Origin: Massilia atriviolacea
GTDB taxonomy: Bacteria; Pseudomonadota; Gammaproteobacteria; Burkholderiales; Burkholderiaceae_D
NCBI RefSeq assembly: GCF_003953935.1
Contig: NZ_RXLQ01000013.1
Coordinates: forward strand, 1-64,000
Direction: 5' to 3'
DNA length: 64,000 bases
The translations under genes were made by a program, and so were the position numbers. Below, piece by piece: positions 1 through 64,000 of the stretch. Within the stretch, counting starts at the first letter, position 1. Every line of letters begins with the position of its first letter. The notes below the pieces were generated by a model, which ran no database searches, had not been told where the DNA came from, and saw only the letters and a list, made by a program, of their open reading frames with translations.

Positions 1-30
1 AACGCGATCCTCAGGGTGGCGCTGCCGTAA
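1..30 (+). CDS. Possible 3' end of an upstream gene (partial)
   Basis: A short open frame enters from the left edge and ends at TAA 28-30, with last residues NAILRVALP. A strong hairpin with a T-run follows 24 bases later, which fits the end of a transcribed gene. Nothing can be said about its function, and the frame could be accidental. Confidence 0.2.
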   Translation, partial: NAILRVALP

Positions 31-53
31 TCCGGTGCCTGTGCAGCCCCGTG

Positions 54-80
54 AAGACCGGCCTGGCGCCGGTCTTTTTT
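54..80 (+). terminator. Rho-independent terminator upstream of ffh
   Basis: The 9-bp arms AAGACCGGC (54-62) and GCCGGTCTT (68-76) pair perfectly around a 5-base loop, and a T-run extends to position 80. It probably ends the gene entering from the left edge and insulates ffh. Confidence 0.8.
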
Positions 81-155
81 GCTTGTAACATAGGGTAAAA
101 TGGCGCCACAACCGGCACTCGCCGGCATCGCCTATATATATTAGTCAGGTCTGCC

Positions 156-1526
156 ATGCTAGATAACTTAACCCAACGCCTTGCCAAGGTCGTCAAGACC
201 ATGCGCGGTGAGGCGCGTCTGACCGAATCGAATACCGCCGAGATGCTGCGCGAAGTGCGCCTGGCCCTGCTCGAAGCCGACGTGGCCCTGCCCGCCGTGC
301 GCGAGTTTATCGGCCGGGTCAAGGAAAAGGCGCTCGGCGAAGAAGTGCTGGCCTCGCTCAGCCCGGGCCAGGCCCTGGTCGGCGTGGTCCAGCGCGAGCT
401 GGGCGCGCTGATGGGCGCCGACCTCGGCCCCGAAGCGTCGCAGCTGAGCTTCGCGCAGCAGCCGCCGGCGATCATCCTGATGGCCGGCCTGCAGGGTGTC
501 GGTAAAACCACCACCACCGGCAAGCTCGCCAAATACCTCAAGGATGAGAAAAAGAAGAAGGTCCTGACCGTCTCGGCCGACGTCTACCGTCCGGCCGCGA
601 TCGCCCAGCTCGAATCGGTGACCAAGCAGGTCGGCGCCGACTTCTTCCCCTCGTCCGCCAGCGACAAGCCGGTCGACATCGCCCTGGCCGCGCTCGACTG
701 GGCCAAAAAGCACTACCACGACGTCCTGATCATCGACACCGCCGGCCGCCTGGGCATCGACGAAGCGATGATGAAAGAAATCTCCGCCGTGCACGCGGCG
801 GTCAACCCGATCGAAACCCTGTTCGTGGTCGACGCCATGCTGGGCCAGGACGCGATCAACACCGCCAAGGCCTTCAACGACGCGCTGCCGCTGACCGGCA
901 TCGTGCTCACCAAGCTCGACGGCGACTCGCGCGGCGGCGCGGCGCTGTCGGTGCGCCACATCACCGGCAAACCGATCAAGTTTGCCGGCGTGTCCGAAAA
1001 ACTGGACGGCCTGGAAGCCTTCGACGCCCAGCGCATGGCCAACCGCATCCTCGGCATGGGCGACATCCTGGCGCTGGTCGAAGAAGCGCGCAAGGGCGTC
1101 GACAGCAAGGCCGCGGCCGACCTGGCCAACAAGATCAAGGTCGGCGGGCGCTTCGACATGAACGACTTCAAGTCGCAGCTGGGCCAGATGAAAAAAATGG
1201 GCGGCATGTCCAGCCTGATCGACAAACTGCCCGCGCAATTCCAGCAGGCGGCCGGCGGCGCCAACATGGACCAGGCCGACAAGCAGGTACGGCGCATGGT
1301 CGGCATCATCGACTCGATGACGCCGGCCGAACGCGCCAAGCCGGAACTGATCAAGGCCACGCGCAAGCGCCGCATCGCCGCCGGCGCCGGCGTGCAGGTG
1401 CAGGAAGTGAACCGCATGCTGGCCCAGTACGACCAGATGCAAGCCATGATGAAGAAATTCAAAGGCGGCGGCATGATGAAAATGATGCGCTCGATGAAGG
1501 GCATGATGCCGGGCGGGATGCGCTAG
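156..1526 (+). CDS. ffh: Signal recognition particle protein Ffh
   Basis: Ffh is the GTPase of the signal recognition particle. It binds 4.5S RNA and signal sequences of nascent membrane proteins and docks with FtsY at the inner membrane. The 456 residues match family length. An N-terminal helical N domain is followed by the G domain, with P-loop GLQGVGKTT at 111-119, DTAGR at 194-198 and TKLD at 252-255. The C-terminal M domain, from about residue 300, ends in a Met/Lys/Gly-rich tail with many MM pairs, as expected for signal-peptide binding. The ATG at 156 begins MLDNLTQRL, the conserved Ffh start. It appears monocistronic, with hairpins on both sides. Confidence 0.98.
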   Translation: MLDNLTQRLAKVVKTMRGEARLTESNTAEMLREVRLALLEADVALPAVREFIGRVKEKALGEEVLASLSPGQALVGVVQRELGALMGADLGPEASQLSFAQQPPAIILMAGLQGVGKTTTTGKLAKYLKDEKKKKVLTVSADVYRPAAIAQLESVTKQVGADFFPSSASDKPVDIALAALDWAKKHYHDVLIIDTAGRLGIDEAMMKEISAVHAAVNPIETLFVVDAMLGQDAINTAKAFNDALPLTGIVLTKLDGDSRGGAALSVRHITGKPIKFAGVSEKLDGLEAFDAQRMANRILGMGDILALVEEARKGVDSKAAADLANKIKVGGRFDMNDFKSQLGQMKKMGGMSSLIDKLPAQFQQAAGGANMDQADKQVRRMVGIIDSMTPAERAKPELIKATRKRRIAAGAGVQVQEVNRMLAQYDQMQAMMKKFKGGGMMKMMRSMKGMMPGGMR

Positions 1527-1536
1527 GCGGCCCCCT

Positions 1537-1560
1537 GTCCCCGCGCCAAAGCGCGGGGAC
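1537..1560 (+). terminator. Hairpin after ffh
   Basis: The perfect 10-bp arms GTCCCCGCGC and GCGCGGGGAC surround a CAAA loop 10 bases after the ffh stop. There is no T-run, so it may be a weak or Rho-assisted terminator, an mRNA 3' stabiliser, or a member of the GC-rich palindromes seen elsewhere in the window. Confidence 0.5.
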
Positions 1561-1740
1561 AATGCCCCGAATAATGGGCGCGCCGCTAAAATACGCCTTC
1601 GCGGGCCGTAGTTCTGCCTTTTCCCTATGAAAACGCCGAAAAATTCTTGAAAAACACTTGCGTCATCGGTAAATCCCCACCAATATAAGCCGTGCGATGA
1701 ATTGCGCAATTTCCCATGTGTTCGTTAAGGAGGCTTGAAG

Positions 1741-2154
1741 ATGGCAACAGCCAAAAAAACCCCAGCAGCAGCGCCAGCAAAAAAGGCCGCCGCAGCTAAG
1801 CCAGCCGCAGCGGCAAAGCCGGCAGCAGCGAAGAAAGCCGCTCCAGCAAAAGCTGCGGCAGCACCAAAAGCAGCAGCCGCAAAAAAACCTGCAGCAGCCC
1901 CACGCAAGCCGAACGCCGCCTTCATGAAGGCGATGACGCCGTCCGCCGTCCTGGCAGCCGTGGTTGGCGCAACGCCGCTGCCACGCACCGAAGTGACCAA
2001 GAAAGTCTGGGACTACATCAAGAAGCTCGATCTGCAAGACGCGGCCAACCGCCGCATGATCAATGCCGACGACAAGCTCAAAGCCGTATTCGGCGGCAAA
2101 GCCCAAGTCTCGATGTTCGAAATGACCAAACTCATTTCCGACCATCTGAAATAA
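1741..2154 (+). CDS. SWIB/MDM2-domain protein with Ala/Lys/Pro histone-like tail
   Basis: This 137-residue protein has two parts. Residues 1 to about 60 are almost only Ala, Lys and Pro, like the tails of bacterial H1-type proteins. Residues from about 62 to the end form a SWIB/MDM2 domain (TPSAVLAAVVG, VWDYIKKLDLQD, the INADDKL turn). SWIB domains are protein-binding folds first known from eukaryotic chromatin remodellers and also found in chlamydiae and betaproteobacteria. DNA binding by the tail is inferred. The ATG at 1741 is preferred over a TTG at 1735 because AAGGAGG (1727-1733) lies 7 bases before it. The gene is monocistronic, with a strong terminator after it. Confidence 0.9.
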   Translation: MATAKKTPAAAPAKKAAAAKPAAAAKPAAAKKAAPAKAAAAPKAAAAKKPAAAPRKPNAAFMKAMTPSAVLAAVVGATPLPRTEVTKKVWDYIKKLDLQDAANRRMINADDKLKAVFGGKAQVSMFEMTKLISDHLK

Positions 2155-2185
2155 AAAACAGTTCGCCTGTCCAAGCCGGATTTAC

Positions 2186-2217
2186 AAAAAGCCCCGTTCT
2201 CGCGAACGGGGCTTTTT
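2186..2217. terminator. Bidirectional terminator between SWIB gene and phosphatase
   Basis: The 14-bp arms (2186-2199 and 2204-2217) pair perfectly around TCGC. The A-run on the left and T-run on the right make it work in both directions. It lies between the convergent SWIB gene (+) and the first phosphatase gene (-). Confidence 0.92.
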
Positions 2218-2246
2218 GTTGATGGGTGCCTTGAGCGTACCCGTAC

Positions 2247-3650
2247 TTAAGGCAGGCCGAAGGCCGCCTTCATCAGGTGGAACACCCTGGTGTTTTCCAT
2301 CGTTCCCTTGAACACCCCGGCGCCGGCGCCGGTGGCGAACAGCTTCACGTCGCCGCCGCCATGGGTCTCGCCCTTGAGGCGCACCCCGGTTTCCTGGTGA
2401 TAGTTGTCGGCCAGGGCTTGTGCGCTGTCGACGTCGGCGCGCCGCTCCGGGCGGTTCGGGCCGTTGCCGAACACCAGCGCGGTATACGTCTTGCCGTCGG
2501 CATCGCGCGCCGGCTGGCCATCGTCCACATTGCGCACGATATCGAGGATCGGATTGCCGCGCCTGGCGTAACCGTTCATCACGATCGTGTGATCGTGGTC
2601 GGCGGTGACCACCAGCAGCGTATTGCGCAGGCCCGGATCGAGCGCTTCCATCTTGTCGAGCGCCGTCTTGATGGCGTCGTCGAAGTCGACCGTCTCGGCC
2701 AGCGCGTTCTTCACATTGGTGTCGTGCAGCGCATGATCGATCTTGCCGCCTTCGACCATCAGGAAAAAGCCTGTCGGATTGGGCGCCAGCAGGTCGATCG
2801 CCTTGGCCGTCATCTGCGCCAGGGCCGGCTGGCCTGGGCGGCGCGCCAGCGCGTAATCGAGGTGGCTGACATCGCTGTAGATGCCGACGAATTTCTTGCC
2901 CACCGGCGCGGCCCGCATCTGCTCGGCATTGGCCGCCACCGTGTAGCCCTGCGCCGCCAGTTCGGCCATCAGGTCGCGCCCGTCGGCCCGGCCCTTCGGA
3001 TTGCGCGCCGGCTCGAACGGCGTGAAATGATTGCGCCCGCCGCCCATCAGCACATCGACGCCGTCCTTCAGGGCCGGATTGTAGCCGGCGCCGCCCGGCA
3101 CCACCTGCGCCGCGATCTGGTAAGCCATGTCGCGGTCGCACACATGCGAGAAGGTCGACGCCGGCGTGGCGTGGGTCAGCTCGGTGGTCGTGATCGAGCC
3201 CACCGACTTGCCGGCCGCCTTGGCCAGTTCCAGGATGGTGGGCGCCGCGCGCCCGTTCCCGGCCGGACAGGCATCGACGCTGGCGTTGCCGTTGGCATCC
3301 GGCTTGGGACCGAAGGGCTTGGCGTCGGCCATCGAGATCACATCGTTATTGATCTTGATGCCGGTCATGTAGGAACCCATCGACGGCGCGCTGTCGGTGG
3401 TCTGGGCATCGTTCGAATAGGTCTTGATGCGCGCCGAATGCGGCATGCGCTCGAAGTGCAGCAAGCCCTCTTCCTTGTAGCGATGGATGCGCGCGGCGGT
3501 GATGGTGGTCGGGCCCATGCCGTCGCCGAGGAAGAAGATGATGTTTTTGGCGGCCGGCTGCGGCGCGCCGAAGGCGAACGACGGCGCCAGCGCGCACGAA
3601 GCGGCCAGCAGGAGCGAGGGGAAACGGGATGGCGTCATGGCAGGTCTCAT
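2247..3650 (-). CDS. Alkaline phosphatase, periplasmic
   Basis: This is a PhoA-superfamily phosphomonoesterase of 467 residues that releases phosphate from organic esters in the periplasm. A signal peptide ends near SFAFGA. The family marks are visible: DGMG metal ligand near the N-terminus, TDSAPS with the nucleophilic Ser after Asp, HATPAS, MVEGGKIDHALH, TADHDH and ETHGGGD. The position of E. coli Lys328 is His here (ID-H-ALH), so the metal and phosphate environment differs from E. coli PhoA. It lies 27 bases downstream of a paralogue in the same direction. An internal ATG four codons in (3638) is an alternative start. No Pho box was recognised. Confidence 0.93.
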   Translation of the reverse strand: MRPAMTPSRFPSLLLAASCALAPSFAFGAPQPAAKNIIFFLGDGMGPTTITAARIHRYKEEGLLHFERMPHSARIKTYSNDAQTTDSAPSMGSYMTGIKINNDVISMADAKPFGPKPDANGNASVDACPAGNGRAAPTILELAKAAGKSVGSITTTELTHATPASTFSHVCDRDMAYQIAAQVVPGGAGYNPALKDGVDVLMGGGRNHFTPFEPARNPKGRADGRDLMAELAAQGYTVAANAEQMRAAPVGKKFVGIYSDVSHLDYALARRPGQPALAQMTAKAIDLLAPNPTGFFLMVEGGKIDHALHDTNVKNALAETVDFDDAIKTALDKMEALDPGLRNTLLVVTADHDHTIVMNGYARRGNPILDIVRNVDDGQPARDADGKTYTALVFGNGPNRPERRADVDSAQALADNYHQETGVRLKGETHGGGDVKLFATGAGAGVFKGTMENTRVFHLMKAAFGLP

Positions 3651-3677
3651 TATGGTGACGTTACAAGGGGGACGCGC

Positions 3678-5117
3678 TTACCAGCCGGCGGCCGCCTTGA
3701 TCAATTCGAATACGCGGGTGTTGTCGATGGTGCCGCCGAAGCGCCCGGCGCCGGCGCCGATCGCGCCCAGGTACACATCGGTGCCGCTGTGGGTCTCGTA
3801 ACCGGGTTCGGTGCGCACCACCGCCTCCTGGCGGTAATCGTCGGCGCTGACCTGGGCGCTGGTCAGGTGCGGCACGGCGCCGCGGCTGCCCTGCACGCGG
3901 TGTTCGCCATTGCCGAAACCGATGATGGTAAAAGGCGCGCCATCGGCATCGAGCTTGATCTCGTTGTTATCGACCCGGCGCATCAGGCCCAGCACGCCCG
4001 GCTCGGTGGGCGTGGTCTTGCCGGTGCGGCGCGCGTAGCCGTTCAGGAGCAGCGCATGATCGTGGTCGGCGGTGGCCACGATCAGGGTGTTCTTCAGGTC
4101 CGGATCGATGGCGCGCATCTGCGCGATGGCCGCCTTCAGGGTATTGTCGAAGACGACCGTTTCCTGCAAGGCGCGGCGCGCGTTCGAGTTATGCAGCGCC
4201 AGGTCGATCATGCCGCCCTCGACCACCAGGAAAAAGCCCTTCGGATTATTCGCCAGGATGCCGATCGCCTTGCCGGCCATCTCGGGCAGGGACGGTTCCC
4301 TGGCCGCATCGCGCATCGAATCGAAGGCCAGGTCGTGCGGGGCGAACAGGCCGACCAGGGGCTGGGCGGAGTGGGTATCGACGGCGTTCAGCTGGGCGCT
4401 GTCGGCCACCGTGCGCACGCCCTGCGCGGCCAGTTCGGCCAGCAGGTCGCGCCCGTCGGCGCGCTTGCCGCCCTTGGTGGTGGCGCTGAAATAGGCGCTG
4501 CCGCCGCCCAGCAGCACATCGATGCCGCGCGCACCGAGGGCCTGGTTGTAGCCGGCGCCGCCAGGCACGAGGGCGGCGGCGATATCGTTCTCCATGGCGC
4601 GATGGCACACGTGCGCGAACACCGCGCCCGGCGTGGCATCGGTGACGCGGGTGGTGGTGACCACGCCGACCGACATGCCGCGCCGCTTGGCCAGTTCGGC
4701 CAGGGTGGCGACCGGGCGGCCGGTGGCGCAGCGGCCGGCCAGCCTGTTGCCGGCGGCGTCGGCGGCGGGCGCGATGGCCGCCGTATCGGTACTCATCGAC
4801 AGCACATTGTTATTCACCTTCACCCCGGTCATATAGGCCGACATGGAGGCGGCGCTGTCGGTGACCTGGGCGTCGTTGGAAAAGGTCTTGACGAAAGCCG
4901 ATTCGGGCAGGGTATCGAGGGTCAGCTCGCCGTCCTCGCCGACGGCATAGATGCGGGCGGCGGTCAGGGTATTGATGCCCATGCCATCGCCGAGGAAGAA
5001 GAGGATATTCTTGGCTGGCGCGTGGGTGTGGGTGAGGGCCTGGGACGGCGGCTGGACGCTGGCGCATCCCGCCAAGACCGCCAGCGCGGACGCTGCGGCA
5101 AGAAGAGTCAATCGCAT
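3678..5117 (-). CDS. Alkaline phosphatase, probable lipoprotein
   Basis: This second PhoA-superfamily enzyme (479 residues) is first in a two-gene tandem with the paralogue downstream. The start at 5117 (MRLTLLAAASALAVLAGC) gives a signal peptide with a clear lipobox (VLAGC), so the enzyme is probably lipid-anchored. The open frame continues upstream to 5189 only by reading through the repeat at 5158, so the longer start is rejected. Motifs are DGMG, TDSAAS (nucleophile Ser), TDATPG, VVEGGMIDLALH, TADHDH and ETHSGTD. Leu stands where E. coli has Lys328 and the paralogue has His. The pair probably arose by duplication and diverged in localisation and active-site surroundings. Confidence 0.92.
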   Translation of the reverse strand: MRLTLLAAASALAVLAGCASVQPPSQALTHTHAPAKNILFFLGDGMGINTLTAARIYAVGEDGELTLDTLPESAFVKTFSNDAQVTDSAASMSAYMTGVKVNNNVLSMSTDTAAIAPAADAAGNRLAGRCATGRPVATLAELAKRRGMSVGVVTTTRVTDATPGAVFAHVCHRAMENDIAAALVPGGAGYNQALGARGIDVLLGGGSAYFSATTKGGKRADGRDLLAELAAQGVRTVADSAQLNAVDTHSAQPLVGLFAPHDLAFDSMRDAAREPSLPEMAGKAIGILANNPKGFFLVVEGGMIDLALHNSNARRALQETVVFDNTLKAAIAQMRAIDPDLKNTLIVATADHDHALLLNGYARRTGKTTPTEPGVLGLMRRVDNNEIKLDADGAPFTIIGFGNGEHRVQGSRGAVPHLTSAQVSADDYRQEAVVRTEPGYETHSGTDVYLGAIGAGAGRFGGTIDNTRVFELIKAAAGW

Positions 5118-5157
5118 GTGCACTTTCGTGAGCTCTGAGAAAAAACGCAGTCTACAC

Positions 5158-5195
5158 CCAACCGGGGTCAGAGCTTTAACTTGCAACATTTCGCC
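5158..5195 (+). repeat. Left outer inverted repeat L1 (GGGGTCAGAGC family)
   Basis: It begins CCAACCGGGGTCAGAGCTTT. Its first 22 bases match the reverse complement of 5691-5728 exactly, and most of the next 15 also match, including TGCAAC and a T-rich stretch ending in CGC. It forms an inverted pair with R1 about 500 bp away, and sits about 40 bp upstream of the lipoprotein phosphatase start. Confidence 0.85.
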
Positions 5196-5224
5196 AAAAC
5201 GCCGACACCGGGCCTCAAACCTCC

Positions 5225-5262
5225 TACAACCGGGGTCAGAGCTTTCATTAGAAATTTTTCCG
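5225..5262 (+). repeat. Left inner inverted repeat L2
   Basis: It begins CTACAACCGGGGTCAGAGCT. These 20 bases match the reverse complement of the right outer copy R2 (5746-5784) exactly, and the flanks keep a GAAA and TTTCC similarity. L1 and L2 share the core but have different flanks, so the two pairs are distinct and interleave as L1-L2-R1-R2. Confidence 0.85.
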
Positions 5263-5330
5263 CCTGCTCACAATAGAAGTCTGAGCTAGGATGCGCAATT
5301 TTTCCCGTGCATCAGCAGGAAACGCGCTTG

Positions 5331-5709
5331 TCATTTACCCATCCACTTGTGCAGCAGGCGTTTTTTGAGCGAGGCGCGTTCCTCCGGGATTCGCCCCTCG
5401 CGCTCGGCGATCAGCTCCGCCCAGAACGCCTGCTCTTTCAGTCGATGGCAGGAATGGCCGTCCTTCTGCATGGCCACGTGTCACTGAGCTCGCGCTCCAG
5501 CACAGGCAGGTGGGATGCCAGGAGCGCGGGCGAAGCGCTGGCCAGCGCCTGGCGCTCGCGGGTATGGAAGCGGCGATGCCAGGTCGTTTTGCACCGGCGC
5601 TCGCTGCTCGCAACACAGATACCCCAGATGGGGCTGCAACGACGGCGACAGCTCACGATGAGGTATTCCTTGTCAATGGCGCGCCATCGGGCGAAAAAGT
5701 TGCAGTTTA
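5331..5709 (-). pseudogene. Decayed, frameshifted ORF inside repeat-bounded cassette
   Basis: No intact gene fills 5196-5690. On the minus strand the most protein-like stretches lie in two frames. An upstream piece (from about 5709) contains RRFHTRERQALASAS and LPVLERELSD and runs to a stop at 5438. A second frame from an ATG at 5471 gives 46 residues including FWAELIAEREGRIPEERA and ends KRLLHKWMGK at 5331. A frameshift between them would join the pieces. There is no clear start, since the first frame enters directly from repeat R1. The family is not recognised; a passenger or transposase remnant is possible. The opposite-strand frame 5307-5807 reads through the repeats and is not credible. 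Confidence 0.35.
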
Positions 5710-5728
5710 AAGCTCTGACCCCGGTTGG
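5691..5728 (-). repeat. Right inner inverted repeat R1
   Basis: It is the reverse-complement partner of L1 (22 exact bases plus a similar flank). It is followed at 5729-5739 by a truncated half copy (ACCCCGGTTGT), which suggests repeated recombination or copying at this site. Confidence 0.85.
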
Positions 5729-5745
5729 ACCCCGGTTGTGGGGAT

Positions 5746-5784
5746 GGGAAATGTTTCGAGTCAGAGCTCTGACCCCGGTTGTAG
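5746..5784 (-). repeat. Right outer inverted repeat R2
   Basis: It is the reverse-complement partner of L2 (20 exact bases). It ends about 16 bases beyond the stop of the lytic transglycosylase gene, so it lies in that gene's 3' untranslated region and could affect transcript ends. Confidence 0.8.
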
Positions 5785-5799
5785 GCGGGGGCTGGGTTT

Positions 5800-6420
5800 T
5801 TAGGTAGGAAATTTCCATTTTTCCCAGGCGGCGAGCACCGCGTTGGGGTAGGCGGGTTTGCCGCGGCTGCCGTTGTAGCGGCCCAGCGCGAGGTACAGGT
5901 TGCCGTTTTCGATGTCGAGGTACATGCGCAAGATCGAACAGCCGTAGCGCAGATTCGTCTGCATGTGGAACAGCTTGCTGCGGTCGCTGTCGCCGATCAC
6001 ATTCGTCCAGAACGGCATCACTTGCATGTAGCCGCGCGCTCCCACCATCGAGACAGCATACTTGCGGTACGCCGATTCGACCTGGATCAGCCCCAGCACC
6101 ATCCCCGTATCGAGCCCGGCACGGTTCGATTCGTACCAGACCGATTGCAGGAATTCGAGCCGCACCTGGTCGTCCGGCAGCTTGCGCTTGAGCCGGTCCG
6201 ACATGGCCGTCAGCCATTGCTGGTAGCGCACCCGCGCCGCCTCGTCGCGAAACACCGGCTGCGGCGGGCGCGTGTCCTTGATCGCGTTCGACAGCGCCAC
6301 CCGCACCGAGTCGGCCATGGCCTCCTCTTTCTGGTTGCCGGCCCACGCGGCCCAGGACCAGAGCAGGCCGGCCGCCAGTACCGCCTGCGCCAGCCCATTC
6401 ACCATGAACGACGCGCTCAC
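5800..6420 (-). CDS. Lytic transglycosylase, SLT domain
   Basis: This 206-residue exported murein lytic transglycosylase cleaves the MurNAc-GlcNAc bond to form 1,6-anhydro ends. The N-terminal hydrophobic segment ([18 protein letters not shown]) is a signal peptide. The SLT fold is shown by [16 protein letters not shown] with the catalytic Glu, then [12 protein letters not shown] and ALGRYNGS. The start is a GTG whose first bases overlap the proS stop (GTGA), so translation is probably coupled to proS; the next ATG is five codons in (6405). A proS-transglycosylase pair is common in Burkholderiales. Confidence 0.9.
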
Positions 6421-8150
6421 TGGCTCAATTTGCCTTTGATGAACTCGACCATGCCGGCCAGCGGTACGGCAGTCGCTTCGCTATCGCGCCGGCCCTGGTA
6501 TTCGAGGTTGCCTTCCTTCAGGCCACGCTCGCCGATCACCACGCGGTGCGGCACGCCGATCAGTTCCCAGTCGGCGAACATGGCGCCCGGACGCAGGCCG
6601 CGGTCGTCGACGATGACGTCCACGCCAGCGCCCTGCAGGGCCGCGTACAGGCTTTCGACTTCGGTCTTGACCATCTCGCTGCGGTCCATCCCCATCGGGC
6701 ACAGGACCACTTCGAACGGCGCGATCGCGGCCGGCCAGATGATGCCCTTGTCGTCGAAATTCTGTTCGATCGCCGCGCCCAGGATGCGCGTGACGCCAAT
6801 GCCGTAGCAGCCCATCTGCAGCGGCGCCGGCTTGCCGTTTTCGTCGAGGAAAGTCGCTTTCATGCTCTCGGAGTAGCTGGTCCCGAGCTGGAACACGTGG
6901 CCCACTTCGATGCCGCGCTCGATCGCCAGCACCCCTTTGCCGTCCGGCGAGGCGTCGCCTTCGACCACGTTGCGCAGGTCGGCAACGATGGCTTCGGGCA
7001 GGTCGCGCACCCAGTTGGCGCCCGTGTAGTGGTAGCCTTCTTCATTCGCGCCGCAGACGAAATCGGCCATGTTGGCGACCGTGCGGTCGGCCACGATGGT
7101 GACCGGCAGCCTGGTGCCGATCGGCCCCAGGTAGCCTGGAACGCTGCCGTAGCAGGCCAGTATTTCGGCTTCGGTGGCGAAGCGGTGGCCGGCCAGGCCG
7201 GCGACCTTGCCGACCTTGATCTCATTCAGTTCATGGTCGCCGCGCAGCAGCAGCATCCAGTTTTCCAGCACCTGCTTGCCGTCGACGTCCTTTTCCACCG
7301 TCAGGGCGATGGTCTTGACGGTCTGCGCCAGCGGCAGCTTGAGCATCTCGGCGACGCTCTCGCATTTGGTCGCGCCAGGAGTGGCGGTCTTGGCCAGGGG
7401 CGCCGTCGCGGCGGCGCGCGCGGCGGCCAGCGGCAGCGCTTCGGCCGCTTCCATGTTGGCCGCGTAGTCCGAGCTCGGGCAGTAGACGATGGCGTCTTCG
7501 CCGGTGCTGGCGATGACGTGGAATTCGTGCGAGCCGGAGCCGCCGATGGCGCCGTTATCGGCCGCCACCGCGCGGAATTTCAGGCCGAAACGGTTGAAGA
7601 TCGCGGTGTAGGCGTCGTACATGATCTTGTACGAGACCTTCATGCTCGCTTCGTCGCGGTCGAAGGAGTAGGCGTCCTTCATGGTGAATTCGCGGCCGCG
7701 CATCAGGCCGAAACGCGGGCGGCGCTCGTCGCGGAACTTGGTCTGGATGTGATAAAAATTGAGCGGCAGCTGGCGGTACGACTTGATCTCGGAGCGCACC
7801 ACGTCGGTGATGACTTCCTCGGAGGTCGGCTGGATCGCGAACTCGCGGCCGTGGCGGTCTTTCACGCGCATCAGTTCCGGACCCATCTTTTCCCAGCGCC
7901 CGGTTTCCTGCCACAGCTCGGCCGGTTGCACGAGCGGCATCAGCATTTCGATGGCGCCCGCCTTGTTCATTTCTTCACGGATGATCGCTTCGACCTTGCG
8001 GATCACGCGCAAGCCAGTCGGCATGTAGGTGTAGATACCGGAGCCGAGGCGCTTGATCATTCCTGCGCGCATCATCAGCTGGTGACTGACGATTTCAGCG
8101 TCGGAAGGTGCATCTTTTAAAGTTGAAATAAAAAAACGGGAGGCACGCAT
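6417..8150 (-). CDS. proS: Prolyl-tRNA synthetase
   Basis: ProS charges tRNA-Pro with proline. The 577 residues match the long bacterial class. The class II core is visible: the N-terminal [17 protein letters not shown] region, motif 2 around residues 139-162 ([18 protein letters not shown]), and motif 3 around GIGVTR. Between them lies the large insertion of the editing type (about 220-400), which clears mis-charged Ala-tRNA-Pro in this family. The C-terminal anticodon-binding domain includes [20 protein letters not shown]. The gene is divergent from rppH and overlaps the transglycosylase start by 4 bases. Confidence 0.98.
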
Positions 8151-8354
8151 ATCGGTGAATTCTTTTTAAAAAGAGAGGGTTATAATCAACCTAATTTTAA
8201 AGGATTAGCTGGCTGATGCGTCCAAATCTTATACAAATGGACCCGTTTGACGCGGTTCCTGCCGTTTTCGTACCCCGAAAGTCGGGCGGGGACCAGAATT
8301 TGTGGGTAAATAGGTAAAGAAGGCGCGCGCCGGCAGAAAGTTTCGAGGTGCACT

Positions 8355-8963
8355 ATGCTCGACCGTGAAGGGTTCCGGCCCAACGTCGGCATCATCCTGC
8401 TGAACGCCCATAACGAGGTGTGGTGGGGCAAGCGGGTGCGCGAGCACTCGTGGCAGTTCCCGCAAGGGGGCATTAAATACGGTGAGACACCGGAACAGGC
8501 AATGTATCGCGAACTGGAGGAAGAAATCGGCCTGCGCCAGGAGCATGTCAAGATTGTGGGACGCACCCGCGACTGGCTGCGCTATGAAGTACCCGACCAT
8601 TTTATCAAGCGCGAAATTCGCGGCCATTACCGCGGGCAGAAGCAGATCTGGTTCCTGCTGCGCATGTGTGCCCGCGATAACGATGTCAACCTGCGCCTGA
8701 CCGACCATCCCGAGTTCGACGCCTGGCGCTGGCACGATTACTGGGTGCCGCTCGATGTGGTCATCGAGTTCAAGCGCGATGTGTACCAGCGCGCGCTGCA
8801 GGAATTGTCGCGCTTCCTGACCTGGCCGGCCAACGGCGGCCATACGCACGAACGGCGCCACACGGCACGCTACCTGCGCCAGCCGCACGCGCCGCGCCAG
8901 CCGGCCCCGGAACCGCCCTGCGCCCCGGAACCGCAACTGGTGCTGGTCCCGAGCAAGGACTAG
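8355..8963 (+). CDS. rppH: RNA pyrophosphohydrolase RppH (Nudix)
   Basis: RppH removes pyrophosphate from the 5' end of primary transcripts and so triggers RNase E decay. The Nudix box lies at residues 38-60, with [13 protein letters not shown] then [10 protein letters not shown], and contains the metal-binding REXXEE. The N-terminal [16 protein letters not shown] and QFPQGGI are typical of RppH. The conserved core ends near residue 160; residues 160-202 form a Pro/Arg-rich extension that E. coli RppH lacks, but long tails are usual in Burkholderiales. The gene is divergent from proS with about 200 bp between them. Confidence 0.95.
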
Positions 8964-9057
8964 CCGGCGGCATGTCGATCCACCCAACGGCGCTCCAGGG
9001 CGCCGTTTCTACGCTTGCAACATTGCAATGAATGCAAGTTGTACGTACAATCCGCGC

Positions 9058-10584
9058 ATGCCCCTCCTCCGCTCCCCCAGTCTCGTCTTGCTGCTGTGCG
9101 CCCTCTGCGCCGCCGCCCCCGCCGCCGCCGCCGCCGCCGCGCCCTCCCCCGGCTGCAAGTTCATCGAGCAGCAGGAGCTGCCCGTGACCCTGCACGGCCC
9201 CGCGCTGGAGCCGGCCGTGCAGGGGACGATCAACGGCAAGCCGGCGCTCATGCTGCTCGACACCGGCGCCTTCATGACCATGCTGACCCGCGCCGGCGCG
9301 GAGAACCGCAAGCTGGCGCTACGCTCGGGCGGCGGACGCAAGGTGTCGGGCACGGGCGGCAGCAGCGCGCTGTACCTGGCAAGCATGGACGACTTCACGG
9401 TCGGTCCGAGCGCGGGCGGCAAGCTCACCCTGCCGGTACTCGGCGAGATGGGCACCACGCCCTGGTACGACGCCATCGTCGGTAACGACTTCCTGATGCA
9501 GTCCGATCTCGAAGTGGCGCTGGCCGACAAGGTGGTGCGCTTTCACCGCAGCGAGAACTGCAACGACGACAATCTGCTGTCGTACTGGGATGCGCAGGCC
9601 ATGGCGGTGCCGATGACCGGCAGCAGCCGCAAGGCCGCCACGCCGCAGGTGGACGTGCAGGTCAACGGCGTGTTCCTCTCGGCCATCCTCGACACCGGCG
9701 CCGGCGCCAGCTCGATCAGCCAGAGCGCGGCGCGCCGTGCCGGCGTGACCACCGACATGCCGGAAGTGAAGCGCAACGGCTTTTTCGTCGGTGTCGGCGG
9801 CGGCAGGGCGGCGCGCTGGAACGCGGTGTTCAAGACCTTCACCATCGGCGACGAGACGGTGCGCAATGCCGACATCAGCATCAGCGAAACGCTGGGCCGC
9901 GAATATGGACAGATCGACGTCGTCCTCGGCACCGACTTCCTGCGCGCGCACCGGGTCCTGTTCGCCAACAGCCAGCGCCGCGTTTACCTCAGCTACCTGG
10001 GCGGCGAGGTGTTCGCCAAGCCGGGCAGCGGCAACCTGGCGCTGGTGCGCAAGGAGGCCGAGGGCGGCAATGCCGATGCCCAGTACCTCCTGGCGCGCGA
10101 CTATTACAATGGGGCGCGCCTGCCCAAGGACCGGATCGAGGCCGCGGACTGGCTCGACAAGGCGGTAGCGCAACAGCATCCGGCGGCGCTGGTGCTGATG
10201 GCGCGCGAACTGCGCGACGCCGCCAGGCCGCAGGAAGCGGTGACGCGCCTGCGCGCCGCCCTCGCCGCCAAACCCGATCAGGCGACCTTGCACCTGGAGC
10301 TGTTCCTGTCCCAGGTCCAGGCCGGCGACCCCGAGGCGGCCAAGCGCGATCTGGCGGCGCTGGTCGAGACGCGCTGGCCGGCGCCGGTGGCCGGTTTTTA
10401 CCTGGGCCGGATCGACGCCGCCGCCCTGATGGCCGCGGCGCGCGACGATTCGGCGCGCGCGCCGGCACGCGCCTGCCAGGCCGGCGCCTACATCGCTTCC
10501 CTGCAGCGCATCATGAACCAGCCGGCACTGGCGCGCCAGACCCTCGACGGCCTGGGCGAGGCGTGCAAGGGCGTGCGCAGCTGA
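9058..10584 (+). CDS. Exported protein with two retropepsin-like domains and Sel1/TPR-like repeats
   Basis: This 508-residue protein has an Ala-rich signal peptide (PLLRSPSLVLLLCALC). Two aspartyl-protease half domains follow in tandem: LLDTG with Asp68, and ILDTGAGAS with Asp212. Each is followed by the Gly-rich flap region (VSGTGG and VGVGGG) and a second hydrophobic Asn/Gly or Gly/Thr-Asp segment (IVGNDFL and VLGTDFL). Two half domains on one chain could pair like a eukaryotic pepsin. Residues from about 320 hold a Sel1/TPR-like helical region (AEGGNADAQYLLARDYYNGA), probably for binding partners. The ATG at 9058 is chosen over 9028 because it starts the signal peptide. Substrate unknown. 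Confidence 0.8.
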   Translation: MPLLRSPSLVLLLCALCAAAPAAAAAAAPSPGCKFIEQQELPVTLHGPALEPAVQGTINGKPALMLLDTGAFMTMLTRAGAENRKLALRSGGGRKVSGTGGSSALYLASMDDFTVGPSAGGKLTLPVLGEMGTTPWYDAIVGNDFLMQSDLEVALADKVVRFHRSENCNDDNLLSYWDAQAMAVPMTGSSRKAATPQVDVQVNGVFLSAILDTGAGASSISQSAARRAGVTTDMPEVKRNGFFVGVGGGRAARWNAVFKTFTIGDETVRNADISISETLGREYGQIDVVLGTDFLRAHRVLFANSQRRVYLSYLGGEVFAKPGSGNLALVRKEAEGGNADAQYLLARDYYNGARLPKDRIEAADWLDKAVAQQHPAALVLMARELRDAARPQEAVTRLRAALAAKPDQATLHLELFLSQVQAGDPEAAKRDLAALVETRWPAPVAGFYLGRIDAAALMAAARDDSARAPARACQAGAYIASLQRIMNQPALARQTLDGLGEACKGVRS

Positions 10585-10661
10585 CCGGCGCGGGCCGCTG
10601 GCGACGGCGGGCGGCGATGGCGGTACAATGTGGCCTACCTCATTTGCCCGTCCCGCCGCCC

Positions 10662-11087
10662 ATGTTTACCCCCTCCTCCGACGACGTTCGCCGTTTTTTC
10701 TGCGAAGCCTACCGCAAGCAGCGCAGCGGCGAAATCCTCAGCCCGATGGACGCCATCGCGGCCGACTGGATCGTCCAGCACCCGGAATACGCCGACGTGC
10801 TGTCCGACGCCGAAGCGGCGCTGGCGCGCGATTATTCGGTCGACGGCGGCCAGGCCAATCCCTTCCTGCACCTGTCGATGCACCTGTCGATCGCCGAGCA
10901 GGTCTCGATCGACCAGCCGCCCGGCATCCGCGCGGCCTGCAACGCCCTGACCCAGCGCCTGGGGGCGCACGACGCCCACCACGAAATCATGGAATGCCTG
11001 GGCCAGATGATCTGGACCTCGCAGCGCAACGGCGTGCCGCCCGACAGCGTGGCCTACGTCGAGTGCGTGCGCGCGCGCTGCGCCTGA
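10662..11087 (+). CDS. DUF1841 family protein
   Basis: This 141-residue cytoplasmic protein belongs to the uncharacterised DUF1841 family of beta- and gammaproteobacteria. It starts MFTPSSDDVRRFF and contains SPMDAIAADWIVQHPEY, the NPFLHLSMHLSIAEQ helix, and a C-terminal AHHEIMECLGQMIW segment. The repeated His and acidic residues in helices could bind metal, but this is inference. The ATG at 10662 is chosen because the longer open frame upstream overlaps the preceding gene and looks non-coding. TACAAT at 10624-10629 could be a -10 element. Function unknown. Confidence 0.85.
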   Translation: MFTPSSDDVRRFFCEAYRKQRSGEILSPMDAIAADWIVQHPEYADVLSDAEAALARDYSVDGGQANPFLHLSMHLSIAEQVSIDQPPGIRAACNALTQRLGAHDAHHEIMECLGQMIWTSQRNGVPPDSVAYVECVRARCA

Positions 11088-11097
11088 CGATTTTCGT

Positions 11098-12573
11098 TCA
11101 CCTGGCGTCGGCGGCCAGCGCCTCGCGCGCCGCCTGGCGCCCGCGCACCCATACCGTCACCACGCTGTCGTAGGCGCTGATGTCCTCCAGCGGCGAGGTT
11201 TTCATCAGGAGCAGGTTGGCGGCCTTGCCCACTTCGATCGTCCCCAGCTCCCCATCGAGCCTGAAGGTGCGCGCATTGTTGATCGTAGCGGCCTTGAAGA
11301 GCTGCGCCAGCGACATCCCGGCCGCGTGCAGCTGGCGCATCTCGCGGTAGCCGTTCAGGCCGGGCAGGTTGCCGTAGGTCGGCGACGATGGCGTGTCCGA
11401 GCCGAACACGAAGTTGGCGTCGCGCCCGGCCAGGTAGGCCACCACCGCGCGCTGGCGCCGCAGCGGCGCTTCCATGCCCTGCAGGACGGCGGCGTCGACT
11501 TCGCCATCGGTCACTTCCGGCTTGAACCACTGCCCCTGCGGCGTCGAAAACCAGGCCAGCAGCGCGGCCGGCACCACCTTGCGCAGCGCCGGATGGTTCA
11601 GGTAATCGGGCTCCACATACGCGCGCAGCCCGTACAGCACCTGCATGGTCGGCTGGTAGCCGGTGCGCCGCTCGACGATGGTGTCGAGCAGCGTCCTGAT
11701 CTCCTGCGGCAGGCCGGCCTGCCCGTTCAGCGCGCCCCAGTGCCACATGCCGTGCGCCAGCACGTCGGCGCCGCCGGCCACCGCGAACGACTGCGCTTCG
11801 AAGGAATTGGCGTGGGTGACCAGCACCTTGCCGGCCTGCGACGTGGCGGCCCGCACTTCGGCGAATTTGGCGTTGCTCATCACCGGCAGGTTGCGCTCGG
11901 CGCCGAAACCGCGCTCGAAATGGGTCTTCACGCAGATCCCGCCCGCTCTGGCCACCCGCGCCACGCCCGCCGCCACGGTGTGGGCCGAAGGCGCAAACTG
12001 CTCCGGCACGGCGGTCGGCATGGCCGGATCGAACAGGTAGTTGCCGAAGCTCTGGAAGCGCTTGTCGGGCGCGAAGAAGGACATCGGGTAGCCGTTGGCC
12101 AGCACCAGCGGCTCGCCGCAGTGGAATACGTCCGGATGCAGCGGCTCCTTGCGCAAGCGTTCGATGGTCCCGTAATCCGACACCGCCAGGTCGATCACGG
12201 TGGTGAATCCGTAATACAGGAAGGATCGCGGCATCTGGCGAAAGTAAGCCCGCGCCAGGCTGTCGCCGGACGCGCCCTGCTCCATGCGCATGCCGGGCAC
12301 CACGTGCAGGTGCACATGGGAGTCGATCAGGCCGGGGGTGAGGTAGTAGCCCTGGCCGTCGACGACGGTGGCACCAAGGGGAGCCGCCGTGGACGGGCCG
12401 CGCTCGACCCGGGCGATGCGCCCGCCGTCGATCAGCACACTGCCCGTTTCGATGCGGTCGAGCTTTTCGGGCGAGACCAGCTTGACGTTCGCAATCCAGG
12501 TTTTGCCGGCGCCAAGGGCCGGGGCGCACAGCATCAGGGCGGCCAGAAAGGCCGGCAAGAGGGCGGGTTTCAT
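11098..12573 (-). CDS. Secreted amidohydrolase
   Basis: This amidohydrolase-superfamily protein (491 residues) has an N-terminal signal peptide ending near ALGAG, so it acts in the periplasm. The metal site begins with HVH at residues 86-88 in TPGLIDSHVHLH. Further candidate ligands are in VLVTHANSF, VLAHGMWHW and FGSDTPS, where the Asp is the usual catalytic base. The flanking beta-sandwich (GSVLIDGGRIARVE at the start, GTIEVGKAANLLL at the end) is typical of imidazolonepropionase or prolidase-like members. The substrate cannot be told from sequence. It lies 50 bases downstream of the AraC-type gene on the same strand and may be its target. Confidence 0.88.
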   Translation of the reverse strand: MKPALLPAFLAALMLCAPALGAGKTWIANVKLVSPEKLDRIETGSVLIDGGRIARVERGPSTAAPLGATVVDGQGYYLTPGLIDSHVHLHVVPGMRMEQGASGDSLARAYFRQMPRSFLYYGFTTVIDLAVSDYGTIERLRKEPLHPDVFHCGEPLVLANGYPMSFFAPDKRFQSFGNYLFDPAMPTAVPEQFAPSAHTVAAGVARVARAGGICVKTHFERGFGAERNLPVMSNAKFAEVRAATSQAGKVLVTHANSFEAQSFAVAGGADVLAHGMWHWGALNGQAGLPQEIRTLLDTIVERRTGYQPTMQVLYGLRAYVEPDYLNHPALRKVVPAALLAWFSTPQGQWFKPEVTDGEVDAAVLQGMEAPLRRQRAVVAYLAGRDANFVFGSDTPSSPTYGNLPGLNGYREMRQLHAAGMSLAQLFKAATINNARTFRLDGELGTIEVGKAANLLLMKTSPLEDISAYDSVVTVWVRGRQAAREALAADAR

Positions 12574-12623
12574 CGAATCTCCGTGGGTGAAAGTGAAGGG
12601 GCGAACCGACCCATTTTCACGAT

Positions 12624-13760
12624 TTAGCCCGGGAGAGTCGTCCCGGATGATGATTCGGCACCTGTGTTCGCGGCGCCGCGCCGGAATTCGGAGGGGGTCA
12701 GGCCGGTCTGCTTCTTGAATGCCCGGTTCAGGGTGGACTTGCTGTTAAAGCCACAGGCAAGCGCCAGCTCGAGGATGCTGGCATCGGCCTGCGCCGGCGC
12801 GAGCAAGGCGGTCTTGAGCGCGTCGACCCGGTAGCGGTTCAGGTATTCCTGCAGGTTGACGCCGCAGGCGTCGTTGATCAGTTGCGACAATTCGTGCGGC
12901 GTCATGGCCAGCAGCGCGGCCAGTTGGTCGAGCGTCAGTTCGCCGTTGCGGTAGACCTGCTCGACTTCCATGCACCGTGTCAGTGCATCGAGAAAGCTGG
13001 CGCGGTCCGGTTCCGACAGGCGCTTGCTGGCGTAGCGCGGCGCCGCCGGCGGGGCAGGGGCAGGCAGCTGCGGGCGGTAGCCGAGCGGCAGGCGGATCGC
13101 CAGGAAGGCGGTCGCATACACAAAACAGGCCAGCGCGATGGCGCCCAGGGCATCCGACGACAGCGGCAGCGCCACGTCCGCGAACTCGATGCCGAAGGCG
13201 GCCACGCTGATTGCCGCGCCCACCACCCAGATCCGGGTGAGCCGGGCCAGCCCGGCGGCCAGCGGACCGCCGGCGGCGCCCCGGATCAGGCGGTAGCTGG
13301 CCACGACATAGCAGATGAATACCAGCGTCTTGACCAGCACCGACACCCCGATATACCACGGCAGCACGGGGCGATGCAGCATCCAGGCCAGCTTGGCCTC
13401 GGCGCTTTGCAGGTAAAACGGCAGCATGGCGCCCGTCGCCAGCAAAAACGGCGCGCCGTGCAGCCAGTCGCGCGCGCACAGGCGCCGTTCGCTCAGCGCG
13501 CTGCGCAGATATAGATACAGCAGCGGCCCGCTCAGCAAGCCGATGGGGGCAATCGCCAGGGCGCTGTGCGGGTAGCTTGCATACAGGCGGTTGATGCCCA
13601 GCCAGGCGTGCCCGATCACGGCCACGCTCCCCAGCAGCAGCCCGGCCAGCAGGCGGTTGGCCGCGCGCAGCTCGGCCTGGCGCGCCGCCAGCAGCGCAAT
13701 CGCCAGGAACACGCCCTGTCCCATCGCCAGCAGCAGAAGCAGGGAGAGCGCGTTCTGCAT
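12624..13760 (-). CDS. Membrane-anchored AraC-family transcriptional regulator
   Basis: This 378-residue protein joins an N-terminal half with about seven hydrophobic helices (such as MQNALSLLLLLAMGQGVFLA) to a C-terminal AraC double helix-turn-helix domain (about 265-365). The second HTH reads ASILELALACGFNSKSTL followed by NRAFKKQTGLTPSEFR. Membrane AraC proteins of this layout sense envelope or membrane signals and act at the membrane. The ATG at 13760 is chosen; the open frame continues upstream only as the shadow of the permease gene. It begins 8 bases after the SulP permease stop, so the two are probably co-transcribed, with the amidohydrolase downstream. Confidence 0.9.
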   Translation of the reverse strand: MQNALSLLLLLAMGQGVFLAIALLAARQAELRAANRLLAGLLLGSVAVIGHAWLGINRLYASYPHSALAIAPIGLLSGPLLYLYLRSALSERRLCARDWLHGAPFLLATGAMLPFYLQSAEAKLAWMLHRPVLPWYIGVSVLVKTLVFICYVVASYRLIRGAAGGPLAAGLARLTRIWVVGAAISVAAFGIEFADVALPLSSDALGAIALACFVYATAFLAIRLPLGYRPQLPAPAPPAAPRYASKRLSEPDRASFLDALTRCMEVEQVYRNGELTLDQLAALLAMTPHELSQLINDACGVNLQEYLNRYRVDALKTALLAPAQADASILELALACGFNSKSTLNRAFKKQTGLTPSEFRRGAANTGAESSSGTTLPG

Positions 13761-13768
13761 CGTGCGGC

Positions 13769-15289
13769 TCAGGCCAGCTTGTCGTCGGCGATGCGGTAGC
13801 GCGGATCCTCGGCCAGGTTCACCTCGATCATGTCGCGCGCGTTTTCCAGCAGCTCGCGGCAGTCGGGGCTCAGGTGGCGCAGGTGCAGCTGCTTGCCGGC
13901 CTGGCGGTAGCGCAGCGCCAGCGCGTCGATGGCCTGGATCGCCGAATGGTCGACCACGCGCGCACGGGCAAAGTCGACCACCACGTCCTGCGGGTCGTCC
14001 TTCGGCGCGAACAGCTGGTTGAACTGGGCCACCGAGGCGAAAAACAGCGTGCCTTCCAGCTCGTAGACGCGCGCGCCCTGCGGGTTGAGGTGCACGCTCA
14101 CCCGGATCCGCTTGGCGTGTTCCCACGCGAACGCCAGCGCCGACACGATCACCCCGGCCACCACCGCAATCGCCAGGTCGAAGACCAGGGTGACGACGGC
14201 GACCAGCAGGCCGACCGCGATATCGGCGCGCGGCACCTTGCCGAACAGGCGAAAACTGCCCCAGGCGAAGGTCTTCTGGCACACCACGAACATCACGCCG
14301 ATCAGGGCGGCCAGCGGAATGCGCTCGATCCATGCGGACGCGAACAGGATGAACGAGAGCAGGAACACGGCCGTGGCGATGCCCGACAGGCGCCCGGTGG
14401 CGCCGTTGTTCACATTGATCATGCTCTGGCCGATCATGGCGCAGCCGCCCATGCCGCCGAACAGGCCCGTCACCACATTCGCCACGCCCTGCGCCATGCT
14501 TTCGCGGTTCGGCTGGCCGCGCGTGTCGGTGATGTCGTCGATCAGGGTGAGCGTCAGCAGCGACTCGATCAGCCCGACCGCCGCCAGCACCAGCGCATAC
14601 GGGAAAATGATGCGCAGGGTGGCCCAGTCCAGCGCGACCTCGGGCAGGTGAAAGGCCGGCAGCCCGCCCTTGATCGAGGCCAGGTCGCCCACGGTCCTGG
14701 TATCGATGCCGAGCGTGGCCACCAGCACCGACACCAGCAGGATCCCGGCCAGGGTGGAGGGGAAGGCACGGGTCACGCGCGGCAGCAGGTAGATCACGGC
14801 CATGGTCAGCGCCGCCAGGCCGAGCATCGTATACAGCGGCGCGCCCGTCATCCAGTGCTGCGCGCCGTCGGCGCCGGCCGCCTTGAAGTGCCCGAACTGC
14901 GCCATGAAGATCACCATCGCAAGTCCGTTCACAAAGCCGAGCATGACCGGATACGGCACCATGCGGATGAATTTACCCAGCCGGGCGGCGGCGAACAGCA
15001 GCTGCAACAGTCCCATCAGCACCACCGTGGCGAACAGGTATTCCACCCCGTGCGAGACCACCAGCGCCACCATCACCACCGCCAGCGCGCCGGTAGCGCC
15101 GGAAATCATGCCCGGCCGCCCGCCGATGGCCGAGGTAATCAGCGACACCATGAAGGCGGCGTACAGGCCGGTCAGCGGCGACACGTGCGCCACCAGCGCA
15201 AAGGCGATCGCCTCCGGCACCATGGCCAGCGCCACGGTCAGGCCGCTGAGCAGGTTCGATTTGAGGTAGTCGGGCGAGAGGGACTGCAA
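13769..15289 (-). CDS. SulP-family anion permease with STAS domain
   Basis: This SLC26/SulP transporter of 506 residues carries sulfate, bicarbonate or another inorganic or dicarboxylate anion. It starts with the canonical first helices (LLSGLTVALAMVPEAIAFAL) and the GLYAAF motif. About 10-14 membrane helices extend to roughly residue 400, then a cytoplasmic STAS domain (FFASVAQFNQLF, VVDFARARVVDHSAI) resembling anti-sigma antagonists. The substrate cannot be told. Upstream in the same direction, about 96 bp away, are two cytochrome c genes. The downstream gene encodes a membrane AraC regulator. Confidence 0.93.
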   Translation of the reverse strand: MQSLSPDYLKSNLLSGLTVALAMVPEAIAFALVAHVSPLTGLYAAFMVSLITSAIGGRPGMISGATGALAVVMVALVVSHGVEYLFATVVLMGLLQLLFAAARLGKFIRMVPYPVMLGFVNGLAMVIFMAQFGHFKAAGADGAQHWMTGAPLYTMLGLAALTMAVIYLLPRVTRAFPSTLAGILLVSVLVATLGIDTRTVGDLASIKGGLPAFHLPEVALDWATLRIIFPYALVLAAVGLIESLLTLTLIDDITDTRGQPNRESMAQGVANVVTGLFGGMGGCAMIGQSMINVNNGATGRLSGIATAVFLLSFILFASAWIERIPLAALIGVMFVVCQKTFAWGSFRLFGKVPRADIAVGLLVAVVTLVFDLAIAVVAGVIVSALAFAWEHAKRIRVSVHLNPQGARVYELEGTLFFASVAQFNQLFAPKDDPQDVVVDFARARVVDHSAIQAIDALALRYRQAGKQLHLRHLSPDCRELLENARDMIEVNLAEDPRYRIADDKLA

Positions 15290-15385
15290 ACGCGTCTCCG
15301 TGAGCGGGGTACAAATACAAAACGCCCTCCCCTTCCCGGCAAGGAGAAGGTGGAAGGCGCTTGGGGTACGGCCGGCGCGTGCTGC

Positions 15386-15727
15386 TTAGCGCTGCAGGAC
15401 CAGGGCCGAAGGAAGGCTGTGCAGATAGGCTGCGAGGTCGGCGATGTCCTTGTTGGACAGCGGCTTGGCCTGGCCGCTCATGATGGCGTTGTTACGGCCG
15501 TTCGGACCTTCGCCGCGCTTGTAGGCGATCAGCGCGTGTTCCAGGTAGGCGGCGTGCTGGCCGGCCAGCTTGGGGTAGCTCGGGTCGATCGACTTGGTGT
15601 AGTCGGCGCCGTGGCAGGACGCGCAGTTGTATTTCTTGGCCAGGGCTTCACCGTTGGCGATATTGCCGCCGGCGGTCGCGCTCAGGGATACAGCGCCGCA
15701 GAACAGGGCGATCATCAGTTTTTTCAT
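15386..15727 (-). CDS. Class I cytochrome c, periplasmic
   Basis: This 113-residue exported monoheme cytochrome c has a signal peptide ending near SLSATA and a CASCH haem site. The probable axial Met is in NAIMSGQA. The C-terminal helix NKDIADLAAYLHSL is typical of cytochrome c4/c553-like proteins that shuttle electrons to oxidases. It sits 10 bases after a second cytochrome c of similar size, and the pair probably arose by duplication. No oxidase or dehydrogenase gene is adjacent, so the partner is unknown. Confidence 0.93.
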   Translation of the reverse strand: MKKLMIALFCGAVSLSATAGGNIANGEALAKKYNCASCHGADYTKSIDPSYPKLAGQHAAYLEHALIAYKRGEGPNGRNNAIMSGQAKPLSNKDIADLAAYLHSLPSALVLQR

Positions 15728-15737
15728 GGCTCTGTCC

Positions 15738-16058
15738 TTATTTCTTCACTTGCTGCGAGTAGTAGGCAGCGACATCGGCGATGTCCTGGTCGGTCATGCT
15801 GCCGGCCACGCCGCGCATCGACGGGTGCTTGCGGTCGCCCTTTTTATAGGCATTCAACGCATTTTCGATGTACTTTGCCGACTGGCCGCCAATCATCGGC
15901 ACCGGATAGACTTCGGGGAAAGTCGCTTTGTAACCGGGGATGCCGTGGCAGCCGATACATTGTTCAACTTTGGCAGCCTTGGCGTTTCCAACGATGTCCG
16001 CTGCGGCGGACACGTTCGCGACGCAGGCGAGCACGAGGAGTGCGATGAGTTTTTTCAT
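15738..16058 (-). CDS. Class I cytochrome c, periplasmic
   Basis: This 106-residue monoheme cytochrome c has a signal peptide (MKKLIALLVLACVANVSAAA) and a CIGCH haem motif. The candidate axial Met is in HPSMRGVAGSM, and the C-terminal helix is DQDIADVAAYYSQQ. It is the first gene of a two-cytochrome unit. A 24-bp palindrome (16093-16116) lies 35 bases before its start and could be a regulatory site. It is divergent from moxR. Confidence 0.93.
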   Translation of the reverse strand: MKKLIALLVLACVANVSAAADIVGNAKAAKVEQCIGCHGIPGYKATFPEVYPVPMIGGQSAKYIENALNAYKKGDRKHPSMRGVAGSMTDQDIADVAAYYSQQVKK

Positions 16059-16092
16059 GGTGGCGAGGGTAAGTGATAATCGGGTATCGCAC

Positions 16093-16116
16093 GTGCAAAA
16101 TTATTATGTTTTGCAC
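16093..16116. promoter_or_regulatory. Palindrome upstream of cytochrome c pair
   Basis: The perfect 8-bp arms GTGCAAAA and TTTTGCAC surround the AT-rich spacer TTATTATG. It lies between the divergent cytochrome c and moxR genes, 35 bases from the cytochrome start. It resembles a dimeric regulator site but matches no FNR/Anr (TTGAT-N4-ATCAA) pattern. There is no T-run, so it is not a terminator. Confidence 0.45.
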
Positions 16117-16234
16117 TATCAACCTGAGAGTTTAACCGAATCGACCGGACCCGTCCACTTTCACGGTGTTGCAGTGCCGCCCTTCCGGTTCTGGCATATA
16201 CTCCAAATAATTCCACTTTTGACCACACACGCAC

Positions 16235-17101
16235 ATGCACGCATCGACTTCGCAGGCGCACCGCTTCCAGGGTTCGGACAGTTACGTCGCCACCGCCGAT
16301 CTGAAACTGGCGGTCAACGCCGCCCTCACCTTGCAGCGTCCCTTGCTGATCAAGGGCGAGCCGGGCACCGGCAAGACCATGCTGGCCGAGGAAGTCGCGG
16401 CAGCCCTGGACATGCCGCTGATGCAGTGGCATATCAAGTCCACCACCAAGGCCCAGCAAGGCCTGTACGAGTACGACGCGGTGTCGCGTCTGCGCGACTC
16501 CCAGCTCGGCGACGAGCGCGTGCGCGACATCCACAACTACATCGTCAAGGGCGTGCTGTGGCAGGCTTTCACCGCGCCGGAACCGGTGGTGCTCCTGATC
16601 GACGAGATCGACAAGGCCGACATCGAGTTCCCCAACGACCTGCTGCGCGAACTCGACCGCATGGAGTTCTACGTCTACGAGACGCGCGAGATGGTCGTGG
16701 CCAAGCACCGCCCGCTGGTGATCATCACCTCCAACAACGAAAAAGAGCTGCCGGACGCCTTCCTGCGCCGCTGCTTCTTCCATTACATCAAATTCCCGGA
16801 CAAGGACACGATGGAGCAGATCGTCAAGGTGCACTACCCGACCTTGAAACAGGACCTGCTGGCGCAGGCGCTGCAAAGCTTCTACGAAGTGCGCGACGTG
16901 CCGGGCCTGAAGAAAAAGCCGTCGACCTCCGAATTCCTCGACTGGCTCAAGCTGCTGCTGGCCGAAGACATCCCGGCCGAAGCGCTGCGCAGCGGCGACG
17001 CCAAGGCCATCGTGCCGCCGCTGCACGGCGCCCTGCTGAAAAACGAACAGGACGTGCACCTGTTCGAGCGCCTTGTCTATATGTCGCGGACCAACCGCTG
17101 A
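16235..17101 (+). CDS. MoxR-type AAA+ ATPase
   Basis: This 288-residue MoxR-family AAA+ ATPase has Walker A GEPGTGKT at 41-48 and Walker B VVLLIDEIDKAD around 118-129. Sensor 1 is ITSNNEKELPDAF, and an arginine-finger region RRCFFHYI follows. MoxR proteins act as ATP-driven chaperones that mature partner complexes, normally with a VWA-domain protein, which is found two genes downstream. The ATG at 16235 follows about 175 bp of intergenic DNA, so this is the likely head of the operon. The stop shares one base with the next ATG (TGATG). Confidence 0.95.
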   Translation: MHASTSQAHRFQGSDSYVATADLKLAVNAALTLQRPLLIKGEPGTGKTMLAEEVAAALDMPLMQWHIKSTTKAQQGLYEYDAVSRLRDSQLGDERVRDIHNYIVKGVLWQAFTAPEPVVLLIDEIDKADIEFPNDLLRELDRMEFYVYETREMVVAKHRPLVIITSNNEKELPDAFLRRCFFHYIKFPDKDTMEQIVKVHYPTLKQDLLAQALQSFYEVRDVPGLKKKPSTSEFLDWLKLLLAEDIPAEALRSGDAKAIVPPLHGALLKNEQDVHLFERLVYMSRTNR

Positions 17102-17697
17102 TGATCCAGGTCGACGCCCTCACCCTCGAATTCAACGGGGTCCGCCTGGAGCCGCTGTCGCTGGCGCACGCCGACGGCCTGCGCGCGGCCGCCAGCGACG
17201 GCGAACTGTGGAACATCCGCGTCACCTCGGTGCCGGAACCGCAGGATGTGGAGCAGTACATCCGCCACGCGCTGGAGATGCCCGACCGGCTGGCCTTCGC
17301 CGTCATCGACGTCTCCAGCGGGCGCGTCATGGGTTCGACCAGCTACCACGACATCCTGCCCAAGGTCGACCGCCTGGAAATCGGCTGGACCTGGTATGCC
17401 AAGAGCCGCCAGCGCAGCCACGTCAATACCAGCTGCAAGCTGCTGCTGCTCTCGCACGCCTTCGACACGCTCGGCTGCGCCGTGGTCGGCCTGCGCACCG
17501 ATAACTTCAACCACGCCTCGCAGGCCGCCATCGAGCGCCTGGGCGCCAGAAAGGATGGCGTGATCCGCCACAGCGCCCTGCGCCGCGACGGCACCGTGCG
17601 CGACACCGTCATGTACAGCATCGTGCGCGGCGAATGGCCCGAAATCAAGTCGCACTTGCACTACCAGCTGCAACGCGCGGGGGCGGGGGGGACATAA
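17101..17697 (+). CDS. GNAT-family N-acetyltransferase (RimJ/RimL-like)
   Basis: This 198-residue acetyltransferase resembles RimJ/RimL or YdaF-type GNATs. The N-terminal half begins VRLEPLSLAHADGL; a central strand (RLEIGWTWYAK) is followed by a likely acetyl-CoA-binding segment, and GLRTDNFNHASQAAIERLGA is the C-terminal signature. Such enzymes acetylate protein N-termini or small molecules. Its ATG overlaps the moxR stop by one base, and the VWA gene begins one base after its stop. It is thus translated inside a MoxR/VWA operon, which is unusual and suggests a functional link. No substrate can be named. Confidence 0.88.
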   Translation: MIQVDALTLEFNGVRLEPLSLAHADGLRAAASDGELWNIRVTSVPEPQDVEQYIRHALEMPDRLAFAVIDVSSGRVMGSTSYHDILPKVDRLEIGWTWYAKSRQRSHVNTSCKLLLLSHAFDTLGCAVVGLRTDNFNHASQAAIERLGARKDGVIRHSALRRDGTVRDTVMYSIVRGEWPEIKSHLHYQLQRAGAGGT

Positions 17698-17698
17698 G

Positions 17699-18868
17699 GT
17701 GCTGATCGACTTCTTCTTTACGCTCAAGGACGCCAAGATCCCGGTCACGATCAAGGAGTTCCTCACGCTCCTCGAAGCGATGGAGCGCGAGGTGGTCGGC
17801 GCCTCGATGGACGACTTCTATTATGTATCGCGCCTCACCCTGGTCAAGGACGAAGCGCACTACGACAAGTTCGACCGCGCCTTTGCCCAGTACTTCAAGG
17901 GCATCAACGCCGCCTTCGACAGCAACGCCGCCATCCCGCTCGACTGGCTGCTCAAGCGCATGAAGCGCGAACTGTCGGACGAACAGAAACGCCAGCTCGA
18001 AAAATTCGGCTACGACAAGCTGATGGACCGGCTCAACGAACTGCTCAAGGAACAGAAAGAGCGCCACGAAGGCGGCAGCAAGTGGATCGGCACCGGCGGC
18101 ACCTCGCCGTTCGGGAACGGCGGCACCAATCCGGAGGGCGTGCGCATCGGCGGCAAGGGCGGCAACCGCACCGCGGTCAAGGTGTGGGAGCAGCGCGCCT
18201 ACCGCGACTACGACGCCGAACGCGAACTGGGCACGCGCAACATCAAGGTCGCGCTGCGCCGCCTGCGCAAGTTCGCGCGCGAAGGCGCCGAGGACGAACT
18301 GGCGCTCGACGCCACCATCCACGCCACCGCCAGCAACGCCGGCTTCCTCGACATCAAGATGCGGCCCGAGCGCCGCAACAAGGTGAAGGTATTGATGTTG
18401 TTAGACGTGGGCGGCTCGATGGACGACCATATCGAACGCACCGAAGAACTGTTCTCGGCGGCGAAGACCGAATTCAAGAACATGGAGTTCTTCTACTTCC
18501 ATAACTGCGTCTACGACTACCTGTGGAAGAACAACCGGCGCCGCAACGCCGAGCGCTTTCCGACCTGGGACATCCTGCGCAAGTACCCGGCCGACACCAA
18601 GCTCATTTTCGTCGGCGACGCCACCATGAGCCCCTACGAAGTGCTGCAGCCGGGCGGCTCGGTCGAATACAACAACGAAGAAGCCGGCGCCGCGTGGCTG
18701 GCGCGCTTTTGCAATGCCTTCCCCAAATTCGCCTGGCTCAATCCCGAGCCGGAAGGCGTGTGGCAGTACCGCCAGTCGATTTCCGTGATCCGCCAGATCA
18801 TGGGCAACCGCATGTTCCCGCTGACGATCGAGGGCCTGGAGCGCGCCATGCGCACCCTGAGCAAATAG
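17699..18868 (+). CDS. VWA-domain protein (CoxE-like), MoxR partner
   Basis: This 389-residue protein belongs to the CoxE-like VWA family that works with MoxR ATPases. The N-terminal half is helical (FFTLKDAKIPVTIKEFL), with a charged Lys/Glu middle. The VWA domain begins near residue 230 and has a MIDAS-like site D236-V-G-G-S240 (LLDVGGSMDD), where many VWA domains have DxSxS. A later FVGDATMSPYEV supplies further ligands. The start is a GTG one base after the preceding stop; the next candidate starts lie well inside conserved sequence. It presumably inserts metal or remodels a client with the upstream ATPase. Confidence 0.9.
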   Translation: MLIDFFFTLKDAKIPVTIKEFLTLLEAMEREVVGASMDDFYYVSRLTLVKDEAHYDKFDRAFAQYFKGINAAFDSNAAIPLDWLLKRMKRELSDEQKRQLEKFGYDKLMDRLNELLKEQKERHEGGSKWIGTGGTSPFGNGGTNPEGVRIGGKGGNRTAVKVWEQRAYRDYDAERELGTRNIKVALRRLRKFAREGAEDELALDATIHATASNAGFLDIKMRPERRNKVKVLMLLDVGGSMDDHIERTEELFSAAKTEFKNMEFFYFHNCVYDYLWKNNRRRNAERFPTWDILRKYPADTKLIFVGDATMSPYEVLQPGGSVEYNNEEAGAAWLARFCNAFPKFAWLNPEPEGVWQYRQSISVIRQIMGNRMFPLTIEGLERAMRTLSK

Positions 18869-18996
18869 CAGGCCCGGTGCGACCCAAAGCGCATGATTGT
18901 GCTTTGGCTAACATTTCTCGCGATGCTGAATCGTGCGCGCTGGCGCGTCTTGTAGAATCTTGGCGCACCCATCGACCGGTGGAACGAAAGGAAACC

Positions 18997-20172
18997 ATGC
19001 CCGATCTGCTGACGATCCTCACCAATCTCTCCTGGCCCTTCGCGATCTGCATCGCGTGGATGGCCGGAGAATTCGGCAAGCGCTGGACCGGCCTGCCGCG
19101 CATCAGCTTCTACGGCATTGTCGGTTTCGCCCTGGCCAGCACCCAGATCGGCGTGCTGCCGGCGACCAGCGGCGGGACCATCCTGCTGATGGCCGACGTG
19201 GCCTTCGGCCTGATCCTGTTCGAACTCGGCTACCGCATCAACCTGCGCTGGCTGCGCACCAATCCCTGGTTCACCATGGCCGCGCTGGTCGAAGCGCTGG
19301 GCACCTTTGTGGCAGTCTATTTCGTCGCCCTGTGGTTCGGCGTGAGCACCATGACCGCGCTGATGCTCGCCTCGCTCGCCATGTCCACCTCGCCGGCCAC
19401 GGTGGTGCGCATCATTAACGAACAGCGCAGCTCCGGCCAGGTGACCGAACGCGTGCTGCACCTGTCGGCGATCAACTGCGTGCTGTCGGTGTTTACCTTT
19501 AACGTCATCGTCGGCTTCTGGATCTTCCACAGCTCGGCGGACATCGGCGACGCCACCATCAGCAGCCTGGTTGCGCTGCTGATCTCGGGCGTGGTCGGCG
19601 CCGTGTTCGGGGTGGTGGTGCCGGCGCTGCTGCGCCACCTGGGCAACCTGTCGCAGGACGCCACGGTCGCCTTCGCGCTGGCCGTGATCCTGCTGGTCTC
19701 GATCACCTACACCATGAACCTGTCGCCGGTGGTGGCCACCCTTGCCTTCGGCCTGACGGCGCGCCACCGGCGCGTGGCCTTCAGCCAGGCGCAGCGCAAT
19801 TTCGGCGCGCTCGGCGAACTGCTCACCGTGCTGCTGTTCGTGTACGCCGCCTCGACCCTGGAATGGCGCGAAGTGCTCGCCGGCGGCGCCCTGGCGGTGA
19901 CGGTGGTGATCGTGCGCCTGGCCACCAAGACCCTGGGCGTGACGGTGTTCTCGCAGCTGTCCGGCATTTCGTGGCGCAAGGGCGCCCTGACCGGACTGGC
20001 GCTGGCGCCGGTGTCGGTGTTCGTGATCCTGCTGCTCGAGCATGCGCGCCTGCGCGGCATCGACATCCAGGAACTGCGCTCGATGGCGGCGGTCACCATG
20101 CTGCTCGAAGTATTCGGCCCCATTATCATCCAGCGCGCCCTGATCTGGGCCCGCGAAACCACGGAGGCCTGA
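18997..20172 (+). CDS. CPA2-family cation/proton antiporter
   Basis: This 391-residue membrane protein has about 12 hydrophobic helices of the CPA2 (Kef/sodium-proton exchanger) type. [14 protein letters not shown] corresponds to the helix 3 region and [14 protein letters not shown] to the conserved ion-pathway segment. There is no cytosolic RCK domain. The ATG at 18997 follows GAAAGGAAACC, which supplies a ribosome site. The stop lies one base before the ATG of a YbdK-type ligase, so the two are probably co-translated. Kef-type exchangers are gated by glutathione; a coupled gamma-glutamyl ligase hints at a thiol link, which is inference. Confidence 0.88.
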
Positions 20173-20173
20173 G

Positions 20174-21295
20174 ATGGCGCTTGAACCGTTTGCCAATTCC
20201 AAGGCACTGACCTTTGGCGTGGAACTGGAGCTGCAGTTGGTCAGCCTGTCCGACTTCAACCTCAATGCCGCCAGTCCCGACCTGCTGCACCTGCTGGCGC
20301 AAAAGCCGTTCCCCGGCAATGTGACGCCCGAAATCGCCGAGAGCATGATCGAGATTAATTCGAGCGTGCATTCGAGCCACCTGCCGCTGCTGGCCGAGCT
20401 GCTGGAAATCCGCGACATCCTGGTGGCGGCGGGCGACCGCCTCAATATCGGCTTGTGCGGCGGCGGCACCCATCCGTTCCAGCACTGGTCGGAGCAGAAG
20501 ATCTATCCGAAGCAGCGCTTCCAGGAACTCTCGTCCCTGTACGGCTACCTGGCCAAGCAGTTCACGGTGTTCGGGCAGCACGTGCACATCGGCTGCGCCT
20601 CGGGCGACGATGCGATGTTCCTGCTGCATTCGCTGAACCGGTATATCCCGCACTTTATCGCGCTGTCGGCCTCGTCGCCCTTCGTGCAGGGGCACGACAG
20701 CCTGTTCGATTCGGCGCGCCTCAATTCGGTGTTTGCGTTTCCGATGAGCGGACGCGCCCCCTTCACCCTGAGCTGGGACGAATTCGCGAACGTGTACTTT
20801 GCGAAGATGGAAGGCACCGGCATCATCAAGAGCATGAAGGATTTTTACTGGGATGTGCGGCCCAAGCCGGAATACGGCACCATCGAACTGCGCGTATGCG
20901 ACACGCCGCTGACGGTGGAACGGGCGGCGGCGCTGGCCGGGTATCTGCAGGCGCTGTGCCGGCATTTGCTGGAGCGGCGCGAGGAGCCGCCGGTGGAAGA
21001 CGACTATCTTGTGTATAACTTCAACCGCTTCCAGGCCTGCCGCTTCGGGCTGGACGGGGCGATCACCCATCCGAAAACCTACGAGACCATGTCGCTGCGC
21101 GAGGATATCCTGACGACCCTGCGCAAGATGGAGCCGCATGGCGAGGCGCTGGGCAGTCTGGGGGCCTTGAGGCATTTGTCGACGGCGGCGCAGGAAGCGA
21201 GCGATGCGACGTACTTGAGAAGGCAGTACGAGGAACAGGGCAGCGCCGAGGGGATGGTCAATGCGGCGATCCGGCGCTTCCGGGGGAAACGCTAG
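20174..21295 (+). CDS. YbdK-type carboxylate-amine ligase (glutamate-cysteine ligase family 2)
   Basis: This 373-residue protein belongs to the GCS2/YbdK family, which forms gamma-glutamyl amides with ATP; E. coli YbdK has weak glutamate-cysteine ligase activity. It starts [12 protein letters not shown], with the active-site acidic residues of the glutamine-synthetase fold. [21 protein letters not shown] and [12 protein letters not shown] are signature stretches. The start is one base after the antiporter stop. A gamma-glutamyl hydrolase gene lies convergent, beyond a repeat palindrome. The true substrates are unknown. Confidence 0.92.
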
Positions 21296-21330
21296 GTCCC
21301 GTTGTCCTTCAACGTTGTCCGCGCTCGTCC

Positions 21331-21424
21331 CGTCGTTCCCGCGAAGGCGGGAACCCAAGTTTGTTATGTTGCCAGCGAGCCGACTTGGGTTCCCGCCAAG
21401 GGCCGCCTTGGCGCGGGAACGACG
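21331..21424. repeat. REP-like palindrome pair
   Basis: Two hairpins are mirrored. The first has GTTCCCGC (21335-21342) against GCGGGAAC (21347-21354). The second has GTTCCCGC (from 21389) with an inner CGCCAAGG/CCTTGGCG stem and a closing GCGGGAAC. CCCAAGT and ACTTGGG pair across them, and CGTCGTTCCCGC and GCGGGAACGACG bound the unit. It lies between the convergent ybdK-like and C26 genes and could stop or stabilise transcripts. Related units lie at 40986 and 50534. Confidence 0.8.
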
Positions 21425-21433
21425 TAATATCAG

Positions 21434-22444
21434 CTACAGGCGCGTCTCGCGCGCAGCGCGCAAGAACTCATCGAGAATCGGCGTGCAATCGAGCAGATCG
21501 ACCCCGCCGGCCCGGTGAAACTCCGGGTGCCACTGCAATCCCATCACAAAATTGGCCCGTTGATAGCGGATCGCCTCGATGATCCCGTCCGGATCCGACA
21601 TGGCCTCGACCAGGATATCGCGTCCCAGATCCTTCACCGCCTGGTGGTGAATCGAGTTCACGATCGGCCGCCGCACATCGGGGAACATGCGTCCCAGGGA
21701 CGAGCCGGACGGAAAAATCACCTTGTGCCGGTGCGCGTCGTAGTCGCTGTGCACGTGCGCGTGCGCGGCCGGCACATTGGTCGCCACGTCCTGGTACAAG
21801 GTCCCGCCGAAGGCCACGTTGATCAGCTGGCACCCGCGGCAGATCCCCAGCACCGGCTTGCCCGCATCGACGAATTCGTGCAGCAGTTCGAGCTCGTACA
21901 CATCGCGCGCGCGGTCGCCGCTCCACTCGGGCCGGGTCGGCGATTCCGAATACGTCTGCGGCGACACGTCGGCCCCGCCCTGCAGCACCAGCCCGTCCAG
22001 ATGGCGCGCATAGTGGCGCAGAGTGATGTTACTCGGATGGAGCAGCCCGTTGGTATTGACCGTCGGGATCATGAACACCAGCACGTCGCGCGACATGACC
22101 CACTGCGCGATCGACTCTTCCAGGTACTGCAGGTTTTTGCTGCGCAGCCCCGTCGAGCCGGGCTCGGGATGAAAAATCCGCGCCGAGACGCCGATGCGCA
22201 GGGTGCGCCGCATGAAGTCGCGGCCGATCCTGTCGCGCAGGTTGCGCCAGCGCGATGCGAGCACGCGGCGCGCCAGCGCCAGCGGCGTGTCGGTATCTTT
22301 CTGGTAGCGCGGCAGGGCGTCGGCGGCGCGGCGGTCGGGAACGCGCGGGGCGTGAACGCCGCTGTCGGTGTCCTGCGCGGGCGCGGGCGCCGGGACGGAA
22401 TCGGGTACGGCGGCTGGCAGCAGTGGCTTGTCGGTATCGGGCAT
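21434..22444 (-). CDS. Gamma-glutamyl-gamma-aminobutyrate hydrolase family (peptidase C26)
   Basis: This 336-residue class I glutamine-amidotransferase-like hydrolase resembles PuuD, which hydrolyses gamma-glutamyl-GABA. The nucleophile elbow is GICRGCQLINV, and the His/Glu pair is in LQWHPEFH. Residues 1 to about 85 form a Pro/Ala/Arg-rich extension absent from PuuD, with no clear signal peptide. It is convergent with the YbdK-type ligase, so a gamma-glutamyl-forming and a gamma-glutamyl-cleaving enzyme lie side by side. No polyamine genes are near, so the native substrate is open. Confidence 0.88.
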   Translation of the reverse strand: MPDTDKPLLPAAVPDSVPAPAPAQDTDSGVHAPRVPDRRAADALPRYQKDTDTPLALARRVLASRWRNLRDRIGRDFMRRTLRIGVSARIFHPEPGSTGLRSKNLQYLEESIAQWVMSRDVLVFMIPTVNTNGLLHPSNITLRHYARHLDGLVLQGGADVSPQTYSESPTRPEWSGDRARDVYELELLHEFVDAGKPVLGICRGCQLINVAFGGTLYQDVATNVPAAHAHVHSDYDAHRHKVIFPSGSSLGRMFPDVRRPIVNSIHHQAVKDLGRDILVEAMSDPDGIIEAIRYQRANFVMGLQWHPEFHRAGGVDLLDCTPILDEFLRAARETRL

Positions 22445-22512
22445 GCCTTAAATATAGCGCTCCCATGCGAGCGCACGATTCAAAGTTGTAACAAAATTGT
22501 GACCGCCACGTG

Positions 22513-23334
22513 CTATTGCGGCAGCGACAGCAGCTTTTTCAGCGCCGCCACCAAATGGCGGTCGGCCATCGGCTTGTCGAGCAGGCCGCGCACCCCGGCC
22601 GCGCGCGCCCGCGCCGTATCGTAGCCGGAGGCCTGGTTCACCAGCAGCACCACGGCGATGCGCTCGGCCCCTTCCTGCTGCTTGATCTCGGCGCACAGCG
22701 CATACGGATCGACGCCCGGGGTGGAGGTGTTGATCATCACCACCGCCACCGGCGTCTCGGCGCACAGGCGCACCGCCGCCGCCGCGCTCTCGGTCCACTC
22801 GACCGCCACGTGGTGCGCCGCCAGCAGGCGCGCCACATGGTCGCGCAGCGCGCCGCGCTTGTCGACGATGAGCACCGCGCCGCGCGCTTGCGGGCGCCGC
22901 ATCTTGACGAATTCGGCCGGATCGGTGATGTCGAGGTCGAGCCGGATGCGGCGGCGCCGGTCGTGCGGCGGCGCGGGCGGCGGCAGGTCGTTCAACGCCT
23001 CGGCCCGTTTGCGCGCCATCTCGGAGAGCAGCTTGAACATCTGGAACATGTCGAGCGGACGCGTGATATGCGCGCAGGGAAACTGCATCCCGGCCGAACC
23101 GATCACCAGGGCCGGACGGGTGGCGTCCGGCTGCCACGCCAGCAGGGCCGCCAGCGCGCCCAGGTCGTCGCCGTTGGCGATCGTCAGGTCCGGCTCTTGC
23201 AAACTGTCGCCCAGCAGGCAAGAATACGACGGCCCGTCGCGCGGGGGGTGGGCCAGCGCCGTCCCCAGCTCGGCGCCCTCGGAAGAAGGGAAACCCAACA
23301 GGCGAACGCTCAGGGACTGCCTTTTTGAATGCAT
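22513..23334 (-). CDS. Degenerate response-regulator-like protein
   Basis: This 273-residue protein carries a C-terminal receiver-like domain (about 150-270) with AVLIVDKRG at the acidic pocket, the switch region, and LLDKP with conserved Lys254. The phospho-acceptor Asp is replaced by Asn202 in VVMINTSTPGVD, and the second acidic residue of the pocket is Lys159. The N-terminal part (about 40-110) also has a receiver-like outline (PALVIGSAGM, ITRPLDMFQMF) without an Asp. The linker is Pro/Arg-rich. The ATG at 23334 is chosen because the longer frame runs into intergenic DNA. It is divergent from parE and has no kinase or output domain, so phosphorylation-independent protein binding is likely. 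Confidence 0.75.
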   Translation of the reverse strand: MHSKRQSLSVRLLGFPSSEGAELGTALAHPPRDGPSYSCLLGDSLQEPDLTIANGDDLGALAALLAWQPDATRPALVIGSAGMQFPCAHITRPLDMFQMFKLLSEMARKRAEALNDLPPPAPPHDRRRRIRLDLDITDPAEFVKMRRPQARGAVLIVDKRGALRDHVARLLAAHHVAVEWTESAAAAVRLCAETPVAVVMINTSTPGVDPYALCAEIKQQEGAERIAVVLLVNQASGYDTARARAAGVRGLLDKPMADRHLVAALKKLLSLPQ

Positions 23335-23494
23335 TTTTATCAACTTATGGAAGTTTTTTGACCACACCTGTTGGCGTACGTACAAATTTAACCACAATCG
23401 ACCGGGCTGGCAAGCACATTCAGCGCGCTCAAATTTGGCTTCTTTTCCGGCTGACAAGATAGAATGCGCAGGCATCCGCATAAAGAACTTAGAT

Positions 23495-25492
<1,998 letters not shown>

Positions 25493-25498
25493 AAAAGC

Positions 25499-25544
25499 GG
25501 GGTCAGACCCCTAACTGAAAAACCCGGGTCTGACCCCATTTTTT
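25499..25544 (+). terminator. Terminator after parE, built from a GGGGTCAGACCC repeat
   Basis: The 12-bp arms GGGGTCAGACCC (25499-25510) and GGGTCTGACCCC (25526-25537) pair perfectly around 15 bases. A T-run at 25539-25544 follows, giving an intrinsic terminator 7 bases after the parE stop. The core matches the repeats at 5158-5784 and 30841. Confidence 0.8.
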
Positions 25545-25586
25545 CCCAAGTTGGCTCCGTAGCCTGTGACTGAGCGGAGAACTTGG

Positions 25587-25606
25587 GCCCCCGCCTGCGC
25601 GGGGGC
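25587..25606. repeat. GC-rich REP-like palindrome
   Basis: The arms GCCCCCGC and GCGGGGGC surround CTGC, preceded by ACTTGG, which also occurs beside the palindrome at 21383. It lies between the parE terminator and hscC. Confidence 0.55.
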
Positions 25607-25672
25607 GATGGCCGCAATAAGCCAAGCAGCAGCAGTGTGAAAACGACTCAGACTCAAAGCGGACACTGAACC

Positions 25673-27382
25673 ATGATTATCGGAATCGACCTCGGCACGA
25701 CGAATAGTCTCGCGGCAGTGTGGCGCGACGGCAAGGCGCAGCTTATTCCAAACGCACTGGGCAGCTTCCTGACGCCCTCCTGCGTCGGCATGGATGACGA
25801 CGGCACCGTGCTGACCGGCGAAGCGGCGCGCGCGCGCCTGCAGACCCATCCGCACATGACGGCGGCGCTGTTCAAGCGCTACATGGGCAGCGAACGCGAA
25901 ACCCAGCTCGGGGCGCGCAAGTTCCGCCCCGAGGAATTGTCGTCGATGGTATTGCGCTCGCTGAAGGAAGACGCCGAAGCCTGGCTCGGCGAACCGGTCA
26001 CGGAAGCGATCGTCACCGTGCCCGCCTACTTCAGCGACGCCCAGCGCAAGGCCACGCGCGTGGCCGGCCAGCTGGCCGGGCTGCGCGTCGAGCGCCTGCT
26101 CAACGAGCCGACCGCCGCCGCGCTGGCCTACGGCATCCAGGACACCAAGCGCGAAACCAAATTCCTCGTCTTCGACCTGGGCGGCGGCACCTTCGACGTC
26201 TCCATCCTCGAACTGTTCGAAGGCGTGATGGAAGTGCGCGCGACCGCCGGCGACAACTTCCTCGGCGGCGAAGATTTTGTGAGCGTGCTGGTGGACGCCT
26301 TCCTGTCGCGCAGCGGCCTGTCCAGGGACCTGAACGGCGCGGAGCTGAACGGCACCCAGCGCCAGCGCCTGCGCGAAGAAGCCGAACGCGCCAAGCGCGC
26401 CCTGTCCGACAGCCTCACCGCGCGCATGGCCTACACCAGCGCCGGCAAGGAATACTCCCTCGACCTGACCGAGGACCTGTTCGTGCTGCTGTGCGACCAC
26501 CTGGTGCAGCGCCTGCGCGGCCCGGTCGAACGCGCCCTGCGCGACGCCACCATCAAGGCGTCCGAACTCGATTCGGTGGTGCTGGCCGGCGGCGCCACCC
26601 GCATGCCGCTGGTGCGCAAGATGGTGTCGCGCATGTTCGGGCGCTTCCCGTCGATCAATCTCGATCCGGACCAGGCGATCGCCCTGGGCGCGGCGGTGCA
26701 GACGGGCCTGATGGCGCGCGACGCCGCCTTGAGCGAAGTGGTGATGACCGACGTCGCCCCCTACTCGCTGGGCATCTCGATCGCGCGCGAAATCGGCCCG
26801 AACCAGTACGAGGGCGGCCACTACCTGCCCATCATCGAGCGCAATTCGACGGTGCCGGTGTCGCGCGTGGAGTCCATCACCACCATCAACGACTACCAGA
26901 ACGAACTGGTGGTGCACGTCTACCAGGGCGAATCGCGCCGCGTGTCGGACAACGTCTTCCTCGGCAAGCTGGCCTTCCCGATCGAGGCCAAGCGCTCCGG
27001 CGAAGTCAGTGCCGACGTGCGCTTCACCTACGATATCAGCGGCGTGCTGGAAGCCGAGATCACGCTCCAGCCCAGCCTGGAAAAGCACACCCTGGTCATC
27101 ACCGAGAACGCCGGCGTGATGACCCAGGCCGAAGTGGCCAAGCGCCTGGCCGAACTCAACGAACTGAAGATCCACCCGCGCGACAAGATCGAAAACCGCA
27201 CCCTGCTGGCGCAGGCCGACCGCCTCTACGAGCAGTTGCTGGGGCAGGAACGCGCCTACCTGGCGCAGCACATCGCCGCCTTTACCGGCGTGCTCAATAC
27301 GCAGCAGCCGGCGGCCATGCGGCGCGCGCACGAAGTGCTGACACGGGTGATGCGTGAACTGGGCGGGAGCTCGTTTTTATGA
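25673..27382 (+). CDS. hscC: Hsp70-family chaperone HscC
   Basis: This 569-residue Hsp70 paralogue is close to E. coli HscC in length, shorter than DnaK. It starts [16 protein letters not shown], the phosphate-1 loop. [17 protein letters not shown] and [16 protein letters not shown] are the other ATPase motifs. The substrate-binding half ([15 protein letters not shown] onward) is followed by a short lid, lacking DnaK's long C-terminal tail. HscC-type chaperones work with dedicated J proteins; here the J-domain gene overlaps its stop by 4 bases. The pair is inserted between parE and parC. Confidence 0.93.
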
Positions 27383-28365
27383 ACGTCTGGAGCGTGCTCG
27401 GAATGACGGCCAGCCGCGATGAGCGCGCGATCAAGCGCGCCTATGCGGCCCGGCTGAAGGTCACCCGTCCCGAGGACGATCCGGCCGCCTTCCAGATTCT
27501 CAACGACGCCTACCAGGCCGCGTTGCAGCTGGCGCGCCAGGCCAATGACCTGGACTGGCCGGACGAGGCGCCGGCGCCGCGCAGCGAAGTGCGCGAAGAT
27601 GCGCGCGAAGATGCGCGCGAACGAGCGTACCAGCCGTACGAGCCGCCCGTCTACGTGGCGGCCTACGAATTCGATCCGGATTCGCCGGTCTACACCGCGT
27701 ACTACGAATTCGATCCCGACGCGCCGCCGCCCGAAGCGGCCGCACCGGCGCCTCCGTTCGAGCCGCCGGCGCCGCCGCCGAAGCCCGTGCAATACCGCCT
27801 GCCGGAGATCGTGCCGCCGCCCTTGCCCGGCACCGGCCCGGAGAGCGCGATCATGCAGGCGCGCCGCATCTGGGCCGCCTTCCTGTCGCGCGCGCACCGC
27901 AGCCCGCGCGAACACCTGGCGCAGCTGTTCGCCGGCGACGAACTGCTCAACATCGAGGTGCGCGACCACTTCGAAGAATGCGCGGTCCAGTACTGCGCCG
28001 GCGAAGGCTGCGAGGACGACTTCCGCGAAGCGATGGCGACCCATTTCAACTGGGTCGACGACGCCAGCTTCGTGGGCCGCCACATGCCCGACGAAACCGG
28101 CATGATGCTGGCGCGCCTGCGCGCCCAGCGCTCGTACGCCCACTTCTGCCAGCTCGCGCTGGAAGACGAGGTCGTGCGCGCCCTGCTCGACGGCGACCCG
28201 CGCGGCGTCATCGGCAGGTATCCGGACGCCGCCTTCACGGAGCGCATGCGCGAACTGCTGGAACACATCCACTGCTACCATGGCGAGATGCTCGACCTCA
28301 AGCTCGATGCCCATATCGTCGAACACTGGGTCGCCGTGGTCCGAGGCAGGGGCTGGTCGGCGTAA
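27379..28365 (+). CDS. J-domain co-chaperone of HscC (DjlB/DjlC-like)
   Basis: This 328-residue protein begins with a divergent J domain ([19 protein letters not shown], then RAYAARLKVTRPEDDPAAFQ). The HPD tripeptide is replaced by RPED, as in the HscC-dedicated J proteins. Residues about 60-150 are Pro/Glu/Tyr-rich and low complexity, containing two similar EFDPDSP/EFDPDAP units. The C-terminal helical part (about 155-328) probably binds clients. The ATG overlaps the hscC stop (ATGA), so the two are translationally coupled. Confidence 0.85.
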   Translation: MNVWSVLGMTASRDERAIKRAYAARLKVTRPEDDPAAFQILNDAYQAALQLARQANDLDWPDEAPAPRSEVREDAREDARERAYQPYEPPVYVAAYEFDPDSPVYTAYYEFDPDAPPPEAAAPAPPFEPPAPPPKPVQYRLPEIVPPPLPGTGPESAIMQARRIWAAFLSRAHRSPREHLAQLFAGDELLNIEVRDHFEECAVQYCAGEGCEDDFREAMATHFNWVDDASFVGRHMPDETGMMLARLRAQRSYAHFCQLALEDEVVRALLDGDPRGVIGRYPDAAFTERMRELLEHIHCYHGEMLDLKLDAHIVEHWVAVVRGRGWSA

Positions 28366-28440
28366 GCCCCGCCCCGCAACGCACACACCCGAACAAACAC
28401 ACTCCTTTTCATCAGCACCTACGCATAAGCACCTACGTAC

Positions 28441-30762
<2,322 letters not shown>

Positions 30763-30771
30763 GCCATCCCC

Positions 30772-30794
30772 GCCCCCGCGCCAGGCGCGGGGGC
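30772..30794 (+). terminator. GC hairpin after parC
   Basis: GCCCCCGCG (30772-30780) pairs with CGCGGGGGC (30786-30794) around CCAGG, starting 10 bases after the parC stop. There is no T-run. It resembles the GC palindromes after ffh and before hscC, so it may be a REP-like 3' stabiliser. Confidence 0.5.
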
Positions 30795-30820
30795 GGCGCA
30801 CAACGGCGCACAACAAAAAA

Positions 30821-30875
30821 CGGGGCAAGTGTTGCTTGACCGGGGTCTGACCCCGCTCAAGCAACACTTGCCCCG
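30821..30875. terminator. Large GGGGTCTGACCCC-core palindrome between convergent genes
   Basis: The 19-bp arms (30821-30839 and 30857-30875, starting CGGGGCAAGTGTTG) pair perfectly around an inner palindrome GGGGTC-T-GACCCC at 30842-30854. An A-run precedes the left arm and CTTT follows the right arm. It lies between parC (+) and the 30925 gene (-) and could terminate both. The core belongs to the GGGGTCAGA repeat family. Confidence 0.75.
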
Positions 30876-30924
30876 CTTTACATCGGTCACCCCGCAAGCG
30901 GGGCGAGACGATGATTACTACAGA

Positions 30925-31401
30925 TTACTTAGCAGCAGCTTTTTTCACGTCAGTAGCCGCTTCGACTTTTGCTTCGTGCGTTTTTGCAGCAGCGGCAGCT
31001 TTGTCGGCGCCAGCTTCGACAGCGGCTTTTTCCGCTTTTTCATCGGCCTTGATCATTTTTTTCTCGGCTTTCAGATTGGCCTTGGCGACTTTTTTCTCGG
31101 CCTTGGCTTCCGCTTTCATCTTGTCTTCCGGATCGGCTTTAGCGACGTCGGTGCTCGCTTCAGCGTGTTCTTTCACTGCCTTCGAGTGGGCTTTGGTCTT
31201 TTTCTCGGTGGCGTCGGCAGCTGCCTTGGTGGCTTTTTCGTCGGCTTTGGCCGCTACTTTGGCTTCCTTGGCTTCGGCTTTGGCGATGTCCTTGTTGGCG
31301 CTGGCTTCAGCTTTGACAACCGCTGGGGTTGCTGCTGGAACTTGTGCGTAAACCGAAGTAGCGAACAGGCCGGCGATCAGGGTAACGAGCAATTTGTTCA
31401 T
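30925..31401 (-). CDS. Exported Ala/Lys/Glu-rich coiled-coil protein
   Basis: This 158-residue protein has a signal peptide (MNKLLVTLIAGLFATSVYAQ) and a mature part made almost only of Ala, Lys, Glu and Asp in heptad-like AEAKA/KADEKA repeats, with no Cys or Trp. It should form a long charged helix or coiled coil in the periplasm. Composition recalls histone-like and TolA-stem proteins, but no domain is recognised. The ribosome site AAAGGA lies before the ATG. It is convergent with parC across a palindromic terminator. Confidence 0.75.
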   Translation of the reverse strand: MNKLLVTLIAGLFATSVYAQVPAATPAVVKAEASANKDIAKAEAKEAKVAAKADEKATKAAADATEKKTKAHSKAVKEHAEASTDVAKADPEDKMKAEAKAEKKVAKANLKAEKKMIKADEKAEKAAVEAGADKAAAAAKTHEAKVEAATDVKKAAAK

Positions 31402-31542
31402 GATATGGTCCTTTGGAAGAATGGTTGGGGTTTCTTATTCGTGGACGTTCTGGACCTCGGTCCATTCGCCATCTGTCGTTCTCAACTTTATATTTCGTCA
31501 AGGAACGGTATCCAGAATATGTCTTGCGGGACACGGGGTCTG

Positions 31543-31556
31543 TGCGCTAGCGCACG
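31543..31556. repeat. Perfect 14-bp palindrome
   Basis: GTGCGCTAGCGCAC is self-complementary with no loop and no T-run. It lies in the 240-bp gap between the M64 protease stop and the start of the Lys/Ala protein (31402-31641), upstream of the latter. It could be a regulator site for that gene. The rest of that gap shows no gene or terminator. Confidence 0.35.
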
Positions 31557-31641
31557 CATTCCAAAGCTAATGAAAAGCAACTTACAAATGCACGCAGGCC
31601 CCCGCCCATTCCCCCTATCGCCCGCCGTTACAGGCCCCAGC

Positions 31642-33093
31642 CTATTTTCCCTCAGCCTTTTTCGCGTACAAATCGATGATCGTGGCGATGCCGTCGTTAC
31701 AGACTTTACAGAATCTTTCACTTCGGTCGAACATGAGGCACTGCATTTCTGACCGGTAATAGCCGCTCGCCTCGTAATTGGCTCCTTCGAAGGCGCCCAC
31801 GTCGTGCCGGTGCGCAGACTTGGCGAACAGGGTATTGGTGTGCGCCAGGTCTTCGCGGAACAGCGCGCTCATTTCGGATTCGGGCCGGTTGGCCGTGCGC
31901 AGGTCGGCGCGGCGCTTCTGGTAGGCGCGCGCGTATTGCTCGTACTGCGCCTTGGGCCAGGCGGTCGGCAGCGGCGTGCCGGCCTTGACGTGGCGCTGCC
32001 ATTTGAGTCTGGCCGGATCGCGCAGCGCTGTCACATTCGGCTCCCACGGCTCCATGCGCGCGGAACCCGACTGGTACGCCACGGGCGAGGTGTAGTACTC
32101 GTCGGCCAGGCCGGCGAAGTGGTGGCCGAATTCGTGCACGAACAGGTAATTGGCCCAGTCGTTGCCCGCCGCCGCGGTGCTGAACTGGCCGAAGATACCG
32201 CCGCCGCCGTAGGTGTCGTTGTTGACCAGGATTTCGATGAACTCGTACGGCGCATGCTGGGCGATCTCGCGCAGCGCGCGGTTGTCGAGCGTGAGCACGT
32301 AACGCTCGCTGCCGAAGATGTCGTAGCGCGTGCCCAGTGGCGAGGCCTTGTGCACGCCGGTCGAAGGACGCGATACGCCGCTCTCGCCGGTCGGCACCGC
32401 GATGCCCCACACGTTAAAGTCGCCCGCGCGCTCCTTGAAGGGCGACACGGTAAACAGGTGATCGGCCAGGCGGCGCGCGTCGGCCTCGAATTTTTTCATC
32501 TCGCCAGCGGTGTAGCCGTCGCCCATGACCAGCAGGTCGACCTTGGCCGGCGACGGGCCGCTGACGCGGATCGGGATCGGCCTGGCCGGCGCGGGCGCCT
32601 GCTTGCGCACCACGTCCTGCGCATCCGGATCGACCTCCACGCTCCACGCGACCGAGAACCGATTGCGCTCGTCGCGTTTGAGCACCCTCACCCTGACCGG
32701 TTTGCCGAAAGCCGGAAAGCGCACCGATTCCTGGAAGCCGCGGCTGATGCGGCCGGCTTCCTCGGTGGTGCGCCATTCGCCGAAAATGGTCGAGAAGCCG
32801 CGCGAATACAGCTGGTCGCCGGTCCTGACGTCGACCACTTCGACCATGTTCTGGCCACGATTGGTGGTGTCCAGGTTTTGCGACAGGTCGCCCGGCCACG
32901 GCAGCGGTTCGATCACCACGCGTTCGAGCGCGTACTGGTCGGACAGCGCATTGCCGCTGTGCTGGTAGTCGACGCGGACGGTGGCGGGCGGCTGGACCTG
33001 CACCTGGGCCTGTACCTGGGCATGAACCTGGGCGGCGGCCAGCGCCAGCAAGCCGGCGGCGCGGCGCATGAATCGGACGGGGGACAGCGGCAT
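31642..33093 (-). CDS. Exported M64-family (IgA-type) metallopeptidase
   Basis: This 483-residue secreted zinc peptidase has an M64 catalytic motif FVHEFGHHFAGLADEYY (HEFGH with a downstream Asp ligand). A signal peptide covers the first ~25 residues and is followed by a repeated Gln-Val stretch (VHAQVQAQVQVQ). An N-terminal beta-rich domain (residues ~30-190) resembles those of M64 proteins and precedes VDLLVMGDGYTAGEM. The ATG at 33093 is chosen; an ATG eight codons in is possible. Longer frames upstream are non-coding shadows. It is divergent from the Fur-family gene with about 106 bp between. The substrate is unknown. Confidence 0.88.
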   Translation of the reverse strand: MPLSPVRFMRRAAGLLALAAAQVHAQVQAQVQVQPPATVRVDYQHSGNALSDQYALERVVIEPLPWPGDLSQNLDTTNRGQNMVEVVDVRTGDQLYSRGFSTIFGEWRTTEEAGRISRGFQESVRFPAFGKPVRVRVLKRDERNRFSVAWSVEVDPDAQDVVRKQAPAPARPIPIRVSGPSPAKVDLLVMGDGYTAGEMKKFEADARRLADHLFTVSPFKERAGDFNVWGIAVPTGESGVSRPSTGVHKASPLGTRYDIFGSERYVLTLDNRALREIAQHAPYEFIEILVNNDTYGGGGIFGQFSTAAAGNDWANYLFVHEFGHHFAGLADEYYTSPVAYQSGSARMEPWEPNVTALRDPARLKWQRHVKAGTPLPTAWPKAQYEQYARAYQKRRADLRTANRPESEMSALFREDLAHTNTLFAKSAHRHDVGAFEGANYEASGYYRSEMQCLMFDRSERFCKVCNDGIATIIDLYAKKAEGK

Positions 33094-33199
33094 GGGGTTT
33101 CCTTGCAAGCGTGGATCGTCCCGCATTGTAAACCTGCACGCAGTGGTTTCGGCCACCCCTGCGTGGTAGCATGTCGCTTCCTTTGAAATCCCAGCCAAG

Positions 33200-33628
33200 A
33201 TGGTCACAACGATTGAAAGCCAGGCAGAGTCACTGATCCGCGATACGGGCGCGCGCCTCACCAAGCCGCGCTCGCGCGTGCTGGCGTACCTGCTGGCGCA
33301 GAACAAACCCCTGACCCACCACGATATCCAGGAAGGCCTGGCCGGCGACGCCCTCGATTCGGTCACCCTGTACCGGGTGCTGGAATGGCTGACCGAGCAC
33401 GAACTGGTGCACCGCATCGCCGGCGCCGACCAGGTGTGGCGCTTCAACGCCGGCGCGGGCCAGCACGGGCACCAGCACGCGCACTTCCAGTGCACCCGCT
33501 GCGAGATGGTGACCTGCTTCACCGACATCGCCCTGCCCGCGCAGATCACCCTGCCCGCCGGCTTCACCAGCGCCCAGGTGGACTTCCTGATCAAGGGCGT
33601 CTGCAGCGTGTGTAACGCCAAAAAATAA
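33200..33628 (+). CDS. Fur-family metalloregulator (Zur-like)
   Basis: This 142-residue Fur superfamily repressor has an N-terminal winged helix (TKPRSRVLAYLL, DSVTLYRVLEWL) and a C-terminal dimer and metal domain. It carries two CxxC pairs (C98/C101 and C135/C138) that bind structural Zn, and a His-rich stretch HGHQHAHFQC. The sequence resembles Zur more than Fur because of the HGHQHAH segment and short length. It lies just upstream of a TonB receptor whose promoter holds two matching palindromes, the probable target. It is divergent from the M64 protease gene. Confidence 0.88.
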   Translation: MVTTIESQAESLIRDTGARLTKPRSRVLAYLLAQNKPLTHHDIQEGLAGDALDSVTLYRVLEWLTEHELVHRIAGADQVWRFNAGAGQHGHQHAHFQCTRCEMVTCFTDIALPAQITLPAGFTSAQVDFLIKGVCSVCNAKK

Positions 33629-33669
33629 GCGCGGCTTCCCAGTTCGACAGGCGGCAGGGTGCGCGGCAC

Positions 33670-33690
33670 TAACGCAACCCTATTGCATTA
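33670..33690. promoter_or_regulatory. Candidate operator 1 of TonB receptor
   Basis: TAACGCAA-CCCTA-TTGCATTA is a 21-bp palindrome with one mismatch per 8-base arm. Its right half overlaps the -35 element TTGCAT (33683-33688). It has the same half-site and the same 5-base spacing as operator 2, so both are probably bound by the same dimer. Confidence 0.6.
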
Positions 33691-33711
33691 AAGCGGCAGG
33701 CAGCCTATTAT
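33683..33711 (+). promoter_or_regulatory. Sigma70-type promoter of TonB receptor
   Basis: TTGCAT (33683-33688) and TATTAT (33706-33711) are separated by exactly 17 bases, which fits a vegetative promoter. Operator 1 covers the -35 and operator 2 begins at the -10, so a bound repressor would block polymerase. The start of the coding sequence is about 65 bases downstream. Confidence 0.6.
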
Positions 33712-33729
33712 AGCAACTCAGTTGCATTA
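33709..33729. promoter_or_regulatory. Candidate operator 2 of TonB receptor
   Basis: TATAGCAA-CTCAG-TTGCATTA shares the TTGCATTA half and 5-base spacing with operator 1. Centre-to-centre distance is 39 bases, close to four helical turns. It overlaps the -10 end and the expected start site. Confidence 0.6.
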
Positions 33730-33775
33730 AATCCCCGCCTTGCCCGGCCCCTCCACGCCTGTAGAATCCCCACGT

Positions 33776-35884
33776 ATGTACATCAAAAGCGCCACCGCCG
33801 CCCTCCTCGCCAGCCTCACGCCGCTGGCCGCCCTCGCCGCCGACGTTGCTTCGTCCCCTGCTTCGTCGCCCACCGACACCGTCGTCATCGGCGGCCAGCG
33901 CGAACACTACCGCAGCCTGTCGGCCACCGGGGCGACCAAGACCGATGCGCGGCTCTTGGACCTGCCGCAAAGCGTGCGCGTACTGACCAGCGAAGTGCTG
34001 CGCGACGCCGGCGTGAGCACCCTGGCCGGGGCGCTCGACCTGGCCAGCGGCATATCGCGCCAGAGCGACCTGGGTGGGCTGTGGGACAGCTACGCCATGC
34101 GCGGCTTCACGGGCGATCCTAATTTCGGCTCCGACTTCCTGGTCAACGGCTTCAGTTCCAGCCGTGGCTACAACGGCCTGCGCGACACCGCCAGCACGCA
34201 GTCGATCGAAGTCCTCAAAGGCCCGTCGGCCGCCCTGTACGGGCGCGGCGAGCCGGGCGGCACGGTCAATATCGTCACCAAAAAGCCGCGCTTCGTCGCC
34301 GCGCGCAGCATCGGCGCCTCGGTCGGCAGCTTCAACACCCACCGCGCAGCGCTCGACGTCACCGGTCCCGTCGGCGAGACGCTGGCCTACCGCCTCAACG
34401 CCGCCTGGCAGGAAGGCGACAGCTTCCGCGACAGCGTCAGGCGCGACACCCTGCTGGTCTCGCCGTCGTTCGTGTGGCTGGCGGGCGAGCACACCACGGT
34501 CTCCTACGAGATCGAAGCGACCGGGCAAAAAGCCCCGTTCGACCGTGGCGTGCCGGCGGTGAACGGCAAGCTGGGGGCGGTGCCGGTGTCGCGCTTTCTG
34601 GGCGAGCCTGGCGACGGCCGCATGAGCGTCAAGTCGCTCGGGCACCAGCTGTTCGTGCAGCACGCGCTCAACGACAACTGGTCGCTGCAATCGGGCCTGT
34701 CGTACCGCGACAGCGAACTGGCGGGCTTTTCGACGGAAGCGAACAACCTGCTGGCGGACGGGCGCACCTTGCGCCGCCAGCGCCGTCACCGCGACTTTTC
34801 GGCCACCGACACCTCCGGGCGCATCGAACTGCTCGGCAACCTCGCCACCGGCAGCCTGCGCCACAAGCTGCTGTTCGGCGTCGACGCTTACCGCTTCGAC
34901 GACCGCCGCGTGCAGTTGCGCCGCAATCCCTCGAACGCCAACCCGTACGCGATCGATATCTTCCAGCCGGTGTACGGCGGCGTGGCCGATCCGCTGACGC
35001 TGTCGATCGACACCCTGGAGCGCCAGCGCGCGCACGGCCTGTACGCGCAGGACCAGATCGACCTGAGCGACCGGTGGAAGGCGCTGCTGGGCATCCGCTA
35101 CGACAGCGCCGAGCAAAGCGTCGCCAACAAGCGCCTCAGGACCAGCAACGCGCAACGCCTGCACGCCAGCAGCCCGCGCGCGGGGCTGGTGTACCAGCCG
35201 GGCAAGGCGGTGTCGCTGTATGCGACGGCGGCGCGCGCCTACCGCCCGAACAGCGGCATCAGCATCGACAACAGCGCCTTCGAAGCCGAAAAGAGCCTGT
35301 CGTACGAACTGGGCGCCAAAGTCGACGCGCTTGACGGAAAACTCACCAGCACCGTCGCGCTGTACAAGATCGACAAGAAGAACGTCCTGACCACGAACCC
35401 GGTCAATTCGGACTTTGCGATCCCCGCCGGGGAAGTCGGCAGCCGTGGCCTGGAGCTGGACGTGGCCGGCGCCGTGGCGCGCAATCTGCAGCTATCGGCC
35501 GCCTACGCCTACACCGACGCCACCGTCACCAGGGGCGACAAGACCATCCGCACCGGCAGCCGCTTCCCCAACGTGGCGCGCCACAGCGCCAGCGTGATGC
35601 TGGTGTCGAGCTTCACGCTGGGCGACGCCAACGCCAGCCTTGGCGGCGGCGCCAGCTACGTCGGCAAGCGCATGGGCGACGTGGCGGCGTCGAGCAGCTT
35701 CGAACTGCCCGCCTACACCACCGTCAGGCTGGTGGCGGCCTGGACGCCGTACCGCAAGCTGCGCATCGCCCTCAACGTCGACAACCTGTTCGACAAGGCC
35801 TACTACGCCAGCTCGTACAGCCAGCTGTGGGTGGCGCCGGGCAGCGAGCGCACTGCCACGCTGACGGCCAGCTATCGCTTCTGA
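33776..35884 (+). CDS. TonB-dependent siderophore receptor
   Basis: This 702-residue outer-membrane receptor has a signal peptide (MYIKSATAALLASLTPLAAL) and a short plug-domain start. LDLPQSVRVLTSEVLRDAG and SIEVLKGPSAALYGRGEPGG are the signature of the ferric-siderophore subfamily (FhuA/FpvA type). A 22-strand barrel follows and ends in the canonical aromatic ASYRF. There is no N-terminal signalling domain, so it is not a sigma-factor-coupled transducer. The ATG at 33776 is chosen because it starts the signal peptide. The promoter with two palindromes upstream and the Fur-family gene next door indicate metal-responsive control. The ligand is unknown. Confidence 0.93.
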   Translation: MYIKSATAALLASLTPLAALAADVASSPASSPTDTVVIGGQREHYRSLSATGATKTDARLLDLPQSVRVLTSEVLRDAGVSTLAGALDLASGISRQSDLGGLWDSYAMRGFTGDPNFGSDFLVNGFSSSRGYNGLRDTASTQSIEVLKGPSAALYGRGEPGGTVNIVTKKPRFVAARSIGASVGSFNTHRAALDVTGPVGETLAYRLNAAWQEGDSFRDSVRRDTLLVSPSFVWLAGEHTTVSYEIEATGQKAPFDRGVPAVNGKLGAVPVSRFLGEPGDGRMSVKSLGHQLFVQHALNDNWSLQSGLSYRDSELAGFSTEANNLLADGRTLRRQRRHRDFSATDTSGRIELLGNLATGSLRHKLLFGVDAYRFDDRRVQLRRNPSNANPYAIDIFQPVYGGVADPLTLSIDTLERQRAHGLYAQDQIDLSDRWKALLGIRYDSAEQSVANKRLRTSNAQRLHASSPRAGLVYQPGKAVSLYATAARAYRPNSGISIDNSAFEAEKSLSYELGAKVDALDGKLTSTVALYKIDKKNVLTTNPVNSDFAIPAGEVGSRGLELDVAGAVARNLQLSAAYAYTDATVTRGDKTIRTGSRFPNVARHSASVMLVSSFTLGDANASLGGGASYVGKRMGDVAASSSFELPAYTTVRLVAAWTPYRKLRIALNVDNLFDKAYYASSYSQLWVAPGSERTATLTASYRF

Positions 35885-35892
35885 GGCCCGCC

Positions 35893-37038
35893 ATGACCGC
35901 CCTGACCGCCTCGCCTGCCAAGCGTATCGCCGCCATCGACGCGATGCGCGGCCTGATCATCCTGATCATGACGCTCGACCACGCGCGCGAAACCTTCTTC
36001 TTGCACCGCCAGGTGAGCGACCCGATGGACCTGGCCACGACCGAGCCGTCGCTGTTCTTCAGCCGCGTGGCGGCGCACTTCTGCGCGCCGATGTTCGTGT
36101 TCCTCACCGGCCTGTCGGCCTGGCTGTACGCCAATCCGCCGTCCGGTCCGCGCAGCCCGCAGGGCTTCCTGCTCAAGCGCGGCCTGTTTTTGATCGTGCT
36201 GGAACTGGTGTTCGTCAGTTTTGCGTGGTCGGGACGCTTTCCGCCGCCGGTGCTGTACCTGCAGGTGATCTGGGTGATCGGCCTGTCGATGATCGCGCTG
36301 GCCCTGCTGCACAAGCTGCCGCTGCGCTGGCTGGCCCTGCTGGGCGGCGCGATCGTGGCCGGCCACAACGCCCTGTCCTTCCCCGGCCTGGAACCGGGCA
36401 GCCTGGCGCACGCCGCCTGGACGGTGCTGGAACAGCGCGGCTTCCTGCTCGACGAAGGCCCGGTGCGCGTGAAGATCAGTTATCCGCTGCTGGCGTGGAT
36501 CGGCGTGATTTTGCTCGGCTACGCGGCCGGCCCGCTGTTTTCCAGCAAAGTGCAGCCGCGGGCGCGCCGCCGCCTCCTGCTGCTGGGCGGCGCGGCCTGC
36601 CTGTCGCTGCTTGCGCTGCTGCGCGGCTTGAATATCTATGGCGAGACGCTGCCGTGGACCGTGCAGGCGGACCTGCTGCACACGGTCATGTCGTTCCTGA
36701 ACCTGACCAAGTATCCGCCCTCGTTCAACTTCCTCCTGCTGACCATCGGCGTGGGACTGATCGTGCTGGCGGCGATGGAAACGGCCAACGAGCGCGTGGC
36801 GGCCTTTTGCGCGACCTTCGGCGGGGTGCCCCTGTTCTACTACCTGGCGCACCTGTACCTGCTGCTCGCGCTGCGCGGCCTGATGTCCGCCGTAGCGGAC
36901 GGACAGGCGCACCAGGCCGGCGGCATCGGCGAAGTGTGGCTGTGGTCTGTCGCGGTGATCGCGGCGCTGTACTACCCGTGCCGCTGGTTCGGGCGCTACA
37001 AGCGCGCCAGCACCCGGGCCTGGGTGCGCTACCTGTAG
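35893..37038 (+). CDS. DUF1624-family membrane protein (acyltransferase-like)
   Basis: This 381-residue inner-membrane protein has about 8-10 helices and begins RIAAIDAMRGLIILIMTLDHA, the DUF1624/HGSNAT-like signature that includes the Arg-Gly and Asp-His pair. HGSNAT-type proteins transfer acetyl groups from cytosolic acetyl-CoA across membranes. The region LFLIVLELVFVSFAW and the late LFYYLAHLYLLLAL are typical. It lies 8 bases after the TonB receptor, so the two are probably co-transcribed; a role in modifying a siderophore or surface glycan is inference. Confidence 0.8.
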   Translation: MTALTASPAKRIAAIDAMRGLIILIMTLDHARETFFLHRQVSDPMDLATTEPSLFFSRVAAHFCAPMFVFLTGLSAWLYANPPSGPRSPQGFLLKRGLFLIVLELVFVSFAWSGRFPPPVLYLQVIWVIGLSMIALALLHKLPLRWLALLGGAIVAGHNALSFPGLEPGSLAHAAWTVLEQRGFLLDEGPVRVKISYPLLAWIGVILLGYAAGPLFSSKVQPRARRRLLLLGGAACLSLLALLRGLNIYGETLPWTVQADLLHTVMSFLNLTKYPPSFNFLLLTIGVGLIVLAAMETANERVAAFCATFGGVPLFYYLAHLYLLLALRGLMSAVADGQAHQAGGIGEVWLWSVAVIAALYYPCRWFGRYKRASTRAWVRYL

Positions 37039-37041
37039 CGT

Positions 37042-38289
37042 TTACTTGTACTGGTACAGCGGCTGGCGGATCAGGATCGGCAGCACGTCGAGGCGGATAT
37101 TGAAGACCGAGTAGGTATCCGAAATGGCCGACATGTAGCCGACGCTTTCCTTGGTGCGGCTGAAGCGGAATTCGAAGCCGAGTTCCGGCTGCAGGTCGCG
37201 CGGGCTGCCCAGGGTCAGGCCGATGGCGTCGGCCTGGTCGCTGTCGATCAGGCGGTGCATCAGGTCCACCACCGTCGTGTTACCGAGGATATCGGCAAAG
37301 AACAGCGGACCGCGATAATACGGCTTGGCCGGATCGAGCTTGTTGGCCAGCTTTTCGCGCGAGGGCGTAAAGACGCCATTCTGCAGGTTGAAGCGGTCGC
37401 CGTTGTCGAGGTAACTGAGCCTGGCGTTGCTCACATTGAAGTCGCCCGGCGTGAAAGTGGCGCCATTGAGGTCGATCAGCAGCGCGCCCTTGTAGCCGAG
37501 GACCTCGACATCGCGGTTGCCGTGGATGATCATCGAGGTGTTCTCGTCGATCCCCAGTCCCATCTTGTAGCCCTTGGCCAGCATGGCCGGCAGCATGCGC
37601 CCGAAGCGCCCGCGCACCAGCAGGTGCTGGTCCACAAAAACATCCTTGCCGACGAAGCCCAGGCCCGGCGACAGCTCCATGCCGTCGGCCACGCCGCGCT
37701 TGAGGGTGGACAGCACCGAACTGGCATCGTAGAACATGGTCTCGCTCATGATCGCCGCGCCCGCGCTGGTGCCGGCGATGACGCCGCCGTTGCGGTACAT
37801 GGCCCACAGCGCGTCGAGCACGCGCGTGCTGCTGCCGTCTTTTTTGCGCAGCGCCGCGGTGATGCGGGCCTGGTTGCCGCCGACGAAATAGGCGCCGTCG
37901 GCATGGCGCACGGCGTCGGCCAGCGCCTGGTCGTTGGCGGCGACGCGGTAGTCGGTGCCTTCCAGCTTGACCGCCACCGGCACGAAAAAGGCGTCGGCGC
38001 CGTAGGAGTTGAGCACCTCGATATTGTTCTTGCCGGCGACGTCCGGGCTGGCCGAGGCCGAGCCGAAGACGGCGATGCGCGCCCCCGGGCCGCCGGCCAG
38101 TTCGACGATGCGCTTCCAGACCGCCGCGTTCTCGCCGCGCAGCGCGCCGCCGATGATCACCAGCGAACCTTTGGGACCGCCCGGCGGTACCGTGGGAGCG
38201 GGGGCGGCCGCTGTCGCTGCCTGCGCCTGGCCCGCCGCCAGCAGGACGAGCAACAGGAACTGTAAATATCGGCGGGCCAGGTTCAGCAT
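37042..38289 (-). CDS. Secreted cyanophycinase-like S51 peptidase
   Basis: This 415-residue S51-family serine exopeptidase has a signal peptide (LNLARRYLQFLLLVLLAAG). The catalytic Ser175 lies in the IAGTSAGAAIMSE elbow, and FVGGNQ precedes it. Cyanophycinases cut the Asp-Arg polymer cyanophycin into beta-Asp-Arg dipeptides. The secretion signal suggests scavenging of external polymer rather than mobilising storage, and no cyanophycin synthetase is seen in this window. The ATG at 38289 is chosen because it starts the signal peptide. It is convergent with the DUF1624 gene, with only 3 bases between. Confidence 0.85.
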   Translation of the reverse strand: MLNLARRYLQFLLLVLLAAGQAQAATAAAPAPTVPPGGPKGSLVIIGGALRGENAAVWKRIVELAGGPGARIAVFGSASASPDVAGKNNIEVLNSYGADAFFVPVAVKLEGTDYRVAANDQALADAVRHADGAYFVGGNQARITAALRKKDGSSTRVLDALWAMYRNGGVIAGTSAGAAIMSETMFYDASSVLSTLKRGVADGMELSPGLGFVGKDVFVDQHLLVRGRFGRMLPAMLAKGYKMGLGIDENTSMIIHGNRDVEVLGYKGALLIDLNGATFTPGDFNVSNARLSYLDNGDRFNLQNGVFTPSREKLANKLDPAKPYYRGPLFFADILGNTTVVDLMHRLIDSDQADAIGLTLGSPRDLQPELGFEFRFSRTKESVGYMSAISDTYSVFNIRLDVLPILIRQPLYQYK

Positions 38290-38477
38290 CGGTGGTTCTT
38301 CCTTTATTCGGTAGGTCGGGCTGCGCAGGCGCGGACGGGCCAGCGCGCAGCCGGTATTATGTGCAGGCAAGATAATACCCCGCGCAGAAATAATATGTCG
38401 TATTCGAGAAATGGACAGGGCGCGGCGGTGGTTTTTTATGCCACACTTCCGGCTGACTTCATTTCACGGTCCTGATC

Positions 38478-39596
38478 ATGCAAGCAAACACCCACCGCAT
38501 CTCCCTGGAGGACAGCAGCATGTCCTCGCAACTGGCCAGCTTTCACTTCGGTGCGCCGGGCACCGGCAAGAAGGTGTATATCCAGGCCGCGCTGCACGCC
38601 GACGAAGTGCCGCCCATGCTGGTGGCGCAGTTCCTGCGCACCGAATTGCAGGCGCTGGACGCCGCCGGCAAGATCCGCGGCGAGATCGTCCTGGTCCCCG
38701 CCGCCAATCCGATCGGCCTGTCGCAAGCCATCCACGGCGCGCCCTTCGGCCGCTTCGACCTGTCGACCGGGACCAATTTCAACCGCGCCTACAAGCACGT
38801 GGCCGAAGACCTGAAAACCTCGCTCGACGGCCTGCTCGGCCCCGATGCCGGCGCCAACGTGGCCCTGATCCGCGCCCACGCGCGCGACTCGGTCGCCGCC
38901 TGGGAGCCGAAAACCGACGCCGACGCGCTCAAGAAGATCCTGCTGCACATGGCGATCGACGCCGACATCGTGCTCGACCTGCACTGCGATAACGAAGCGG
39001 TGCTGCATATCTATGCAGGCACGCCGCTGGCCGACGCCGTGGCGCCGCTGGCGGCGCTGATGCAGGCGCACAGCGTGCTGCTGGCCCTCGAAGCGGGCGG
39101 CGAACCGTTCGACGAAGCCTGTTCGCGCCTGTGGTGGGACCTGGCGGCGCACTTCGGCCCGGATGTTCCGATCCCGGCGGCCTGCCTGTCGACCACCGTG
39201 GAGCTGCGCGGCGAGCGCGATGTGAACTACGACCTGGCCAGGGGCGATGCCCAGGCCCTGCTGCAGTTCCTGGCGCACGCCGGCGTGCTCGACCTGCCGC
39301 CGGCCGCCCTGCCCGCGCCCCTGTGCGCACCGACGCCGCTCGAAGGCGTGGAGCCGATCGCCGCGCCGCACGCCGGCGTGCTGGTCTTCCTCAAGCAGCT
39401 GGGCGAGAAGGTGGTGGCCGGCGACGCCATCGCCGACCTGGTCGACCCGGTCAGCGGGCGCACCAGCACGCTGCGCTGCAGCGTCGACGGCGTGTTCTTC
39501 GCCCGCACCGCGCACCGCCATCTGCTGCGCGGCATGGCGGTCGGCAAGATCGCAGGACCAGTGGCTTACCGCGCCGGAAAGCTGCTCAGCCAATGA
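38478..39596 (+). CDS. Succinylglutamate desuccinylase/aspartoacylase family deacylase
   Basis: This 372-residue member of the AstE/AspA M14-like family hydrolyses N-acyl amino acids. The zinc site is H40 and E43 in AALHADEVPP, with H169 in IVLDLHCDNEAV. The beta-rich C-terminal part (about 280-372) is typical of this group. Its stop overlaps the ATG of the YfcC-family carrier (ATGA), so enzyme and carrier are coupled: uptake then deacylation of an N-acyl amino acid is likely. Family members also include the deacetylase DoeB of ectoine breakdown, which could be considered here. The substrate is not known. Confidence 0.87.
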   Translation: MQANTHRISLEDSSMSSQLASFHFGAPGTGKKVYIQAALHADEVPPMLVAQFLRTELQALDAAGKIRGEIVLVPAANPIGLSQAIHGAPFGRFDLSTGTNFNRAYKHVAEDLKTSLDGLLGPDAGANVALIRAHARDSVAAWEPKTDADALKKILLHMAIDADIVLDLHCDNEAVLHIYAGTPLADAVAPLAALMQAHSVLLALEAGGEPFDEACSRLWWDLAAHFGPDVPIPAACLSTTVELRGERDVNYDLARGDAQALLQFLAHAGVLDLPPAALPAPLCAPTPLEGVEPIAAPHAGVLVFLKQLGEKVVAGDAIADLVDPVSGRTSTLRCSVDGVFFARTAHRHLLRGMAVGKIAGPVAYRAGKLLSQ

Positions 39597-40978
39597 AACT
39601 GCGTATCCCCAATACCTTCGTCCTGCTGTTCCTGATCCTGGCGATGATCGCCGCCGCCACCTGGCTGGTGCCGGGCGGCCAGTACGGCACCGTCATGGTC
39701 GACGGCAAGCCGCGCATCGATCCCGGCTCGTTCCAGTACGTGCAGAGCAATCCGCAGGGCTTCGTGGCGCTGATGATGGCGCCGATCAAAGGCTTCGTCG
39801 AGGCGGCCCAGATCATCGGCTTCGTGCTGATCGTCGGCGGCGCCTTCGCCGTGCTGCAAAAGACCGAGGCGCTCGACGCCATGATCCGCAGCGTGGCGCG
39901 CGCCCACACCGACTCGGCCTTCGTGCGGGTGATGCTCATTCCGGTGTTCGTGACCATCTTCTCGCTGGGCGGCGCCACCTTCGGCATGAGCGAGGAATCG
40001 ATTCCCTTCGTGCTCATTTTCGTGCCGCTGGCGCTGGCGCTGGGCTACGACTCGATCATCGGCGTCTCGATTCCCTTCCTGAGCGCGCAGGTCGGCTTCG
40101 CGGCCGCCTTCCTCAATCCCTTCAATGTCGGCGTGGCGCAGAAGATCGCCGGGATCCAGATGTTCTCGGGGATCGGCTACCGCCTGATCGTCTGGTTCGT
40201 CGCGACCGCGATCACCATCGCCTTCCTGATGTGGTACGCGGCGCGCATCAAAAAGGATCCGACCCGCAGCCCTTCCTACGCGCTCGACATCGAAAAGCGC
40301 AAGGAGAGCAGCGCCGCCCTGAACGACCTGGCCGGGATGACGCGCACCCACGGCATCGTGCTGCTGATGTTCGTCGGCTTCATGACGGCCATGGTGGTCG
40401 GCGTGATCCACTACGGCTGGTACATCAACGAGATCGCCGCCCTGTTCATGGTGATGGCGATCGTGGTCGGCGTCATCGGACGGCTCGACAGCGACGCCTT
40501 CGTGGCCGCCTTTCTGCACGGTGCGCGCGACCTGGTGGGGACCGCGCTGGTGATCGCGCTGGCGCGCGGGACCATGATCCTGGCGCAGGATGCCAAGATC
40601 ATCGACACCATGCTGCACTCGCTGGTGCCGCTGGTGCAGTCGTCGAGCCCGATTTTCGCTGCGCAGAAGATGTTCATCATCCAGACGGTGATTAACTTCT
40701 TCATTCACTCCGGGACCGGGCAGGCCGCGCTGACCATGCCGATCATGGCGCCGCTGGCGGACCTGGTGGGGATTTCGCGGCAGACGGCGGTGCTGGCCTT
40801 CCAGCTGGGCGAACTGACCTTGCCGATGATTCCGACGTCGGGCGTGACGGTGGGGGTGCTGGCACTGGCGCGCATTCCCTGGATTACCTGGGCCAAATGG
40901 ATGGTGCCGCTGCAGCTGGGGTATTTTGTGATGGCGCTGCTGTTGCTGATTCCGCCGTGTCTGATGAATTGGAACTAA
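39593..40978 (+). CDS. YfcC-family amino-acid or carboxylate carrier
   Basis: This 461-residue inner-membrane carrier of the YfcC family (arginine/ornithine antiporter-like, DcuC superfamily) has about 12 hydrophobic helices. It starts with FVLLFLILAMIAAATWLVPG, characteristic of the family, and has FSLGGATFGMSEES and NFFIHSGTGQAALTMPI in the two transport cores. The ATG overlaps the deacylase stop by 4 bases. The substrate is probably the acyl amino acid used by the partner enzyme, or a basic or acidic amino acid. A REP palindrome follows. Confidence 0.88.
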   Translation: MKLRIPNTFVLLFLILAMIAAATWLVPGGQYGTVMVDGKPRIDPGSFQYVQSNPQGFVALMMAPIKGFVEAAQIIGFVLIVGGAFAVLQKTEALDAMIRSVARAHTDSAFVRVMLIPVFVTIFSLGGATFGMSEESIPFVLIFVPLALALGYDSIIGVSIPFLSAQVGFAAAFLNPFNVGVAQKIAGIQMFSGIGYRLIVWFVATAITIAFLMWYAARIKKDPTRSPSYALDIEKRKESSAALNDLAGMTRTHGIVLLMFVGFMTAMVVGVIHYGWYINEIAALFMVMAIVVGVIGRLDSDAFVAAFLHGARDLVGTALVIALARGTMILAQDAKIIDTMLHSLVPLVQSSSPIFAAQKMFIIQTVINFFIHSGTGQAALTMPIMAPLADLVGISRQTAVLAFQLGELTLPMIPTSGVTVGVLALARIPWITWAKWMVPLQLGYFVMALLLLIPPCLMNWN

Positions 40979-40985
40979 TCGCCGC

Positions 40986-41007
40986 CGTTCCCGCCAAGGC
41001 GGGAACG
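40986..41007. repeat. REP-like palindrome
   Basis: CGTTCCCGCC and GGCGGGAACG pair perfectly around AA. It is the same motif as at 21335 and lies between the convergent YfcC and GNAT genes. Confidence 0.75.
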
Positions 41008-41031
41008 ACTGTGTTGCATATAGTAGCCTGC

Positions 41032-41457
41032 TCAGCTCAAGTAAATATTCGGAAAATACCGCTCCATCAGCGACTCCGGCCGCAGCGGCGCGGTAAACCC
41101 GAACTGCGCATACAGCCCATGCGCATCGCCCGTGGCCAGCGTGAACCTGCGCAGCCCCTTCAGGCTCGGATGCGCCAGCACCGCCTTCATCAGCTCCTTG
41201 CTGAAGCCGCGCCCGCGGTACTCGGGAATCACAAACACATCCACCAGATTACCAAAAGTCGCAAAATCGGTAATCACCCGCGCAAACGCCACCTGGCGGC
41301 CGTCCACATACCCCCCGAAACACAGGGAATTCTCGATCGCGCGCTCCACCACCGGGCGCGAGATGCCCACCGCCCAGGTCGACTGCTCGCTGAGGAAGCG
41401 GTAGATCATCGGGATATCGAGCTGCGAGCGGTCGGTACTGATCTGTAAATTAGACAT
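41032..41457 (-). CDS. GNAT-family N-acetyltransferase
   Basis: This 141-residue acetyltransferase has the GNAT acetyl-CoA pocket VFVIPEYRGRGFSKELM (R/Q-x-x-G-x-G/A) and the C-terminal TGDAHGLYAQFGF. The ATG at 41457 is chosen over 41469 because the shorter start matches the MSNLQIST N-terminus. The substrate is unknown. It is divergent from argH with about 157 bp between. Confidence 0.87.
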   Translation of the reverse strand: MSNLQISTDRSQLDIPMIYRFLSEQSTWAVGISRPVVERAIENSLCFGGYVDGRQVAFARVITDFATFGNLVDVFVIPEYRGRGFSKELMKAVLAHPSLKGLRRFTLATGDAHGLYAQFGFTAPLRPESLMERYFPNIYLS

Positions 41458-41558
41458 GGCTGGACGCATCCCGTGAAAAGAAACAATTCTACCTTCGTTC
41501 GCCGCCAGCGCAAGGCCCGCGCGCGAATTCGGAACACCCGTGCAACCCCCGACAGGAA

Positions 41559-41589
41559 TTGCCCGCAGCCTGCTTTCCTTGTTTATAAT
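41559..41589 (+). promoter_or_regulatory. Probable argH promoter
   Basis: A consensus -10 TATAAT lies at 41584-41589. The best -35 is TTGCCC at 41559-41564 with a 19-bp spacer, which is longer than ideal. An AAAGGAA ribosome site follows before the argH ATG. No ArgR box was recognised. Confidence 0.5.
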
Positions 41590-41614
41590 CAGGTAACGTA
41601 AAGGAACTCTTCAC

Positions 41615-43012
41615 ATGACCGCACAACTTTCAAAAAAGGGCGAAGCCTGGTCGGCTCGCTTCTCCGAACCTGTCTCCGACCTCGTCAAACGCTACACCGC
41701 TTCCGTCTTTTTCGATAAACGCCTGGCCCTGTTCGACATCGCCGGTTCGCTGGCGCACGCCGAGATGCTGGCCGCCCAGCAGATCATCAGTGCCGAAGAC
41801 CGCGCCGAGATCGAACGCGGCATGGCCCAGATCAAGGGCGAAATCCAGGCCGGCAGCTTCGAATGGCTGCTCGACCTGGAAGACGTCCACCTGAATATCG
41901 AAAAGCGCCTGACCGAACTGGTTGGCGACGCCGGCAAGCGCCTGCACACGGGCCGCTCGCGCAACGACCAGGTGGCCACCGACATCCGCCTGTACGTGCG
42001 CGCCGCCATCGACGACATCGTGGTGCTGCTGAACGGCCTGCGCGCCGCCCTGCTCGATCTGGCGGAAAAGAACGCCGACACCATCATGCCGGGCTTCACC
42101 CACATGCAGGTGGCCCAGCCGATCACCTTCGGCCACCACATGCTGGCCTATGTCGAGATGTTCGGGCGCGACGTCGAACGCATGCTGGACGCGCGCAAGC
42201 GCGTCAACCGCCTGCCGCTGGGCGCCGCCGCGCTGGCCGGCACCACCTTCCCGATCGACCGCGAACGCGTGGCCCGCACGCTCGGCTTCGACGACGTCTG
42301 CCACAATTCGCTGGACGCCGTCTCGGACCGCGATTTCGCGATCGAGTTCTGCGCCGCCGGCGCCCTGGTCATGACGCACATCTCGCGCATGTCGGAAGAA
42401 CTGGTGATCTGGATGAGTCCACGGGTCGGCTTCATCGACATCGCCGACCGCTTCTGCACCGGCTCGTCGATCATGCCGCAAAAGAAAAACCCGGACGTGC
42501 CCGAACTGGCACGCGGCAAGACCGGCCGTGTCTACGGCCACGTCATGAGCCTGCTGACCCTGATGAAAGGCCAGCCGCTGGCCTACAACAAGGACAACCA
42601 GGAAGACAAGGAGCCGCTGTTCGACACCGTCGACACCCTGGTCGACACCCTGCGCATCTTCGCCGACATGGCCGGCGGGATCACGGTCAAGCCGGACAAT
42701 ATGCGCGCCGCCGCCCTGCAGGGCTACGCCACCGCGACCGACCTGGCCGACTACCTGGTCAAGAAGGGCCTGCCGTTCCGCGACGCCCACGAAGCCGTGG
42801 CGCGCGCCGTGCGCGCCTGCGACGACCTGCGATGCGACCTGGCGCAGATGTCGCTCGACCAGCTGCGCGCGTTTTCGGACCTGATCGGCGACGACGTGTT
42901 CGCGGTGCTGACGCTGGAAGGCTCGGTAGCGGCGCGCGACCACGTGGGCGGCACCGCGCCGAACCAGGTGCGCGCGGCCATCGCCCGCGTGCGCGCCCAG
43001 CTGGCCGGGTAG
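41615..43012 (+). CDS. argH: Argininosuccinate lyase
   Basis: ArgH splits argininosuccinate into arginine and fumarate, the last step of arginine synthesis. The 465 residues match family length. [32 protein letters not shown] and the fumarase/aspartase signature [15 protein letters not shown] with its flexible catalytic loop (about 285-300) are visible. It has its own promoter and stands alone; other arg genes are not in the window. The TRAP genes start 107 bases downstream. Confidence 0.97.
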
Positions 43013-43119
43013 GCGCGCCACCCTCAGTGACCTGTATTTAAGCCGACCGGCGCGCAAGACGCCGGCGACTGTGCTTGTTTTTGAACTTATTGTTTGAAAC
43101 TACCGGAGATACCAGCACC

Positions 43120-43710
43120 ATGCTCATGTCACTATTCATCCCGCTGTCGCGCGCGATCGACGCGATGAACGAGAAGATCGCCAGCGCCGTCAGCTGGGCC
43201 TTGCTGGCCGCAGTCCTGATCTGCGCCGTCAATGCCCTGATCCGCTACGCCTTCCATGTCAGTTCCAACGCCTGGCTCGAAATCCAGTGGTACCTGTACG
43301 CGGCCATGTTCATGCTGGCCTCGGCCTACACGCTCAAGCGCGACGAGCATGTGCGCATCGACGTCATCGTCGGCCGCTTCTCGAAACGCACCCAGGTCTG
43401 GATCGACCTGGCCGGCTACCTGCTGTTCCTGATGCCCGTTTCGCTGCTGATCCTGTGGTACGGCATTCCCTTCGCCCACCTGTCGATCGTCAGCGCCGAA
43501 ATGTCGAGCAATGCCGGCGGCCTGATCGTCTGGCCGGCCAAGCTGATGGTGCCGGTGGCATTTGCGCTGATTATCCTGCAAGGCCTGTCCGAAATCATCA
43601 AGCGCATCGCTTTCCTGGCCGGTAAGATCGATGCCAGCTCGTTCTCCAGGCAGGTCACCACGCCGCAGGATGAAATCGACGCGATCAAAGCGGCCAACAA
43701 CATCGGTTAA
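43120..43710 (+). CDS. dctQ: TRAP transporter small permease (DctQ)
   Basis: This 196-residue DctQ-type membrane subunit has four predicted helices with EIQWYLYAAMFMLASAY and the RIDVIVGRF segment conserved in the family. DctQ pairs with DctM in sodium-driven uptake of carboxylates with an external DctP binding protein. The ATG at 43120 is chosen; a second ATG at 43126 is possible. The C-terminal tail is about 25 residues and hydrophilic. It lies 35 bases upstream of the large permease. No binding protein is adjacent. Confidence 0.9.
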   Translation: MLMSLFIPLSRAIDAMNEKIASAVSWALLAAVLICAVNALIRYAFHVSSNAWLEIQWYLYAAMFMLASAYTLKRDEHVRIDVIVGRFSKRTQVWIDLAGYLLFLMPVSLLILWYGIPFAHLSIVSAEMSSNAGGLIVWPAKLMVPVAFALIILQGLSEIIKRIAFLAGKIDASSFSRQVTTPQDEIDAIKAANNIG

Positions 43711-43745
43711 GCAGTCAAAAAAACAGCCACTTCGGTCAGGGACAC

Positions 43746-45434
43746 ATGGAACAATTCATCATCGCCAACATAGCGCCCATCATGTTTGGGGCGCTGGTCA
43801 TCTTCTTGCTGTCCGGTTTTCCGGTCGCATTCTCGCTGGCCGCCAACGGCCTGTTTTTCGGCCTGGTCGGCATCGAGCTCGGTTTGCTCAAGCCCGAACT
43901 GCTGCAGGCGCTGCCCAACCGGATCTTCGGCATCATGGCCAGCGACACGCTGCTGGCGATTCCCTTCTTCACCTTCATGGGATTGATCCTGGAAAGGTCG
44001 GGCATGGCGGAGGACCTGCTCGACACCATCGGCCAGTTGTTCGGGCCGATCCGCGGCGGCGTGGCGTATGCGGTCATCTTCGTCGGCGCGCTGCTGGCCG
44101 CGACCACCGGCGTGGTGGCGGCGTCGGTCATTTCGATGGGCCTCATTTCGCTGCCGGTGATGCTGCGCTACGGTTACGACAAGCGCCTGGCGTCCGGCGT
44201 GATCGCCGCTTCCGGCACCCTGGCCCAGATCATCCCGCCCTCGCTGGTGCTGATCGTGATGGCCGACCAGCTGGGCAAATCGGTGGGCGACATGTACAAG
44301 GCCGCCTTCGTGCCGGGCCTGATGCTCACCGCGATGTACGCCGGCTACGTGCTGGCGCTGTCGATCTTCAAGCCGCACCATGTGCCGGCGCTGCCGCTCG
44401 AAGCGCGCAACCTGCGCGAGCCGAATGGCGACAGCGGCGTGCTGTCGCTGCTGGCACTGGTCGCCGGCACGATCGTGGTGGCGTATGGCTTCAACCTGGC
44501 CTGGGGCGCCAGCCACCCGCAACTGGGCAAGGACGAACTGGGAATCTACGCGGCCTCGGTCGGCATCGCGCTGGCCTTCCTGTTCGCGCTGGCCAACCGC
44601 AAGCTCAAACTCGGCCTGCTCTCGCGCATGGCCGAAAAAGTGGTGTTCGTGCTGGTGCCGCCGCTGGCACTGATCTTCCTGGTGCTGGGCACGATTTTTG
44701 TGGGCATCGCCACCCCGACCGAAGGCGGCGGCATGGGCGCGCTGGGCGCGATCCTGCTGGCCATGCTCAATGGCCGCCTGTCCTGGAGCCTGCTCAAGCA
44801 GGCGATGAATTCGACCACGCGCCTGTCATGCTTCGTCATGTTCATCCTGATCGGCTCGACCGTGTTTGCGCTGGTGTTCCGCGGCGTGGACGGCGACCTG
44901 TGGGTCGAGCACCTGCTGACCGGCCTGCCGGGCGGGGTGACGGGCTTCCTGATCGTGGTCAACATCATGTTCTTCGTGCTGGCCTTCTTCCTCGACTTCT
45001 TCGAGCTGGCCTTCATCCTGGTGCCGCTGGTCGGTCCGGTGGCCAACAAGCTGGGGATCGACCTGGTCTGGTTCGGCGTGCTGCTGGGGGTGAACATGCA
45101 GACCTCCTTCATGCATCCGCCGTTCGGCTTCGCGCTGTTCTATTTACGGTCGGTGGCCCCGAAAGAGGTCAAGACGTCCGACATTTACTGGGGCGCGATC
45201 CCGTTCGTGGTGATCCAGGTGATCATGGTCTGCCTGATCATCGCCTTCCCGCACCTGGTCTCGGTCGAGAAAAAGGTCGACATGGACGAACAGATCGAAC
45301 TGAAGATCGATGCCCCGGCCGCCGACACCGAATCGCTGCAACTGCCGTCCGGCGACGCCGACAAAAAAGATGAAGACAGCACGCCGGAGCTGAACTTCTC
45401 GACAGACACCGAAACGGATCCGAAAAAGAAATGA
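43746..45434 (+). CDS. dctM: TRAP transporter large permease (DctM)
   Basis: This 562-residue DctM-type permease begins in the FGALVIFLLSGFPVAFSLAA helix and carries the conserved GGVAYAVIFVGALLAATTGV and SGTLAQIIPPSL segments. About 14 helices are expected. It is much longer than the common ~430 residues because of a loop and a hydrophilic acidic tail (residues ~510-562) rich in Asp/Glu/Lys. Long DctM forms occur in the mannitol/chloroaromatic class. Its stop overlaps the M24 peptidase ATG by 4 bases (ATGA). Substrate unknown; the binding protein is not adjacent. Confidence 0.9.
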   Translation: MEQFIIANIAPIMFGALVIFLLSGFPVAFSLAANGLFFGLVGIELGLLKPELLQALPNRIFGIMASDTLLAIPFFTFMGLILERSGMAEDLLDTIGQLFGPIRGGVAYAVIFVGALLAATTGVVAASVISMGLISLPVMLRYGYDKRLASGVIAASGTLAQIIPPSLVLIVMADQLGKSVGDMYKAAFVPGLMLTAMYAGYVLALSIFKPHHVPALPLEARNLREPNGDSGVLSLLALVAGTIVVAYGFNLAWGASHPQLGKDELGIYAASVGIALAFLFALANRKLKLGLLSRMAEKVVFVLVPPLALIFLVLGTIFVGIATPTEGGGMGALGAILLAMLNGRLSWSLLKQAMNSTTRLSCFVMFILIGSTVFALVFRGVDGDLWVEHLLTGLPGGVTGFLIVVNIMFFVLAFFLDFFELAFILVPLVGPVANKLGIDLVWFGVLLGVNMQTSFMHPPFGFALFYLRSVAPKEVKTSDIYWGAIPFVVIQVIMVCLIIAFPHLVSVEKKVDMDEQIELKIDAPAADTESLQLPSGDADKKDEDSTPELNFSTDTETDPKKK

Positions 45435-46663
45435 GCGCAATGAACATTGGCGGCAAGAGCATGGACGAGGCGCTGGCCGGCCTGTCCGACATGAGCGGCG
45501 GGATGGTCCCGATCGGCAAGGAAGAACACGAACAGCGCATCGCCCGCGCCCAGGCCTACATGGTCGAGCAGGGCATCGGCGCGGTGTTCCTCAATGCCGG
45601 CACGAATATGCGCTACTTCACCGGCACCAAGTGGTACGCCAGCGAACGCATGGTCGGCGCCATCCTGCCGGCCGTGGGCGCGCTCGAATACATCGCACCC
45701 GTGTTCGAAGAAGGCTCGCTGACCGACTTCATGCTGGTCAAGGGCAAGGTCAACTGCTGGGAGGAGCACGAGAGCCCCTACCAGCTGTTCATCGACGTCC
45801 TGGGACGCATGGGCATCGCCCCGGATGCGGCGCACCCGCCGCGCATCGGCATCTGCGAAAGCGCCGCGTTCTTCATCGCCGACGGCATCGCCCCGCTGGC
45901 CGCCGGCTACGCGCTGGAAAACGCGAAGAGCGTCACCGCCTTCTGCCGCGCGCGCAAGTCGCCCGCCGAGATCGCGCTCATGCAGCGCGTCAAGGACATG
46001 ACGCTGGAAGTGCACAAGGCCGCCGCCAGCATCCTGCACGAAGGGATCACCACGGTGGAGGTGAGCGACTTCATCGCGCGCGCGCACCGCAAGGTGGGCG
46101 CGCCGGGTTCGTATTTTTGCATCGTGCTGTTCGGCGAGGCGACCGCCTATCCGCACGGCGTCAGTTATGCGCAGACCTTACAGTCCGGCGACGTGGTCCT
46201 GATCGATACCGGCTGCCAGGTACATGGCTACATTTCGGACATCACGCGCACCTATGTGTTCGGCGAGATCAGCGAGCGCCAGCGCTTCGTGTGGAATGCG
46301 GAGAAGGCGGCGCAGCTGGCCGCGTTCGGGGCGGCGCAACTGGGCGTGCCGTGCCGCGAGGTGGACGCCGCCGCGCGCGCCTCGCTCGAAGCGAACGGCT
46401 TCGGTCCCGGCTACAAGCTGCCGGGCCTGCCGCACCGCACCGGCCACGGGATCGGCATGGATATCCACGAGTGGCCTTACCTGGTCGGCAGCGACAGCAC
46501 GCCGCTCGACGTGGGCATGTGCTTTTCGAACGAGCCGATGATCTGCATTCCGGGCGAATTCGGGGTGCGCCACGAAGACCACTTCTACATGACGGCGGCG
46601 GGACCGAAGTGGTTCACCGAACCGGCACATTCGATCGACGATCCGTTCGGCATGGGCCGCTAA
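45431..46663 (+). CDS. M24-family metallopeptidase (Xaa-Pro dipeptidase/aminopeptidase-like)
   Basis: This 410-residue cytosolic peptidase of the pita-bread fold has five metal ligands visible in order: Asp in VLIDTGCQ, Asp in SDITRTYVF, His in RTGHGIGMDIHEW, Glu in FSNEPMIC, and Glu in RHEDHF. M24 enzymes cleave X-Pro dipeptides or, in the ectoine hydrolase DoeA group, the ectoine ring. There is no signal peptide. Its start overlaps the dctM stop, so uptake by the TRAP carrier and cleavage inside the cell are coupled. The exact substrate cannot be read from sequence. Confidence 0.88.
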   Translation: MSAMNIGGKSMDEALAGLSDMSGGMVPIGKEEHEQRIARAQAYMVEQGIGAVFLNAGTNMRYFTGTKWYASERMVGAILPAVGALEYIAPVFEEGSLTDFMLVKGKVNCWEEHESPYQLFIDVLGRMGIAPDAAHPPRIGICESAAFFIADGIAPLAAGYALENAKSVTAFCRARKSPAEIALMQRVKDMTLEVHKAAASILHEGITTVEVSDFIARAHRKVGAPGSYFCIVLFGEATAYPHGVSYAQTLQSGDVVLIDTGCQVHGYISDITRTYVFGEISERQRFVWNAEKAAQLAAFGAAQLGVPCREVDAAARASLEANGFGPGYKLPGLPHRTGHGIGMDIHEWPYLVGSDSTPLDVGMCFSNEPMICIPGEFGVRHEDHFYMTAAGPKWFTEPAHSIDDPFGMGR

Positions 46664-46889
46664 ATGCATCGGGCGCGCCGGCTGGCTGGCGCGCAATGAT
46701 TCAATTTATATAACATCCCTGCGCGTACAAGGTGGCCAGATACCAACACCTTTGTATGCAAGCGCATGAAACAGTGTTGCAAACAAGTAGAAAATCCCGC
46801 CTCTGTTACAAAATAAACAAAACATCACGTTTATTTGTTTCCGCTAATCACCTATTATCTCTGGTCGTGGACATACCGGGATAAATCAC

Positions 46890-49055
46890 ATGCAAGAGCA
46901 ACAACGACTCGACGCAGGTGTCGAGGATGACGCTGGCGTCGATCTCGACGCACCCATGCTAACCGCCCAGCTCGATGTTGCTGGTGATGAATCCGTTTCC
47001 GGTGTCCGGCTGGCCACGGCGACCACCGCGCTCCTGTCCAGCGCCGTGCTGGCAGCCTGCGGCGGCAGCGAGGGCTCGGCGATTCCAGCCGGTGGCGTAG
47101 CGGCCCCGCCGGTAATCCTGCCCAACCCGCCGGTGCCGACGCCGGTGGTACCGACGCCCGTGCCGACACCGGTGGTACCGACGCCGGTGCCGACGCCGGT
47201 GGTACCAACGCCGGTGCCGACGCCGGTGCCAACGCCGGTGCCAACTCCCGTGCCGACACCGGTGCCGACGCCGCCCGTTCCGACGCCGCCTGTGCCGACC
47301 CCGGTCAAACCGACGCCAGGCCAGACGGGTCCGACGCCGACCGTGCCGACGCCAACCCCGACAGCTCCGACACCGACCCCGACCGTCCCGACACCGACGC
47401 CGACCGCGCCGACGCCGACAGCGCCAACGCCGACAGCGCCGACGCCGACGCCTACTCCGACGCCTACTCCGACGCCAACGCCGACGCCGACGCCGACCCC
47501 AACCCCCACGCCAACGCCAGTCGGCCCAAAAATCACGCCCGCCGAAGCCTCGCGCTTCCTCGGGCAGGCCTCGATGGGCGCCACGCGCGACCAGATCGCC
47601 CGCGTGCAGCAATTGGGCTACGCCGGCTGGATTACCGAACAGATCGCCATGCCGCGCGGCGAGACGCGCTGGGACTACCTGGTCGGCAAGCGCTACAACA
47701 CGTCCGACCTGAAAAACACCGAAAACGGCCACGACGCCGCTTTCTGGCGCAAGATGATCATCGCGCCCGACACCCTGCGCCAGCGCGTCACCCTGGCGCT
47801 GTCCGAAATCGTGGTCGCGTCGATTACCGGTTTTAGCGCCAGCTGGAGCAATTTTTCGGGCGTCGCGCACATGGACTTGCTGGAGTCCCACGCTTTCGGC
47901 AACTATCGCAGCCTGCTGCAGCAAGTCTCGCTCAGCGCGCCGATGGGCGAATACCTGACCTACCGCGGCAACGTCAAGCTCAACCCGACCACCGGCGCCC
48001 TGCCCGACGAAAACTACGCGCGCGAAGTCATGCAGCTGTTTACCATCGGCCTGGTCCAGCTGAACCTCGACGGCACGCCCAAGCTCAGCAGCGGGCTGCA
48101 GCAGGAAACCTACGGCCTGGACGACATCAGCGGCCTGGCGCGCGTGTTCACCGGCTGGGGCTACGACCTGGCCGGCGGCGACATGAATACGCCCGACTAC
48201 AAGCGCCGTCCGATGATCGTGTCGAGCAACCGGCACGAATCGGGCCCCAAGGAGTTCCTCGACAGCACCATTCCTGCCGGCACCGATGCCCTGACCAGCG
48301 TCACGCGCGCGCTCGACATCATCTTCGCCCATCCCAACGTGGCGCCGTTCATCAGCCGCCAGCTGATCCAGCGCCTGGTGACGAGCAACCCGTCGCCCGC
48401 CTACGTGGCGCGTGTCGCCACCGTCTTCAACAACGATGGCAAAGGCGTCAAGGGCAACCTGGCCAAGGTCGTCAGCGCCATCCTGCTCGACGACGAGGCG
48501 CGCAACGCCAGCCGCCTGAGCGATCCCAATTTCGGCAAGCTGCGCGAGCCGGTGCTGCGGTTTACCGCATGGGCGCGCGCCTTCAAGGCCAACTCGCCAT
48601 CGGACGCCTGGGGTATCGGCAACACTTCCGATCCCGGCACGCGCCTGGGGCAAAGTCCGGGCCGCTCGGGCACCGTCTTCAACTTCTTCCGCCCCGGCTA
48701 CGTGCCGCCCAACAGCGCGATCGCCACTGCGCGCATGGTGGCGCCGGAATTCCAGATCACCAATGAATCGACGGTGGTCGGCTATGTGAACTACATGCAG
48801 GGCGTGGTCAGCCGGGGCGTGAACGATGTCAAGGCCGACTACAGCGCCCTGCTGCCGCTGGCCGAGGCATCCGACAAGCTGGTGGACGAACTGAACCTGG
48901 TGCTGGCGGCCGGGCAGCTGGCGCCGGCGACGGTCAACCTGATCAAGGGCGGGATCGACTCCATGCCCAAAGTCACCGAAGCGCACCGCCTGAACCGCAT
49001 CTACGCCGCCCTGGTGCTGGTGCTCGCCTCACCCGAATTCATCGTCCAGAAATAG
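46890..49055 (+). CDS. DUF1800 family protein with Pro-Thr-Val repeat linker
   Basis: This 721-residue protein has an acidic N-terminus, then a hydrophobic stretch ending in a lipobox-like VLAAC with Cys57, so a lipid anchor is possible but the leader is long. Residues about 80-210 are almost only Pro, Thr and Val/Ala (PTPVPTPVV, then PTPTPTP), a flexible stalk. The DUF1800 domain covers residues ~215-721, from [20 protein letters not shown] on, with [16 protein letters not shown] and a late [16 protein letters not shown]1800 proteins are uncharacterised and occur beside DUF1501 proteins, as here with a 9-base gap. The stalk suggests exposure on the cell surface. Confidence 0.88.
47129..47525 (+). 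repeat. In-frame Pro-Thr-Val repeat tract
   Basis: Repeated units of CCGACGCCGGTG and, later, CCGACGCCGACG encode the PTPV and PTPT stalk of the DUF1800 protein. The units keep frame (multiples of 6 bp), so changes in copy number would alter stalk length without frameshift. The opposite strand shows a matching Gly/Val open frame, a shadow. Confidence 0.85.
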
Positions 49056-49064
49056 GAAGCAGCC

Positions 49065-50465
49065 ATGCACAACAAAAATGGAACCAATGCATCGCGCCGC
49101 GCCTTCCTGCAACGCGCGTCCGCCCTGTCGGTCGCCGGCGTGGCCACGCCGTGGGCGCTCAACCTTGCCGCCATCTCCGAGGCCAGCGCGGCCACGGCTA
49201 CCGACTACAAGGCGCTGGTCTGCGTATTTCTGTACGGCGGCAACGATTACGCCAACACCGTCACCCCCTACGATCCGACCAACCATGCGCTGTACCAGTC
49301 GTACCGGCCGAATTTTGCGCACAGCCGCGCCGCATTGGCCGCGACCGCGCTGAACCCGACCGTGGTGCCGCTCGACTCGGGCGGCTTCCAGCACCAGTAC
49401 GCGCTGGCGCCCAACCTGGCGCGGCTGATGCCGCTGTTTAACGACGGCAAGCTGGCCGTGATCTTGAACGTGGGCAACCTTGTGCAGCCGACCACCAAGC
49501 TCCAGTACACCCAGAAGACCGGCCGCCTGCCGCCCAAACTGTTCTCGCACAACGACCAGCAATCGGTGTTCCAGTCCTCGTCGCCGGAAGGCGCCACCTC
49601 CGGCTGGGGCGGACGCATCGGCGACCTGTTCCAGTCGAGCAATATCAACTCGACCTTTACCTGCATTAATGTGTCGAATAATGCGGTGTTCTTGTCGGGC
49701 AATACGGCGGTGCAATACCAGGTCTCGACCAATGGATCGGTGCCGCTGGCGGGTTTGAAGAATTCGCTGTTCGGCTCGGCCACCTCCTCGGCCGCGCTGC
49801 GCACCCTGATGACCCAGCAGCGCAGCAATATGCTGGAAAACGAATACAACCGCATCAGCAAGCGCTCGATCGAAGCGAACGAGGTGCTGACCGGGGCCTT
49901 GAGCTCGACGCCGGCGCCGAGTACGCCTTTCCCGACCGGGAACAACCTGGGCGACCAGTTGAAACTGGTGGCGCGCATGATCGCCGCCGGTCCGAGCCTG
50001 GGCGCGAAGCGGCAAGTGTTTTTCGTCTCGATGGGCGGCTTCGACAATCACGACGGCATGGCGACCAACCATCCGACCCTGATGACCCGGCTGGGCGACG
50101 CGATGGCGGCGTTTTACGCGGCCACGGTGGAGTTGGGCGTGTCCGAGAAGGTGACCACGTTTACGGCCTCGGACTTCGGCCGCACCATGGCGGGCAACGC
50201 CGACGGCTCGGATCATGGCTGGGGCAGCATGCACTTCGTGATGGGCGGGGCGGTCAAGGGCAAGCGCTTTTACGGCACCGCGCCGATCGTGGCCAACGGC
50301 GGCCCGGACGACGTCGGCCAGGGCCGCCTGCTGCCGACCACCTCGGTCGACCAGTTCGCGGCCACCATGGGCGCGTGGCTGGGGGTGTCGAACAGCGAGT
50401 TGCTGGCGCTGCTGCCGAACCTGGGCAATTACAACGCGAGTACGCGCAATATGGGGTTTGTGTAA
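49065..50465 (+). CDS. Tat-exported DUF1501 family protein
   Basis: This 466-residue DUF1501 protein has a twin-arginine signal (SRRAFLQRASALSVAGVAT, R11R12) ending near EASA. DUF1501 members relate to the sulfatase/alkaline phosphatase superfamily. VFFVSMGGFDNHDGMATNHP and TFTASDFGRTMAGNADGSDH are conserved motifs, with Asp/His residues that could bind metal. Tat export means it folds in the cytosol, probably with cofactor, before crossing. It is partnered with the DUF1800 gene 9 bases upstream. Role unknown. Confidence 0.88.
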   Translation: MHNKNGTNASRRAFLQRASALSVAGVATPWALNLAAISEASAATATDYKALVCVFLYGGNDYANTVTPYDPTNHALYQSYRPNFAHSRAALAATALNPTVVPLDSGGFQHQYALAPNLARLMPLFNDGKLAVILNVGNLVQPTTKLQYTQKTGRLPPKLFSHNDQQSVFQSSSPEGATSGWGGRIGDLFQSSNINSTFTCINVSNNAVFLSGNTAVQYQVSTNGSVPLAGLKNSLFGSATSSAALRTLMTQQRSNMLENEYNRISKRSIEANEVLTGALSSTPAPSTPFPTGNNLGDQLKLVARMIAAGPSLGAKRQVFFVSMGGFDNHDGMATNHPTLMTRLGDAMAAFYAATVELGVSEKVTTFTASDFGRTMAGNADGSDHGWGSMHFVMGGAVKGKRFYGTAPIVANGGPDDVGQGRLLPTTSVDQFAATMGAWLGVSNSELLALLPNLGNYNASTRNMGFV

Positions 50466-50533
50466 TCGTTCAGAAAAACGGACGAGAACGGCGCGCGCTT
50501 GCGCCGCTGACCTGTGCGCCGTCCATGCTCCCT

Positions 50534-50568
50534 CATTCCCGCTTAATGAACCGACCCAAGCGGGAATG
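50534..50568. terminator. REP-like hairpin between DUF1501 and paaZ
   Basis: CATTCCCGCTT (50534-50544) pairs perfectly with AAGCGGGAATG (50558-50568) around 13 bases. It lies between the convergent DUF1501 and paaZ genes and is a variant of the CGTTCCCGC palindromes at 21335 and 40986. It lacks a T-run, so it may act as a REP or a factor-assisted terminator. Confidence 0.6.
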
Positions 50569-50593
50569 ACGGCTTCGAAGGTATCGGCTCCGC

Positions 50594-52645
50594 TTACCCC
50601 TTCTTCATCACCAGCGTCAGAATATCGTAACTGGCCACCAGCTCGTCGTGCTGGTTGGTGACCTGCACATCCCACGCCACCACGCCCTGCCCGACGCCCT
50701 TGTCGTCGGTGCGGTTGCGGTCGACCTTGCGCTTGCAGGTCAGGCGCGCGCGGATGGTGTCGCCGATCGCCACCGGGGTAATGAAGCGCAGGTTATCCAG
50801 CCCGTAGTTGGCCAGCACCGGTCCCGGCGCCGGCGACACGAACAGGCCAGCCGCCGCCGACAGCACAAAGTAACCGTGCGCGATGCGCTTGCCGAACTGC
50901 GAATCCCTGGCCGCGATCTCGTCGAAGTGCATGTAGAAATAGTCGCCCGAGATGCCGCCGAAGTTGACGATATCGGCCTCGCTCACCGTGCGCCGGTGCG
51001 TGAGCAGCGAGTCGCCCATCTGGAGTTCCTCGAAATACTTGCGGAACGGGTGCACGTCGCTCTCGCGCACCGCCGCGCCGCGCACGTATTCGCCGGTGAT
51101 CGCCGCCAGCATGGTCGGCGAACCCTGTACCGCGGCGCGCTGCAGGAAGTGGCGCACCGCGCGGATGCCGCCCAGCTCCTCGCCGCCGCCGGCGCGTCCC
51201 GGACCGCCGTGCTTCAACTGCGGCAGGGGCGAGCCGTGGCCGGTCGAATCGACCGCCGCTTCGCGCTCGAGCACCAGCACGCGCCCGTGCGAGGCCGCCG
51301 CCACCGGCACCGCGCGCGCCGCGATCGCCGTGTCCTTGGTCACCAGGGTGCTGACCAGGCTCCCCTTGCCGCGCGCGGCCAGCGCCAGCGCTTCGTCCAG
51401 GTCGGAATAGGTCATCATCGTGCTGACCGGGCCGAAGGCTTCGATATCGTGCACGGCGTCGTTGCGCATGCCGTCGCGGCACAGCAGCAGGGTCGGCGAG
51501 AAGAAGGCGCCGTTGACCGCGCCCTCGCCCACCGGATTGAAACCGTCCTTGGCGCCGAACAGGATCTCGTTACCGCGCGCGAGCATCTCGACCCGCTCGC
51601 CGACGTCGCGCTGCTGGTCCATAGACGCCAGTGCGCCCATGCGCACTTCCTTGACCGAGGGGTCGCCCACGACGATCTTCGCCAGCCGTTCGCGCAGGCG
51701 CTCGCCGACCGCTTCGACGTGCTGCCTGGGCACGATGATGCGGCGGATCGCGGTGCACTTCTGGCCGGCCTTGCCGGTCATCTCGCGCGCGACTTCCTTG
51801 ACGAACAGGTCGAACTCCACATCGTCGGGCGTCACGTCCGGACCCAGGATGGCGCAGTTGAGCGAATCGGCTTCGGCGGTAAACGGCACCGAATGCGCGA
51901 TCAGGTTCTTGTTCACGCGCAGCCTGGCGGCGGTATCGGCCGAACCGGTAAAGGTGACCACGTCGGCGCCGCTCAGGCGGTCGAGCAGGTCGCCGGTGCC
52001 GCCGATGACCAGCTGCAGCGCGCCGGCCGGCAGCAGGCCGGAATCGTGCATCATGCGCACCACCGCTTCGGTCAGGTAGCTGGTGGCGGTGGCAGGTTTG
52101 CCGATGCACGGCATCGCCGCCAGGAAGCTCGGCGCGAATTTTTCGAGCAGGCCCCAGATCGGGAAGTTGAAGGCGTTGATGTGCACCGCCAGCCCGCCGC
52201 GCGGCACCAGGATGTGGGTGCCGGCAAAGCCACCGTTCTTGCCCAGCGCGAGCGCCGGGCCTTCGTGCAGCACATTGCTCGACGGGAGTTCGCGGCTGCC
52301 CATGCTGGCGTAGGCGAACAGGGTGCCGATGCCGCCTTCGATATCGACCCAGCTGTCCGGGCGGGTCGCGCCGGTCAGGTGCGAGATCGCGTACAGCTCT
52401 TCCTTGCGCTCCATCAGGTACAGGGCCAGCGCCTTGAGGCAGGCCGCGCGCTTCTGGAAGTCGAGCGACATCAGGGCCGGCACGCCGGTGCCGCGCGCGT
52501 AGGTGACCGCTTCGTCGAAGTCGATCTTTTCGGCGTGGGTGTGGTAAATCAGGCTGTTATCGAGTGCGCTGTGCAGCGGCACCGAGGCTTCGGCGCCGAG
52601 CCAGCGCCCGCCGATCAGGCTTTGCAGGGTCGATATGGTTTGCAT
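50594..52645 (-). CDS. paaZ: Bifunctional oxepin-CoA hydrolase / semialdehyde dehydrogenase PaaZ
   Basis: PaaZ opens the oxepin-CoA ring (MaoC hydratase part) and oxidises the resulting semialdehyde to 3-oxo-5,6-dehydrosuberyl-CoA (aldehyde dehydrogenase part). The 683 residues match. The dehydrogenase carries catalytic Glu258 (FTAEADSLN) and Cys297 (GQKCTAI); the MaoC domain (~540-683) has the Asp/His pair in DSQFGKRIAHGY. It is the last gene of the operon, behind paaY, and its leader holds an AGAAC-type pentanucleotide tract. The start is the ATG at 52645 with GAGGAG before it. Confidence 0.95.
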   Translation of the reverse strand: MQTISTLQSLIGGRWLGAEASVPLHSALDNSLIYHTHAEKIDFDEAVTYARGTGVPALMSLDFQKRAACLKALALYLMERKEELYAISHLTGATRPDSWVDIEGGIGTLFAYASMGSRELPSSNVLHEGPALALGKNGGFAGTHILVPRGGLAVHINAFNFPIWGLLEKFAPSFLAAMPCIGKPATATSYLTEAVVRMMHDSGLLPAGALQLVIGGTGDLLDRLSGADVVTFTGSADTAARLRVNKNLIAHSVPFTAEADSLNCAILGPDVTPDDVEFDLFVKEVAREMTGKAGQKCTAIRRIIVPRQHVEAVGERLRERLAKIVVGDPSVKEVRMGALASMDQQRDVGERVEMLARGNEILFGAKDGFNPVGEGAVNGAFFSPTLLLCRDGMRNDAVHDIEAFGPVSTMMTYSDLDEALALAARGKGSLVSTLVTKDTAIAARAVPVAAASHGRVLVLEREAAVDSTGHGSPLPQLKHGGPGRAGGGEELGGIRAVRHFLQRAAVQGSPTMLAAITGEYVRGAAVRESDVHPFRKYFEELQMGDSLLTHRRTVSEADIVNFGGISGDYFYMHFDEIAARDSQFGKRIAHGYFVLSAAAGLFVSPAPGPVLANYGLDNLRFITPVAIGDTIRARLTCKRKVDRNRTDDKGVGQGVVAWDVQVTNQHDELVASYDILTLVMKKG

Positions 52646-52657
52646 GGTGTTCTCCTC

Positions 52658-52695
52658 GTTCTCTGTTCTGTTCTGTTCTGCTCTGTTCTATTCTT
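52658..52695 (-). repeat. Pentanucleotide repeat tract in paaZ leader
   Basis: On the coding (minus) strand the gap between paaY and paaZ reads as AGAAC-type units, seven or so with small changes, running from the paaY stop to the GAGGAG ribosome site of paaZ. The first unit overlaps the paaY stop codon. Slippage here would change the distance to, and context of, the paaZ ribosome site. Confidence 0.6.
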
Positions 52696-53284
52696 TGGGC
52701 GCGTGCATCGCGGGGCCGAAATCGATGCGTGCGCGGTCCGGCTCCACTTCGCTCAAGGCCTCGACTTCGCGCATGGTTTGCAGCGAGCGCACCGCCAGCT
52801 CGTGGTACTGCTTGGTGCCGAAGCTCTTCCAGTTGACTTCCTTGTCCGTCAGTTCGCGCATCACGCGCGCCGGCGTGCCCATCACCATGCTGCGCGGCGG
52901 GATCACCATGCCGGCCTTGACGAAACTCATGGCGGCCACGATCGCGTCCTCGCCCACCACGGCGCGGTCCATCACGACCGCGTTCATGCCGATCATGGCG
53001 TTGCGCTTGATGCGGCAGCCGTGCAGCACGGCGCCGTGGCCGATGTGGCCATCGGCTTCGACCACCGTGTCTTCGCCGGGAAAGCCGTGCATGACGCAGG
53101 TGTCCTGCAGGTTGGCGCCTTCTTCCAGGATCAGGCGGCCGAAGTCGCCGCGCATCGAGGCCAGCGGACCGACGTAGCAGCGCGGGCCGACGATCACGTC
53201 GCCGATCAGCACCGCGCTCGGATGCACGTAGGCGCTCGGATGGACCACGGGGGTGACGCCATCGATGGCGTAGACCTTGACCAT
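52688..53284 (-). CDS. paaY: PaaY, hexapeptide-repeat thioesterase (gamma-carbonic-anhydrase fold)
   Basis: This 198-residue left-handed beta-helix protein has hexapeptide repeats (VHPSAYVHPSAVLIGDVIVG, IGHGAVLHGC, VIPPRSMVMG). PaaY of E. coli is a thioesterase that clears dead-end CoA products in phenylacetate breakdown. The metal-binding His residues of the gamma-CA fold are in VMHGFPG and HIGHGAVLHG. The ATG at 53284 (MVKVYAIDG) is chosen over 53293. It lies between paaJ (10 bases before) and paaZ. Confidence 0.9.
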   Translation of the reverse strand: MVKVYAIDGVTPVVHPSAYVHPSAVLIGDVIVGPRCYVGPLASMRGDFGRLILEEGANLQDTCVMHGFPGEDTVVEADGHIGHGAVLHGCRIKRNAMIGMNAVVMDRAVVGEDAIVAAMSFVKAGMVIPPRSMVMGTPARVMRELTDKEVNWKSFGTKQYHELAVRSLQTMREVEALSEVEPDRARIDFGPAMHAPKE

Positions 53285-53294
53285 GGCGCGCACC

Positions 53295-54509
53295 TTATAC
53301 TTTTTCGACGATCAGGGCAATGCCCTGGCCGACGCCGATGCACATGGTGCACAGCGCGTATCGCCCGCCCGTGCGGTGCAGCTGGTTGACGGCCGCCAGC
53401 ACCAGGCGCGCGCCGGACGCGCCGAGCGGGTGGCCGATGGCGATGGCGCCGCCGTTCGGGTTGACGTGGGCGGCATCGTCCGCCAGGCCGAGGTCGCGCG
53501 TGACCGCCAGGCCCTGCGCGGCAAAGGCTTCGTTCAACTCGATCACGTCCATCTGGCCGATCGACAGGCCCGTCATCGCCAGCACCTTTCTGGTCGCCGG
53601 CGACGGGCCGAAGCCCATGATGCGCGGCGCCAGGCCGGCCATGGCCATGCCGACGATGCGCGCGCGCGGCGTGAGGCCGAAGCGCCCGGCGGCACTGCCT
53701 GATGCGATCAGGATCGCGCAGGCGCCGTCGTTGATGCCCGACGCGTTACCGGCGGTGACGGTGCCGCCTGGGGTGACCACGCCTTTCAGCTTGGCCAGCA
53801 TCTCGATGCTGGTGTCGGGACGCGGATGCTCGTCGGTGTCGAACACGCGCGCCTCGCCCTTTTTCTGCGGGATGGCCACGGGGACGATTTCGTCCCTGAA
53901 CACGCCGGCCGCATGGGCGGCGGCCCAGCGCTGCTGGCTGCGCAGGGCGAATGCATCCTGGTCGGCGCGGTCGATGTTGAATTCCTTCGCCACGTTTTCG
54001 GCCGTTTCGGGCATCGAGTCGATGCCGTAGTTTGCCTTCATGAGCGGGTTGACGAAGCGCCAGCCCATGGTCGTGTCTTCGATCTTGGCGGCGCGCGAGA
54101 AAGCGCTGTCGGCCTTGCCCATCACGAACGGCGCGCGCGTCATGCTTTCCACGCCGCCGGCGACGATCAGGTTCGCCTCGCCGGCCTTGATGGCGCGCGC
54201 GGCAACGCCGACGGCGTCCAGGCTGGAGCCGCACAGGCGGTTGATGGTGCTGGCCGGGACTTCCGGCGGCAGGCCGGCCAGCAAGGCCGCCATGCGGGCG
54301 ACATTGCGGTTGTCTTCGCCGGCCTGGTTGGCGCAGCCGAAGTAAAGGTCGTCCACGGCGCTCCAGTCCACGCCGGGATTGCGCGCCATGAGGGCGGCGA
54401 TCGGCAGCGCCGCCAGGTCGTCGGCGCGCACGCCGGAGAGCGATCCGCCGTAGCGGCCGAACGGGGTGCGGATGGCGTCGCAGATAAAGGCGTCGGTCAG
54501 TGTGTTCAC
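53295..54509 (-). CDS. paaJ: 3-oxoadipyl-CoA / 3-oxo-5,6-dehydrosuberyl-CoA thiolase PaaJ
   Basis: PaaJ cleaves both beta-keto-CoA intermediates of the pathway and releases acetyl-CoA and succinyl-CoA. The 404 residues carry the nucleophile Cys93 (INRLCGSSLDAV), NEAFAAQGLAV, the GHPLGASGAR His motif and the second Cys in CTMCIGVGQG. It is most like PcaF/PaaJ thiolases. It follows paaK by 13 bases and precedes paaY. Confidence 0.95.
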   Translation of the reverse strand: MNTLTDAFICDAIRTPFGRYGGSLSGVRADDLAALPIAALMARNPGVDWSAVDDLYFGCANQAGEDNRNVARMAALLAGLPPEVPASTINRLCGSSLDAVGVAARAIKAGEANLIVAGGVESMTRAPFVMGKADSAFSRAAKIEDTTMGWRFVNPLMKANYGIDSMPETAENVAKEFNIDRADQDAFALRSQQRWAAAHAAGVFRDEIVPVAIPQKKGEARVFDTDEHPRPDTSIEMLAKLKGVVTPGGTVTAGNASGINDGACAILIASGSAAGRFGLTPRARIVGMAMAGLAPRIMGFGPSPATRKVLAMTGLSIGQMDVIELNEAFAAQGLAVTRDLGLADDAAHVNPNGGAIAIGHPLGASGARLVLAAVNQLHRTGGRYALCTMCIGVGQGIALIVEKV

Positions 54510-54522
54510 GGGTGCTCCTGGG

Positions 54523-55839
54523 TTAGTTCGGTTTGGGACGCTGGTCGATCACGCGCCGGGCCTTGCCGGTCAGGGTGCGCTCGATGCCGTTGGCCGGCAG
54601 CAGCTTCACGCGCGTGGTCACGCCCACGTAGGTCTTGATGCGGTGTTCGAGGTCGCGCGCCAGGGCCGTCACGCCCTCCTGGGATTGCGAGCCGTCGCGC
54701 AGTTCGGCCACCACATCGAGCTTGTCCAGGTGGCCGTCGCGCGAGACCACCAGCTGGTAGTGGGGCGCCAGCAGCGGCATCTGCAGGATCAGTTCCTCGA
54801 TCTGGCTGGGGAACACGTTCACCCCGCGGATGATGAGCATGTCGTCGGATCGGCCGTTGATTCTCCCCATGCGGCGCATCGCGCGCGAGGTCGGCGGCAA
54901 AAGGCGCGTCAGGTCGCGCGTGCGGTAGCGGATGACCGGCAGCGCTTCCTTGGTCAGGGAGGTGAATACCAGCTCGCCCTCCGCACCGTCGGGCAGTACT
55001 TCGCCGGTGTCCGGATCGATCACCTCGGGGTAGAAATGGTCTTCCCACACCACCGGGCCGTCCTTGCTCTCGATGCACTCGCTGGCCACGCCCGGCCCCA
55101 TCACTTCGGACAGGCCGTAGATGTCGACCGCGTCGATGCCGGCGCGCTGTTCGATTTCGCTGCGCATGCCGTCGCTCCACGGCTCGGCGCCGAAGATGCC
55201 GACCTTGAGCGAGGACGCCGCCGCATCGAGCCCCTGGCGCGTGAATTCCTCGATGATGTTGAGCATGTACGAGGGCGTGACCATGATGATCTCGGGCTTG
55301 AAGTCGCAGATCAGTTGCACCTGCTTTTCGGTCTGCCCGCCGGACATGGGGATCACGGTGCAGCCCAGGCGCTCGGCGCCGTAATGGGCGCCCAGGCCGC
55401 CGGTGAACAGGCCGTAGCCGTACGAGACGTGCACCATGTCGCCGGCGCGCCCGCCGGCGGCGCGGATCGAGCGCGCCACCACGCCCGCCCAGGTATCGAT
55501 GTCGTTCCGCGTGTAGCCGACCACGGTGGCCTTGCCGGTGGTGCCGGACGAGGCGTGGATGCGCACCACCTTCTCGCGCGGGACCGCGAACAGGCCGAAG
55601 GGATAGTGATCGCGCAGGGTCTTCTTGTCCGTGAACGGGAACTTGGCCAGGTCCGCCAGGGTGCGCAGGTCGTCCGGATGCACGCCGGCGGCGTCGAACG
55701 CGGCGCGGTAGTGCGGCACGTTGTCGTAGGCGTGTTTCAGCGACCATTGCATGCGTTCGAGCTGCAAGGCTTGCAGTTCGTCGCGGCTGGCGCGTTCGAT
55801 CGGCTCCAGGTCTGCGGGAGCCGGCGTGCGTTGGACCAT
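54523..55839 (-). CDS. paaK: Phenylacetate-CoA ligase PaaK
   Basis: PaaK activates phenylacetate to phenylacetyl-CoA with ATP, the committed first step. The 438 residues match family length and carry the P-loop-like ASSGTTGKATVVGY, the FGAEPWSDGMRSEIE segment and the C-terminal RINGRSDDMLIIRGVNVFPS hinge of the adenylate-forming family. It lies 21 bases after paaI and 13 bases before paaJ in the same operon. Confidence 0.96.
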   Translation of the reverse strand: MVQRTPAPADLEPIERASRDELQALQLERMQWSLKHAYDNVPHYRAAFDAAGVHPDDLRTLADLAKFPFTDKKTLRDHYPFGLFAVPREKVVRIHASSGTTGKATVVGYTRNDIDTWAGVVARSIRAAGGRAGDMVHVSYGYGLFTGGLGAHYGAERLGCTVIPMSGGQTEKQVQLICDFKPEIIMVTPSYMLNIIEEFTRQGLDAAASSLKVGIFGAEPWSDGMRSEIEQRAGIDAVDIYGLSEVMGPGVASECIESKDGPVVWEDHFYPEVIDPDTGEVLPDGAEGELVFTSLTKEALPVIRYRTRDLTRLLPPTSRAMRRMGRINGRSDDMLIIRGVNVFPSQIEELILQMPLLAPHYQLVVSRDGHLDKLDVVAELRDGSQSQEGVTALARDLEHRIKTYVGVTTRVKLLPANGIERTLTGKARRVIDQRPKPN

Positions 55840-55860
55840 GGTGTTCTCCTTTTGCTGCAG

Positions 55861-56337
55861 TTAAGGCAGGTGCGGCAGTGAAGACATGAGCGGCAGTTCT
55901 GCCACGTTGCCCGCCACGCGATGCGATTTGCCCCGGAACAGGGCGACCATGCGGCCATCCTGGTTGGTGACGGTGATGTCGTAGACGCCGGTTTTACCCG
56001 ACAGCGCCTGCTCGAGCGCCGTTGCCGTCAGGAGGTCGCCCTCGCGACCCGGCGCCAGGTAATCGATGGTGCAGCCCGCGCCCACGGTATTGAGGTTGTG
56101 CGAATTGCAGGCAAAGGCGAAGGCGCTGTCGGCCAGCATGAAGATGTAGCCGCCGTGGCAGGTCTGGTGGCCGTTGAGCATGTCGCCCCGCACCGGCATG
56201 GTCATGCGCGCGTAGCCGGGGCGGATCTCGGCGAGCAGCATGCCGAGCGCCTGGCTGGCCGGATCGCGCTCGAACATGGTTTTGCCGGCCAGTTCGGCCA
56301 GGGCCTGAGGATCAGGCGCGTGAGGATCGATATGCAT
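55861..56337 (-). CDS. paaI: PaaI hot-dog thioesterase
   Basis: PaaI is a hydroxyphenylacetyl-CoA thioesterase thought to rescue CoA from dead-end intermediates. The 158 residues form a hot-dog fold with LNGHQTCHGGYIFMLADSAF, which holds the Asn and Asp of the active site. It starts 3 bases after paaH and is followed by paaK. Confidence 0.94.
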   Translation of the reverse strand: MHIDPHAPDPQALAELAGKTMFERDPASQALGMLLAEIRPGYARMTMPVRGDMLNGHQTCHGGYIFMLADSAFAFACNSHNLNTVGAGCTIDYLAPGREGDLLTATALEQALSGKTGVYDITVTNQDGRMVALFRGKSHRVAGNVAELPLMSSLPHLP

Positions 56338-56340
56338 GGG

Positions 56341-57930
56341 TCAGAAGGCGCTTCCATTGGCGAGTTTGCGGCGCAGCAGCGGCGAGACGCGGTAGCGGTC
56401 TTCGCCATAGGTGGCGGCCAGGTTGGCCAGTACCGTCACGATGTGGCCGATGCCGGCCGCATTGGCCCAGGCCAGCGGCCCGCGCGGGTAGTTCACGCCC
56501 TTTTGCATCGCGATGTCGACCGCCGGGGCGGTGCACACGCCCTGGTTCACCGCGTCGGCCGCTTCGTTGGCCAGCATGGCGACGGTGCGCATGACCGCCA
56601 TGCCCGGCACGTCGTCCAGGCGCGTGACGACGAAGCCGGCCGCCTGGAACAGGCCGACCGCCGCGTTCCACGCCGCGTCGCCGCACTGGTCGGCGCGCGC
56701 CAGCGCGATGCGGGTGGCCTTGCCGTAGTCCAGCGCGAGGTCGAACAGCACCGTGTCGGGATGGCGATTGGCATGCGCGCGCTCGGTGGCGCTGCGCCCG
56801 TCGGTAAGGAAGATGGCGGCGCCGTTGCAGTGGAAGGCCGGCGCTTCGCTTTCGCCGGCATGCTCGAGCGGCTTGCGGTGCCCGACCGTGAAACCGGCGG
56901 CGGCCAGGCGCTGTTCCAGCGGCTGCACGACGCTGCCGGCGATGTCGGCGCTGCCGGCGATATTGGCGATGTTGGCGAGGTCGGCATCGATGCTGATGCT
57001 CACCACCTCCGGCCGCGCCTGCGCCGCTTCTTCGCTGGCCGCTGCCTTGGCCGCGCCCTCGCCGTAGCGGTAAAAGCCGCGTCCCGATTTGCGTCCGAAA
57101 AAGCCGGCATTGACCATCTCCTGCTGCAGCACCGACGGGCTAAAGCGCGGGTCGCCGAAGTAGGCGTTGAACACCGATTGCGTGACCGAGAAATTGACGT
57201 CGTGGCCGATCAGGTCCATCAGCTCGAAAGGCCCCATGCGAAAACCGCCGCAGTCGCGCATCACCGCGTCCAGCGTGGCGGCATCGGCCGCCTGCTCCTG
57301 CAGCAGGCGCAGGCCTTCGGCGTAGAACGGGCGCGCCACGCGGTTGACGATGAAGCCGGGCGTCGATCTGGCGTGCACCGGGTTCTTGCCCCATGCGGCC
57401 GCGGTGGCGTACACCGTCTCGGCGACCGCCGCATCGGTGGCCAGCCCGCTGATCACTTCCACCAGCGCCATCAGCGGCACGGGATTGAAGAAGTGCATGC
57501 CGACCAGGCGTTGCGGGCGGCGCAGCGGCGCGGCAATCGCCGTGACCGAGATCGACGAGGTATTCGTCGCCAGGATGCAGTCGTCGCCGACCACATTTTC
57601 CAGGTCCGCGAACAGCATGCGCTTCACATCCAGGTTTTCGACGATGGCTTCGACCACCAGGGCGGCGTCGATCACTTCCTTCAGGCTCGCCACGCTGTGC
57701 AGGCGTGCACGCGCGGCGATCGCCGCCTCGCCGCTCATGCGGCCTTTGTCGACCAGCGTGGCGTACACCTTGCCGATATCGGCAATCGCCTTGTCGACCG
57801 CGCCGGGGCGGGTGTCGAACAGCTTGACCGGGTAGCCGGCGGCGGCCGCCACCTGGGCGATGCCGGCCCCCATGGCGCCACTGCCGATGACGGCGACGAT
57901 GCTGCCTTGTTCCAGTGCTGCCATGCTCAT
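56341..57930 (-). CDS. paaH: 3-hydroxyadipyl-CoA dehydrogenase PaaH
   Basis: PaaH oxidises 3-hydroxyadipyl-CoA with NAD. The Rossmann site is VIGSGAMGAGIAQVAAAAG near residue 14, and HFFNPVPLMALVEV is the 3-hydroxyacyl-CoA dehydrogenase signature with the catalytic His. A second C-terminal dehydrogenase-like helical domain extends it to 529 residues, longer than the 475 of E. coli. Its ATG overlaps the paaG stop by 4 bases. Confidence 0.95.
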   Translation of the reverse strand: MSMAALEQGSIVAVIGSGAMGAGIAQVAAAAGYPVKLFDTRPGAVDKAIADIGKVYATLVDKGRMSGEAAIAARARLHSVASLKEVIDAALVVEAIVENLDVKRMLFADLENVVGDDCILATNTSSISVTAIAAPLRRPQRLVGMHFFNPVPLMALVEVISGLATDAAVAETVYATAAAWGKNPVHARSTPGFIVNRVARPFYAEGLRLLQEQAADAATLDAVMRDCGGFRMGPFELMDLIGHDVNFSVTQSVFNAYFGDPRFSPSVLQQEMVNAGFFGRKSGRGFYRYGEGAAKAAASEEAAQARPEVVSISIDADLANIANIAGSADIAGSVVQPLEQRLAAAGFTVGHRKPLEHAGESEAPAFHCNGAAIFLTDGRSATERAHANRHPDTVLFDLALDYGKATRIALARADQCGDAAWNAAVGLFQAAGFVVTRLDDVPGMAVMRTVAMLANEAADAVNQGVCTAPAVDIAMQKGVNYPRGPLAWANAAGIGHIVTVLANLAATYGEDRYRVSPLLRRKLANGSAF

Positions 57931-58718
57931 TCCCCCATGAAGTGCGGCGCGCGCTTCTCGATGAAGGCGCTAACGCCCTCGCGGTAATCGTGGCTGTAAC
58001 CGAGTTCGCGCATCATCTCGCCTTCGAGCTTGAGCTGTTCGGGCAGGGAGTTGGCATAGCTGGCCTGGATCGCGCGCTTGGTGAAGGCCAGGCCCTTGGT
58101 CGGGGCCACCGCGAAGTGTTCGGCCATGGCCATGGCGTCGTCCATCAGCGCGGTATCGGCGACGGCTTTCCAGATCAGGCCCCATTGCTCGGCCAGTTCG
58201 GCCGGGATCTTGTCGCCCAACATGGCCATGCCCATGGCGCGCGCATGGCCTACCAGGCGCGGAAGGTGCCAGGTGCCGCCGGTGTCCGGGATCAGGCCCA
58301 GTTTGCAGAACACTTCGACAAAGCAGGCCGATTTGGCGGCCAGCACGATGTCGCAGGCCAGCGCCAGGTTGGCGCCCGCGCCGGCGGCCACGCCGTTGAC
58401 GGCGCAGATGACCGGCATCGGCAGCGAACGCAGGGTCATCACCAGCGGCGCGTAATAGGTCTCGACCGAGTGGCCCAGGTCCACGCCGTCGGCGCCCGGT
58501 TCGACCGCGCGGTCCGACAGATCCTGGCCGGCGCAGAAACCGCGCCCGGCGCCGGTGAGCAGCAGCACGCGCACGGTGGGGTCGGACTGCACCGCCGCCA
58601 GCGCCGAGCGCACTTCCAGGTGCATCGCCTGGGTGAAGCTATTGAGCTTGTCGGGGCGGTTCAGGGTCAGGGTGGCGATACCGTGTTCGATCTTGAACGT
58701 GATGTTTTCGTAGTTCAT
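57927..58718 (-). CDS. paaG: 1,2-epoxyphenylacetyl-CoA isomerase PaaG
   Basis: PaaG isomerises the ring epoxide to oxepin-CoA and also shifts a double bond later in the pathway. The 263-residue crotonase fold has LLLTGAGRGFCAGQDLSD (oxyanion hole) and KLGLIPDTGGTWHLPR. The match to PaaG, not PaaF, is close along the whole length (NRPDKLNSF start, YREGVSAFIEKR end). No second crotonase gene for PaaF is present, so this may be the only hydratase/isomerase of the cluster. Confidence 0.93.
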   Translation of the reverse strand: MNYENITFKIEHGIATLTLNRPDKLNSFTQAMHLEVRSALAAVQSDPTVRVLLLTGAGRGFCAGQDLSDRAVEPGADGVDLGHSVETYYAPLVMTLRSLPMPVICAVNGVAAGAGANLALACDIVLAAKSACFVEVFCKLGLIPDTGGTWHLPRLVGHARAMGMAMLGDKIPAELAEQWGLIWKAVADTALMDDAMAMAEHFAVAPTKGLAFTKRAIQASYANSLPEQLKLEGEMMRELGYSHDYREGVSAFIEKRAPHFMGE

Positions 58719-58750
58719 GGCGCGTCCTGTGGGAGTGAAGTTGGGTTGGA

Positions 58751-59827
58751 TTACTCGGCCTGGTCGAAGTCGACGACCACCTTGTCCGTCACCGGAAAGC
58801 TCTGGCAGCTCAGGACGAAACCGCGCGCGATTTCATAGTCTTCCAGCGCGTAGTTCACGTCCATGTCGACCTTGCCGTCGACCAGCTTGCAGCGGCAGGT
58901 CGAGCACACGCCGCCCTTGCAGGAATAGCGCATGTCGATGCCGGCGCGCAGGCCGGCGTCGAGGATGGATTCCTTGTCCTTGTCCATCGTGAAGCTGGTG
59001 TGGTTGCCGTCCAGGATGACGGTGACCTCGGTTTCGTGGCGCACCAGCGCGTCGAACTGGCGCGGCTTGTGCTGGTGCTTGGGAATGCTGGCGGCGAACA
59101 GCTCGACCTTGATATTCTGCTTCGGCATGCCGGCTTCCTGCAGCGCCGCCGAGACGCCGTGCATCATGTCTTCCGGGCCGCAGATGAAGGCGATGTCCAC
59201 GTCCTCGATGCGCATCCAGTGCTCGATGAACTGCTCCACCTTCTCTTTGGTGATGCGGCCGTTGAACAGTTCGATGTCCTGCTGCTCGCGGCTCATCACG
59301 TAGGCCAGGTTGAGGCGCTCCATGTACATGTCCTTGAGGTCGGTCAGCTCTTCCTTGAAGATCACCGACGACGAGGCGCGGTTCCCGTAAAACAGCGTGA
59401 AGCGGCTTTTCGGCTCGGTGAGCAGGGTGGTCTTGATGATCGAGAGGATCGGCGTGATGCCGCTGCCGGCCGCAAAGGCGACGTAGTGGCGCGCGTTATC
59501 GGGCGCCAGCGGCACGTTGAAGTGCCCCATCGGCGGCATCACCTCCAGCACCGCGCCCGGCTGGATATGGTCGTTGGCCCAGCTCGAAAACAGCCCGCCC
59601 GGGGTGCGCTTGATGGCCACGCGCAGCGCGCCGTCCTGCACCGCCGAACAGATGGAGTAGGAGCGGCGCACGTCCTCGTCGCCGATCCGCGCGCGCAGGG
59701 TCAGGTGCTGGCCCTGCTGGTAGGCGAAGCTGGCGGCCAGTTCGTCCGGCACGGCGAAGGTGACGGCGATGGTGTCGCGCGTTTCGTTGCGCACCTTGGC
59801 GACGGTCAGTGGGTAGAATTTGCTCAT
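58751..59827 (-). CDS. paaE: Ring-epoxidase reductase PaaE
   Basis: PaaE is the NADPH-dependent electron donor to the PaaABC epoxidase. The 358 residues hold an FAD domain (RRSYSICSA), a pyridine-nucleotide site (AAGSGITPILS) and a C-terminal plant-type 2Fe-2S ferredoxin with CKGGVCSTCRCKL plus a late Cys in FVLSCQSFP. It follows paaD by 19 bases. Confidence 0.96.
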   Translation of the reverse strand: MSKFYPLTVAKVRNETRDTIAVTFAVPDELAASFAYQQGQHLTLRARIGDEDVRRSYSICSAVQDGALRVAIKRTPGGLFSSWANDHIQPGAVLEVMPPMGHFNVPLAPDNARHYVAFAAGSGITPILSIIKTTLLTEPKSRFTLFYGNRASSSVIFKEELTDLKDMYMERLNLAYVMSREQQDIELFNGRITKEKVEQFIEHWMRIEDVDIAFICGPEDMMHGVSAALQEAGMPKQNIKVELFAASIPKHQHKPRQFDALVRHETEVTVILDGNHTSFTMDKDKESILDAGLRAGIDMRYSCKGGVCSTCRCKLVDGKVDMDVNYALEDYEIARGFVLSCQSFPVTDKVVVDFDQAE

Positions 59828-59846
59828 GGTCGGCTTTAGTGGAAAC

Positions 59847-60377
59847 TCAGTGGCACTTGAAGTAATCGAAGGGTTCGCGGCAGTCCAGGCACTTGTAGAG
59901 GGCCTTGCACGGCGTCGAGCCGAATTGGCTGGTCAGCGCCGTGTGGCGCGAGCCGCAATTGGGGCAGACGACGACCAGCTTCGGCGCGGCCACGCGCTTG
60001 ACGCCCGCATGCAGGCCGCTGCGCAGTCCGGTGATGTCGACCACCTGCTGCGCGGGCGGCGCGATGCCGTAGCCTTTTAGCGCGGCCTTGCCGGCCTCGC
60101 TCATCCAGTCGGTGGTCCACGCGGGCGAGAGCTGGTTCACCAGCCGCACGTGCGGCACGCCGTGGCCGTGCAGCGCCTCGCGCACCGCGTCGGCGATCAC
60201 CGTCATCGCGGGACAGCCCGAATAGGTCGGCGTGATGGTGACCACGCAGGTGGCGTCGTCCCAGTCGACGGCGCGCACGATGCCCAGGTCCACCACCGAG
60301 ATCACCGGGATTTCGGGGTCGCTGACCTCGCCCAGCCAGGTCCAGACCTGTTCCGTGCTGGCCGGCTGCGTGCTCAT
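59847..60377 (-). CDS. paaD: PaaD, FeS-assembly-like subunit of phenylacetyl-CoA epoxidase
   Basis: This 176-residue PaaD has an N-terminal MIP18/DUF59 domain (WLGEVSDPEIPVISVVDLG, TITPTYSGCPAM) and a C-terminal Cys4 zinc-ribbon-like part (CPNCGSRHTALTSQFGSTPC, KCLDC). PaaD is thought to help assemble the iron-sulfur cluster of PaaE. The ATG at 60377 shares one base with the paaC stop (TAATG). The longer open frame upstream is the paaC shadow. Confidence 0.93.
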   Translation of the reverse strand: MSTQPASTEQVWTWLGEVSDPEIPVISVVDLGIVRAVDWDDATCVVTITPTYSGCPAMTVIADAVREALHGHGVPHVRLVNQLSPAWTTDWMSEAGKAALKGYGIAPPAQQVVDITGLRSGLHAGVKRVAAPKLVVVCPNCGSRHTALTSQFGSTPCKALYKCLDCREPFDYFKCH

Positions 60378-61153
60378 TACCACTCGGCCCCGGGATAGGC
60401 GCGCTGCAGGAACTGCATCTCGGCCAGGATGTAGCCAAGGTGCTCGCTGTGGCGGCCGGTTTTGCCGCCGCGCTGCATCCACACCGCCGGATCGGGCATC
60501 GCCAGGGTCGCTTCCGCAAAAATCCCGGACACGTGTTCGAGGAAGGCGGCGCGCAAGGGCTCGGCGGCCGGCGCCACGCCCTGCTCCACCATGGCCTTGT
60601 CGACAGCGTCGTAGAGGAACATCTCGCCGCTGTACATCCACAGCGCATTGACGGCGGCCTGGGTCCTGGCGTGGCTTTCGGGCGTGCCGTCGCCCATGCG
60701 CACGATCAGGTCGCCGCTGCGGCGCAGGTGGTAGGTGACTTCCTTGATCGATTTTTCGGCGATTTCCGCGATGCGTGCGTCAAGCGACTTGGTCAGCCCC
60801 AGCATCAGGAAGTAGTGCCAGGTGTCGAAGTAGAACTGGCGCACCATGGTGTCGGCGTAGTTCCCGTTGGGCTGTTCGACGATCAGGCAGCAGCGCAGCT
60901 CGTGGGCGTCGCGCAGGTAGGCCAGCTGGTCTTCGCCGCGGCCGCGCCCTTCCAGTTCGCCGGCGTAGGTCAGCCACATGCGGGTCTGGCCGAGCAGGTC
61001 GAGGGCGACGTTGGTCAGCGCCATGTCTTCTTCCAGCGCCGGGCCTTTGCCGCACAGTTTGGAGAGCTGCTGCGACAGGATCAGGGCGTTGTCGCCCTGG
61101 CGCAGCAGGTAGTCGGTCTTGTCGGCGATTGTCTGGTCCACTGGCGCGCTCAC
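60377..61153 (-). CDS. paaC: Phenylacetyl-CoA epoxidase structural subunit PaaC
   Basis: PaaC is the non-catalytic alpha-like partner of PaaA in the di-iron epoxidase. The 258 residues form a ferritin-like bundle with LGQTRMWLTYAGELEGRG and LGLTKSLDARIAEIAEKS. It overlaps the paaB stop (start 61153 against paaB end 61150, ATGA). Confidence 0.94.
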   Translation of the reverse strand: MSAPVDQTIADKTDYLLRQGDNALILSQQLSKLCGKGPALEEDMALTNVALDLLGQTRMWLTYAGELEGRGRGEDQLAYLRDAHELRCCLIVEQPNGNYADTMVRQFYFDTWHYFLMLGLTKSLDARIAEIAEKSIKEVTYHLRRSGDLIVRMGDGTPESHARTQAAVNALWMYSGEMFLYDAVDKAMVEQGVAPAAEPLRAAFLEHVSGIFAEATLAMPDPAVWMQRGGKTGRHSEHLGYILAEMQFLQRAYPGAEW

Positions 61154-61434
61154 AGGTTCTTGACTTCTTCCGGCATCGGGAAGAAGGTCGGATGGCGATA
61201 GACTTTGCTGTTGGACGGCTCGAACAGCGCCGCTTTGTCGCCCGGGCTGCTGGCGACGATGTCGGCGGCGCGCACGACCCAGATCGACACGCCTTCGTTG
61301 CGGCGCGTGTAGACGTCGCGCGCGTTATTGACCGCCATTTCGGCGTCGGACGCGTGCAGGCTGCCCACGTGCTTGTGCGCCAGGCCGTGCTGGCTGCGGA
61401 TGAAGACTTCCCACAGGGGCCATTCTTTGCTCAT
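61150..61434 (-). CDS. paaB: Phenylacetyl-CoA epoxidase subunit PaaB
   Basis: PaaB (94 residues) bridges PaaAC dimers. It starts WPLWEVFIRSQHGLAHKHVG and has the conserved DAEMAVNNARDVYTRR and EGVSIWVVRA. It lies 36 bases after paaA and overlaps paaC by 4. Confidence 0.96.
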   Translation of the reverse strand: MSKEWPLWEVFIRSQHGLAHKHVGSLHASDAEMAVNNARDVYTRRNEGVSIWVVRAADIVASSPGDKAALFEPSNSKVYRHPTFFPMPEEVKNL

Positions 61435-61470
61435 TGCGATTCTCCGGTGTGGTGGGGGCGGGCGGCGGCG

Positions 61471-62466
61471 TCACGCGGCGCAGCCGACCTCGTTGGTCGA
61501 CTGCTTGTCGGCGTAGGCCACCAGCGCGTCGCGGAACCAGGCGCCGTCTTCGTAGGCCTTGACCCGCGTTTGCAGGCGCTCGCGGTTGCATGGGCCGTTG
61601 CCCTTCAGGACGTTCTGGAACTCGCTCCAGTCGATCTCGCCGAATTCGTAGTGGCCCGTCTCGGCGTTGAATTTGAGGTCGGGATCGGGAATGGTCAGGC
61701 CCAGGTACTCGGCCTGGGGCACGGTCTGGTCGACCATGCGCTGGCGCAGTTCGTCGTTCGAGAACAGCTTGATGCGCCACTGCGCCGACTGGGCGCTGTT
61801 GACCGATTCGGCGTCGGACGGGCCGAACATCATCAGCGACGGCCACCACCAGCGGTTCAGCGCATCCTGGGCCATGGCCTTTTGCTCGGGCGTGCCCTGG
61901 GCCAGGCTCATCATGATGTCGTAGCCCTGGCGCGCGTGGAACGACTCTTCCTTGCAGACGCGGATCATGGCGCGCGCGTACGGACCGTACGAGCAGCGGC
62001 ACAGCGGGATCTGGTTGATGATGGCCGAGCCGTCGACCAGCCAGCCGATCGCGCCCATGTCGGCCCACGACAGGGTCGGGTAATTGAAGATGCTCGAATA
62101 CTTGGCCTTGCCCGAGTGCAGGGCGGCCAGCAGCTCGTCGCGCGAGACGCCCAGCGTTTCGGCCGCACTATACAGATACAGTCCGTGCCCGGCCTCGTCC
62201 TGGATCTTGGCCAGCAGGATCGATTTGCGCTTGAGCGTGGGGGCGCGCGTGACCCAGTTGCCCTCGGGCAGCTGGCCGACGATCTCGGAATGCGCATGCT
62301 GGGAAATCTGGCGGATCAGGGTCTTGCGGTAAGCCTCGGGCATCCAGTCCTTGGCTTCGATCTTGACGCCGGCATCGATGCGCGCCTGGAACTCGCGCTC
62401 CTGCTCATCCATGTCCTCGGCGCTCTGGACTTTCTTGAGGCCGGTTTCTACGAGTTGTGCGTACAT
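61471..62466 (-). CDS. paaA: Phenylacetyl-CoA epoxidase catalytic subunit PaaA
   Basis: PaaA carries the di-iron site that inserts oxygen into the phenylacetyl-CoA ring. The 331 residues show [20 protein letters not shown] and [17 protein letters not shown], the two EXXH pairs of the di-iron ligands. The ATG at 62466 is chosen; the frame upstream of it is non-coding. It is the first gene of the operon. Confidence 0.97.
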
Positions 62467-62498
62467 GGTGCTTCTCCCATTGCAAAGGCGATCGAGCG

Positions 62499-62527
62499 AT
62501 AATACGATACGTAAAATCAGATGTACA
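62499..62527 (-). promoter_or_regulatory. Probable promoter of the paa operon
   Basis: On the minus strand, TGTACA (62522-62527) and TATTAT (62499-62504) are separated by 17 bases, about 33-39 bases before the paaA ATG. The -10 lies against the AATACGA inverted repeat, so a repressor there would block polymerase. Confidence 0.5.
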
Positions 62528-62560
62528 CAGTTTAATTGAGTCGTATTGTATATCCGTATC
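62501..62560. promoter_or_regulatory. Candidate PaaX operator region
   Basis: AATACGA (62501-62507) and TCGTATT (62541-62547) are perfect inverted copies 33 bases apart, and GATACG (62506-62511) pairs with CGTATC (62555-62560). They lie in the 200-bp gap between divergent paaA and paaX and overlap the predicted promoter. The E. coli box TGATTC-N27-GAATCA is not present, so a different site sequence would have to be bound. No other feature was seen in the gap. Confidence 0.45.
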
Positions 62561-62667
62561 TCTTCAAGATCGAACCGATGGCAAAAAAACCATGCTGCGC
62601 CCAACACGCGCTAAAGTAAACGGCTGCTTTGCTTGACAATCCCCCCACCGCGCCAGACCATGCATCC

Positions 62668-63642
62668 ATGAAACAACTTACCAGCACAGCATGGATCGCC
62701 GACTTTCTCGCGAGCGATCCGCCCCGTTCCAAGTCGCTCGTGATGACCATATTCGGCGACGCCATCGCCCCGCACGGCGGCGCCATCTGGCTCGGCAGCC
62801 TGATCGACCTGCTGGCGCCGTTCGGCGTCAACGACCGCCTGCTGCGCACCAGCGTGTTCCGCCTGGCGCAAGAGGGCTGGCTGGTGGCCAACCGCGACGG
62901 CCGCCGCAGTTCCTACGCCATCCTGCCGCAGGCCCTGCCCCGCTTCGAGCGCGCCAACCGGCGTATTTACGCGCCGCTGGCCGCGCACTGGGACGGCAAC
63001 TGGACGCTGGTGCTCTCCGGCGCCGGCGGCATCGACGCGCCCGGGCGCGCACTGCTGCGCAAGGAGATGCTGTGGGAAGGCTACGCCATGATCGCGCCGG
63101 GCATGTTCGGGCACCCGGCCGGCGATGCGGCGGTGCTGGAAGAACTGCTGGCGCGCGTGGGCGTGAAGGACAAGCTGTTCGTCTGCCGCGCCAGCGCGCT
63201 GCCCGGCGTATCGGGCCGTCCGCTGCAAGACCTGGTGCACGAGGGCTGGGACCTGTCGGGCGTGATCGCCGGCTACCGCCATTTCATCGAGCGCTTTGCG
63301 CCCTTGCTGGCCTTGCTCGACGCCGGCGCCGGCGCCGATGCCGCGCCGGCCCCGCAGCAAGCCTTCGTGATCCGCACGCTGCTGGTCCACGCCTACCGCC
63401 GCGTGCAGCTGCACGACCCGATGCTGCCGATCGAACTGCTGCCCGATCCCTGGCCCGGCAGCAGCGCCTATGAGCTGGCGCGCGCGGTCTATGCGCGTAC
63501 CTACGCGGGCGCGGAAACGCACATCATGGACACCCTCAAACGCGAGGACGAGCGCACGCCGCGGCTCGATGCCGGCTTCTTCCAGCGCTTCGGCGGGCTG
63601 GCCGGACAAGCGCCGGGAAATGTAAAACCCGCCGTGCGATAG
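62668..63642 (+). CDS. paaX: Phenylacetate-responsive repressor PaaX
   Basis: PaaX represses the paa operon until phenylacetyl-CoA binds. The 324-residue protein has an N-terminal winged helix (SLVMTIFGDAIAPHGGAIWL, then NDRLLRTSVFRLAQEGWL), then the PaaX central domain (WTLVLSGAG, LRKEMLWEGYAMIAPGMF) and a C-terminal helical domain. The ATG at 62668 is chosen over an upstream TTG in the same frame. It is divergent from paaA, sharing the operator region. Confidence 0.94.
   Translation: MKQLTSTAWIADFLASDPPRSKSLVMTIFGDAIAPHGGAIWLGSLIDLLAPFGVNDRLLRTSVFRLAQEGWLVANRDGRRSSYAILPQALPRFERANRRIYAPLAAHWDGNWTLVLSGAGGIDAPGRALLRKEMLWEGYAMIAPGMFGHPAGDAAVLEELLARVGVKDKLFVCRASALPGVSGRPLQDLVHEGWDLSGVIAGYRHFIERFAPLLALLDAGAGADAAPAPQQAFVIRTLLVHAYRRVQLHDPMLPIELLPDPWPGSSAYELARAVYARTYAGAETHIMDTLKREDERTPRLDAGFFQRFGGLAGQAPGNVKPAVR

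Positions 63643-64000
<358 letters not shown>

Follow-up and report, generated by a model that had tools for sequence, protein, structure and literature searches.

A conserved DUF1800/DUF1501 gene pair and its possible export as a Tat-dependent envelope enzyme complex

The stretch of Massilia atriviolacea DNA that was analyzed (64,000 nucleotides, contig NZ_RXLQ01000013.1; hereafter the window) contains two adjacent genes that encode a DUF1800 and a DUF1501 protein, and it is this pair that constitutes the unit of the system. The two proteins are best explained as subunits of a single envelope enzyme, which is probably assembled inside the cell and exported on the Tat signal of DUF1501, with DUF1800 as a hitchhiker. 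DUF1501 would provide catalysis, as a metal-dependent hydrolase or transferase belonging to the alkaline phosphatase/sulfatase superfamily, and DUF1800 would be a dedicated helical partner that packs on it and whose invariant N/R/E triad probably completes the substrate site. DUF1501 would fold and bind DUF1800 while still in the cytoplasm; the complex would leave via Tat by means of the DUF1501 signal, and DUF1800 would therefore require no signal of its own. In the lineage of the window, DUF1800 also has a lipobox plus an extended Pro-Thr-Val linker, which may tether the complex to a membrane while allowing it to reach away. Our guess for the substrate is a phosphate or sulfate ester of a polymer, either of the envelope or extracellular. 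If DUF1501 indeed carries DUF1800 through Tat, the near-inseparability of both genes would be explained and co-export would extend beyond cofactor-loaded redox enzymes.

The DUF1800 gene (46890..49055; 721 aa) and the DUF1501 gene (49065..50465; 466 aa) were recovered where the original prediction had placed them, both on the forward strand, like all features described below, and separated by 9 bases (49056-49064). Residues 222-718 of the former match PF08811 (E 8.9e-86; 289.1 bits versus a gathering score of 26.1) and residues 49-446 of the latter match PF07394 (E 6.9e-37; 128 bits versus 27). Searches of NCBIfam and PHROGs gave no match better than E 0.07, and a sequence search of the PDB recovered no relative for DUF1800 and a single chance match (E 0.6) for DUF1501. 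The two-gene unit is preceded by a conserved region (46766..46889) with an inverted repeat (AAATAAAC...GTTTATTT) and a TATTAT element, which is near-identical, save for a short variable stretch, in five sequences (the window and four genomes of the same genus); farther upstream than 46766 the similarity among these five is not kept. The 30-base core of the region occurs once in the genome. A sigma-70 scan of positions 46500-50800 found no promoter and an Rfam search of the window gave no match.

The association between the two families is close to complete. In a sample of 299 Pseudomonadota genomes, 91 of the 93 DUF1800 matches adjoined a DUF1501, which bears out the earlier suggestion that the adjacency is functional, and the DUF1800 gene came first in 90 pairs. 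DUF1800 was found in 67 genomes, all of which also contained DUF1501, and DUF1501 was found in 71 (above the cut-off in 68), so that the system occurs in roughly one in five of the sampled Pseudomonadota genomes. Both families are also present in Caulobacter vibrioides. The pairs that were read in this sample number 88 of the 91, the others being two of genome G000 and that of G033. A second set, of loci taken from genome contigs, showed pairing in 78 of 80 cases, the remaining two being cut by contig ends.

The predicted fold of DUF1501 is that of the alkaline phosphatase/sulfatase superfamily, in agreement with the kinship originally proposed. Using VIA-align, the DUF1501 part of the model could be superimposed on a choline sulfatase over 251 residues (Z 17.2, rmsd 3.4) and on nucleotide pyrophosphatases and the PafA phosphatase with Z 16-17; Foldseek probabilities reached 1.00, but the best E-value was only 2.9e-3 (obtained with the fused model, see below). 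An alignment of 172 DUF1501s (omitting L125, which is short, and L240, in which the gene order is reversed) revealed an invariant D-x-H...D-H set that, judged by sequence alone, comprises candidate metal ligands: D327-x-H329 (50043..50051) is kept in 172/172 and D383-H384 (50211..50216) in 171/172 for the Asp and 172/172 for the His. Another candidate ligand, D61 (49245..49247), is an Asp in all 166 DUF1501s that are paired with DUF1800 and a Ser in the six that are paired with PSD1 (see below). A canonical Ser/Thr/Cys nucleophile was not identified in the alignment, and S161, which was checked, is not strictly conserved (Ala in 4 of 88; Asn, Thr or Val in the PSD1-paired proteins). The protein starts with a putative Tat signal peptide (49065..49190; motif SRRAFLQ; cleavage probably after A42, as judged by reading), and the twin arginines are aligned in every one of the 172 sequences, which upholds the Tat assignment at the level of sequence. 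In L171, the DUF1501 partner of a signal-less DUF1800 has the twin arginines and no hydrophobic segment after them.

The DUF1800 domain (47523..49052; 510 aa) was modelled confidently by AlphaFold2 (pLDDT 91.5, pTM 0.91) as an almost all-helical structure, and its N164-x2-R167-E168 triad (domain numbering) is invariant (160/160). Among the best 50 of 78 Foldseek matches, the best E-value was 0.59 and the probability did not exceed 0.06; the N-terminal domain of the S-layer protein RsaA, with a top VIA-align Z of 3.3 over residues 344-510 only, was rejected as too weak. No solved relative of the modelled domain was found in this way, which is no proof of a new fold. A read-through (fused) model of the pair placed both proteins together, with a disordered linker (pTM 0.86), and the mean pLDDT of DUF1800 residues 381-420 rose from 57/55/62/64 alone to 64/78/85/89 in the fused model. 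By contrast, the pLDDT fell, e.g. from 91 to 79, in the stretch with the invariant triad (residues 141-200), and the five models of the fusion had mean pLDDTs of 86.4 to 79.4. The predicted interface between DUF1501 and DUF1800 comes from one artificial fusion, read without PAE values or an unrelated-partner control.

Many DUF1800s lack an export signal. In 18 out of 87 no start codon could yield a signal peptide, and a further 12 lack an ATG able to give one, which makes a total of 30 on the presumption that the Pfam match starts near the true domain start. This is the only signal count that is independent of our hydrophobicity rule, which recognizes just 52 of 87 genuine Tat segments, so that weak signals can be missed; the rule detected no frameshifted signals in the 47 DUF1800s first called signal-less, a group containing 29 of the 30. 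In the signal classing of 86 sequences, which omits L207, at a contig edge, and L180, whose signal lies far upstream, 36 DUF1800s were classed as Sec-like, around five of which are signal-less by eye. Tat-like signals on DUF1800 itself numbered six by rule, one of them doubtful. A quick tree required 12 gains or losses of a signal, at least 10 of which are forced by starred branches, although some labels are doubtful and may inflate this number; the tree omits L207, L180, L158 and L200 as well as 36 of the 153 labelled rows, all window-like, and leaves L075, L083, L099 and L137 (cut or frame-disturbed) unlabelled. Signal-less relatives seem at odds with a role in the envelope, and co-export would reconcile the two. 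Considering the Sec-like signals, and the Sec-type start of the DUF1800 in a second DUF1800/DUF1501 pair, not among these 86, of the same genome, which also encodes TatC, export on the DUF1501 signal is not needed everywhere.

The DUF1800 of the window itself starts with an acidic extension (residues 1-40; 46890..47009), followed by a hydrophobic segment with the lipobox LAAC and the putative lipid-attachment residue Cys57 (47010..47060), consistent with the lipid anchor that had been suspected. When relatives flagged as truncated are set aside, 66 of 75 show a lipobox pattern ahead of the domain, which is therefore not due to chance. Of 65 lipobox-bearing relatives, 60 had an uncharged or net-negative n-region (farthest start); the mean charge was -2.6 or -1.6 depending on the choice of start, versus +1.75 in 12 background lipoproteins chosen for a lipobox close to the first ATG. 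The protein thus has the Cys of a canonical Sec lipoprotein, but it was not classified as such because its n-region is acidic and long instead of short and basic. These data bear directly on the alternative in which the proteins are exported separately, DUF1800 via Sec as a lipoprotein and DUF1501 via Tat, and act jointly or sequentially in the envelope, the signal-less DUF1800s using an unrecognized or internal signal. The lipobox pattern of the window-like relatives and the Sec-type N-termini of C11-type members fit such a scheme, but the 18 DUF1800s in which no signal would fit ahead of the domain and the net-negative n-regions fit it poorly, and we consider it unlikely.

The lipobox is followed by a Pro-Thr-Val stalk of 133 residues (79-211; 47124..47522, with tandem arrays at 47128-47518), matching the PTPV/PTPT stalk of about 130 residues described earlier. 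The length of the stalk differs among same-genus relatives, and Pro-rich stretches reappear in some distant ones, but many DUF1800s show a short linker or different domains instead, or lack the N-terminal region altogether. A stalk of this length is a trait of close relatives, a lineage extra, and given this variation it is not central to the system. The original prediction is supported for the paired families, the superfamily fold and the Tat motif; it is not supported as worded for the stalk, and calling the system undescribed went too far (see below). The stalk and the proteins may be located at the cell surface.

TorD is a proofreading chaperone, and by analogy DUF1800 could in signal-less lineages be a cytoplasmic chaperone that holds the Tat substrate DUF1501 until it is folded or metallated and itself stays inside. 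The almost all-helical predicted fold, the position of the gene just upstream of that for a Tat substrate and the 30 signal-less proteins are compatible with this idea. Yet many relatives, including that of the window, carry lipoboxes or Sec-like or Tat-like signals, so that DUF1800 works outside in those lineages, and the frequent signal flips on the tree are easier to reconcile with a single function served by two export routes than with two functions; we regard a chaperone role as improbable.

Neighbouring genes were dismissed as a clue to the substrate, as none is constant across loci. The neighbours shared in the first locus set reflect conserved synteny within the genus, extending to a single further genus in the family (L051). 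In the 80 contig loci the commonest other cluster (11 loci) is an antisense frame of the pair itself, and the next is a CoA-transferase pair, which lies upstream in five loci from Burkholderiales but downstream in one from an alphaproteobacterium. Among 14 same-genus loci, four have a gene for a PAS-GAF-GGDEF-EAL protein (domains tested in L044) after DUF1501 on the same strand, at a distance of around 40-100 bases; the window has no such gene at that place. A polysaccharide-maturation module linked to chitin-synthase-like polymers, as put forward in PMC5122149 for pairs co-localized with bacterial chitin synthase genes in several Proteobacteria, is the least probable explanation here, as PF03142, the chitin synthase family, is not matched anywhere in the genome and no neighbour is constant across the loci compared, which makes this link at most one use of the module.

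The chs-linked operons, published in 2016, contain the same two families in adjacency, with a Tat motif noted on DUF1501 (PMC5122149), and differ from the window pair in having a chs gene. Because pairing and Tat motif were thus on record, the system is uncharacterized rather than undescribed; a functional study of either family was not found in the open-access literature, which is no proof of absence. The passages of PMC5122149 consulted contain no proposal of a fold, complex or co-export; new here are the DUF1501 fold with its invariant D/H set, the confident DUF1800 model, the joint read-through model and the signal survey. Choline sulfatase, NPP and PafA share the predicted fold of DUF1501 at only ~10% identity, and differ from it in that DUF1501 shows no canonical nucleophile and has a regular second subunit.

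PSD1/PSCyt2 (DUF1553/DUF1549)-DUF1501 pairs form a further parallel: PSD1 adjoined an RR-bearing DUF1501 in 6/6 loci examined (one from Planctomycetota, one from Bacteroidota and four from Pseudomonadota) and came first in five. PSD1 belongs to a different Pfam family than DUF1800, and may carry a cytochrome c domain. As it replaces DUF1800 beside DUF1501, homology was examined: a PSD1 profile, built from 8 sequences only, shared one motif region with DUF1800 (probability 16%; the score of 37.5 exceeded those of all 41 PSD1 controls), but the probability was only 4% with a wider DUF1800 profile. A score of 32.7 against the DUF1800 profile was reached by one of 41 unrelated clusters. Values in the thirties therefore do arise by chance, and the profile similarity is only suggestive of homology.

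The known Tat hitchhikers (hydrogenase HybO/HybC, formate dehydrogenase and PaoABC), as described in PMC4273604 and PMC10924467, likewise consist of a subunit with a Tat signal and a partner without one. These are redox enzymes with inserted cofactors, whereas DUF1501, the carrier here, resembles a metallohydrolase, and the DUF1800 partner keeps its own signal in some lineages. The window pair is not filed as a hitchhiker, because its DUF1800 has a lipobox, and it may only work like one; the partner lacks a signal in the 30 relatives mentioned above. Tentatively, DUF1800/DUF1501 might represent a very widespread family of non-redox Tat hitchhikers, in which a folded metallohydrolase takes out its own helical and frequently signal-less subunit, DUF1800 has a fold unsolved so far and the planctomycete PSCyt2/PSD1 is a divergent form of the same subunit.

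The DUF1800 gene (46890-49055, forward strand, 721 aa) and the DUF1501 gene (49065-50465, forward strand, 466 aa) lie 9 bases apart. The coordinates of the original prediction were confirmed, as were its family assignments, the latter with Pfam. The host is a Massilia, and the closest named relative of the DUF1501 protein that was found belongs to Massilia aquatica (94% identical). Within a sample of 299 Pseudomonadota genomes, DUF1800 occurred in 67 (including that of the window) and DUF1501 was present in all 67. A same-strand DUF1501 gene adjoined 91 of the 93 DUF1800 matches, with DUF1800 preceding DUF1501 in 90 of these 91 pairs; the two matches lacking a partner were a fragment at a contig end and a 22-bit match containing stops. 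DUF1501 lacked a DUF1800 partner in 8 of 99 matches, 5 of which fell under the family cut-off. No constant third gene accompanied the pair across the loci compared. The pair, and not the stalk of DUF1800, is the unit. The genome of the window contains two such pairs, the second of which (L053 7685-10540, contig C11) belongs to a distant subgroup and combines a DUF1800 with a basic Sec-type signal and a DUF1501 with an RR signal.

Directly 5' of the pair lies a noncoding stretch of around 120 bases (46766-46889), which includes the inverted repeat AAATAAAC...GTTTATTT and whose 30-base core is single-copy in the genome. Since this stretch is near-identical between the window and four genomes of the same genus, and the DNA further 5' is dissimilar between them, both genes are probably transcribed together from a promoter of their own. 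Of 14 loci from the same genus, 4 have a PAS-GAF-GGDEF-EAL gene (c-di-GMP-type) directly downstream of DUF1501 and in the same orientation (L040 3948-6134, L042 3506-5677, L044 3565-5739 and L045 10603-12777; Pfam was run on L044). No such gene is found at the corresponding place in the window; a neighbor of this type would be in keeping with a role at the surface or in biofilms. CoA-transferase genes occur near the pair in six loci (upstream in L091, L096, L102, L103 and L106, downstream in L147), with both subunits in five (Pfam run on L091). In L041 (7417-13082) the pair is duplicated in tandem, the first DUF1501 being shortened to 301 aa, and the duplication is flanked by three copies of a 476-aa/91-aa repeated element, perhaps an insertion sequence. 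In L051 (6441-7865) DUF1501 is broken into two ORFs next to an intact DUF1800.

The DUF1800 protein of the window starts with 40 mainly acidic residues and a weakly hydrophobic stretch up to the lipobox LAAC (Cys57), followed by a short Gly/Ser/Ala/Pro patch, the Pro-Thr-Val stalk and a 510-residue domain. The stalk described in the original prediction is indeed present (133 residues, 79-211, with tandem arrays detected). It is common to same-genus relatives, in which its length differs; in other DUF1800s the domain is preceded by short linkers of APAP or PTP, by stretches rich in Gly, by Ig-like/PKD/TIG domains, by DUF4214, or by nothing. Long Pro-rich stretches reappear in distant DUF1800s (PTPT in L180, APAP in L236). 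As judged from these comparisons the stalk is a local addition and not what defines the system; it can presumably tether and space the DUF1800 domain. A region of around 90 residues (like YRYYPxTGNYLGV...VYLLGP) recurs between lipobox and DUF1800 in 10 loci (L089, L100, L105, L112, L114, L116, L121, L127, L132 and L141), and had no Pfam match in the two members checked (L089, L116).

The DUF1800 domain was confidently modeled as nearly all helix (pLDDT 91.5, pTM 0.91). Foldseek retrieved no solved relative (best E 0.59 among the matches listed) and the top Z in VIA-align against known structures was just 3.3. N164, R167 and E168 (domain numbering) are invariant in 160 of 160 aligned sequences. 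The proposed kinship of DUF1501 to the phosphatase/sulfatase superfamily is supported by its model, which shows an alkaline phosphatase/sulfatase core; in VIA-align it scored Z 17.2 against choline sulfatase and Z 16-17 against nucleotide pyrophosphatases and PafA. H162, D327, H329 and H384 are invariant in the alignment of 172 DUF1501 sequences (166 DUF1800-paired and six PSD1-paired), D383 is found in 171, and every one of the 166 DUF1800-paired sequences has D61. This D/H set looks like a kept metal site; no nucleophile was picked out.

As the two genes of the window share one frame, their read-through product, an artificial fusion, was modeled; the alignment used held 17 likewise fused and 52 single rows. 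The pTM was 0.86 despite disorder in around 45 connecting residues, and Foldseek placed the alkaline phosphatase/sulfatase superfamily on top, with no match under E 0.001 for the fused model. DUF1800 residues 381-420, poorly ordered alone, became better ordered, and residues 141-200, including the invariant triad, lost some confidence; the five models varied (mean pLDDT 86.4 to 79.4). The pTM and the ordering of 381-420 are as expected from a real interface, but are not proof of it; the loss of confidence in 141-200 and the spread of the models speak against one.

The twin arginines of DUF1501 are aligned in 172 of 172 sequences, although in L171 the hydrophobic segment after them is missing. 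DUF1800, to go by its N-termini, departs from the pattern of ordinary exported proteins. The 65 window-like DUF1800s with a lipobox, relatives that are not independent, have a long stretch of net negative charge ahead of the hydrophobic segment, the mean being -2.6 (farthest start) or -1.6 (nearest start); in 60 and 57 of the 65, respectively, the charge does not exceed zero. The mean was +1.75 for 12 background lipoproteins, picked for a lipobox close to the first ATG, one of which was likewise negative. In a wider sample of 86 DUF1800s a hydrophobicity rule assigned no signal to 44, a Tat-like signal to 6 and a Sec-like signal to 36; by eye, around 5 of these 36 also lacked a signal and one Tat-like call (L235) was doubtful. 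DUF1800s bearing their own Tat-like twin-arginine signals include L157, L161, L179 and L205. Because the rule recognizes just 52 of 87 true Tat segments, we added a count independent of it, based on start codons at most 20 residues away from the Pfam match. All possible start codons lay within this distance in 18 of 87 DUF1800s, and all ATGs in 12 more. The DUF1501 partners of these 30 showed the strict RRx-hydrophobic pattern in 28 cases and RR without it in two. Reading added further signal-less DUF1800s (L081, L120 and L147 of the genome_contigs set of 80 loci; L049, L052 and L055 among the relatives). On a quick DUF1800 tree, the presence of a signal switched 12 times, and starred branches forced at least 10 of these switches.

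A signal in another frame was found in none of 47 DUF1800 loci tested, among them 29 of the 30. That the signal-less DUF1800s are cytoplasmic chaperones remains a rival. We think that the DUF1800-DUF1501 complex would be assembled before export, because the Tat signal resides on one subunit, its regular partner often lacks a signal, and the models predict that they pack against each other. Where DUF1800 has a signal, as in the lineage of the window, either export route is possible.

PSD1/PSCyt2 proteins adjoined DUF1501 in all six loci examined, PSD1 being first in five. Profile comparison of PSD1 with a DUF1800 subset matched one region (score 37.5, P 0.0017, probability 16%), and with the wider DUF1800 profile gave a probability of 4% (P 0.011). 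The score of 37.5 was reached by none of the 41 control clusters compared with PSD1 (best 27.5) and by no reversed profile (15-16), but one control cluster scored 32.7 against the DUF1800 profile. A relationship between PSD1 and DUF1800 is suggestive only. According to PMC5615132, PSCyt2 and PSCyt3 genes usually adjoin unknown gene families and nothing is known of their functions. In IMG/VR, 25 viral-collection contigs (L250-L274) matched the PSD1 alignment, 24 with 25-31% identity; they may be contamination or real phage genes.

The pair is known, widespread and uncharacterized, and ordinary as a genomic find. A DUF1800-DUF1501 operon beside bacterial chitin synthases, and the Tat motif, were reported earlier in PMC5122149. 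The chitin synthase family PF03142 had no match in the genome of the window. What is new is a testable inference on export and assembly of the pair. The pattern, with a Tat signal on one subunit, a regular partner that often lacks a signal and a predicted packing of the two, is that of Tat hitchhikers such as HybO/HybC and PaoABC (PMC4273604, PMC10924467).
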